From positions 1-37,678 of the forward strand of contig PSPX01000010.1 of NCBI GenBank assembly GCA_004195715.1: 37,678 bases of DNA, given 5' to 3'. The position numbers and the translations under genes are program-made. This document shows positions 1 through 37,678 of the stretch, piece after piece (position 1 is the first letter of the stretch; each line of letters opens with the position of its first letter). Origin of the DNA: Methanobacteriota archaeon. GTDB taxonomy: Archaea; Thermoplasmatota; Poseidoniia; Poseidoniales; Thalassarchaeaceae. The notes under the pieces are model-generated. The model did no database searches. It was not told the DNA's origin and worked only from the letters and a program-made list of their open reading frames with translations.

Positions 1-1194
1 TGGAAATCAGGACCTTTTCAGATGATGGATTCAATAGGCTCCGCTAGCATGGTTGAGCGACTTGAGGAGAGTGGGCGCAGTGTGCCTGGCTTCCTCAGGA
101 CCGCCGCCGACAATGGAGGATTCTACTCAATCGAGGACGGTGAGATTCAGAGACTCACTCCCGATGGCTCCATGGTCGTTGTCGACCGCCCCGAATCGAC
201 CCTTACGGTTACCGACCTCAAGCGGCGGGGCAAGCCGCTCAAGCGCAACGGCTCGGCAAGCATCTGGGATATGGGGAACAAGATACTGCTAGTTGAGTAC
301 CACTCGAAGATGAACGCAATGGACCCGATGAACATCGAGATGTTGGTCAACGCGGTTGACATCGCCGAGTCAGAGGGCTGGAAGGGTATCGTGATTGGCA
401 ATGACGCCGCCAACTTCTGTGCCGGAGCAAATCTGGGACTGGTCCTCTTCGCGGTTAATCTAGCGGCTTGGAAGGACGTCGAGGACTTCATCGCCGCTGG
501 ACAGGACACATATCAGGCGCTGAAGTACTGCGAGGTGCCCGTAGTTGCAGCTTCGACAGGGATGTGCTTGGGAGGAGGTGCCGAGGTGTTGATGCACTGC
601 GATGCCATCCAAGCTCACGCCGAGTCATACATCGGACTCGTGGAGGTCGGAGTGGGAATCATTCCCGCCTGGGGTGGCTGCAAGGAACTGATGGCCCGCC
701 TGCGCAATTTCGGATTGGTCTCTGAGGGTCCGATGGGCCCCGTCATGAAGGCCTTCGAGTACATCGGGACAGCTCAGGTAGCGAAGTCGGCCGAGCAGGC
801 GCGTTCTATGGGATTCATCGGACCCAATGACTGCATTACGATGAATCGCGACCGCTTGCTCGCGGACGCCAAGATTCGCGCGCTTGAATTGTCCGAGGGC
901 TACGAGCCCCCCGAGCCGCACACATACAACCTCCCCGGTCCAACCGGCAAGACAGCGCTCGAACTGGCAGTCAAGGACCTCGCGCTATCTGGTCAGGCCA
1001 CACCTCACGATGTTGTGGTGACCAACGAGCTGGCTTGGATTCTGACTGGAGGAGATACCGACATGACTGAGACCACGGATGAGGACGACATACTCACCAT
1101 GGAGAGGGAAGTAATAGCCAGACTAGGACGCCATGAGGACTCTCTGGCAAGGATGGAGCACATGCTGGAGACCGGCAAGCCGTTGAGGAACTGA
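1..1194 (+). CDS. 3-hydroxyacyl-CoA dehydrogenase / enoyl-CoA hydratase fusion, C-terminal part (5' truncated by window)
   Basis: Partial gene. The frame is open to base 1 and reads a GPFQMMDSIG stretch typical of the C-terminal domain of 3-hydroxyacyl-CoA dehydrogenases, so the ATGs at 22 and 25 are internal. After a linker comes a crotonase domain: a FCAGANL oxyanion-hole segment (codons near 411-440) and a CLGGGAEVLMHCD segment (near 568-603). This order, dehydrogenase C-terminus followed by enoyl-CoA hydratase, matches FadN-type bifunctional beta-oxidation enzymes, which hydrate trans-2-enoyl-CoA and oxidise the 3-hydroxyacyl-CoA using NAD+. The Rossmann NAD domain must lie upstream of the window. 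The gene ends in a negatively charged tail and is followed 9 bp later by an acyl-CoA dehydrogenase on the same strand, supporting a beta-oxidation operon. Chain-length specificity cannot be read from the sequence. Confidence 0.88.
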   Translation, partial: WKSGPFQMMDSIGSASMVERLEESGRSVPGFLRTAADNGGFYSIEDGEIQRLTPDGSMVVVDRPESTLTVTDLKRRGKPLKRNGSASIWDMGNKILLVEYHSKMNAMDPMNIEMLVNAVDIAESEGWKGIVIGNDAANFCAGANLGLVLFAVNLAAWKDVEDFIAAGQDTYQALKYCEVPVVAASTGMCLGGGAEVLMHCDAIQAHAESYIGLVEVGVGIIPAWGGCKELMARLRNFGLVSEGPMGPVMKAFEYIGTAQVAKSAEQARSMGFIGPNDCITMNRDRLLADAKIRALELSEGYEPPEPHTYNLPGPTGKTALELAVKDLALSGQATPHDVVVTNELAWILTGGDTDMTETTDEDDILTMEREVIARLGRHEDSLARMEHMLETGKPLRN

Positions 1195-1200
1195 GGTGAG
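1194..1200 (+). promoter_or_regulatory. Shine-Dalgarno site of the acyl-CoA dehydrogenase
   Basis: AGGTGAG begins on the last base of the upstream stop codon and lies 3 bases before ATG 1204. It supports that start and coupled translation with the upstream crotonase gene. Confidence 0.6.
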
Positions 1201-1203
1201 AGA

Positions 1204-3009
1204 ATGACAGTGTGGGAGCCACCTATCAGAGAATACGACTTCCTATTCAACGAGGTATTCAATGCAATCGAATCGATAGAGGGACTGGGCTTCGAGGACT
1301 TCGACGCCGATTATCTAGCCATGCTTACAGAGGGCTGGGGGATGCATGCTAAGGAGGTGTGGCTACCGATTAACGAGTTGGGTGACAAGGTGGGCCTGAA
1401 GTTTGAGGATGGAAATATTTCGATGCCGCAAGAATTCAAGGATGCCTATCGCAAAGGCATCGATGAGGGGTGGCTCGCAACCGCTTGCAAACCCGAGCAT
1501 GGAGGTATGGGGGTACCCACCTTCTTCTCCTCGGTCACTTGGTCTGAATTCGGTACTTCTGCCTGCATGGCTCTCAGCGTACTCCCAGCACTTTCGATAG
1601 GTGTCTACGAGGTTCTCACGTCCAATGGAAGACAAGATCTCGTTGACTACTTCGCCCCGAGCCTCGCTTCAGGAGAATTGGCTGGCACGATGTGCCTGAC
1701 AGAGCCTCACGCCGGTACCGACCTCGGCATCATCACGACTAGGGCAGAACCAGAGGACGATGGCTCCTATCGGATATCCGGTACTAAGATTTTCATCACC
1801 TATGGAGAGCATGACATGACTGACAACATCGTCCATCTGGTTCTCGCCAAGGCCCCTGGGGGTCCGGAGGGCACCAGAGGCATTTCTCTCTTTCTAGTCC
1901 CCAAATACCTACCAGCAGAGTGGGAGTCTGGTGGAGTTGAAGGGATATCCCACGACCTAGTCCCTGAACACAACGGGGTGACCTGCTCAGGCAGTGAGGA
2001 GAAGATGGGGCTGCACGCATCTCCAACCTGTGTGATGAATTTCGACGATAGTGTTGGTTGGTTGGTTGGTCCGCTACACGGCGGTATGCCGTTGATGTTC
2101 CAAATGATGAATCGCGAACGCTTAGCTACAGGAATAATGGGATTGGGCCTCGCCGAGATTGCCTACCAAAACGCCCTCGCTTGGTCGCGAGATCGTCGCC
2201 AAGGACGAGATCTAAGGGGCATCCGAGATCCAAACAAGCCTGCTGACAACATCCTAGTCCATCCCGACGTCCGTCGCATGCTCCTCGAGGCCAAGGTCAA
2301 CAACGAAGGTTGTCGCGCCCTCGCAGTCTGGACCGGTATCCTAATCGATCAGATGAACAGTGACGATCCGGAGGTAGCCGAGCCTGCCGAGGCACTGGTG
2401 GCATTGTTCACCCCTATCATCAAAGCCCACTTCACCGATCTTGGTTGTGAGACCTGTTCCACCTGCATGCAGGTCATGGGTGGAGCTGGTTACTGCAGCG
2501 AGTTCGGAGTCGAGCAATTCTACCGTGATGTCAGAATATCAAAGATTTGGGAGGGGACCAACGGAATCCAAGCACTAGATCTAGCCGGGCGCAAAATCAC
2601 CCAGAACATGGGCAAGAATCTCCGTCATCTGATGTGGCCACTCACTGAGTTCATCGAGAAGAATCGCGACATCCCTGAGATGGGCGAGTTCAACAAACCC
2701 CTCCATCAAGGTGTCAGGGGTCTACAGCAAATCACTCTCCTGATGATCGCCGAAGGGATGGCCAATCCGCACTTCCTCGCGGCCGGTGCGACCGACTACT
2801 GTCGCTACTTCGGAAACGTACTCCTTGGATATATGTGGGCCAAGATGGCGAAGGTGTGCCTAGAGAGGCAGGGTGAACCATTCTACGACGCTAAGTTGGC
2901 TAGCGCACGCTTCTTCTTCAAGCGAATATATCCTGAGACAATCAGTCTGGCTGCTAAGATACAATCAGGACCGAAGACTCTGATGGATTACCCCGCGGAG
3001 ATGTTTTGA
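1204..3009 (+). CDS. Acyl-CoA dehydrogenase, DmdC/FadE5-like long form
   Basis: 601-residue FAD-dependent acyl-CoA dehydrogenase that would introduce the trans-2 double bond into acyl-CoA, the step before the upstream hydratase. Visible motifs are MCLTEPHAGTDLG (FAD/substrate signature, about residue 160), an acyl-CoA dehydrogenase middle domain with GTKIFITYGEHD, and KIWEGTNGIQALDL near the C-terminus, where E450 is the expected catalytic base. A C-terminal extension of about 130 residues after this motif matches the roughly 600-aa family that includes DmdC (3-methylmercaptopropionyl-CoA dehydrogenase) and mycobacterial FadE5, rather than the 380-aa short-chain type. DMSP catabolism is possible in a marine organism, but no other dmd gene is visible, so a general fatty acyl substrate is the safer reading. 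Its stop overlaps the next start (TGATG). Confidence 0.92.
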   Translation: MTVWEPPIREYDFLFNEVFNAIESIEGLGFEDFDADYLAMLTEGWGMHAKEVWLPINELGDKVGLKFEDGNISMPQEFKDAYRKGIDEGWLATACKPEHGGMGVPTFFSSVTWSEFGTSACMALSVLPALSIGVYEVLTSNGRQDLVDYFAPSLASGELAGTMCLTEPHAGTDLGIITTRAEPEDDGSYRISGTKIFITYGEHDMTDNIVHLVLAKAPGGPEGTRGISLFLVPKYLPAEWESGGVEGISHDLVPEHNGVTCSGSEEKMGLHASPTCVMNFDDSVGWLVGPLHGGMPLMFQMMNRERLATGIMGLGLAEIAYQNALAWSRDRRQGRDLRGIRDPNKPADNILVHPDVRRMLLEAKVNNEGCRALAVWTGILIDQMNSDDPEVAEPAEALVALFTPIIKAHFTDLGCETCSTCMQVMGGAGYCSEFGVEQFYRDVRISKIWEGTNGIQALDLAGRKITQNMGKNLRHLMWPLTEFIEKNRDIPEMGEFNKPLHQGVRGLQQITLLMIAEGMANPHFLAAGATDYCRYFGNVLLGYMWAKMAKVCLERQGEPFYDAKLASARFFFKRIYPETISLAAKIQSGPKTLMDYPAEMF

Positions 3010-3278
3010 TGTCTGAGGGAAAAGCCGGCCGGAGTCTGAAGATGCGCTTTGAACGCTTCACAAAGAAGGCTTGGGATCTTCCTACAAAACCATCGAACGA
3101 GAAACTCCTCGAGATGTACGCGTTATACAAGCAGGCTACGGAAGGAGATTGCGAGGGCAAGCCCCGTGGGGGCCTGAGGGATCGTGCGAAACACAAGGCC
3201 TGGAAAGCCACCATCGGTACCAGTGAAGCGGCTGCTATGGAGAGATACTGCGAGATTGTAGATTCGTTGATGGGGTAG
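3009..3278 (+). CDS. Acyl-CoA-binding protein (ACBP)
   Basis: 89-residue protein, the usual ACBP length (about 86-90). It shows the family pattern of a KPSNEKLLEMYALYKQATEGD segment followed by a KHKAWKA segment and a C-terminal helix with MERYCEIVDSL. ACBPs are small cytosolic four-helix bundles that bind and buffer long-chain acyl-CoA esters. ATG 3009 overlaps the stop of the acyl-CoA dehydrogenase by one base (TGATG), indicating translational coupling; a TTG three bases earlier is less likely. Its position inside an acyl-CoA cluster supports a role in handing substrates to beta-oxidation enzymes. ACBP is best known from eukaryotes and some bacteria, so an archaeal copy suggests transfer. 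Confidence 0.88.
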   Translation: MSEGKAGRSLKMRFERFTKKAWDLPTKPSNEKLLEMYALYKQATEGDCEGKPRGGLRDRAKHKAWKATIGTSEAAAMERYCEIVDSLMG

Positions 3279-3282
3279 TCCC

Positions 3283-3783
3283 ATGCCGATAGATGACAAC
3301 AAGTTGGTCGCAGAATACAGGGGACTTCGTGGGCCAGTCAAATTCCGCTTGTTCTCTCTCGTTTCGATGCCCGCGGCCAGATTTGCGGGTCTTCGCTTGG
3401 ACCAACTCGATAACGAGGTATGCATCACTTCAATCCCAGGTGGCTGGCGTTCGCAGAACCCATTCAAGACGATGTACTGGGCTGTCCAGGGAATGGGCGC
3501 TGAGTTGGCGACCGGGGCAGCCCCGTTCGCGATGTCACGCGCCATGTCCGAAAAACTCCGGATGTTCGTAGTGGGCACCGAGGCAACCTTCGGCAAGCGC
3601 GCCAAGGGTCGAATCAAGTTCACTTGCGACGGGGTCTCAGCCGCCCGCGACGCCATCGAGCAGAGCCGTGCGAGCGGAGAATCAGTCGAATGCAATCTCA
3701 AATCAGTCGGTAGAGACTCCTCTGGAGACATTGTTTCCGAATGGGTCTTCAAGTGGAACTTCCTAGTTATGAATGGGAGTTGA
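3283..3783 (+). CDS. DUF4442-type hotdog-fold protein, putative thioesterase
   Basis: 166-residue protein starting 4 bp after the ACBP stop. The composition and arrangement (an N-terminal basic helix, then an ITSIPGGWRSQNPFKTMYWAVQGMGAE segment with a central N-P-x-x-T-x-Y-x-A core) resemble DUF4442 proteins of the hotdog superfamily, which are related to acyl-CoA thioesterases such as PaaI. In these folds the conserved Asn and the following helix form the acyl-CoA site. Genomic context, embedded between ACBP and a flavoprotein in an acyl-CoA cluster, supports action on an acyl-CoA or a derived acyl chain. No signal peptide or membrane helix is seen. The family assignment is by eye; the substrate is unknown. 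The 3' end overlaps the next gene by 11 bp. Confidence 0.6.
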   Translation: MPIDDNKLVAEYRGLRGPVKFRLFSLVSMPAARFAGLRLDQLDNEVCITSIPGGWRSQNPFKTMYWAVQGMGAELATGAAPFAMSRAMSEKLRMFVVGTEATFGKRAKGRIKFTCDGVSAARDAIEQSRASGESVECNLKSVGRDSSGDIVSEWVFKWNFLVMNGS

Positions 3784-4801
3784 TTGTCTGGTAAGTACTA
3801 GACTCACTAAGGATGCAGGGACAGAGCACCCGATTATCTGCGGCGCCATGTACCCTTGTTCCAATCCGGAACTAGTGGCCGCAGCCGCAGAAGGTGGCGG
3901 CTTGGCGATAATGCAACCCGTTTCGATGACGTACGTGCACGGATGGGACCTCCGTGAGGGGATACGCTACATGCGCACCCTGACCGACAAACCAATTGGG
4001 TTCAATGCTCTCATCGAGAAGGGCAGTAAGAAGTACTTCGAGAAGATGAATGGCTGGATCGACATCGCGCTTGAGGAAGGAATCCGGTTTTTCGTTACCT
4101 CACTGGGTAAGCCCGATTGGGTGTGTGAGAAGGTCCATGCATACGGTGGAGTGGTATACCACGACGTCACCAATAGAAAGTGGGCAGAGAAGGGGAAGGA
4201 ATGCGGTGTTGACGGTCTAATTTGCGTCAATGATCATGCCGGAGGCCACTTGGGGGCTATGTCGATGGAAGAGATTTACGAGGAACTCCGTGATATGGAA
4301 CTCCCACTAATCTGTGCCGGGGGAGTCGGTAGCGAGAAGGAACTCAACAGAGCTCTCGAGTTAGGCTATGATGGGGTACAGATGGGAACGAGATTCATTG
4401 CAACCACCGAGTGTAACACCCCCGAGGACTACAAAACAGCAATCGTGGACGCCGGCGAGGAGGATATAACGTGGACCAACAGACTCACAGGAGTGCCGAT
4501 TTCGGTCATCAAGGCTCCTGGCTTCAAGCAGGAGAACTCATGGCTAATGCGCAGGCTCCTGCACAGCAGATTCAAGCATCCTGCTAGGATATTACTGAAT
4601 ACGAATTCATTAATACGATTGAGATATCTCTCTAGAAGCAAGAGCAAAAATACTGCTAATAAGAAAAAATACTACTCGGCTGGCAAGAGCGTTGATACTG
4701 TGCACAGCATCGAATCGGCAACCATCATCATGCAGCGTTTAGGTGAGTCCTTGAATTCCAACCCAAAACTCGTTGAAAAATCACAGGACCCTGTCGTTTA
4801 G
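3773..4801 (+). CDS. Nitronate monooxygenase / FabK-like FMN-dependent flavoprotein
   Basis: 342-residue TIM-barrel flavoprotein of the 2-nitropropane dioxygenase family. Seen: an N-terminal TRLTKDAGTEHPIICGAMY segment (typical TKL-G-EYPIIQGAM opening), NDHAGGHLG (family AGGHxG, with the expected Arg replaced by Leu), ICAGGVGSEKELNRALELG (phosphate-binding Gly loop) and DGVQMGTRFIATTE. The family includes nitronate monooxygenases and FabK enoyl reductases; placement at the end of an acyl-CoA cluster favours an enoyl-thioester-related or detoxifying role, but this cannot be decided here. After about residue 260 the protein turns basic and Ser/Asn-rich with an atypical tail of about 80 residues. 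It overlaps the previous gene by 11 bp and the convergent PIN gene by 21 bp. Confidence 0.85.
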   Translation: MGVDCLVSTRLTKDAGTEHPIICGAMYPCSNPELVAAAAEGGGLAIMQPVSMTYVHGWDLREGIRYMRTLTDKPIGFNALIEKGSKKYFEKMNGWIDIALEEGIRFFVTSLGKPDWVCEKVHAYGGVVYHDVTNRKWAEKGKECGVDGLICVNDHAGGHLGAMSMEEIYEELRDMELPLICAGGVGSEKELNRALELGYDGVQMGTRFIATTECNTPEDYKTAIVDAGEEDITWTNRLTGVPISVIKAPGFKQENSWLMRRLLHSRFKHPARILLNTNSLIRLRYLSRSKSKNTANKKKYYSAGKSVDTVHSIESATIIMQRLGESLNSNPKLVEKSQDPVV

Positions 4802-7800
4802 CTGCTGGGCGTCGCCCACAACACCGAATCCGTATTCCTCCTCAAGCGCCCGTGATACCAGCCTGAAGTCGGAGTCCCGGGTGGCTACCAGAACACTACC
4901 CACATCGGATATACTGGTCGATGCGAGGGCCGCTGCGTCCAGCATGATATCACGGTCCCCCTTCTCAGGATAGATGTCCTCTCCCTTAATCGAAGTCCTC
5001 ATTGGGGATCTGCCCCCTCTCCTCTTCTGCTCATCCACCCGTTGGAAGACCTCTCTGTGACCGAGCAGAAAATCCTCCAGATCAATTTCCTCTCCCCTTA
5101 CTTTAGCGGGTTGATTCCATGAATTGAAGGCTCGACAAATAGAATCAACTCTTTGCATCAAGAAGGCATCATCGACCATCTCAGACCATATCGCCTTGTC
5201 GATATAGGTATCCGAAAACATCCTCAGTACAGAGTCAGGGTTCTTGGCGCGATGCATGAACTCCCCTCTAGCAGCTGGAGGAATGTGAAGCAGGATCCTC
5301 CCCTCTCCCGCACGCCGACGGAGCATCCAGTGGAAAGCCCTCTCTACTGTCCAGTTGAGGCTACCTAGGTTGTCTGCTGATAGTTCCTTGATCAAATCGT
5401 CTTTGAGGGCCTCAATAAGGATATTCGTATCGACCATGATGAGAGGCTTCAGGGACAGATTTCTGAGGGGTCTCCTCTGTTTCACCGGAATGGTGCCACT
5501 ATGACTCACGAAAAGAGCGCGCTGACTCTTCTTCAGAGTGTTAGATTGCTTGGCATCCAGATCCCCCGAAGTGATGGCCTTCTCTAGCATCCACAATCCC
5601 TTGATGGGGTCAGTGTCGGCTACTTCCATAGCAAGAATCGTAATCTCTCGAGGGTCCTTTTTCCCCCTCATCTCAATCATGAACCTCCTCTCTAAATCGG
5701 TCTGCCTACTAGCCTTAGATGTCCGGACCTCCTGCAGAGCAGCCCTAACTCTACCTTGGAAAGGGTCTGGCGGTAACCCGTGCTCATCTGGGTATCTGTA
5801 CAATCCTTCTAGAACCTCGACTCTCCTATCTCTGATACTTCCTGAAGCACCGTTCCGAGAGAGTTCCTCCTCTTGGGCCGCGAATTCGATGAGCCCTGTG
5901 CTTGCGGCGGAAGTGTCACCGTCTTCGTACCTCTTGCAGGTTCTGAGGTAGAGTTTGAAGCGTTTGGTGACTGAGCTTGATAGGGCTGGATGAGCATTCA
6001 CCAAGGAGACCGCTTCCCTCCACCCGGCGGCATGTGCAAACTCAATCAGCGACTTCCGCAAAACCAGAGCTGAACGTTCGAAGTCCAGTTTCAGTTTCAT
6101 AGAAGCGTCTTTGTAAGCCCGAGCCGCATTTAATCGGTCCCCGCTGGCGCGCAGGATAGCTGCCCTAACAATCTGGAACTCGGGACCAGTCCTGTCATGC
6201 TCTCGGTACCAATCCTCTAGGGCGGGGACCCCGAGATTGTGCTCGATGACCAGATTGGTTACGGCTGCAATTGTGCGCATTGCAGCACTATCCAACTCAC
6301 ACAATTGGCCGAGAGACTCTACGGCTCCTTTCTCGCTTTCCTCCCCTCCTATCTGGAGATCCATTGCGGCACGATTCAGCTGCAGCGCAATGATTAGGGC
6401 ACCGAACAGGCGTTTCTCCAGATGATTCAGATCTGCCCTCTGGATGGAGTCCTGCAGATTTTCTATCTTACTCTCTTTTACGACTCCGTCTCCGTCAGGC
6501 GATAGGGCCCTTCTGACCTCATTGAGAGACCGGAGTCCGTCAGAATCCAGTTTACCGTGAACGGAATCCATGTCCCGAGGGAGCCCATCTAGCAGAGAGA
6601 TTAGAGCGACAGAGGCGTCAGAGAGGGCATCGTCACCAGCTGAATTGTCAATTGATTTCAGGGCGGTCTTCCGCAGATCAGCAAGGGAATCCCTATTGAT
6701 TTGTGAGCTGCCGAGAAGAAGATGCCATGACATCAGCATCCTGTGAGGGTATGCCATAGACAGAGAAGGATCTCTCTCGAAAGCCGTCACGAGACTCTCG
6801 ATGTCAGCGGCTTTGGTGAATATGTTCAGGATCTCATCGGTATGTCTGATTGACTTCGACTCCCACAGTTTACTCGCCGCCTGCAGTCCAATCTGAATTG
6901 GCGCTCCTTCATGCCTCATTACCATGAGCAACCCACTTTCGCTCATCGAGACTATCGATTCGCGAAGGGTCCGAGTCAGAATCTCCGACTCCACTTCAGA
7001 TAGGATATCTAGAGCGGTTGAGGCGTGTTCACCATCACTGAAAACCGCATCCTCTATGAAACCGAGCGCCTCATTCACATTACCCTGAGAGACTAGGCTT
7101 GAGGCGACCCTCCATCTGAGCGGGCTTGGTAGGGACTCTCCAACATGACTGAGGATTTCAACTCCGTTCAGTAGGTCGGCCGCAGAAAGTTCAACGGAGC
7201 AGGACTCGACATTCTTCCAAGCAGAGACTCTGAGCGCCTCAGATAATCCATCATCACCTTCCTGGTTGGCGCATGCCCTCCATCCCGAAAAATCCCCAGA
7301 ACGCATTCCGATTAGCATTGAGTGCCTGTTGGCCAATTCGCTGATAGCCCCTCCTTTGAGACTCCCGAGGACCTCTCTGGCAGTGTCCTCGGAAACCGAA
7401 GCGAGAAGGACACCCTCGAGGAGCGCCCCTTCACCACTTAACCCTCTCAGAGATGGACTCATCCAACGCATCCACATGCCCGGCCTCGACCGGCCACCTG
7501 TGAGGTCTTGCCTGATGCGCTGGAGTGCGTGGGCCTGCTCGGAATTTGTTGTGAACGGCAGTTCCATCGACAACCACTCTCTGAGACGGACGCGGTCGAG
7601 TGGGTCGAAGCAAGCCGCATCTAACCAATCTCCTGAGTCAATGTCCCTATCAGCGGCTTCGATTACTGGGAATTGTGCCATCTCGGCTATCAGCGGGGCT
7701 TCTCTGGCAAGCCTCCTCCAGACTGGGTGTATGCCCTCCTCACACTCAGAGCGAAGGCCACTCATCTTCGAGTCCAGCGACGAGTCCCAAGAAGTACCGG

Positions 7801-8176
7801 ATTTCCCCTTATGGGCACATAGCACAGCGAGCTTGTAGGCTGCTGGAGCATCTGAGACAAGTACATCAAAAGGGCCCTCGAGCCTGTCATCCATACTCTT
7901 GATCCTGCCCCTCCCTCCCCTACGCCCGATTCTTTGAGGTTGAGAGCGATCTCGACCTACCCCGCCCCCGATTCCTATTGCCTCGGGTGCCGCCTTGTTA
8001 GCTGCGAGGAAGGCCAGAGCCCTCCATTCGAAGGGCAGCAGTGACCACGCTTTAGGTCGCTGAATGGCCTTCCTGCGTCTGCCTACATCGTCTCCTGCTC
8101 TTTGCAGGAGTTCTAGACACTCGTGAAGATAGTCCTCCATAGGACGCCCTCGGGGGTTCTCTCCAGGCACTTCCAT
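4781..8176 (-). CDS. Large helical-repeat protein with C-terminal PIN nuclease domain
   Basis: 1131 residues. The last 220 residues form a PIN domain: IMVDTNILIEAL with D916, RGEF with E972, KGDRDIMLDAAAL with D1074/D1076/D1080, and VATRDSDFRLV with D1101/D1103. All acidic metal-ligand positions of PIN endoribonucleases are present, so it looks catalytically competent. Residues from about 150 to 900 are Leu/Ala-rich amphipathic helices without membrane segments, resembling a TPR/HEAT-type solenoid; residues 1-130 contain a basic Gly/Arg-rich stretch. I do not recognise the full-length family. No antitoxin-like small gene is adjacent, which argues against a simple VapC toxin. A solenoid that selects a target RNA or protein partner for a PIN cleavage module is an inference. 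The start could also be ATG 8140. The 3' end overlaps the convergent flavoprotein by 21 bp. Confidence 0.8.
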   Translation of the reverse strand: MEVPGENPRGRPMEDYLHECLELLQRAGDDVGRRRKAIQRPKAWSLLPFEWRALAFLAANKAAPEAIGIGGGVGRDRSQPQRIGRRGGRGRIKSMDDRLEGPFDVLVSDAPAAYKLAVLCAHKGKSGTSWDSSLDSKMSGLRSECEEGIHPVWRRLAREAPLIAEMAQFPVIEAADRDIDSGDWLDAACFDPLDRVRLREWLSMELPFTTNSEQAHALQRIRQDLTGGRSRPGMWMRWMSPSLRGLSGEGALLEGVLLASVSEDTAREVLGSLKGGAISELANRHSMLIGMRSGDFSGWRACANQEGDDGLSEALRVSAWKNVESCSVELSAADLLNGVEILSHVGESLPSPLRWRVASSLVSQGNVNEALGFIEDAVFSDGEHASTALDILSEVESEILTRTLRESIVSMSESGLLMVMRHEGAPIQIGLQAASKLWESKSIRHTDEILNIFTKAADIESLVTAFERDPSLSMAYPHRMLMSWHLLLGSSQINRDSLADLRKTALKSIDNSAGDDALSDASVALISLLDGLPRDMDSVHGKLDSDGLRSLNEVRRALSPDGDGVVKESKIENLQDSIQRADLNHLEKRLFGALIIALQLNRAAMDLQIGGEESEKGAVESLGQLCELDSAAMRTIAAVTNLVIEHNLGVPALEDWYREHDRTGPEFQIVRAAILRASGDRLNAARAYKDASMKLKLDFERSALVLRKSLIEFAHAAGWREAVSLVNAHPALSSSVTKRFKLYLRTCKRYEDGDTSAASTGLIEFAAQEEELSRNGASGSIRDRRVEVLEGLYRYPDEHGLPPDPFQGRVRAALQEVRTSKASRQTDLERRFMIEMRGKKDPREITILAMEVADTDPIKGLWMLEKAITSGDLDAKQSNTLKKSQRALFVSHSGTIPVKQRRPLRNLSLKPLIMVDTNILIEALKDDLIKELSADNLGSLNWTVERAFHWMLRRRAGEGRILLHIPPAARGEFMHRAKNPDSVLRMFSDTYIDKAIWSEMVDDAFLMQRVDSICRAFNSWNQPAKVRGEEIDLEDFLLGHREVFQRVDEQKRRGGRSPMRTSIKGEDIYPEKGDRDIMLDAAALASTSISDVGSVLVATRDSDFRLVSRALEEEYGFGVVGDAQQLNDRVL

Positions 8177-8192
8177 TCATCAACACATCGCC

Positions 8193-8717
8193 TTGCTATG
8201 CAAGGCGTTCGTAGAGAGAACTCAAGGCGACGCAGCCGCAGCACGACTCGTGGACCCCGTCAGCACTGCAGTGCTGCTACTGCACCCAATCACAGCACTG
8301 ACACTCATCTGGTTGTTTGTCAAACAGCGCCGCTGGAGGCAACAGAACCTGCTATTGAGGGGCACAGAGAGGGCCACTGCCTTGGATGTCCACCAAGCAA
8401 CCGGTGACAGGATGATGGCGGCGGTCATCGGTGTGATCGCACTCGCATTCGGAGCGCACATCGCGAGAGCCAGTCTCGAAGGCCTCGAAGCGACAGCCTA
8501 CCTCGTTCCCGGACACTTCCATGGGTGGGCCGGGCTGCTCGGACTTCTGTTCATGATTACCCTGTGGAGGGCGGGCCGCAAGACACGCGATTTGAAGTTG
8601 CAGAAGAAATCGTTCGCTCATACTAAGGAACTTCATGGGAGAATCAGCGATGTGATGATGATGCTGGTGACAATCCACGCTTTCCTCGGCTTCCTGTACC
8701 TACTCAAGATCCTGTGA
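8193..8717 (+). CDS. Four-helix His-rich membrane protein (DUF4079/cytochrome b561-like)
   Basis: 174 residues with four predicted membrane helices (about 23-43, 75-92, 109-126, 151-172). Histidines sit at helix positions suitable for haem ligation: H31 (LLLHPITAL), H89, H108/H110 (PGHFHGWAGLLGL), H148 (ELHGRISD) and H162 (TIHAFLGFLYLLKIL). The pattern recalls DUF4079 and other b561-like four-helix bundles in which His pairs on opposing helices may bind haem; this is by eye and not certain. The only start codon before the first helix is TTG 8193, and no Shine-Dalgarno is visible. It is divergent from the PIN protein, with only 16 bp between the outer starts, and its stop abuts the stop of the convergent DHH gene. 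Function unknown; electron transfer at the membrane is the best guess. Confidence 0.6.
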   Translation: MLCKAFVERTQGDAAAARLVDPVSTAVLLLHPITALTLIWLFVKQRRWRQQNLLLRGTERATALDVHQATGDRMMAAVIGVIALAFGAHIARASLEGLEATAYLVPGHFHGWAGLLGLLFMITLWRAGRKTRDLKLQKKSFAHTKELHGRISDVMMMLVTIHAFLGFLYLLKIL

Positions 8718-9698
8718 TCAACGCTCCGCCCACATCTCGAGCCAGACTGCCAGATTCTCTTCGATATCGCCGTTAGTCACTGCTCGGGGAACTCTAGCAC
8801 CGCCCTCAAGCGCCTGTATTCTGCAACCACAGGCGTTGGCATGACCTCCACCATCGGAATCGAATCTGGTCGCAAGCCTAGTCAGGTCGTATATTCCCCC
8901 AGTTGTGTGGAGGAACGAGTTGGTGTAGAATGAGGCAGATACAGGATACCTATCCTCCTCTCCGAAGGAGGCCCCGACATCACCGTGGACAACTAGGCAT
9001 GCGTCACAATCTTCACCCACCAGAGCGGTGACGTGGTAGCCATTCGAACGCAGTCCATGACCCTCAAGCCTCACTATCGCCAACCGGTCCACAACTTCGA
9101 TACTCTCTGAAATCACAGTATCAATCTCTTCTTGCAGCCGCCGCCTTTCGGCAAGAGCGGGGGCGACTTTGGAATCAGAGAGAATATCTCTCACAGAAAC
9201 GCCCTGCTGCAGAGCTTCGAGGATATGAAGAGCCAAGCCAGACTCGACATCAATTAGTCGACCTAACCAAACCACCGGGTGGTCGGAACGGAACTCCTCG
9301 CGGGTGATTCCACCGCCATCCAGTTTGTCGACCCAGACCAGCATATCGGCCATATCACTGAGGTCGGTATTGGTTGCTAGCAGGTCGTAGGCAATACGGG
9401 CAGCCGAAGGAGCCTGCCTCCAAACCACAACCACACCATCATCGTCATGCTCGGTGGGGGCATTGGACTGGTGGTGGTCGATACTCAGCCCGCATTTCGG
9501 ATGGCGTGGCAGGTCGCAAACTGCTGTATGCCTGTCTATGCAATCGTCTAGAAGTCCAGCACGTAGCTCCCCCGGATGGCCAAAAACAACCTCGGCTTCG
9601 GGCCACCAACGCCTCAAAATAGCCCCTGTGACCACACCATCGAGGTCACTGTCTGTGACAATCCTACGGATATCCAGAGACAGTGACTCACTGACCAT
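8718..9698 (-). CDS. DHH/DHHA1-family phosphoesterase
   Basis: 326 residues from ATG 9698 (a GTG at 9725 would add 9). Motifs of the DHH superfamily are in order: TDSDLDGVVTGAI (motif I, metal-binding Asp), CDLPRHP (motif II), SIDHHQSN (the DHH signature, motif III), an Asp in the VWVDKLDGGG region, and DGGGHANACGCRI near the C-terminus (DHHA1 substrate-binding GGGH). This makes it a Mn2+-dependent phosphoesterase related to archaeal RecJ-like/GAN nucleases and nano-RNases (Nrn) or cyclic-dinucleotide phosphodiesterases. The absence of the extra RecJ OB-fold and the small size favour a short-oligonucleotide or small-molecule phosphodiesterase; the substrate cannot be told. The stop codon abuts the stop of the upstream convergent membrane-protein gene. 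Confidence 0.85.
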   Translation of the reverse strand: MVSESLSLDIRRIVTDSDLDGVVTGAILRRWWPEAEVVFGHPGELRAGLLDDCIDRHTAVCDLPRHPKCGLSIDHHQSNAPTEHDDDGVVVVWRQAPSAARIAYDLLATNTDLSDMADMLVWVDKLDGGGITREEFRSDHPVVWLGRLIDVESGLALHILEALQQGVSVRDILSDSKVAPALAERRRLQEEIDTVISESIEVVDRLAIVRLEGHGLRSNGYHVTALVGEDCDACLVVHGDVGASFGEEDRYPVSASFYTNSFLHTTGGIYDLTRLATRFDSDGGGHANACGCRIQALEGGARVPRAVTNGDIEENLAVWLEMWAER

Positions 9699-9795
9699 CT
9701 CAGCAACAACCCCGGCCACTCCCACATTGTGCTTTCTGTCTGTGAGTTTGAGAAACCCATTGCCTCAGAATAGCGTTCACGGTGGCAATTGAGAT

Positions 9796-10233
9796 ATGCA
9801 TGTCCGTTATGCGCATCCTATGGAGACTTCCTGTGGCTTCATCCTACTCAATTACGATAGCGTACTCCTACTGCAGTACCCGCAGGGTCACTGGAGCTTC
9901 CCGAAGGGGCACGTCGAGGAGGGTGAGACCGATCACCACATCACAGCCTCACGCGAACTTGCTGAGGAGACCGGGATAGTCGATATCAGCATTGACGACC
10001 ACTGGGGGACTCGGACCCAGTACACTTTTCGGAGGAAGGGCAGGATGGTGCCCAAGCAAGTATACTGGTACATCGCCGAGACCAGTGAGCTTGACGTAAC
10101 CCTATCTCACGAGCACACCAACTACATGTGGCTTGACTTCGATGAAGCCGAGACACAACTGACTTTCGAGCAGGAGAAGGATATCCTACGGTCTGCCAGA
10201 GAGCACCTGAGTCAGGTTGGGAAAGTGAACTGA
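9796..10233 (+). CDS. Nudix hydrolase, Ap4A hydrolase-like
   Basis: 145 residues (137 if ATG 9820, METSCGFILL, is used, which matches the family start better). The HWSFPKGHVEEGE and RELAEETGI segments are typical of asymmetrical diadenosine-tetraphosphate hydrolases. These cleave Ap4A and related nucleotides, limiting alarmone-like dinucleotides. The Nudix box deviates from G-x5-E-x7-R-E-U-x-E-E-x-G-U: eight residues lie between the first Glu and the Arg-Glu pair instead of seven. The metal-binding RE..EE residues are intact, so activity is likely. It is divergent from the DHH phosphoesterase, so two nucleotide-phosphate hydrolases sit side by side. Confidence 0.87.
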   Translation: MHVRYAHPMETSCGFILLNYDSVLLLQYPQGHWSFPKGHVEEGETDHHITASRELAEETGIVDISIDDHWGTRTQYTFRRKGRMVPKQVYWYIAETSELDVTLSHEHTNYMWLDFDEAETQLTFEQEKDILRSAREHLSQVGKVN

Positions 10234-10272
10234 TTTCAGTATCCACTTATTCTCTATATCTCGAAATTTAGA

Positions 10273-10881
10273 TCAATCTTCGCGCTTGCCAAGAGGAGTC
10301 CAAAGCACCTCTTCCTCACCAGTCATTCTGGCGATCCATCTTCCGAGCACAAACATCCAGTCTGACAGCCTGTTTAGGTAGGATATTACCTCGTCGCGAA
10401 CTGCACTATCACCATCTATATCACGCATCGAACAGGCATGCCTCTCAGCTCGGCGCGCGACGGTTCTAGCTACATGTAGAGTTGCCACGGGGGGCGAACC
10501 GGTGGGCATTATGAAAGACTCTAGAGGATCTAGATTTTCAAGCCATGAATTCATCTCGGCGACCAAGCGGTCGCCAGTGTCTGAGCTGATGAGAACCATT
10601 TGCTCAGGCAGCTTTCCCGGCGTGCACGAACATTCTCCGCCTACGTCGAACAACTCCTGTTGGACCCGACCCATGGCAGCGTCAGCGGAGTTCCGGGACT
10701 CATTCGAGATACCCGGCATGCGGTTGAGTTCCATCCTCACTACCCCTACCTGCGAGTTGACCTCGTCTATCGTCCCGTACAGCCTGACTCGAGGATGCTC
10801 CTTGCCTACCTCGGTACCATCCAATAGACGGGTTCGACCACCGTCACCGACTCCGGTGTGGACCTTGGTAATCCTAACCAT
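10273..10881 (-). CDS. PduO-type cob(I)alamin adenosyltransferase
   Basis: 202 residues from ATG 10881, preceded by GGTGGA; an in-frame GTG at 10890 is less likely. The start contains the ATP-binding TKVHTGVGDGGRTRLLDG segment (canonical T-x-TGD-x-G-x-T), followed by HPRVRLYGTIDEVNS, and the C-terminal third holds ARTVARRAER and SYLNRLSDWMFVLGRW, the classic PduO/MMAB helices with the cobalamin-proximal residues. It transfers the 5'-deoxyadenosyl group of ATP to cob(I)alamin, making coenzyme B12 for enzymes such as methylmalonyl-CoA mutase; this would connect propionyl-CoA from odd-chain or branched acyl chains to central metabolism. It lies 27 bp downstream of the membrane protein gene and is probably co-transcribed with it and the 107-aa gene. 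Confidence 0.92.
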   Translation of the reverse strand: MVRITKVHTGVGDGGRTRLLDGTEVGKEHPRVRLYGTIDEVNSQVGVVRMELNRMPGISNESRNSADAAMGRVQQELFDVGGECSCTPGKLPEQMVLISSDTGDRLVAEMNSWLENLDPLESFIMPTGSPPVATLHVARTVARRAERHACSMRDIDGDSAVRDEVISYLNRLSDWMFVLGRWIARMTGEEEVLWTPLGKRED

Positions 10882-10908
10882 GCTGTCCACCGATTCGGCT
10901 ATGTGATA

Positions 10909-11625
10909 TCAATCGTCCCGAATCATCGCTGACTGGATTTGACCCAGAGAATCCTCAATTGCTTCAACCCATGACTGATCCACCGACTCCCACCCGCCAG
11001 CCTTCTCGAGCTCGACGACATGCTCTTGCTCGGCCTCGATATCGCCCGCATGTCGGTGAATAAGAACGAGAGCAGCATGACTCATCGTATTGATCCACGG
11101 ATCCTCCATGTCCCACGAACGCTCGAAGTGCGCGACTGCTCCGTTCGGACCGTGAATCAGGCCACGTCGGACCTGTCTAAGTCCGGATTTTGACCAGGAA
11201 ATTCCCTGTACTCCGACCACGAGTCCTCTGAATGCTAAGTAGATCTCCAGCATGACAAGCAGAGAGGCGACAGAGAAAGAGCCTATCTGCTCGGCTTGAC
11301 CCATCCCCGACCATCGATCCACCATCAGACTGGTCGCACCCATGCACAGCAGGATGCCCCCGAAGGGCGCAACTATCACGTCGTTTCGTAGCATCGACAT
11401 CTGAATCACCCCTATGACCACGGCAGCCCCTCCGACCACTGTGGCTACCACCGCCGGCACCGACTCACCGGTGTCCCTAGGAGCAGTGGTGGACAACCAC
11501 AGGATGGCACCCGTCACAAGCAGTACTAGAGCGAACCTACCACTTATCTCAGGGAAAGGTTGGTGCCGGGAGTAGTTGAGCACGACGAGACCAATGCCGA
11601 CGAACAAAGCAATCCAGAACAGCAT
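10909..11625 (-). CDS. Five-helix membrane protein with cytosolic TPR-like tail, unknown function
   Basis: 238 residues from ATG 11625, chosen because it opens directly into a hydrophobic helix (MLFWIALFVGIGLVVL) and lies 4 bp after the stop of the upstream gene. Hydrophobic segments are at about 2-18, 30-46, 57-75, 83-101 and 115-138. The remaining 100 residues are soluble; a HFERSW...HAALVLIHRHAGDIEAEQEHVVEL stretch looks like one or two TPR-type helical pairs. I do not recognise the family. The protein probably sits in the cytoplasmic membrane and presents the helical tail to the cytoplasm. It appears to be the middle gene of a three-gene minus-strand operon ending in the cobalamin adenosyltransferase, but nothing in it suggests B12 chemistry. 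Confidence 0.7.
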   Translation of the reverse strand: MLFWIALFVGIGLVVLNYSRHQPFPEISGRFALVLLVTGAILWLSTTAPRDTGESVPAVVATVVGGAAVVIGVIQMSMLRNDVIVAPFGGILLCMGATSLMVDRWSGMGQAEQIGSFSVASLLVMLEIYLAFRGLVVGVQGISWSKSGLRQVRRGLIHGPNGAVAHFERSWDMEDPWINTMSHAALVLIHRHAGDIEAEQEHVVELEKAGGWESVDQSWVEAIEDSLGQIQSAMIRDD

Positions 11626-11629
11626 GGAA

Positions 11630-11953
11630 TCACTCCTCCAAGGATTCTTCACGCCATCCAGGGTTCCAGAACTCCTCGTTGTCCAGCCACTCCAGCCAAG
11701 TCCCTGCATCCGCTTGGAGTAGCTTGTAGGCCCTACGCTCGAGTCCATCCAGCAGCGAGGAATCTACTTCTTCCCTGTCACGGGACTCGTTCCACTCGGC
11801 CCGCATCGCGCTGACTTGACGCTGACCTTCTTCGTGATCGTCGTAGCAGCGCTCGCAGGTCTCCCTGAGGTCCTGAATCCACATTCTGGCCCCACGCATG
11901 TGAGGCTCCTCATCGAGAGCCTTCTCCTTGCGCTTGAACGGCCACCATCCCAT
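11630..11953 (-). CDS. Small charged helical protein, unknown function
   Basis: 107 residues, rich in Glu, Arg and Trp, with no membrane segment or signal peptide. It begins MGWWPFKRKEKALDEEP and is dominated by predicted amphipathic helices that could form a coiled coil between residues 20 and 85; a single CERCYDDH segment has a C-x2-C pair without a partner pair. It lies immediately upstream (4 bp) of the membrane protein gene in the same direction, so the two probably work together. No known family recognised. The gene is divergent from rlmH, with 79 bp between the starts. Confidence 0.6.
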   Translation of the reverse strand: MGWWPFKRKEKALDEEPHMRGARMWIQDLRETCERCYDDHEEGQRQVSAMRAEWNESRDREEVDSSLLDGLERRAYKLLQADAGTWLEWLDNEEFWNPGWREESLEE

Positions 11954-12032
11954 CTCTATCGATACTTCCGCTACAGCCGACTTTCTTGATGCTTTGCGAA
12001 CCGCTCAAGTCGCAGACCGGACTCGAAGTGGC

Positions 12033-12467
12033 ATGGGCCGCATAGTCGTGCACCTCCACGGCGCAGCGAAGAACACCTCTCATAGAGCATCGATTTCGGA
12101 CTACTCAGCAAGACTGAGAGGAGAGGGTGTGAGGATTATCGAGCACAGCGACAGGACCACCGCGCAGGGCTACTTGGAAGAGGTACTCAGAGGTGCAGAA
12201 AACAGGTCTGTGTTACTCCTGCAGGAGAGCGGTGAGATGCACGACAGCGAGACCTTTGCCTCGATTTACGGGCACTGGCGACTGTCACGAGAGGAGACTC
12301 ATCTGGTGGTTGGTCCCGCTGATGGATTTGGCGATGCTGGAGTGAACCACAAGGCAATATCTCTGGGCCCCTTGACCATGCAGCACGAGCTCGCTGCCGT
12401 AGTGCTGCTGGAGCAGCTCTACCGAGCCACCACCATCCTCGGAGGGAGCCCGTATCACAGGGGCTGA
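12033..12467 (+). CDS. rlmH: RlmH-like SPOUT methyltransferase (23S rRNA m3-pseudouridine)
   Basis: 144 residues from ATG 12033; the frame extends upstream to 11928, but those residues are not family-like and would overlap the divergent gene. The C-terminal half carries RlmH hallmarks: a LLLQESGEMHDSETFA segment (family L-D-x-x-G-x-x-x-S-S-E-x-F-A), a VVGPADGF loop where bacterial proteins have IGGxxG, ISLGPLTMQHELAAVVLLEQLYRA, and the terminal GGSPYHRG. RlmH uses S-adenosylmethionine and a trefoil knot to N3-methylate pseudouridine 1915 in helix 69 of 23S rRNA on assembled ribosomes. Some archaea have homologues, whose target is less certain. The GGxxG loop is replaced by GPADG, a small oddity. 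Confidence 0.85.
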   Translation: MGRIVVHLHGAAKNTSHRASISDYSARLRGEGVRIIEHSDRTTAQGYLEEVLRGAENRSVLLLQESGEMHDSETFASIYGHWRLSREETHLVVGPADGFGDAGVNHKAISLGPLTMQHELAAVVLLEQLYRATTILGGSPYHRG

Positions 12468-12609
12468 CACCAATCCCAATTCTCGAAACATCAGAATAGG
12501 GTTGGCACGGATTGTGATACTAAACATACTTCGGTGATACGCACGCGCACACGCGAGGGGTTCTGTTGATAAGCAGGCCGAATTTGACGGAGCACTTCGG
12601 GGTCGAAAG
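12468..12609 (+). promoter_or_regulatory. Intergenic leader of the giant surface-protein gene
   Basis: 142 bases without a gene between rlmH and the giant gene. It holds an AT-richer stretch around 12510-12535 (gtgatactaaacatac) that could contain a TATA element for an independent promoter, followed by a GC-rich cgcacgcgcacacgcg run. No hairpin terminator or clear Shine-Dalgarno is evident. Confidence 0.3.
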
Positions 12610-15600
12610 ATGGACGAGAACAAAGTAATGATTGGTGACAGAAAGAGGAGAAACTCCGCGATAGCAGTAGTGATGCTAATGTTGCTGAGTTCACAGATGT
12701 ACAACTTGCTAAACTTCGAGGATGAAGATCCAGAGGAGTCCGTCTGGGGTGCTGTTCCACACAGGACTGCGTACCAGCAGATGAATCAGGCCTCCGGTCC
12801 GATGTCAGGCGACAGTCAGGGGCAGCCAGCAACCGAGTTCTCCTTTGACCAAGTGAGTTTCACCGACCCGTCGTACCATGACCCCGCATCGTTCTACGGC
12901 CAGGTGTCAAACCCGGCAGCCCTCAACCTTGATGCTGGCTACGGCTTCTTCCTTGAGGAGACACAGACTGAGGACCACGACAACGACGGTATCGATGACC
13001 TGCACGACCTCGATGACGACAACGACGGAATTGTTGACCTAATCGAGCGCTTTGACGGATGCTACGGCACCGATCCCTTCGACCACGACAACGACGGCAC
13101 CTTAGATGAATTCGACTGGGATGACGACAACGACGGCATCCTCGAGGGACCTATTGACTACTCGCAGGGAGCCGATCCTAAGAACGTCAGCGCTGACCGC
13201 TTTGTAGACCCCGATACAGTTCACCCTTGGACTGGAACCCCCGTAGGAATCGGCTATCGAGTTGACCAGAACCCGATGGACCACGACAACGACGGTATCA
13301 CCGATGATGACACCGACGGCACCGGCCCAGACTCTTTTGACGAAGACGATGACAACGATGGCCGCATTGACCAGTTTAAGTGGCCGTGCGATTTTGATGG
13401 CGACGGTTTCCAGGACTACTTCGACCTCGATGACGACGGCGATGGCGTGCTGGACCTCTGGGACGAGCACCCATGGGACAGCACAATGACCCGCAATGTG
13501 ACTTCTACTGCTCCACTATGGGACGAAGCCAAGGTGTGGACAGCAGGCGCTACCACTCACAACGTGAACATCATCAGCACAGGATATACGCCTACTGATC
13601 TGAACATCAAGGCCGGCGACACTGTGGTCTGGACCAACACCGACACCACTGATCACACCGTCACCCACGATGGCCCCGCCTTCGACAGTATGATGATTTC
13701 ACCGGGTGCCTCATGGAGTTTCACTTTCACCACCGCAGGGACCTACAACTACTCCTGCATGCTTCACCCGTTGATGACCGGGACTGTCACCGTAACCTCC
13801 TCGGGAACTACTACCAACACCTATTCTAGTTTCGTAGGAGGTGTCGATTACGTGCAGCGCGAGCTCCTTTGGCATCCTAGGAATCAGACTTTCGACACGA
13901 TTATCGATGGCGATCTGGATGGCGATGGAATTCCCAACTTCATCGATCCTGATAACGACAACGATGGCACTCCCGACTCTGCCGACACCGACGACGACAA
14001 CGACGGCTTGATGGACATGTACGATGTCGACGATGACAACGACGGCATTCCGGATACATGCTATCAGGTCGACACCAATGGCGACGGTGTGGGAGACTAT
14101 CCGGTGCCATACACCAGGATAGAGATACCTGGCATAGATTGCGAGCTGGACTACGATCGGGATCTCGATGATGACAGGTACCGACCGATAGACCAGGACT
14201 ACGATTTGGTATGGGACTGGCTTGATGAGGACATGGGAGGTTCTGCAATGCCCGACAACCCCCTCGGTGGCCCTTCGATTAACCCCGACGACATCCCATT
14301 CGATCTCGACAACGACGGCATTCCCAATGAGGAAGACCCATTCATGATGTCGACCGACGATGAGGTTCAGACCTGGAACTGCCCCAGCCTCACCAACCCC
14401 AACCCGGTCAACTCGCACGAGAACTGCGTCCTGATGCGAAAATCGTACACCGGCAACAACGATTGGGACGGCGACGGCATCAACAACTGGGAGGACGTCG
14501 ACGACGACAACGACGGAATCCTCGACTGGCTCGACATCGACGAGGACTGCGATTTCGACGACGACAATGACCTCCACCTGTTGAACGGCTCGATGTTCCG
14601 TGACGACGGCCCCAACCACCTCGACACCGATATCGATGGCGACGGACTGCCGAACGACATCGACTGGGACGACGACAACGACGGACTCTCTGACTACTAC
14701 GACCCCGATGACGGCAACTGTGGTATCGTCGACTCCGATCAGACAGACCCGTTCAACAGCCAATACTACTCACACAGCGATGGCGACCCGATAGACGGCT
14801 CCGACGACGGTGACATCTACTCCCACGATGTCGCTCACTTCTTCTACTGGAACCAGACCTGGATGTTCAACCCGTTCAGCCTAGACAACAATTTCGTCCT
14901 CGACTACAACGGCTACGACAACAACAACGGGACCATAACCAACGGCAAAGTTCCCGAGATGTACTGGTATGTTCTCATGAAGTGGAGCCCATACAATGGC
15001 GACAATTACTTTGACATCGACCTCGATGGCGACTCTCTCGTCAACGGTATCGACACCGACCAAGACGGTGACGGACTGCCAGACTGGTGGGACCAAGACG
15101 AGGGCAACGACGGCGTTCTCGATGTGGACGACATCAAGATGGGTGGAACCTTCGACGATGGGACCTGCGGTTCCTCTTTGGTTTTCGCGGTTCTGCAGGG
15201 TGCAGTGGCTGAACACGCCTGCGGTCTGGCATACGCCTGGTTGTATGGATACCCCTTGCAAAGCGCTACCCGAACTCAACAGACCATCTATACTGCACCT
15301 TACAGTACTAGGCCGGACTACGAGTTCGACGAAGGCGCATACAACGGCAGTAACTCGCAGGGCCAGTGGACCTGCATCAAGAACTGCTTCTGGTTCGACT
15401 TCTTCGGAAATCAGGATGTCGGCCCCAGCGCAGCTGTCACCTACAACCAAATCAAGAACAACCGCGACTTGTGGATAGCCTACGTTGGCGTGAACTATGG
15501 CTTGTTCCAATGGAATTCCGATGGTAACGCCAACATGTTCCCAGACGAGGTAGCCGACCTACTGAACAACGACGTCGACCCCGACGACGACTGTGGGGCG

Positions 15601-18600
15601 CCTATCGCTGGTAACATGAATCCGCAGTGCATGTTCAATGACACCGCCGACCTCGATGATGACTTCGATGGAATCTACGACCATTGGGATGTTGACGATG
15701 ACAATGACGGCATATGGGACTACTTCGAAGTCGATGTTGACGACGACTGGGACGACGATGCCAGCACCGAGCCGGATGGCTCATTCTTCATCGGCACTAA
15801 CTGCGAGGACAACGACGACGATGGCACCGACACCGATCCCGACGGCGACGGCTGGTTCCAAGCGGTCTGGGATAAGGGAGTTCTAGGACAGGGACTGCTG
15901 CACCCGAAGTACTACGATGTTGACAATGACAACGATGGGGTCCCTGATGGAGAGGATCCTGATGACGACAACAATGGTCTCTTAGACGTTGCTCAGGAGC
16001 TGCTTTGCTTCACCGGCGAGGAGCAGTCACCGTGGGACCACGACGATGATGGGGTCCTTGACTGGGCTGACGACGACTGGGATGGCGATGGACTGGTCAA
16101 CACCCTCGAGCTGGCTTCTGCCACACCGTGGATTACCCCTTGGGACCACGACAACGATGGCCTGAGAGACGACGTCGACCTCGACGACGACTCCGATGGC
16201 ATGCTCGACGAGGACGAGGTCATGCTATGGCCATCGAGGTTTAACAGTGAGTCGACGAACCCGTGGGACCACGACGACTTTGGCGACGGTTCTGGCATAT
16301 CCAATCCTTCGGACCCCAATACTGGCCCCGACGCGAGAGACCAGGACGACGACGCCGACAACCGCACTGATCTGGACTGGGATCACCTTGAGGAGGGCTG
16401 GACATCCGACAACTGCACCAACGGTGCTGAGTCCAGCGACTGGGACCACGACAACGATTGCATCCCCGACGAAGACGACAAGATACCCACTAGGATATCG
16501 ATGACTGTACCAGAGGTTCTGTGGCTCGACAACCGCTTCCCAGCGAAGTTCAATGGGACGGTGAACTGGCTCGATCCGATACTAGGTGTATTCATGCCTG
16601 CATCCGACCTGCCAGTTCAGGTCCACATAGAGTGGTCAAGAAACGGAACTTCGGCAGTAGAAACGGTAAACGTTCTAACTAATCAGGACGGCGACTTCGT
16701 AGTCGGGCAATTCCTGTTCCCCGAAGATATCCACGTCGGTGACAACACTACCTACGTGGTTTACGCTGAGGTCACAGAGATGTTCGTGCACGACGGTTCC
16801 ACAACCGAGCCCGTACCGGTTGAAGTGCGGGCCAACACCACCATCGATTATGTCGCATGGACTTACTTTCGTAGCGACGAACAACCTCTCTTCGTCGACT
16901 TCAAGGTACACTATACTGCTGATTGGGAGCGCGGCATCTTTGGCAACAGACTGTCCCATGCCCCGGTCTCATTCACCATCAGCGGCGGCATCTTTGGTAA
17001 CCACACCCACCCCACTGTGTTCGACGGCTACGGCTACGGTCACAGGGCGGATGTGGGCGGATGGGTCTCACTGACCTTCGTGCAAACGAGCGGCTCCCAG
17101 GGCGTCTGGAAGCAGGTGCGGTGGAACTCGACCATGGACAATGGAGTTGGTAAGGTTCCTGGTGGCTATCAAGAGATTGTATGGGATAACTTCTCCAAGG
17201 CCCACAACGTCATCGGGCGCTACAACTACACCAACACCAGTCTGCCGATAGGGGACTACGCCTTCGTCGGATACTCTAGGCCGGACCTTGGTGCTGAGTG
17301 GCCGTGGCCTTTCCTAGAGGGGGATAACACAGACAGCTTCGCCATACGCTCCATGCATCGGATGTACGTCGAGGCCGATATCATCACTCCTTCTATTCGA
17401 CCGGTTTACTTCTGGGACTCAACTCAATTCACCGGCTCCTCCTTTGGGGCTTGGAGGGCGCTGTTCCACACCCCCTCCCTGGCCAACGCCGGCATAGATT
17501 ACGCTGATGCCAGCCTAGGTAAGCCGTACGCCATGCAGTGGGATGGAACCCCAGGAGGACTGACCGGCCAGGCGGCCACGCTACGCCCGTTCCTCAATTC
17601 GAACGGTACTCACTGGTTCATCTCAATGCAGAACGGAGGCGATTTCAATGTGCCACCATGCGGTCCCGTGGATCCACTCGACCCCGACAGCGCCATCCGC
17701 TGCGAGATCGTGCCTGAGATGTTCACAGGTGAGGAGTTCAGAGTCATAGGAACAGTCTGGAACCGTACTATGACCGCTTGGCCGCACGACCCGATGGCTC
17801 TGCAGATCGACGTCGATCACAACGGCGTCTTCGCGGGCTCTCAGGAGACAGGTTTCGCCCGTGTGCCTCAGATGGTAAATGGAGAAGCCACCTTCGACTA
17901 CAACTGGACATGGTACTCACAGTACTCAGCCGGAGTCTTTGGCATCCGCGCCGACTTCACTAATTCGAACTACTATTTCACGGGCAATCAGACTGCGGTG
18001 CTGGCACCTACCGGGGCATACGCCAACGTCTCCGTAATCGGAACCACCGACTTCCAACTGAACAATATCCCCCGCCTCTACCGCGGACAGAACACCACAA
18101 TTGAGGCGAGGCTGATAGACAATGCGTACCAACCGGTCCGTGATGCTCCCGTCAACTTCACTTGGTCTGCCGACGGCACCAACGACCTCGCTGTGACCGA
18201 CCACAACGGGGTTTTCTCGGTCAACCTGACCATCGACAAGCAGCACGAGCTCGGTAACTTCACTCTAAGTTACTCTTACCCGGGCGACCCGATACGACAG
18301 GGCAGCTCTTCAGAGATCCATCTATGGGTGGTCTCTAGGACCCTAGTAACGCTACAGAGCGCTACATCAGGCGCCATGAGCAGCGGCGACATCTGGGAGT
18401 TCTCGGGACAGATTACCGATGACAACCGCACTCCTGACCCGACCGTATTCGACGCTGGACAGGCTCTCGATGGATGCGGCGACAACGGTGGCGAGGTACT
18501 TATCATCTTCGAAGGAACCGACTTCGAGGATCGCACTCACCGCCAGATAGTTGAAATCGCCTGTCCTAGCGCCGGCTCGATTCACCACGACATCACGCTC

Positions 18601-20601
18601 GATCCGCAGTTGCTGAGGGACGACCCCGAATCTTTCCTTCCGGATGGTTTCGGACCGGTCAATGTCATACTGCGGTTCGGTGAAAATCTGCCGCACGAGG
18701 GTTGCGAACTCCTAGATGACGACATGCTTAGGACATCTGGGGCATGGGATCCGTGTTCACAGATCCTCAACAGCGAGCATTTCCGCAAGGTGCTGCAGTT
18801 CAACGCGCAGGGATTCTACCTACTCGGGCGAACAAACCTCGTGGTGGATGATCAGATTGTCTACACCTCCGAGATTGACCAGACCACTGGCCAGCCTATC
18901 GACAAGCCAATGATAGTCACTGGCCAGTTGCTCGATGAACTGGGGGGCAACCTTTCGCACAGGGCCATCCGCATCGAGTATCAAATGCTCAACATGGAGA
19001 CAGGTAGCCAAGTCTGCATACCGGGCACCACAGACAACGACGGCTTCTTCGAAATCATCTGTCCGTTGTCGGGCGTCGAGGCTGGTCAAGCCATGGTGAC
19101 AATATCTTATGATCCCTACGAGAGTCTCGATAACTGGCGCTACAAGCCTACGAACATTACCAAGATCTTCCCTGTGTTCTCCAATTCGACAATGCTGCTG
19201 GAGGAAGTCGGTCCTTTCAGAACCGATGTGGACACCTACACCTTCGCCAACGGCTCTGTGTTCCCTGTACTTTACCTCAAGGAATCATTCCACGTCGAAG
19301 CCCTGCTCACACAGACCAACGGCAACCCGATTGGTGGCAAATGCCTCAATATCTACCTCGACCCACTGTTCAACACACGACCGATCGCCACCGCCACAAC
19401 GATGGACGGAACCGGCGAGGTAGAGTGGTTCTCGGGCGACCCCGAGGACAACCCCAGCAGACGAGGGGTCGAACCCAACGGCGAACAGTTGGAGGGCTTT
19501 AGGACAGTACGTGTGGCCTACGAGCCCGACAAGGAACTGCCGGGGGGATGCCGGGCCGAGACCACCCCAGTGGTCAATGGCTCCTACATGGACATCGAGG
19601 TCCTAGTGCGCAGCCGTGTAGATATCCTACTGAAGGACCACTGGGCAAGCTCGGTGGGCTACCAACCGGGGGACGATATCACAGGCGCCGTGACAATTTT
19701 GCGTGACCGACTCGACCTCTCGGTAGAAGGCGAGACGGTGATATTCACCTTCCAGTACTGGAATGGCACGGGCTGGATTACTGGCTTCCCTCCTGAGTAC
19801 GCCGTTACCAACGAACAGGGTACTGCCAACTTTACCTGGCCTGGAGAGGGCTATTCAGGAGAGAACGTGCCCGGTGAGATAGATTGCGCAGCCGGAGGGC
19901 CCTGTGTCCAGAACGGCAAATGGAGGGTGCTGGTACACTTCCAGGAATCGCCGTTCTACGTCGAGGAGTTCCTCAATAGCACTCCCACCATCAAACTCGG
20001 AGACGAACTGGTGAAGCAGCAGACCAGTTTCTTCACGGCCAGAGTTACAGTTGTGCTTCTCATCGCAGTATCGTTTGCGCTGCTCATCGGCGTAATCATG
20101 TATCGCAACTACGCTGAGCGCCGACGCATCGAGATCATCCGCGGCATACTGACCGACTCACTGATGTCACTCAAGGCCTCGAATGACTACATCCAGACCA
20201 TCTTCAACTGCTACAAGGACCTAGTGAGATTCTTCAGGTCCAGAGGAGCGATGAAGAAGGTCTACGAGACGACTAGGGAGTTCGAGGACGCAATCAGCTC
20301 AATGCTCGGAGGGATAGCGTCTCCGGAAGACCTTGACGAATTCTTCTCTATCTTTGAAGAGGCGCGATACTCCGATCACGAGATCGGTGCCGATCAGCGC
20401 GACAGGGCCATAGCAACCCTACAGTCGATCGTGAATCACCTGACCGCATCGTTGGGTGACTCGATGCTGAATAGGGCGTACTCGAATGAATCTGGCCTGT
20501 ATGGCACCATCACCAAGGCCGGCGAGTTCGTAGACTCTGAGGGCCAGATCCGTATCGCCGGTATTGACGAGGAAAACCAGAACGACGACTTCCGAATCTG
20601 A
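12610..20601 (+). CDS. Giant surface protein: thrombospondin type 3 arrays, cupredoxin domain, Ig-like repeats, DUF4129-like tail
   Basis: 2663 residues. Residues 17-34 form a hydrophobic export segment. Residues about 122-285 and 434-1292 are Asp-rich thrombospondin type 3 repeats (D-x-D-N-D-G-I/x-x-D), which bind Ca2+ and make a stiff rod. Between them, residues 317-398 form a type I copper domain with ligands H349, C383, H386 and M389; the C-x2-H-x2-M loop is of amicyanin/halocyanin type. Residues about 1295-2470 contain beta-rich Ig/carboxypeptidase-regulatory-like modules (repeated TDNDGFF, TDHNGVFSV turns) with many N-x-S/T sequons. A membrane helix at 2479-2498 is followed by basic residues and about 165 cytoplasmic residues whose YKDLVRFFRSRG and TTREFEDAI segments resemble DUF4129. 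Likely a cell-envelope adhesin or sensor. It is transcribed alone. ATG 12628 is an alternative start. Confidence 0.88.
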   Translation: MDENKVMIGDRKRRNSAIAVVMLMLLSSQMYNLLNFEDEDPEESVWGAVPHRTAYQQMNQASGPMSGDSQGQPATEFSFDQVSFTDPSYHDPASFYGQVSNPAALNLDAGYGFFLEETQTEDHDNDGIDDLHDLDDDNDGIVDLIERFDGCYGTDPFDHDNDGTLDEFDWDDDNDGILEGPIDYSQGADPKNVSADRFVDPDTVHPWTGTPVGIGYRVDQNPMDHDNDGITDDDTDGTGPDSFDEDDDNDGRIDQFKWPCDFDGDGFQDYFDLDDDGDGVLDLWDEHPWDSTMTRNVTSTAPLWDEAKVWTAGATTHNVNIISTGYTPTDLNIKAGDTVVWTNTDTTDHTVTHDGPAFDSMMISPGASWSFTFTTAGTYNYSCMLHPLMTGTVTVTSSGTTTNTYSSFVGGVDYVQRELLWHPRNQTFDTIIDGDLDGDGIPNFIDPDNDNDGTPDSADTDDDNDGLMDMYDVDDDNDGIPDTCYQVDTNGDGVGDYPVPYTRIEIPGIDCELDYDRDLDDDRYRPIDQDYDLVWDWLDEDMGGSAMPDNPLGGPSINPDDIPFDLDNDGIPNEEDPFMMSTDDEVQTWNCPSLTNPNPVNSHENCVLMRKSYTGNNDWDGDGINNWEDVDDDNDGILDWLDIDEDCDFDDDNDLHLLNGSMFRDDGPNHLDTDIDGDGLPNDIDWDDDNDGLSDYYDPDDGNCGIVDSDQTDPFNSQYYSHSDGDPIDGSDDGDIYSHDVAHFFYWNQTWMFNPFSLDNNFVLDYNGYDNNNGTITNGKVPEMYWYVLMKWSPYNGDNYFDIDLDGDSLVNGIDTDQDGDGLPDWWDQDEGNDGVLDVDDIKMGGTFDDGTCGSSLVFAVLQGAVAEHACGLAYAWLYGYPLQSATRTQQTIYTAPYSTRPDYEFDEGAYNGSNSQGQWTCIKNCFWFDFFGNQDVGPSAAVTYNQIKNNRDLWIAYVGVNYGLFQWNSDGNANMFPDEVADLLNNDVDPDDDCGAPIAGNMNPQCMFNDTADLDDDFDGIYDHWDVDDDNDGIWDYFEVDVDDDWDDDASTEPDGSFFIGTNCEDNDDDGTDTDPDGDGWFQAVWDKGVLGQGLLHPKYYDVDNDNDGVPDGEDPDDDNNGLLDVAQELLCFTGEEQSPWDHDDDGVLDWADDDWDGDGLVNTLELASATPWITPWDHDNDGLRDDVDLDDDSDGMLDEDEVMLWPSRFNSESTNPWDHDDFGDGSGISNPSDPNTGPDARDQDDDADNRTDLDWDHLEEGWTSDNCTNGAESSDWDHDNDCIPDEDDKIPTRISMTVPEVLWLDNRFPAKFNGTVNWLDPILGVFMPASDLPVQVHIEWSRNGTSAVETVNVLTNQDGDFVVGQFLFPEDIHVGDNTTYVVYAEVTEMFVHDGSTTEPVPVEVRANTTIDYVAWTYFRSDEQPLFVDFKVHYTADWERGIFGNRLSHAPVSFTISGGIFGNHTHPTVFDGYGYGHRADVGGWVSLTFVQTSGSQGVWKQVRWNSTMDNGVGKVPGGYQEIVWDNFSKAHNVIGRYNYTNTSLPIGDYAFVGYSRPDLGAEWPWPFLEGDNTDSFAIRSMHRMYVEADIITPSIRPVYFWDSTQFTGSSFGAWRALFHTPSLANAGIDYADASLGKPYAMQWDGTPGGLTGQAATLRPFLNSNGTHWFISMQNGGDFNVPPCGPVDPLDPDSAIRCEIVPEMFTGEEFRVIGTVWNRTMTAWPHDPMALQIDVDHNGVFAGSQETGFARVPQMVNGEATFDYNWTWYSQYSAGVFGIRADFTNSNYYFTGNQTAVLAPTGAYANVSVIGTTDFQLNNIPRLYRGQNTTIEARLIDNAYQPVRDAPVNFTWSADGTNDLAVTDHNGVFSVNLTIDKQHELGNFTLSYSYPGDPIRQGSSSEIHLWVVSRTLVTLQSATSGAMSSGDIWEFSGQITDDNRTPDPTVFDAGQALDGCGDNGGEVLIIFEGTDFEDRTHRQIVEIACPSAGSIHHDITLDPQLLRDDPESFLPDGFGPVNVILRFGENLPHEGCELLDDDMLRTSGAWDPCSQILNSEHFRKVLQFNAQGFYLLGRTNLVVDDQIVYTSEIDQTTGQPIDKPMIVTGQLLDELGGNLSHRAIRIEYQMLNMETGSQVCIPGTTDNDGFFEIICPLSGVEAGQAMVTISYDPYESLDNWRYKPTNITKIFPVFSNSTMLLEEVGPFRTDVDTYTFANGSVFPVLYLKESFHVEALLTQTNGNPIGGKCLNIYLDPLFNTRPIATATTMDGTGEVEWFSGDPEDNPSRRGVEPNGEQLEGFRTVRVAYEPDKELPGGCRAETTPVVNGSYMDIEVLVRSRVDILLKDHWASSVGYQPGDDITGAVTILRDRLDLSVEGETVIFTFQYWNGTGWITGFPPEYAVTNEQGTANFTWPGEGYSGENVPGEIDCAAGGPCVQNGKWRVLVHFQESPFYVEEFLNSTPTIKLGDELVKQQTSFFTARVTVVLLIAVSFALLIGVIMYRNYAERRRIEIIRGILTDSLMSLKASNDYIQTIFNCYKDLVRFFRSRGAMKKVYETTREFEDAISSMLGGIASPEDLDEFFSIFEEARYSDHEIGADQRDRAIATLQSIVNHLTASLGDSMLNRAYSNESGLYGTITKAGEFVDSEGQIRIAGIDEENQNDDFRI
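12973..13464 (+). repeat. Thrombospondin type 3 repeat array 1 (coding)
   Basis: Imperfect Asp-rich coding repeats with the core D-x-D-N-D-G, reiterating a gacgacaacgacgg-like DNA word. About eight copies of the motif, each expected to coordinate Ca2+. Interrupted downstream by the cupredoxin domain. Confidence 0.8.
13909..16485 (+). repeat. Thrombospondin type 3 repeat array 2 (coding)
   Basis: Longer continuation of the Asp-rich Ca2+-binding repeats after the cupredoxin domain, with twenty or so D-x-D-G cores. It is broken up by non-repeat inserts, including a Cys-containing segment around 15150-15420. The DNA repetition creates long spurious antisense frames. Confidence 0.78.
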
Positions 20602-20648
20602 TTGGGTATTCTCGGGGTGCTGCCCCATTACTGAGAGGCACAGCCTTC

Positions 20649-20663
20649 CGCCCCTTTGGGGCG
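20649..20663 (+). terminator. Short GC hairpin after the giant gene
   Basis: CGCCCC-TTT-GGGGCG: a 6-bp perfect stem with 3-nt loop, 47 bp after the stop of the giant gene and 65 bp before rpl18e. No T-run follows, so it may be a processing or attenuation structure rather than a classical archaeal terminator. Confidence 0.4.
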
Positions 20664-20686
20664 CCCCGTAGCATTCATAACAGCGC

Positions 20687-20709
20687 CTCGGGTGGCCGCG
20701 CTACCCGAG
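20687..20709 (+). promoter_or_regulatory. Inverted repeat in the leader of the ribosomal protein operon
   Basis: CTCGGGT at 20687-20693 and ACCCGAG at 20703-20709 can form a 7-bp perfect stem with a 9-nt GC-rich loop, ending 18 bases before the ATG of rpl18e. Position suggests a role in translational control or as an operator; no known ribosomal-protein binding motif is recognised. Confidence 0.4.
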
Positions 20710-20727
20710 TAACGTCGAGGGAGTCAT

Positions 20728-21093
20728 ATGAGTATGAACACGAGAAAGACCAATCAGGCCTTGGTCACCTTAATCGGTGATCTCAAGGACCACAGCAGGT
20801 CGACCGGTTCTGCACTGTGGCGAGACGTCGCTGCCAGACTCGAGAAGAGTCGCAGCAACTGGGCCGAACCTAATCTGAGCCGCCTATCGCGACACGCCGC
20901 TAACGAGGATACCGTACTCGTTCCCGGCAAGTTGCTAGGAAGCGGTGATGTGTTGGGTAAGCCTAGCGTCGCCGCTTACAGTGTCAGTTCTGGAGCCCGC
21001 TCTAAGATAGAAGCAGCCGGCGGACGCGTCATGACAATCCGCGAATTGATGGATGAGAACCCGAAGGGGAAAGGGGTGAGGATACTTGGCTGA
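20728..21093 (+). CDS. rpl18e: Large-subunit ribosomal protein eL18
   Basis: 121 residues, the archaeal eL18 length. Family features include the N-terminal TRKTNQALVTLIGDLKDHS helix, LWRDVAARLEKSRSNWAEPNLSRL, a DTVLVPGKLLGSGDVLGKPSVAAYSVS strand-turn region and an AGGRVMTI end. It belongs to the 50S subunit and is found only in archaea and eukaryotes (as eL18), which anchors the window as archaeal. ATG 20728 is preceded by GAGGGAGT; ATG 20734 is an alternative. First gene of the conserved eL18-uL13-uS9-RpoN operon; its stop overlaps the uL13 start by 8 bp. Confidence 0.95.
   Translation: MSMNTRKTNQALVTLIGDLKDHSRSTGSALWRDVAARLEKSRSNWAEPNLSRLSRHAANEDTVLVPGKLLGSGDVLGKPSVAAYSVSSGARSKIEAAGGRVMTIRELMDENPKGKGVRILG
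21073..21081 (+). promoter_or_regulatory. Shine-Dalgarno site deciding the TTG start of uL13
   Basis: GGGGTGAGG lies 4 bases before TTG 21086, inside the last codons of rpl18e. It supports the non-ATG start and coupled translation. Confidence 0.6.
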
Positions 21094-21571
21094 GGCAGCA
21101 ACACTAGTCTACGACGCCACGGACAAGATCCTTGGCCGCCTAGCCAGCCTTGTGGCCAAGCAGTTGATGGCAGCCCGTAAGACGGGCCGCGAGCAACGCA
21201 TCATCATCTACAACGCAGAACACGCGGTTGTTTCAGGATCCAGAACGAGGGTGCTTGCCAACTACGGCAGCAAGTACAAGCTCAATCACGCTAGGAAGGG
21301 TCCATTCTACCCGAGGATGCCCGACCAGATACTCAAGAGGACAGTTCGCGGCATGCTGCCGTATCAGAAGAACAGCAGCGGGCGCGGCGCGTTACGCGAC
21401 CTCAGGGTGATGATTGGCAAACCCATTAACCTAACAGGCGACGATCTTCCCGACGGGCACGCGTTGGGTGACACAGTGCCTATCGACAGACCACTTCCAC
21501 TCAAGTTCGTCCGACTTGGTGAGATAAGCTCTTCACTGGGCGTCGATGCATCCCGATGGGAGGGCGAGTGA
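21086..21571 (+). CDS. rpl13: Large-subunit ribosomal protein uL13
   Basis: 161 residues with TTG start at 21086, supported by an upstream GGGGTGAGG; no ATG lies near the conserved N-terminus. Recognisable uL13 segments: [34 protein letters not shown], a [26 protein letters not shown] core, and a C-terminal [12 protein letters not shown] segment like archaeal proteins. uL13 is an early-assembling 50S protein. The start overlaps rpl18e by 8 bp (TTGGCTGA) and uS9 begins 1 bp after its stop, so translation is coupled along the operon. Confidence 0.95.
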
Positions 21572-21572
21572 C

Positions 21573-22016
21573 ATGGCCAAGAAGAAGCCGAAAGGAAAGA
21601 TCTCTGTCAACATGAGTGGCAAGCGCAAGACCGCTGTCGCCCGTGCCACCGTGCGAAAAGGCAAGGGACGCGTCCGAATCAATAGCAAGCCGATTCACAT
21701 TATCGAGCCTGAGCTTGCTCGTCGCAAGGCGTTGGAGCCTGTGCAAATCGCCGAGGCCATGAACCGCCTAGCAGACGCTGACGTTGTAGTAGAGGTTCAA
21801 GGCGGCGGCCAGATGGGACAAGTCGATGCAATCCGCACCGCCATCGCCCGAGGACTGGTAAAATGGAACGGTGGTGCTGAGGGCGATGATGAGGAATTGC
21901 GTGACGAGTATCTGAGGTTTGACCGCAGTCTGCTTGTCAATGACCCACGTCGTAAGGAGCCGAAGCATCAAATGGGACGCGGTGCTCGAAAGAAGTGGCA
22001 GAAGTCGTATAGGTGA
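21573..22016 (+). CDS. rps9: Small-subunit ribosomal protein uS9
   Basis: 147 residues from ATG 21573; the frame extends a little upstream, but this start follows the uL13 stop by 1 bp, is preceded by GGAGGGCGAGTGAC and gives the usual archaeal N-terminus. Hallmarks are [27 protein letters not shown] at the start and [20 protein letters not shown] at the end; the terminal Lys/Arg tail reaches the P-site tRNA in the 30S subunit. Third gene of the eL18-uL13-uS9-RpoN operon. Confidence 0.96.
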
Positions 22017-22017
22017 T
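22011..22017 (+). promoter_or_regulatory. Shine-Dalgarno site of rpoN
   Basis: AGGTGAT overlaps the stop of rps9 and lies 6 bases before ATG 22024, fixing that start in a frame that otherwise extends about 100 bases upstream. Confidence 0.6.
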
Positions 22018-22023
22018 GATAGA

Positions 22024-22233
22024 ATGTTGATTCCGGTAAAGTGTTGGAGTTGCGGCAAGGTGATTGCCCACGTCTATGAGCAGTACAAGCAGGCAGTCGA
22101 GAGCGGCGAGGATGCTCAGAGCACCCTTGAGGATCTAGGTATCAAGAGATACTGCTGCAGGAGGATGTTCGTGGGTCACGTAGACCTCCTCGATGAGATA
22201 TCCCCGTTCAGCATCGCCAGAGATCAACTATAG
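22024..22233 (+). CDS. rpoN: DNA-directed RNA polymerase subunit N (Rpb10 homologue)
   Basis: 69 residues, the usual size. Begins MLIPVKCWSCGKVIAHVYEQY, with the N-terminal C-x2-C pair, followed by KRYCCRRMFVGHVDLLDEI with the adjacent Cys pair; the four Cys bind the structural Zn2+ of the archaeal/eukaryotic Rpb10 fold. This small subunit joins RpoD and RpoL in the assembly platform of archaeal RNA polymerase. The start is set by the AGGTGAT site 6 bases upstream. The gene closes the eL18-uL13-uS9-RpoN operon; tRNA-Pro follows 47 bp later. Confidence 0.96.
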   Translation: MLIPVKCWSCGKVIAHVYEQYKQAVESGEDAQSTLEDLGIKRYCCRRMFVGHVDLLDEISPFSIARDQL

Positions 22234-22280
22234 TATCCGACAGGGCTTTGACCAATTCCTCCTTCGCTATGAGAGCCCAA

Positions 22281-22358
22281 GGGCCTGTAGGTTAGTTTGG
22301 CCTATACTTCGCGGCTGGGGGTCGCGCGACCCAGGTTCAAATCCTGGCAGGCCCACCA
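22281..22358 (+). tRNA. tRNA-Pro (anticodon GGG), CCA encoded
   Basis: Complete cloverleaf on the plus strand. Acceptor stem 22281-22287 pairs with 22348-22354; discriminator A at 22355 and CCA at 22356-22358 are in the DNA. The D arm has a U13/U22 mismatch; the anticodon stem CGCGG pairs with TCGCG (one G-U pair); anticodon GGG is at 22317-22319; the T arm is CCAGG-TTCAAAT-CCTGG. No intron. It would read CCC and CCU codons. Confidence 0.93.
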
Positions 22359-22392
22359 CTTTCACTCCAATTCCACTCATGTTGTCTAAAAA

Positions 22393-22413
22393 TAGGAGCC
22401 CGTAGGGCTCCTA
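22393..22413 (+). terminator. Perfect 9-bp hairpin between tRNA-Pro and ligA
   Basis: TAGGAGCCC-GTA-GGGCTCCTA, flanked by A-runs, 34 bp downstream of the tRNA and 38 bp before the ligA start. Its placement suggests a 3'-end or processing signal for the tRNA transcript, or a leader structure of ligA. Confidence 0.45.
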
Positions 22414-22451
22414 AACCGCAAGTTGAAGGCACTAGGCCACCTTCGGGTATC

Positions 22452-24590
22452 ATGGCAGCGGAGCGGCCTAGCGAGGGCGGCGAGCAGACGCTCGTGGATT
22501 GGCTGGTCGAGCAGATAGCACATCACTCGCACCTTTACTACAACGAGGCTAGCCCTGAGATAACGGACGCCGAGTTCGACAAGCTCTGGAACGAATTGAG
22601 CAGACTGGCCCCTGAGCACCCTCAACTGAAGAAGGTCGGCTCGGACCCCCCTCCCGGCTCTGTCAAGGTGGAGCACCTGTTCGCGATGCGCAGTCTCAAC
22701 AAGTCGAGCACCGAGGAAGAGGTCACGCACTTCGTCGCTGAGACCACCGCTCAGAGCCGCAGGTTCGTGTGCCAGCCCAAGTTGGACGGCTCCGCGCTGT
22801 CACTGGAGTATCGTAGGGGCCGCTTGGTCAGAGCAGCTACCAGGGGCAGCGGGACTCGCGGCGAGGACGTAACAGCAAACGCCCGCAGGATCCCGAACGT
22901 CCCGGAATCCCTCAACTGGGATGGCGACTGTCACGTCAGAGGGGAGGTGGTAATGCCGCTGCAGACTTTCAGGGAAAGCTACGCCGAGGTAGCGCCGAAT
23001 CCTAGGAACCTTGCTGCCGGCTCACTCAGACAGAAGCACGTCGAGGCTGGCAAGGGCAGAGCCGAGGACCTCGTCTTTCGCGCTTACGGCGCTGAGTTCC
23101 CAACTATCAGCTCAAGGCACCCCGACAGTCCCGAGCCACCAGTGTTCGAGTACGATTCCGAGGTTATTTCATGGTTGCAGACGGAAGGCATCGAGGTGGC
23201 CGGGAACGAGGTCGTAGGTGGCTCCGACGATGAATCAACCAGTGCGGCGATAATGTCGGTTGTGCAGAGGTGGACCGAGGACAGGGACGCCGTTGATTGG
23301 GAGATTGATGGCGTCGTTATCAAACTCGACAGGCTGGTCAAGCGCGAACTCCTCGGCATGACCGCGCACCACCCACGTTGGGCCCTAGCCTGGAAGTTTC
23401 CTCCAGAGGAGGCTACCACCGTGCTCATGGGTGTCGAATGGCAGACCGGGAGGACAGGGAACGTGACCCCTGTCTCTAGAGTGGCTCCAGTAAGGGTATC
23501 GGGAGTGACTGTGGAGAACACCACTCTGCACAACAAGGGCGAGGTGGAGCGACTCGAGATTATGGTCGCAGACAAAGTCAGGGTGGTTCGCAGAGGAGAT
23601 GTCATCCCCAAAATCGTGGAAGTGCTCGGACCTGCGAGCGTTACCGATATCGAAGGACGGCGGCACTCTGACGGAAACCCGTTCACAGAGACCCTGCCTG
23701 AGCGCCAACCCGTCACTATTCCCGTCGAGTGTCCGCGCTGCGCAACTCCGCTGATTGAGGATGGGGCCTTCATCCGATGCACAAACCTCGATTGCCCATC
23801 AAGACTAGAGAGGACAATTCTGTACTGGTGTAGGCACCTCGAGATGGACGGGATAGGTGAGAAACTGGCCGAACAACTCTGTGCCACCGGGCTCGTCAGG
23901 ACGTTGGCCGACCTGTACAAGCTCACCCATCAGGACATCGTGGGATTGGAAAGGATGGGAGATAGGTCAGCGAGTAACGTAATCGATGAATTGGAGGCCA
24001 GCCGGAGTATGACTCTCAGCACTTTCCTCGCAGCACTAGGCCTGCCGAGGATAGGACCTGAGATAGCCTCAGTCATCGCGACTGAGGTAGGCAGCCTCGA
24101 AGTTCTTCTCGAACTAGTCAAGAAGAAAGACGAGGAAGCGGGCATGGATGCTGATGATAAACCGAACAAGTACAACTCAGCGATTGACAGGCTCATTGCC
24201 ATCGAGAGGGTAGGAGAGACGGTCGCTAGACTCCTCCTCGATGGTCTGGACGCCCGTTCGACCATAGTGGGAGAACTCAGCCTAGAACTTGACATCACCG
24301 AGGAGTCGCCCAAGCAGGAGGATGGCCCACTGCTGGGCCAGACATTCTGCATCACCGGGGCCCTCAGTCGCCCGAGGAAAGAGGTCGCCCTGTCCATCAA
24401 GGCTGAGGGTGGTAAGGTGGTTTCGTCAGTATCTGGGAAGTTGGATTACCTAGTTGCAGGGGAATCTGCAGGTTCCAAACTCGACAAGGCTAACAGACTC
24501 GGTGTCGAGATCCTTTCTGAGGTCGAACTAGCCGAAATGATAGGGATGGATCATCCTGCTGAGCGCCAGAGTTCGCTGGGCGACTTCTAA
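22452..24590 (+). CDS. ligA: NAD-dependent DNA ligase LigA
   Basis: 712 residues, slightly longer than bacterial LigA (about 670). Domain Ia with the YYNEASPEITDAEFDKL NMN/NAD-binding Tyr pair; adenylation motif KLDG with catalytic K110; DWEIDGVVIK and WALAWKFPPEEA motifs (III-V); OB-fold with TGNVTPVSRVAPV; Zn finger with C427, C430, C443 and C448; helix-hairpin-helix region about 450-610; BRCT domain about 630-705 (LLGQTFCITGAL to LSEVELAEMIG). All functional elements are present, so it should seal nicks using NAD+. This is the bacterial replicative ligase; most archaea use ATP-dependent ligases, so the gene was probably acquired from bacteria. Whether an ATP-dependent ligase also exists cannot be seen. 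It overlaps the convergent PAC2 gene by 4 bp. Confidence 0.95.
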   Translation: MAAERPSEGGEQTLVDWLVEQIAHHSHLYYNEASPEITDAEFDKLWNELSRLAPEHPQLKKVGSDPPPGSVKVEHLFAMRSLNKSSTEEEVTHFVAETTAQSRRFVCQPKLDGSALSLEYRRGRLVRAATRGSGTRGEDVTANARRIPNVPESLNWDGDCHVRGEVVMPLQTFRESYAEVAPNPRNLAAGSLRQKHVEAGKGRAEDLVFRAYGAEFPTISSRHPDSPEPPVFEYDSEVISWLQTEGIEVAGNEVVGGSDDESTSAAIMSVVQRWTEDRDAVDWEIDGVVIKLDRLVKRELLGMTAHHPRWALAWKFPPEEATTVLMGVEWQTGRTGNVTPVSRVAPVRVSGVTVENTTLHNKGEVERLEIMVADKVRVVRRGDVIPKIVEVLGPASVTDIEGRRHSDGNPFTETLPERQPVTIPVECPRCATPLIEDGAFIRCTNLDCPSRLERTILYWCRHLEMDGIGEKLAEQLCATGLVRTLADLYKLTHQDIVGLERMGDRSASNVIDELEASRSMTLSTFLAALGLPRIGPEIASVIATEVGSLEVLLELVKKKDEEAGMDADDKPNKYNSAIDRLIAIERVGETVARLLLDGLDARSTIVGELSLELDITEESPKQEDGPLLGQTFCITGALSRPRKEVALSIKAEGGKVVSSVSGKLDYLVAGESAGSKLDKANRLGVEILSEVELAEMIGMDHPAERQSSLGDF

Positions 24591-25387
24591 CCGTACATTG
24601 AGCCAGGAGCATCCCCGGTCTCACTGGGTGGGTTGAGGTGCACAGCCATCATCTCGCGAATCTCGCCCTCAATTCTCTGCGCCTCTGCTAACAGTGGCTC
24701 GGGATCTAAATGCACGGCAGGAAGTAGGTCGTCGAGACACTCAATGATACGAGCCGCCGCTCTGGCATCTGGCATACTGCCACCAATCTCGCCGTCAGAC
24801 TCTGCAAGGATTGCCATCACGTCAATCTCCCGTCTCCTACCTTCTCCCATCATGACCCCGGTGATGCCCCCGACAACACCCTGTTTCAGCAGTGGCACCC
24901 CAAGTTCCTTCAGAGTATTGTGCGAGACATCGGTGGAACCTATCCCGAGAATGGTCTCGTCACTCCGGTCATCGTCGAAAATAGAGTGCTGCTGCCCGAT
25001 TCCCTGTGCGTACGAGTCGATTAGAATAGTCGCCCCTACTCCATTCTCCGTGCACCAATCGAGCAGAGTGTCAGCCAGAGGCAGATTCAGTTCTGGGATG
25101 ACTTGGATCTCGGATGCTATCAGGACCACCTTGTCGCATTTCTCCATAGTGCAGATAGGATCCCCCGAGTAGAATCTCATCGGCGGCAATGGCTTGCCGT
25201 CTTGGACTAGGCAGACAGGAGGGAGCTTGGGGTGCCTGACACCTCCGACCATCTCCAGATTCAGCTTGTCGACGAGATAGTGCGCCACGATGCTACTGAC
25301 GAAACCAATCGATGGAAAGCAACTGACGACTAGGGCGCCAGCTGCATTAACATCCGAGTTCACCTCTACCTTCGGTGCCTCCGTCAT
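24587..25387 (-). CDS. PAC2-family protein, probable proteasome assembly chaperone, with C-terminal HbYX tripeptide
   Basis: 266 residues of the PAC2 superfamily (proteasome assembly chaperone 2; archaeal PbaA/PbaB). Seen: LVVSCFPSIGFVSSIVAHYLVDKLNLEMVG at the start, HPKLPPVCLVQDGKP, a DKVVLIASEI strand, a GATILIDSYAQG segment, and LLKQGVVGGITGVMMGEG followed by DVMAILAESDGE, matching the family core. The protein ends in Met-Tyr-Gly, which fits hydrophobic-Tyr-any, the HbYX motif by which proteasome activators and PbaA-type chaperones insert into alpha-ring pockets. This supports a role in 20S proteasome assembly or as an adaptor. The long acidic helix before the tail could act as a flexible arm. 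A paralogue lies 5 kb away without the motif. The ATG start is unambiguous. Confidence 0.85.
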   Translation of the reverse strand: MTEAPKVEVNSDVNAAGALVVSCFPSIGFVSSIVAHYLVDKLNLEMVGGVRHPKLPPVCLVQDGKPLPPMRFYSGDPICTMEKCDKVVLIASEIQVIPELNLPLADTLLDWCTENGVGATILIDSYAQGIGQQHSIFDDDRSDETILGIGSTDVSHNTLKELGVPLLKQGVVGGITGVMMGEGRRREIDVMAILAESDGEIGGSMPDARAAARIIECLDDLLPAVHLDPEPLLAEAQRIEGEIREMMAVHLNPPSETGDAPGSMYG

Positions 25388-25451
25388 GTTGCGTAATCTC
25401 AGCCAATGATGTTAATCGTTGTCACGCCCGGACCCACCTTGAGGGAGAGGC

Positions 25452-26606
25452 TTGGAAGAAGGGTTCACTGCGCACCAACTCTCACCCTCTTCGTGGAATC
25501 GCTACGAGGATTGTCCTCGTAAGTACTGGCTCTCGCGACAACGACTTCCTCGCAAGGCCAGCATGCCTGCTGCCATGGGTACAGCAGTGCACAACTCTGT
25601 TGAGGACCTGTGCAACCTCGACCTTTCTGACAGGGAGAACTCCGAGGCCGGCTGGCTCCCTCCAACATCGAAAGCAGTCCTTGATCGCCATTGGTCTCTC
25701 GAACGTGACATCTTCCTTGCGACTCCGCGCCACCCCAGATGGAAGGACGAGATGATTACCAAAGCACACGATGGCCTCGTCGGAGCGCTAAACATTCTAT
25801 TCTCCAAGTCTAACATGGGCAAGGTAGGACTCTCTGAGGTTACTGTTGGCCAGTGGAAGCAGGTTCAGGACATTGTGCTGGCTAATGAGGGAACTCTAGT
25901 GTCCGAGTGCGGCCGTTTGATGGGGCGTCTCGATCTGCTGGTATCCGACCTCGACGAGAACGGTAAATCGAGGGGTTGGATAGTCGCTGATCTCAAGACC
26001 GGAAACCCTCCCAAGCAGAAACTCAACGAGAAGGTCAGCCGTCAACTCAGGTTCTACCGGGACCTGTTGAAGGAAATCAATCCAGATCACCCTCCGGTCT
26101 ACGCCGAGGGCTGGTACTCGTCGAACCAGACCGTGCACCGTGCCGACGGCCCCTCGATTCTCGACGATGCTTTTGCAGCCTGGGAGGGTATGAGGTTCAC
26201 AGAGGAGCCTTTGGAAGGCACCCCTGGAGAGGTGCAGTGCGGGTTTTGCGAGTGGAAGGCCTGGTGCCCAGTGTGGTGGACTGCGAGGAGGGACGGCATT
26301 CTCCCTCCGGGCAGCATGTTCCGCGATGAAGTGGTCAGCACTGTCAGGTTCGATCCCGAGTCAGGCGCCGCACTGTTTGAGCGAATGCCACCAATCGGAG
26401 TCGACGGTGAGCTGGGGCATTCAGACCACCGCTTCGGAGCCATTCTGCGTGACCAAGCACTCGACCAGATGCGCGAACTGATGGATTCGGGCTACGATGG
26501 GGCGATATTTCTTGGCAGCGTCAGGGTGGATGGCAAGATAGTCCACCTCGGAGACTGGTGTGAGGTACTCCCGTGGACACCACTGCTCAAGTCAGTCAGA
26601 GAATGA
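25452..26606 (+). CDS. PD-(D/E)XK nuclease, RecB/Cas4-like, with Fe-S cluster cysteines
   Basis: 384 residues from TTG 25452, the only start before the conserved N-terminus; GAGGGAG lies 4 bases upstream. The order of motifs is that of RecB/AddB/Cas4 nucleases: LSPSSWNRYEDCPRKYWL (with C21), GTAVH (H47), GRLDLL (D161), VADLKTG (D180 and K182, the D-x-K core), QLRFY (Q198, Y202), then CGFCEWKAWC with C263, C266 and C272. The four Cys probably hold a [4Fe-4S] cluster pinning the nuclease lobe. The last 100 residues add a beta-rich OB-like domain. It lacks a helicase domain, and no CRISPR array or cas gene is present, so a DNA-repair/resection nuclease is favoured over CRISPR adaptation. Its 3' end overlaps a convergent DnaQ-like exonuclease by 15 bp. 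Confidence 0.87.
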   Translation: MEEGFTAHQLSPSSWNRYEDCPRKYWLSRQRLPRKASMPAAMGTAVHNSVEDLCNLDLSDRENSEAGWLPPTSKAVLDRHWSLERDIFLATPRHPRWKDEMITKAHDGLVGALNILFSKSNMGKVGLSEVTVGQWKQVQDIVLANEGTLVSECGRLMGRLDLLVSDLDENGKSRGWIVADLKTGNPPKQKLNEKVSRQLRFYRDLLKEINPDHPPVYAEGWYSSNQTVHRADGPSILDDAFAAWEGMRFTEEPLEGTPGEVQCGFCEWKAWCPVWWTARRDGILPPGSMFRDEVVSTVRFDPESGAALFERMPPIGVDGELGHSDHRFGAILRDQALDQMRELMDSGYDGAIFLGSVRVDGKIVHLGDWCEVLPWTPLLKSVRE

Positions 26607-27158
26607 GTCAAGCAAGTCGTCGACCGAACCTCGGAACTTGTTGGGGTAGGCCTGCATTATCCTCCACAGCAGCAACAGCGTTGCACCCGCATCCACATCG
26701 GCCTGATGCCTCCTCTCCATAGCTATCCCGAATCTATGGCAGAGGTGTCCCAGCGTGTGCCGCCCCGGTATTCTCAGTCTTCTCGCTAGGACCAGAGTGT
26801 CGATGATAGCCCGGGGACGCGGAGTTTCGACACCGGCGCGCATGCACTCCATCTCGAGGAAGCGCCAGTCAAACTGCAGCACATTGTGTCCTACGATGAC
26901 TGAGTCCTCCACTATCGAAGAAATCTCTGCGATGTGCTGGGAGAAGTCACTCACCTCTCTGACATCATCATCGGTTATGCCGTGCACTTTAGTGGTCTCA
27001 GCAGGAATCCTCACTCTTGGGTTGACTAGCGACTGTAGATTGATGTGGCTACCATCTGCGTCGCTGCCGATAAACGCAAATTGCACGATCCTGTCAGATC
27101 TGTGGCTGAAGCCGGTGGTCTCGAGGTCGAAACCAAGCACTCTGTAGCCAGTGAGCAT
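26592..27158 (-). CDS. DnaQ-like 3'-5' exonuclease (DEDDh)
   Basis: 188 residues from ATG 27158; an in-frame GTG at 27170 would add four. Exonuclease motifs: GFDLETTG (D11, E13), GHNVLQFDW (D97) and HQADVDA (H151, D156; the H-x4-D form of DEDDh enzymes), with a KVHGITDDDV segment typical of the DNA polymerase III epsilon/RNase T superfamily. All four metal ligands and the general-base His are present, so it should be an active 3'-5' exonuclease on DNA or RNA. It is a stand-alone domain with no polymerase or UvrC-like fusion, so proofreading, RNA trimming or repair are all possible. It is convergent with and overlaps a RecB-like nuclease gene and is divergent from the PKD lipoprotein gene. Confidence 0.9.
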   Translation of the reverse strand: MLTGYRVLGFDLETTGFSHRSDRIVQFAFIGSDADGSHINLQSLVNPRVRIPAETTKVHGITDDDVREVSDFSQHIAEISSIVEDSVIVGHNVLQFDWRFLEMECMRAGVETPRPRAIIDTLVLARRLRIPGRHTLGHLCHRFGIAMERRHQADVDAGATLLLLWRIMQAYPNKFRGSVDDLLDSFSD

Positions 27159-27194
27159 TGCGCCAGACACACCATCTGCTGAGCGGCACCGTCC

Positions 27195-28439
27195 ATGAAC
27201 TCTCGTAAACCGCGCGGCAACGAGCCGGTTTCCAACAGCCCTATGAGTGGTCAGTTCGACAGTGTGCGCATGACTGGAAGCACTAGAGGCGTCTCGTCAG
27301 CAATCGTGATGATGCTGCTCGTGACCAGTCTAGTCGGCTGCTCGGGCCTCAGTTCGACAACTCCCAATGCCAGAATCAGTGCTGACCAACAGGAGATTAA
27401 CATCGGCGAGACGGTGAATTTCGACGCTAGGGAGTCTACCACCCCCGAACCCACTTTCATTGACGAGTACCGCTGGGACTTCGGCGATGGCGAGTCCCGT
27501 GACACCAAGCAGGGCATAGTGAGCCACACCTTCGAATTGGCCGGGAATCACGAGGTCGAGGTCACTGTGCTCAATGACAACGGCGAGGTCGATAGGGCCT
27601 CACTGACCATCTTTGTGAACTCCCCTCCCACCATCGAAATCGAAATGCCCACCTACGTTAGAGCCGGCGAGACGGCTAGGCTCGACGCAAGCGGTTCGTC
27701 CGATCCTGAGGGAGCCTCTGTCGAATTCATATGGGACTTCGACCTAGGCACGGACTCTGACGGAGACGGTGAGAAGACCAACGATGCCGACTCTTCCTCG
27801 TCCTACGTCGACCTCTCCATCGACATCTCGGGAAACCGCACCGGCTCAGTTTCGGTAATCGACGACAAGGGGGCCATGAGGACAGAGGTCTGGAGCCTGA
27901 TGGTCATTTCACGCACTTTCAACGTGGTCTGGGAGGAGCAGCACGTAGAGTTCGATTGGTCAGGATACCTAGAGCAGGGCCAGAGCTACGATATTAACCA
28001 CGAACCGGGAGCAGGCGCGAGGATAATACAGGTCAACGCGACTCTAATACTCGCAAGGGACCTGCTTCCCGTAATGTGGCCCGAGGACAATTTCACACTG
28101 TCACTCAGCGTCCCCGCTTCTGGTTGGAGCACCTTCGTCTCAACCCATCATGACAACTTCACCGAGAACGCCAGTGGTAGTTTAGATCGAGGTGAAATGA
28201 ACTCACATCCAGAGAGCGGCTACACCATCACCGCCGACTCCTCCGATGGGCTGGTCGAGGCACTGTTGAACGAACCAGGCGAGCGCTTCGGACAGGGTAC
28301 TTGGTACTGGACCATCACTGCTGACCAGTGCGACCCCGATCTACCGGTGGATGGTGTAGATCCTGACCAGGGCAACGACTGGGAGTTAGTGGTCGAGTTC
28401 GTCATACTAGTGCCGCGAGTCAGCGAGATCGGCGTGTGA
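27195..28439 (+). CDS. PKD-domain lipoprotein
   Basis: 414 residues from ATG 27195 (ATG 27243 or 27270 would give shorter, more usual signal peptides). A hydrophobic stretch ends in LVTSLVGCSG, a lipobox with the Cys at residue 49, indicating lipid anchoring on the outer face of the membrane. Two PKD/Ig-like modules follow: one with YRWDFGDGESRDT and HTFELAGNHEVEVTVLNDNGEVD, another with LDASGSSDPEGASVEFIWDFD, containing a TDSDGDGEKTND Ca2+-like loop. The C-terminal 180 residues are beta-rich with several N-x-S/T sequons and have no family I recognise. PKD domains mediate protein-protein or polysaccharide contacts in archaeal surface proteins and secreted enzymes. No catalytic motif is seen. 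Promoter shared divergently with the exonuclease gene, 36 bp between starts. Confidence 0.78.
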   Translation: MNSRKPRGNEPVSNSPMSGQFDSVRMTGSTRGVSSAIVMMLLVTSLVGCSGLSSTTPNARISADQQEINIGETVNFDARESTTPEPTFIDEYRWDFGDGESRDTKQGIVSHTFELAGNHEVEVTVLNDNGEVDRASLTIFVNSPPTIEIEMPTYVRAGETARLDASGSSDPEGASVEFIWDFDLGTDSDGDGEKTNDADSSSSYVDLSIDISGNRTGSVSVIDDKGAMRTEVWSLMVISRTFNVVWEEQHVEFDWSGYLEQGQSYDINHEPGAGARIIQVNATLILARDLLPVMWPEDNFTLSLSVPASGWSTFVSTHHDNFTENASGSLDRGEMNSHPESGYTITADSSDGLVEALLNEPGERFGQGTWYWTITADQCDPDLPVDGVDPDQGNDWELVVEFVILVPRVSEIGV

Positions 28440-28443
28440 GTCC

Positions 28444-28459
28444 CGCACGTCTTCGTGCG
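28444..28459 (+). terminator. Hairpin after the PKD lipoprotein gene
   Basis: CGCACG-TCTT-CGTGCG, a perfect 6-bp stem with a 4-nt loop, 4 bp after the stop codon. No T-run, so termination is a guess. Confidence 0.4.
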
Positions 28460-28491
28460 AAGGGCTTTGAACTCGGCAGCGATGGCGCTTC

Positions 28492-28845
28492 ATGGTCAAG
28501 TCGATGGAGATAACTAAGGTCTCCATTCGCAACCGACTCGTCGTCGATGCAGAGGTCCGGATGAGTGATCCCAAGGATTACGACTTCTCACCAAGAGCCG
28601 ACATTGAGGGCAGCACACTGAGTCTGTGTAACGAGGGCGACGAGGGTGCTGCAACCTCTATCGAGTTGGACTCCGAGCAGCTGAATACGGCTGAGAGGGA
28701 CCGCATGCTAGAGTTACGTGTCAAATTCGCAGTTGAGGGGATGCATGGAGTGTTGACTCACAAGACCAAGAATACCAGAATCGCACCCAACGCCAAGAAA
28801 CTGGCTGAGCCACGCTGGAAGACCGTGCTTCCCCTAAGCATGTGA
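28492..28845 (+). CDS. Small protein of unknown function
   Basis: 117 residues from ATG 28492 (ATG 28504, MEITKVSIRNR, is an alternative). It reads as a small alpha/beta protein: an N-terminal beta-strand segment (ITKVSIRNRLVVDAEVRMS), an acidic middle, an amphipathic helix (LNTAERDRMLELRVKFAVEGM) and a basic tail (HKTKNTRIAPNAKKLAEPRWK). No signal peptide, membrane helix or catalytic motif; family not recognised. It lies between the PKD lipoprotein and two tRNA-Arg genes on the same strand. The charge pattern resembles neighbouring genuine genes, which supports it being real. Confidence 0.6.
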   Translation: MVKSMEITKVSIRNRLVVDAEVRMSDPKDYDFSPRADIEGSTLSLCNEGDEGAATSIELDSEQLNTAERDRMLELRVKFAVEGMHGVLTHKTKNTRIAPNAKKLAEPRWKTVLPLSM

Positions 28846-28896
28846 TGCTTCAGATACCGTCGGGGTTAAACAGAGACCTCCGGTCGAAATGACGCT

Positions 28897-28973
28897 GGAC
28901 CCATAGTGTAGCCTGGATATCACATGAGCTTGCGGAGCTTGTAACCCGTGTTCGAATCGCGGTGGGTCCGCCA
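28897..28973 (+). tRNA. tRNA-Arg (anticodon GCG), CCA encoded
   Basis: Complete cloverleaf. Acceptor GGACCCA (28897-28903) pairs with TGGGTCC; discriminator G at 28970; CCA at 28971-28973. Anticodon stem TGAGC/GCTTG with loop TTGCGGA; anticodon GCG at 28932-28934, reading CGC and CGU. T arm CCGTG-TTCGAAT-CGCGG. A U13/U22 mismatch in the D arm is shared with the other tRNAs here. No intron. Confidence 0.93.
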
Positions 28974-29035
28974 TCCTGGAGTCAGTGCCCAGCATGCGAC
29001 CGATTCAATTACTGAGGGGCTTTGGAGGCGTCACT

Positions 29036-29112
29036 GGACCCATAGTGTAGCCTGGATATCACTCTAGCCTCCGGAGCTGGAAACCCGTGTTCGAATCGCG
29101 GTGGGTCCGCCA
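29036..29112 (+). tRNA. tRNA-Arg (anticodon CCG), CCA encoded
   Basis: Acceptor (29036-29042), D arm and T arm are identical to those of the tRNA-Arg 62 bp upstream; differences lie in the anticodon arm and variable loop. Anticodon stem CTAGC/GCTGG, anticodon CCG at 29071-29073, reading CGG. Discriminator G at 29109, CCA at 29110-29112. An evident tandem duplication with anticodon change. Confidence 0.93.
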
Positions 29113-29157
29113 CTATAGTGAGGGAGCGTTCAAGCACGAACCCCCCGAGGCTGCAAC

Positions 29158-29574
29158 ATGGCATTCACCTCACAGCGCCGTGTCGACTTCCCGATGATTG
29201 ACATGGCTCGAATCATCTACTACCCCCAGTTCTGGGACCTAGCGCACCGGTTCTACGAAGAGTCATGGGAGCACTCCTGTGGTATGCACTACAACACCAT
29301 CCTGCACGAGCATGGCATCGGCTTCCCTCTAGTGCACAGTGATGCCCAGTTTCTCCATCCTCTGGCCTATGGTGACACCGTGCACTGTACCATAACAGTC
29401 CCACGCATAGGCAACACCTCTATCTCGTGGAGATACGAGTTCCGCAATCAGGACGATGTACTGTGCTGGACCTCGGATCAGGTCACAGTATGTGTCGATA
29501 TGAACAATGTCAAGGAGAAAGTCAGAGTCCCCGAATGGATGCGAGATGGCCTTGCCAAGATGGCACCTGAATGA
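29158..29574 (+). CDS. Hotdog-fold acyl-CoA thioesterase (4HBT/YbgC-like)
   Basis: 138 residues, the usual single-hotdog length. The N-terminus shows the 4-hydroxybenzoyl-CoA thioesterase signature: VDFPMIDMARIIYYPQFWDLAHRFYEESW, where the Asp of MIDMARIIYYP occupies the catalytic position of YbgC/FadM enzymes. It is followed by the LVHSDAQFLHPLAYGDTVHCTITV beta segment and RYEFRNQDDVL. Such proteins hydrolyse acyl-CoA or aromatic-CoA thioesters as cytosolic tetramers. It could release CoA from intermediates of the acyl-CoA pathway seen at the left of the window, but it is not adjacent to that cluster. It follows the second tRNA-Arg by 45 bp and its stop abuts the stop of the convergent pentapeptide-repeat gene. 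Confidence 0.87.
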   Translation: MAFTSQRRVDFPMIDMARIIYYPQFWDLAHRFYEESWEHSCGMHYNTILHEHGIGFPLVHSDAQFLHPLAYGDTVHCTITVPRIGNTSISWRYEFRNQDDVLCWTSDQVTVCVDMNNVKEKVRVPEWMRDGLAKMAPE

Positions 29575-29961
29575 CTACTTTCTCGGCCACTTCTTGGCGA
29601 GCGCTTTACTCAACGATTCATCCATAGTCGCATCCCACCAGTTGGCATCCCGCCAGACGGCGTACTTGCCACGAATCCCCCTCATGTCGGCGCCATCAAG
29701 ACGAGCTCCTTGCAAGTTAGAGAGTCCTAGGTTGGCCTTAATCATCCGCGCTCCTCGCAGGTCGGCGCCGTCCAGTGCTGCCATCTTCAGATTGGCCCGC
29801 TTCAGCGAGGCGTCACGCAGGTCGCTGCCTGACAGGTTTGCTTTCTCGAGGTCAGCCCCATCAAAGATGGCGCGCCGCAAATCAGCGCCTGAGAGATTAA
29901 CCTCGCGCAGGTCCCGACCTACATGCGAGGTGTAAGACAGGTCCTTGGCGGATTCAGTCAC
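29575..29961 (-). CDS. Pentapeptide-repeat protein
   Basis: 128 residues from GTG 29961. From about residue 16 to 95 it consists of tandem A(D/N)LxX pentapeptides (LSGADLRRAIFDGADLEKAN, LSGSDLRDASLKRANLKMAA, and further units with LDGADLRGARM and LQGARLDGADMRG). These fold into a right-handed quadrilateral beta-helix. Some members (Qnr, MfpA) mimic DNA and bind gyrase; most have unknown function. No signal peptide is seen, so it is probably cytosolic. The C-terminal 30 residues are basic and Trp-rich. About 16 repeats is short for a Qnr-type protein. It precedes the convergent thioesterase with abutting stops and follows the unknown CxxC gene by 9 bp. Confidence 0.88.
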   Translation of the reverse strand: MTESAKDLSYTSHVGRDLREVNLSGADLRRAIFDGADLEKANLSGSDLRDASLKRANLKMAALDGADLRGARMIKANLGLSNLQGARLDGADMRGIRGKYAVWRDANWWDATMDESLSKALAKKWPRK

Positions 29962-29970
29962 AAGCTCAAC

Positions 29971-30525
29971 TCACAGCGACATGTTCTCAAGATGGTCGCG
30001 GCCGGCATCGGTTAGTACCACGAAACGATTCTTCTCTCGTTGATCGCCGGGATACTCGAGTAGCGCTGTCCCTCCTTCCAGCATCCTGTTGATGTACAGC
30101 GACATGTTCCACTTATCGATATCCTCCTCGCCCCACTTCGCGCTCTGGACTATCAGCCTCTTGATGTCCCTAGGAGGTGTGTCAGCCTCCTTCTCAACAG
30201 ACCTTAGGTAATGGATGGCTGCGAGTATCACGTCGCTCTTCTTGTCGATACCGCAGGTCTCCATGAGCCGCCTGAAGGCAGACCCCCGCTCCGGAATGCC
30301 TGATTTGAGCGCCACTTCGCGAGCCCGCTCGAGAGCCTCCTGTCTGGCTAGGCGAATCCTCGAGAGAGTAGACTGCCAGGTGTCCTGCTTGGTGATATTG
30401 AGCCAAGCGTCATTGACTTCGCGGGCTGAGCCCGAGAGGTCAATCTCTTCAGATCCAGCCTTAATGTAAATTCTGCCCACTCCACTGCTGCCAACTCCGG
30501 TCATACAGTCCCCGCAAAGCTTCAT
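29971..30525 (-). CDS. CxxC-start protein with C-terminal winged-helix-like region, unknown function
   Basis: 184 residues from ATG 30525 (ATG 30504 would remove the first seven, including the CxxC). It begins MKLCGDCMTGVGSSG, a lone C-x2-C pair. Then a short RIYIKAGSEEIDLSGSAREVNDAW segment, a basic helix (RIRLARQEALERAREVALKSG) and an LETCGIDKK-like helical middle (RLMETCGIDKKSDVILAAIHYLRS). The last 70 residues (INRMLEGGTALLEYP, KNRFVVLTDAGRDHLENM) look like a winged helix-turn-helix with its wing. A DNA- or RNA-binding regulator is plausible but not proven. Family not recognised. It lies 9 bp upstream of the pentapeptide gene, probably in one operon. Confidence 0.65.
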   Translation of the reverse strand: MKLCGDCMTGVGSSGVGRIYIKAGSEEIDLSGSAREVNDAWLNITKQDTWQSTLSRIRLARQEALERAREVALKSGIPERGSAFRRLMETCGIDKKSDVILAAIHYLRSVEKEADTPPRDIKRLIVQSAKWGEEDIDKWNMSLYINRMLEGGTALLEYPGDQREKNRFVVLTDAGRDHLENMSL

Positions 30526-30634
30526 CGGTGTTAATTTGTCGCAGTGTTCTTTAACAATCAGAGTGGCGAATCAGGGGCATTATCGACATCTCTTCAACGT
30601 GGGATTCAATAATCCTCGATTGGGGGGACAGTCC

Positions 30635-31405
30635 ATGGACGAGTACTCGAGCGGCGCCTACCCCCTCGTATTGCATGCTGATGCGGACCCGAATCGCTTG
30701 GGCGGTACCGCAATCTGTGGATTCTCTACTGTTGGCTCTGTGGGGGTCATCGCTACCTCACATCTCATCCAGACCTTAGAGCTCAGTCCGATGGGCACGG
30801 TGATGCACCCGAAGTTCCCCGCCATCGCACTAATTCACGACTCGGTTCCTAAGCATCCTGTCAGGGTGTATCAGGGAGACGGCATAGGCGTGTTCACAGC
30901 AGAGATACAGTTCCCCAGCGAGAATGACGTGTATTTTGGTGAGACCGTCATGGAGTGGTTCACCAAGGGCGGTTTCGACCGACTCATCGTAATCGACGGT
31001 GTGGTCAGCAATGATTTGGGCATCAAGGAGGATAGTGATTTGTGGGGAGTCGCATCTACACGGATGAGTCGCGACCAACTTGACGACGCTGGCATCCAAC
31101 AGATACAGCAAGGCATTGTTGCCGGTATCGCCGGCTATCTGATTGCCGAAGGCGAGCGCAGAGGGTTGGACGTGACGGCCTTGCTTGCTGAGTGCAACCC
31201 GATGTACCCCGACGCCAGAGCCGCACTGATTGCCGTTGAGGGGCTGAGCGAGCTGATGGACCGTGAGATTCCTGTGCAGGGGCTGCTCGACGATGCGCGA
31301 AACATCGAGGAGAGGGTCAGGGAGGCATTCGAGAGGGCTCAAGCGATGGCGCTGCCCGCTCCCAGTGATGATGACGATGAGGACGACGTTCCGATGGTCC
31401 GCTGA
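30635..31405 (+). CDS. PAC2-family protein (second paralogue)
   Basis: 256 residues from ATG 30635, which is preceded by TGGGGGGACAG; the open frame extends to 30536, but the added residues are not family-like. Core PAC2 features: AICGFSTVGSVGVIATSHLIQTLELSPMG, HPKFPAIALIHDSVPKHPVRVYQGDG, a DRLIVIDGVVSNDLG strand and IVAGIAGYLIAEGERRGLDVTALLAECN followed by PDARAALIAVEGL. The architecture matches the PAC2 gene at 24587-25387, so the two are paralogues that may pair as PbaA and PbaB-type partners do. Unlike that gene, this one ends in an acidic DDDDEDD patch and PMVR, with no HbYX tripeptide. Role in proteasome assembly is inferred from the family. Confidence 0.82.
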   Translation: MDEYSSGAYPLVLHADADPNRLGGTAICGFSTVGSVGVIATSHLIQTLELSPMGTVMHPKFPAIALIHDSVPKHPVRVYQGDGIGVFTAEIQFPSENDVYFGETVMEWFTKGGFDRLIVIDGVVSNDLGIKEDSDLWGVASTRMSRDQLDDAGIQQIQQGIVAGIAGYLIAEGERRGLDVTALLAECNPMYPDARAALIAVEGLSELMDREIPVQGLLDDARNIEERVREAFERAQAMALPAPSDDDDEDDVPMVR

Positions 31406-31407
31406 CT

Positions 31408-31971
31408 CTAGTAAAACGGATTTGTACCTGCAGCATGATCGGTGGCGTCGACCACCTCGGAAATCCCCGGAACACCATCCTTGATCATGACCTCGACCCC
31501 CTGTTTGAGAGTCACATCCACCATGCCACAGCCCTGACAGCCGCCCCCGAAGGCGATAATGGCCTTACCATCATCCACCCCTATCAGGTCGACATGTCCG
31601 CCGTGCGAAGCGACCACCGGGTTGACCTCGCTGGCGATGATGTCTGCGACCGCATTGGAGAGCTCGTCCACCCATAGTGGATTGGGATTGTCAAAGCTGA
31701 AGCCGCCACCCATCAACGTCTCCTTGTAGTCAAGCGTGGTACCCTCGAGGTACTGAGCACTTCTGGCTGCGACGAACACCTTCATGTTCTCGATCTCCAA
31801 TTCGATGTCGTTCTCCTTGCGATCATCGGAGCCAATGAACTGAAGATCGTACAGGAATCCCTTGGGCCCCCTTCCAACGATCTCGACCCTGAGCACGAGC
31901 TCACTCGCCTCTTCTGCCTGCTCTGCGAACTGGTCCAGCATTTCACGCGCCTTCGGACTGATGCTCAGCAT
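31408..31971 (-). CDS. nfuA: NfuA-like iron-sulfur cluster carrier
   Basis: 187 residues from ATG 31971 (a TTG at 31980 is possible). Two domains, as in bacterial NfuA (about 191 aa): an N-terminal degenerate A-type (IscA-like) domain starting MLSISPKAREMLDQFAEQ with its cluster Cys replaced (GGGFSFDNPNP), and a C-terminal Nfu domain with GGCQGCGMVDVTLKQGVE, where C145 and C148 bind the [4Fe-4S] cluster at the dimer interface. It delivers clusters to client apoproteins; the RecB-like nuclease and MoaA in this window are potential clients. The end (ATDHAAGTNPFY) is NfuA-like too. It converges with the PAC2 gene 2 bp away and is divergent from moaA. Confidence 0.9.
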   Translation of the reverse strand: MLSISPKAREMLDQFAEQAEEASELVLRVEIVGRGPKGFLYDLQFIGSDDRKENDIELEIENMKVFVAARSAQYLEGTTLDYKETLMGGGFSFDNPNPLWVDELSNAVADIIASEVNPVVASHGGHVDLIGVDDGKAIIAFGGGCQGCGMVDVTLKQGVEVMIKDGVPGISEVVDATDHAAGTNPFY

Positions 31972-32058
31972 GGTGCTCAATAGCCGTCTGGTGCAGCTCT
32001 CTATTCAAACTGTCCGAGTGCAGGCAAGCCTCATCATCAAGACACCCCACGCCGAAAC

Positions 32059-33069
32059 GTGAACGATTCCGGAGTCGTCGACAGACTGGGCAGACCGCTT
32101 AAGGACCTGCGGATTTCGGTCACCGACAGGTGCAATTTCAGATGCAGGTATTGCATGCCCCGGGAGCGCTTCGGAGACCAGCACACCTTCCTGCCGCGCC
32201 GCGCCTACCTCTCATTCCCGGAGATTGAGAAGGTGGTGGCCGCCTGCAAACCACTGGGCCTCGAGAAGGTACGCATCACTGGAGGTGAGCCGCTGCTCCG
32301 ACCAGACTTGCATGAACTAGTCTCAAGGCTCTCGGTTACCGGTTTGGAGGTCGCATTGACGACCAACGCATCGCTGCTGCCTCAACAGGCCGCCAAACTT
32401 GCCGAGGCTGGCTTGGACAGGGTCACCGTCAGCCTCGACGCCCTCGACCCCGAGGTACACTCTCAGATGACTGACAGTAACATCCACGTTGGTACCGTGC
32501 TCGATGGCATCGAAGCAGCCTTGGAAGCCGGACTCACTCCGCTCAAGGTGAACTGCGTGGTACAGCGTGGAGTCAACGAGACCGAGGTGGCCCCGCTGGT
32601 CCGTCACTTCCGCGGAACCGGGGTCACGGTACGCTTCATCGAATACATGGATGTCGGCAGAACGAACGGATGGCAACTCGGTCAGGTGGTGCCTTCCGCA
32701 GACATCCTGACTCATCTACAGGGCGAGTTCGATCTGGTCTCAGTGGAGTCCCAGAGGCCGAGCGACGTCGCTCGTCGCTGGGCCCATTCCGATGGCTCGG
32801 GCGAAATCGGATTCATCTCGTCGGTCAGCCAGCCGTTCTGCGGTGGCTGCGTTCGTGCGCGTCTGTCCGCCGACGGGATGTTGCACACCTGCTTGTTCGC
32901 CTCCGGTGGCCATGATCTCAGGGCCATCATTCACAATGGAACTGAAGGCCCTGCCCTAAGTGATGCGATTTCGGCAATCTGGTCGAGGCGCGATGACCGC
33001 TACAGCGAGATCCGCTCCACGGAGACGGCAGCCCTGCCCCGGGTTGAGATGTCCTACATCGGTGGGTGA
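32059..33069 (+). CDS. moaA: GTP 3',8-cyclase MoaA (molybdenum cofactor biosynthesis)
   Basis: 336 residues with GTG start at 32059. Radical-SAM [4Fe-4S] motif TDRCNFRCRYCMP (C25, C29, C32), SAM-binding RITGGEPLLRPDL, and the second cluster motif C261-x2-C264-x13-C278 that binds the GTP substrate. It ends in Gly-Gly, the C-terminus required in MoaA for radical translocation to substrate. The enzyme converts GTP to 3',8-cyclo-GTP, first step of molybdopterin synthesis. The remaining moa/mob genes are not in the window. It overlaps the convergent trm1 by 16 bp and is divergent from nfuA, a sensible neighbour because MoaA needs two Fe-S clusters. Confidence 0.95.
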   Translation: MNDSGVVDRLGRPLKDLRISVTDRCNFRCRYCMPRERFGDQHTFLPRRAYLSFPEIEKVVAACKPLGLEKVRITGGEPLLRPDLHELVSRLSVTGLEVALTTNASLLPQQAAKLAEAGLDRVTVSLDALDPEVHSQMTDSNIHVGTVLDGIEAALEAGLTPLKVNCVVQRGVNETEVAPLVRHFRGTGVTVRFIEYMDVGRTNGWQLGQVVPSADILTHLQGEFDLVSVESQRPSDVARRWAHSDGSGEIGFISSVSQPFCGGCVRARLSADGMLHTCLFASGGHDLRAIIHNGTEGPALSDAISAIWSRRDDRYSEIRSTETAALPRVEMSYIGG

Positions 33070-34385
33070 ACCTCTCTTGAGATCCTCATGATGTCATCCC
33101 AAGGCGCATCGGTCCGGAAAGATGGCTTGCCATAGTGTGCCACTGCTGCCCTGTGATCCGCTTGACGGAGTGCCTCTGCCATGACGCTGGGACTAGGTGG
33201 CGAGCCTGAACCGAGCCAGCTCGCCAGATCGTCTACTAGGATGAGGTGCGGGGCATCAATGACTCCCGATTCTTCCGAGATGTGCCTGACACTGCGAGCC
33301 ACCCTCCTGCGCTCGTACTCGAAATCCCTCTCCGACCAGCCGACCGGGTCGTCCTTGATGGCGTTGGGGCCGCATAGCTCAAGCGCACGCTCCTCGGTCA
33401 TCGAGACCATCGCCTCGGTCCGGCCCACTGAGCCTATCCACATCGGTCCGGAGATGCGCTTGTCGGAGCGGTCAACGGGGTGAGAGAGCGGTAGGAAGCA
33501 GTGCATGGGCAGCGAATCGAGAGAAGTCTCCGGTTGTAGGCCGGACTCGATAGATGAGGAGACCTCTTTTGCAGTGGGGGAAGCCACCCTCCATCCGAGA
33601 GAACCCTCGACGTTGTTAGCACCCTCCACACCACGTAGAACATGTACCGAGACTCTGAGGTGGTGAGAATCCCATATCGAGAGAAGGGGCTCGATCGAAC
33701 GCTCGTGCCGTGCAGCAGTCCTAGCTACTGTCGCCAGCAGCACCCTGAGGCCGGAGTCATGTGCCAGTCCATCGGTCCTCACACGCGCCCCGTAGCGGCG
33801 CAGTAAAGCGTTTTTCGAAGAGCCGGTCAGAGCAGCGCTATCGGTGGCGCTAATCTCAGCAACACCTCTTCTGGCTAATGACTGGATAGCAGTGTCGAGG
33901 AACGGCAGAGGGGAACCGTATGGATCGATGTCAACCCAGTGCCGTCCGTGCTCCAGTACGCTCTTGCGTAGGTCGCCCAGATGCGGTAGCAACTCCCCTT
34001 CTCCGTGCTCTGTTGGAAACTCCTCATGGCAACGCATAGCCCAGTCGAGGGCCACCGGATCCATGTCCCCCATAGTCGCACTGATGCGGGCCGCACTCTG
34101 TGCTGGCAGCTCGTTCAACCAGCGTCTGGCCCTCAGTCCGGTGGCCGACAGACCATCCAATGCGTAGATTGAGCCATCTCCCAACAGCCCCGCCTCGATG
34201 CAATGCTGTAGCAGCAGCACACTACGCGTCCTACTCCCAGCCATCGCCGGATTGTGGAACACAGCACCCTGCCCCTTCGCAGCCGGCCCTGCCCCCAATT
34301 CGTTTGGATTACGGGCCAGCCTGCACAGGGTACGGCCTTCGCGGTGCAGCACACCAGGCCAGCCCTCGGGCTCCGTAGCATCCAT
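33054..34385 (-). CDS. trm1: tRNA (guanine26-N2)-dimethyltransferase Trm1
   Basis: 443 residues, longer than the roughly 380-aa archaeal average. Typical motifs: AVFHNPAMAGSRTRSVLLL (family VFYNPxMxxNRD), IYALDGLSATGLRARRW (SAM-binding motif I), TMGDMDPVALDW (motif II), the VDIDPYGSPLPFLDTAIQSL catalytic motif and ISATDSAALTGSS. It dimethylates G26 of tRNAs. The C-terminal domain, from about residue 230 (LLSIWDSHHLRVSVHVLRG), resembles Trm1 but has a long insert and lacks an obvious Cys4 Zn finger, a deviation from many archaeal homologues. The tRNAs here have T or A at position 26 (tRNA-Pro T, tRNA-Arg A and T), so they are not substrates. It overlaps moaA by 16 bp. Confidence 0.9.
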   Translation of the reverse strand: MDATEPEGWPGVLHREGRTLCRLARNPNELGAGPAAKGQGAVFHNPAMAGSRTRSVLLLQHCIEAGLLGDGSIYALDGLSATGLRARRWLNELPAQSAARISATMGDMDPVALDWAMRCHEEFPTEHGEGELLPHLGDLRKSVLEHGRHWVDIDPYGSPLPFLDTAIQSLARRGVAEISATDSAALTGSSKNALLRRYGARVRTDGLAHDSGLRVLLATVARTAARHERSIEPLLSIWDSHHLRVSVHVLRGVEGANNVEGSLGWRVASPTAKEVSSSIESGLQPETSLDSLPMHCFLPLSHPVDRSDKRISGPMWIGSVGRTEAMVSMTEERALELCGPNAIKDDPVGWSERDFEYERRRVARSVRHISEESGVIDAPHLILVDDLASWLGSGSPPSPSVMAEALRQADHRAAVAHYGKPSFRTDAPWDDIMRISREVHPPM

Positions 34386-34435
34386 GTCGGCCCGAGATGA
34401 TTATCGCACAAGGCATTGACGATTGCAAGCCTCAC

Positions 34436-35539
34436 TCAGTAGTGCTCGAAAACGACACTCGTGTCGGGATGAGTAACTCTTCTGCCATTGTCGTTCACCG
34501 AACCCACTCTGCGGGTTCCCGGAAGTCTTTCTGACAGCCAATCCGCAACCGCCTCAGCATTTTCTTCCGATACAGCTAGCACCATCCCCATTCCCATGTT
34601 GAAGGTGCGATGCATCTCTCTGCTGTCTACGGAGCCGATATCTGCTATCCACGAGAACTCTGGATGCACCGGCAGAGGGTCATCTATATGCCAGCCAAGA
34701 CTGTCATGCAACCTGAGCAGGTTAGAGAGGCCGCCTCCGGTAATGTGAGCCATCGCCTTGAGGTCCTTGGACGAGCAAGGCCCCTTGCCTTCCCTGCATG
34801 CTAACACTAGGTCGACGAGAGGATCTACGTAGATCCTAGTCGGATTCAATAGGACTTCGCCCAGAGTGATTTCTTCCGCTGCGGCCCACTTGACTATCCG
34901 ACCATCGCCATCGACGTCGAATGGAACAGTCTCCCCGAGGAGGGCGCCGGAGCGTTTGAGCACCGCTCTGACCAAGGTGTATCCGTTGGAGTGCAGACCG
35001 CTGCTGGGAAGCCCGATCAAAACATCCCCCGACTCTAGTCTGTCCCCGGTAATCGCATGACCCGCGGGGAACCACCCGAGAGCCGTTCCAGAAAGGTCTA
35101 GTTCGATTACGATTCCCGGAAGGGTAGCCGTCTCACCTCCAGCAAGGGTCACTCTGGCCAACCGGCAACCCTCAGAGAGTGAGGAGCCCAGAGCAGAGTG
35201 CACCTCAGGGTCACTCTCTGGGACGGCGATGTAGTCAACGAAGGCGAGTGGTTCTGCACCAACGCAGATAAGATCGTTGACGTTCATAGCTATACAGTCG
35301 ATACCCACGCCTTGCAGCCACCCCGCCTGACTGGCCAATTGCAGTTTCGAGCCCACCCCGTCGGTCGCCAAGGCGAGTCGCGAATCACCGAATTCGATAA
35401 TGCCTCCGAACCCACCAGGCAGGGGGACCGGAGCGCCCTTCTCACCCGGCTTTCTCACTGATGAGCCGAGCGCACCTACCAGACTGGCTATAGCTCGTCC
35501 CTCAGCATCGATGTCGACACCGCTGGAAGCGTAGTCCAT
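34436..35539 (-). CDS. purM: Phosphoribosylformylglycinamidine cyclo-ligase (AIR synthetase) PurM
   Basis: 367 residues from ATG 35539, chosen because a perfect GGGAGGTGA lies 4 bases upstream; the frame continues to 35575. Family segments: MDYASSGVDIDAEGRAI, LALATDGVGSKLQLA (family TDGVGTK), a GIDCIAMNVNDLICVGAEPLAFVDYIA region, LAGGETATLPG and LIGLPSSGLHSNGYTLVR. PurM makes 5-aminoimidazole ribonucleotide from FGAM using ATP, the fifth step of de novo purine synthesis. An ITGGGLSNLLRLHD and an FNMGMGMVLAV segment complete the fold. No other pur gene is adjacent, so the pathway is scattered. It is divergent from the terminal lipoprotein gene, with a 201-base AT-rich intergenic region. Confidence 0.94.
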   Translation of the reverse strand: MDYASSGVDIDAEGRAIASLVGALGSSVRKPGEKGAPVPLPGGFGGIIEFGDSRLALATDGVGSKLQLASQAGWLQGVGIDCIAMNVNDLICVGAEPLAFVDYIAVPESDPEVHSALGSSLSEGCRLARVTLAGGETATLPGIVIELDLSGTALGWFPAGHAITGDRLESGDVLIGLPSSGLHSNGYTLVRAVLKRSGALLGETVPFDVDGDGRIVKWAAAEEITLGEVLLNPTRIYVDPLVDLVLACREGKGPCSSKDLKAMAHITGGGLSNLLRLHDSLGWHIDDPLPVHPEFSWIADIGSVDSREMHRTFNMGMGMVLAVSEENAEAVADWLSERLPGTRRVGSVNDNGRRVTHPDTSVVFEHY

Positions 35540-35543
35540 TGGC

Positions 35544-35552
35544 TCACCTCCC
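35544..35552 (-). promoter_or_regulatory. Shine-Dalgarno site of purM
   Basis: GGGAGGTGA on the minus strand, 4 bases from ATG 35539. It decides the start over upstream in-frame codons and shows that canonical anti-Shine-Dalgarno pairing is used. Confidence 0.75.
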
Positions 35553-35740
35553 ACACCACTGCCGGGGGGCTGCACTCCATCATACTCACTATCTCTTAGA
35601 TTACTCGTGATACAACAAAAACTGTGATTTCTGCAATAATTGGCATATTTTAGTGCCTAATTGGTTTACTTAGGGTAATAATCGCGAATCTCTATAACGG
35701 ACACACATTGTCGCGGGCGATACTTAGAGTGTGAAACACT
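35553..35740. promoter_or_regulatory. Divergent AT-rich promoter region between purM and the substrate-binding lipoprotein
   Basis: The longest gene-free stretch in the window and clearly more AT-rich than its surroundings, especially 35590-35700. For the plus-strand gene, tcTATAACgg (35691-35700) is a candidate TATA element that would place transcription start near 35720-35725, about 20 bases before ATG 35741. A catatttta run at 35644-35652 is another candidate. For purM, promoter elements would lie around 35575-35620. No clear operator repeat is found. Confidence 0.4.
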
Positions 35741-37678
35741 ATGGAAAATAAGAAAATAATTGCAATGATGCTTACCCTGAGCATGCTGGCGGCAGCGTTC
35801 GCTGGTTGTCTAGGGGGAGATGATGAGCCGGAACCTGAACCGGAAGACGTACCGGGTTGTATGGACGCTACTGCGAACAACTACAACGCCGATGCGACAT
35901 CCGATGATGGGTCATGTACGTATGACCCAACGTGGTCCTTGACACCTGCAGCTGGCGTAAGCGCTGTGTGGGTACCCTCGGACTGGGATCCCATCATCCC
36001 CAACCTGAATGCGGGAGATATGTGTGACGCTATTCTCTCGGCGATGACCAAGACGGATGAGAGAGACCAAGTGGTTGATTTCACCCGTGGCTACTACACC
36101 AGCAGCCAGGGAGTCATTGGAGCTAGTGGAGCCGCTGTCATCACTGATGTCAGCGAGTTGAACGCGGCTGGAACTACGATTGCACTTGCATCGGGAACCA
36201 CCTCGGACATATATGCCAACAATAATTTGGCTCTCGCTACTATCCAAGCCTACACCGACTGGCCCTCTGTGATCCTCGCAATCAACAACGGAGATGCGGA
36301 CTACGCACTCGGCGACGCACCTGTGCTCGCATTGGAGGGCGCTCTTATGACGACCTTCTCTGACGAGACTTTTGGCCTCGCTATTCGCGAGGACTCTGAT
36401 GAGCTCGAAGACGCTCTGAACGTCGCGATAACCGCGCTTGTAGATAGTGGCGATTATGACTCTATCTTCGAAGCATGGTTCGATGGCACTGTAGTTCTGA
36501 CGGACGACAGGAATGCTGACACCGCTACGGCGTACCCGGCAGCCACTGAGGGAAGCACCCTCACAGGCGTGTTGGAGTCTGGCGAACTATCGTTCTGCAA
36601 CGACCCGTTCTACCCACCGTTTGAGAACATTAACGCTGATGGGAATATGGAAGGATTCGATGTCGACGTTGGTCAAGCGATTGCTGAGGAAATTGCCGCC
36701 CACTATATGGGCATTGCAAACCCAGCATGGACAGGAGGCACATCGGTAGGCGGTTGTACAGACAGTACAGCTGCTAACCACAATGCTGCTGCAAATGTCG
36801 ACGACGGTTCGTGTGTATCCTACAAGATCGGACTACTGAACCCGTTGACAGGCCCGATTGCTGTTTATGCACCGCCCTTCACATGGGCTGCGCAGGCTGC
36901 GATTGATGACCTGAACGCAATGGGAGGCAACTTCGAACTTGTAGAGGCCGACTCAGGCTGCGATGGTGGAGTTGCTGGACCAGCAGCTCAGTCACTCGTT
37001 GACGCTGGAGTTGTCGGTGTGGCAGGAGCTGCTTGCTCCGGTGCATCGATGGCCGCTAACGCTGTCTTGAACGCTGCTGGAGTTGTACAGGTCTCGTACG
37101 CGAGCACCAACCCCGGTCTGAGCGACACAGCAGCCTACCCAGGCTTCTGGCGAGTCGTTCCGAGCGATGCAATACAGGGCCCAGCCATGTCTGACATGGT
37201 GGGTGCTGCTGGCGTGGGCAATCCGGCTCTGATCCACATGACCAACGACTACGGTTCTGGTCTGGCAGACTCCTTCGCGGCTGCTTGGGGCGGGGAGGAA
37301 TTCCTGTGCACCAAGATCGGATACGCGGATGACCAAACAGACTTCGCAGCAGAAGCACAGGCTATTGCCGATGCCGGTTGCGACTCGGTGGTCATGGTGA
37401 GCTACTCCGCTGATGGTGCAGCTATCCTTGAGACAATGGCCTACCTCAACATCTCTCTGCCAACTTTTGGTGCAGATGGAATTGCTGACTCCGCATTCTT
37501 GGAGGACTTCAGTGTACCCGCTATTGCTAACGGAGTGCAGGCTACCAAGCCACGCGCTGGTTCAAGCTCTGGCGACTTCAACGACCGCTGCGCGGCCGAT
37601 GAGGGCTGCGCTGGTGGTATCTACACAGGCGAGACTTACGACGCTGTGATGATGATTGGACACGCGGCCATGATGGAG
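35741..37678 (+). CDS. Fusion substrate-binding lipoprotein: rearranged SBP_bac_3 plus type I periplasmic-binding domain (3' truncated by window)
   Basis: Open from ATG 35741 to the window edge, 646 codons with no stop. A signal peptide ends in AAAFAGC (lipobox C23). Then: a C-x18-C module (C40-C59); a segment of SBP_bac_3 type starting inside lobe 1 (VWVPSDWDPIIPNLNAGDM, AMTKTDERDQVVDFTRGYY; about 66-265); then the missing N-terminal part of such a domain (TGVLESGELSF, DPFYPPFENINADGNMEGFDVDVGQAIAEEI; about 275-320); a second C-x18-C module (C339-C358); and a type I (Peripla_BP_6, LivJ-like) domain from residue 361 (YKIGLLNPLTG, FWRVVPSDAIQG, NDYGSG). Expected role: capture of amino acids or other small solutes for ABC import. 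Two binding folds in one lipoprotein, with lobe order shuffled, is unusual and could reflect permutation, recombination or an assembly error. Confidence 0.8.
   Translation, partial: MENKKIIAMMLTLSMLAAAFAGCLGGDDEPEPEPEDVPGCMDATANNYNADATSDDGSCTYDPTWSLTPAAGVSAVWVPSDWDPIIPNLNAGDMCDAILSAMTKTDERDQVVDFTRGYYTSSQGVIGASGAAVITDVSELNAAGTTIALASGTTSDIYANNNLALATIQAYTDWPSVILAINNGDADYALGDAPVLALEGALMTTFSDETFGLAIREDSDELEDALNVAITALVDSGDYDSIFEAWFDGTVVLTDDRNADTATAYPAATEGSTLTGVLESGELSFCNDPFYPPFENINADGNMEGFDVDVGQAIAEEIAAHYMGIANPAWTGGTSVGGCTDSTAANHNAAANVDDGSCVSYKIGLLNPLTGPIAVYAPPFTWAAQAAIDDLNAMGGNFELVEADSGCDGGVAGPAAQSLVDAGVVGVAGAACSGASMAANAVLNAAGVVQVSYASTNPGLSDTAAYPGFWRVVPSDAIQGPAMSDMVGAAGVGNPALIHMTNDYGSGLADSFAAAWGGEEFLCTKIGYADDQTDFAAEAQAIADAGCDSVVMVSYSADGAAILETMAYLNISLPTFGADGIADSAFLEDFSVPAIANGVQATKPRAGSSSGDFNDRCAADEGCAGGIYTGETYDAVMMIGHAAMME
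35858..35917 (+). repeat. C-x18-C coding module, copy 1
   Basis: Codes for CMDATANNYNADATSDDGSC (C40-C59). Same length and pattern as the copy at 36755: C-x-D-x-x-A-x-N-x-x-x-x-A-x-x-D-D-G-S-C. Probably disulfide-bonded; similar modules occur in secreted proteins of marine bacteria and archaea. Confidence 0.75.
36755..36814 (+). repeat. C-x18-C coding module, copy 2
   Basis: Codes for CTDSTAANHNAAANVDDGSC (C339-C358), the second copy of the module. It separates the shuffled SBP_bac_3 pieces from the type I binding domain and could be the site of domain recombination. Confidence 0.75.

Follow-up and report, generated by a model that had tools for sequence, protein, structure and literature searches.

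Architecture of the giant surface protein

The window (the whole stretch of DNA analysed here, 37,678 nucleotides from a Thalassarchaeaceae archaeon, contig PSPX01000010.1) carries on its forward strand, at 12610–20601, a reading frame that stays open over 2663 aa and encodes a large surface protein. From the N-terminus, the order of its parts is a hydrophobic segment, a Ca-loop array, a cupredoxin domain, a second Ca-loop region, a long stalk containing one or more Ig-like domains, a transmembrane (TM) helix and a DUF4129 domain (Pfam, aa 2534–2604). With DUF4129 lying C-terminal to the TM helix, the product is a DUF4129-tailed membrane protein. Its features are the following:

12610–20601 (+): whole ORF of the 2663-aa surface protein (ORF and translation, family-wide orthologues, L18e neighbour)
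12652–12711 (+): N-terminal hydrophobic segment, about aa 15–34 (hydropathy barely above threshold; present in orthologues)
12973–13446 (+): first Asp-rich Ca-loop array, aa 122–279 (10 of the 36 D.[DN].DG motifs)
13543–13845 (+): putatively exchangeable cassette, aa 312–412 (94-copy alignment; empty site in other Poseidoniales)
13552–13794 (+): predicted cupredoxin domain proper, aa 315–395 (Pfam, NCBIfam, AlphaFold2, Foldseek, VIA, PDB sequence search)
13654–13656 (+): H349, first copper ligand (aligned with the amicyanin histidine)
13756–13758 (+): C383, copper ligand (replaced by D, E or N in all but 2 of the 43 ligandless orthologues)
13765–13767 (+): H386, copper ligand (variable among ligandless orthologues)
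13774–13776 (+): M389, axial copper ligand (variable among ligandless orthologues)
13906–16200 (+): second Asp-rich Ca-loop region, aa 433–1197 (26 of the 36 motifs)
18091–18243 (+): Ig-like (Big_1) domain of the stalk, aa 1828–1878 (Pfam Big_1, above cut-off in a scan of the stalk by itself)
20035–20103 (+): C-terminal TM helix, about aa 2476–2498 (hydropathy)
20209–20421 (+): DUF4129 domain, C-terminal to the TM helix and presumably in the cytoplasm (Pfam)

The D.[DN].DG motif occurs 36 times, at aa 122–274 and 433–1192 and nowhere in between, while shuffled sequences contained 1.0 match on average and 4 at most. Thus, arrays of DxDxDG Ca-binding loops do flank the cupredoxin on both sides, as the original prediction had it. 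The Pfam thrombospondin-3 models matched neither array at E<=5, although short low-complexity repeats of this kind are easily missed, so it is the motif by itself that carries the 'type 3' label. AlphaFold2 predicted the arrays around the cupredoxin with low confidence, both in the window's protein and in a ligandless orthologue.

Hydropathy revealed a single strong TM helix at about aa 2476–2498, which supports the proposed C-terminal anchor. The conserved hydrophobic segment at the N-terminus could be either a signal peptide or another membrane anchor, so the cupredoxin may or may not be held far from the membrane.

Elsewhere in the window, an NAD-dependent DNA ligase gene (22452–24590, +) adjoins the ribosomal protein genes L18e, L13 and S9. 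The same genome encodes a second large DUF4129-tailed protein (G000:C35:88935-89141, minus strand), which aligns with the window's protein at the C-terminal end only.

A type-1 cupredoxin between the Ca-loop arrays

As judged from profile matches and structure modelling, aa 315–395 are a type-1 (amicyanin/plastocyanin-like) cupredoxin lying between two Asp-rich Ca-loop arrays. Two Pfam models exceeded their cut-offs, namely Cupredoxin_1 (aa 311–395, 30.2 bits, cut-off 27) and Copper-bind (aa 325–395, 29.9 bits, cut-off 21.2). H349, C383, H386 and M389 were found where they had been placed originally, with the His-Cys-His-Met spacing of type-1 cupredoxins, and in the PDB sequence search the domain aligned with the histidine region and the C-x2-H-x2-M loop of amicyanin. 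The best PDB match was 9cck, the cupredoxin part of a Nitrosopumilus maritimus multicopper oxidase (E=7e-17), and amicyanins followed at about 1e-12.

Structure prediction bore out the proposed fold as well. AlphaFold2 gave pLDDT values of about 94–97 over aa 315–395 (typically about 96), and the model superimposed on the N. maritimus purple cupredoxin 5fc9 with a VIA Z of 14.9 and 1.0 Å across 81 residues. Foldseek likewise recognized a plastocyanin-type Greek-key beta-sandwich, as did VIA with Z values up to 15.1.

The domain has its fold and four ligands in common with amicyanin (MauC) and bacterial plastocyanin (VIA Z 12–15), and the short C-x2-H-x2-M loop with amicyanin. Those proteins are soluble single-domain electron carriers, whereas here the domain is a module of a 2663-aa surface protein. 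We rejected the identity of a MauC/amicyanin orthologue, as the NCBIfam amicyanin model TIGR02657 scored 47.2 bits at aa 320–395, below its curated equivalog cut-off of 110.2. The nearest solved structures by fold, 5fc9 and 9cck, are both archaeal, and 9cck is also the nearest by sequence; the former is a small protein and the latter the C-terminal cupredoxin of a multicopper oxidase, so neither sits in a Ca-loop stalk.

Related cupredoxins with intact ligands also occur in other large Poseidoniales proteins, including 4600-aa proteins, alpha-amylases and pilin-type proteins, but on different scaffolds, and the 13 non-orthologous cupredoxins that we sampled formed a group of their own in the domain tree (92/87). 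Among such proteins are predicted secreted alpha-amylases with an N-terminal cupredoxin domain (L156:1681-4749, minus strand; L051:47-1927, plus strand) and large proteins that combine an intact cupredoxin with a match to the archaeal type IV pilin N-terminal domain (L157:7157-11443 and L154:5406-19271, both minus strand). RCC1-like repeats are found in L157 as well, and L154 is a 4622-aa frame with its pilin match close to the C-terminus.

Three states of the slot

Each of the 118 Thalassarchaeaceae genomes searched had a match to the C-terminal half of the giant protein; the named records of this clade (MGIIb) are Candidatus Thalassarchaeum betae and other Thalassarchaeaceae. The ribosomal L18e gene next to the window's copy was also present in 71 fetched loci, and this conserved neighbour supports orthology. 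Thus, the protein itself is conserved and syntenic in the family. The original prediction had asked for the same architecture across Poseidoniales, and here the answer differs: in other Poseidoniales, including named Poseidoniaceae, most loci with a readable segment lack the insert.

In an alignment of 94 copies, the slot was found in three states. The complete copper site is present in 16 copies (the window's included), 43 retain the fold after loss of Cys/His/Met ligands, and 35 have no domain at all. Copper-type and ligandless copies coexist in genera g1 (8 and 2), g5 (6 and 8) and g6 (2 and 8). All 7 copies of g7 are ligandless, as are 11 of g3, in which a second, divergent copy is without the domain; g8 has 7 ligandless copies and 4 without it, and every copy of g4, g9, g10 and g11 lacks it.

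Complete ligand sets are therefore missing from 43 of the 59 domain-bearing orthologues, in addition to the 35 copies without a domain, so most orthologues have lost ligands, the outcome that the original prediction had named as its refutation. Ligand loss on this scale means that electron transfer, one of the roles first proposed, cannot be the general function of the protein family. Copper binding is likewise not a family-wide property; in the window's lineage the site is intact, and the window's domain is predicted to bind copper and may well do so.

The insert is likewise missing from most of these other Poseidoniales loci, which makes the empty slot the probable ancestral state. The scaffold tree, which is rooted at the midpoint only, is compatible with one gain within Thalassarchaeaceae and later losses in g11 and some of g8. 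This tree requires 9 changes among the three states, and in g5, g6 and g1 the ligandless copies are nested within copper-type ones. H349 and C383 are kept in all 10 g1 copies, including the two ligandless ones, which for this reason look like separate, more recent losses.

The segment also has relatives in records titled Rhodobiaceae (L227), Acidimicrobiaceae (L230) and Gammaproteobacteria (L244). The first two look like misbinned archaeal contigs, and L244 is a short weak match only.

Fold and selection in the ligandless copies

In the 43 ligandless copies, G336, D337, W341, N343, F358, F373 and G391 are invariant, and all of these except G391 are invariant in the copper-type class too. At the former copper site, C383 is replaced by D, E or N in 41 copies, and H386 and M389 by nearly any residue. 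A ligandless orthologue from g8 was modelled by AlphaFold2 with pLDDT of about 92–96 over the domain; its sandwich matches that of the window strand for strand and gives a Z of 14.2 against 5fc9. Such orthologues thus appear to combine a cupredoxin fold with the absence of copper ligands, as ephrins do.

Between close pairs, dN/dS was 0.06–0.27 in the cassette and 0.00–0.08 in the arrays and stalk, with saturated dS in some pairs, and this holds for both types of domain. As dN/dS is below 1 everywhere, the result falls short of proof for diversifying selection, and the N-terminal 100 residues of the protein evolve fast in several pairs as well. These ratios suggest that copper-type and ligandless domains are both maintained, under looser constraint than the scaffold. 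Neutral decay of the ligandless domains was judged unlikely given dN/dS, the invariant core and the predicted fold, and to call these copies structural relics is too simple, as they retain their core residues, are confidently predicted as cupredoxins and evolve under purifying selection.

Conflict between domain and scaffold trees

The domain tree unites 41 ligandless domains from g3, g5, g6, g7 and g8 in a single clade (99/94). Forcing the g5 domains together cost 43 log units (AU p=0.00014); the same constraint on g6 was marginally rejected (AU p=0.035). The domain trees are based on 91 alignment columns and contain long branches.

Identity profiles along the protein agree with this tree. 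At aa 395–425, inside the slot, the g5 ligandless copies are closer to g8 ligandless cassettes (0.65–0.70 vs. 0.19–0.44), while at aa 600–700 and 1300–1500 they are closer to g5 scaffolds (0.88 vs. 0.74 in the latter interval). Additionally, a C-terminal extension, ETSQ-S/T-LP-x-AF, is common to the ligandless cassettes of g5 and g8 and missing from the copper-type sisters in g5. This suggests horizontal exchange of the cassette among lineages.

Parallel vertical decay combined with long-branch attraction could produce a similar conflict with no exchange, and the short alignment, the long branches and the marginal g6 test all leave room for it, as shared loss could group the ligandless copies. 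The g6 ligandless copies, moreover, retain the Y-x-x-Y/F-V/I-G-G boundary seen in copper-type copies, and it is for this genus that decay is most plausible. In g5 the AU test argues against it, and the specific extension joining g5 and g8 means that ligand loss alone is insufficient to explain the grouping. On the whole, we regard decay with long-branch attraction as the less probable account of the conflict, if far from negligible.

We set aside the idea that viruses were the source or the carriers of the cassette: viral contigs searched with the 92-aa domain gave no relative, a result that shows only the lack of a match at the sensitivity used.

Stand-alone cupredoxins and a possible redox role

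In copper-type lineages, the domain could be a working redox or copper-handling site, a tethered carrier or scavenger that replaces membrane-anchored blue copper proteins; as a corollary, lineages with stand-alone blue copper proteins could lose the giant's copper site. We searched for the two common stand-alone types, fasciclin-cupredoxin fusions and halocyanin-like proteins whose C-terminus is a hydrophobic tail. The window's genome yielded no halocyanin-like gene at a meaningful E-value and no fasciclin-cupredoxin gene, and its one Pfam cupredoxin match is the giant's own domain.

Such genes are present in 2 of 13 genomes that carry a copper-type giant vs. 38 of 40 that carry a ligandless one (Fisher p=7e-8), where classes were assigned from E-value bands and inspection of representatives, in MAGs that are incomplete. 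The complete ligand sets in 8 of the 10 g1 copies also speak for a redox role, and so does a CuA-type cytochrome oxidase encoded in the window's genome. The original prediction noted no partner oxidase nearby; this is correct for the neighbourhood, but the CuA oxidase on another contig (C15) means that a possible partner exists.

On the other hand, once phylogeny is taken into account, the association comes down to about three independent contrasts, which all point the same way (sign test, p=0.25). In two g1 genomes, both an intact giant site and a stand-alone gene are missing; stand-alone genes are absent from several domain-less genomes too, and the orthologue is retained throughout, copper site or not. 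With about three independent contrasts, we treat the anti-association as a lead only, and a working redox or copper-handling site in copper-type lineages seems unlikely to us, if far from negligible. Rather more doubtful is a reading in which the slot occupant is swapped between lineages and the tethered copper form takes over surface redox or copper work where stand-alone carriers were lost.

A halocyanin and a plastocyanin, neither of which need be the giant protein, are reported among the genes with higher transcription in O1-active MGII samples (PMC9723583).

Some further observations concern these proteins. On contig C15, a cytochrome oxidase subunit I (L163:4743-7061, plus strand) has an N-terminal extension with a heme-c like CNCHG motif. 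Fasciclin-cupredoxin fusions with a C-terminal hydrophobic tail (L262:456-2030, plus strand; L263, L265, L267 and others) occur in genera g3–g9 and g11, and none was detected in g1. In G092, a genome of the window's genus, a 201-aa ORF (L164:2658-3260, minus strand) resembles a circularly permuted blue copper protein: its C/H half (MYSCTPHPPHEGF) comes first, then the half with GVTVTWVNNDSAVHTAT and after it a C-terminal hydrophobic segment, and Pfam matches the second half only. It has a 36%-identical relative in G089.

Discussion

The copper site of this blue-copper module is dispensable among orthologues, and the cassette appears to be exchangeable. We propose, with a probability of roughly 0.5, that the slot is an exchangeable outward-facing module, which holds copper in some lineages and has been put to use without it in others. 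A type-1 cupredoxin would have entered a conserved slot between the Ca-loop arrays of a membrane-anchored surface protein found family-wide in Thalassarchaeaceae. From then on, the slot would have been fast-evolving and exchangeable, existing as empty, copper-type or copper-less with the same fold. The function common to the family would be carried by the surface of the domain, on a Ca2+-stiffened stalk, in recognition, adhesion or escape from recognition, and we infer that copper is a lineage-specific extra on this shared role. What the family has in common is a conserved Ca-loop stalk that bears an optional, fast-evolving domain close to one end. Such a role of the domain's face is favoured since copper cannot be the general function of the family.

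Recognition is suggested here by analogy with ephrins, in which the cupredoxin fold was reused as a cell-surface recognition domain after loss of the copper ligands (PMC6485061). Their receptor-binding domains are a precedent for the ligandless state of the archaeal slot, with no claim of membership. Ephrins are animal proteins with a known receptor, whereas in the archaeal family copper-type and ligandless versions coexist among orthologues. Adhesion has been proposed for the thrombospondin genes reported to be widespread in Ca. Poseidoniales (PMC6461757), and Asp-rich Ca-loop arrays of adhesion-linked surface proteins are what the window's protein shares with them. The passages on these genes mention no cupredoxin insert, and the Pfam thrombospondin-3 models miss the window's protein. 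In the literature on cupredoxins, DUF4129, and giant or surface proteins of Poseidoniales/Marine Group II, we found no description of this protein or its insert.

Several observations weigh against the exchangeable module. The selection data lack any dN/dS above 1 and do not single out the slot from the first 100 residues, the domain trees are short, and the scarcity of stand-alone cupredoxins in copper-type genomes fits a redox role. A structural spacer or relic that lost its ligands through drift and has no role of its own would agree with the repeated ligand loss, the disappearance of the domain from g11 and part of g8 and its place among the most divergent parts of the protein, but it is improbable in view of dN/dS well under 1 in both classes, the invariant core and confident fold of ligandless copies, and the complete ligand sets of diverged copper-type copies.

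The exchangeable-module reading gives this family a natural series in which an orthologous cupredoxin at one site is absent, copper-type or ligandless among close species, probably with exchange between them. The switch from a metal cofactor to a bare recognition fold, known from ephrins, could thereby be studied in prokaryotes. Should copper-type giants and stand-alone cupredoxins prove to be truly anti-associated, an electron carrier would have been relocated onto a giant stalk. For these abundant ocean archaea, the slot suggests that the cell surface bears an exposed module that evolves fast.
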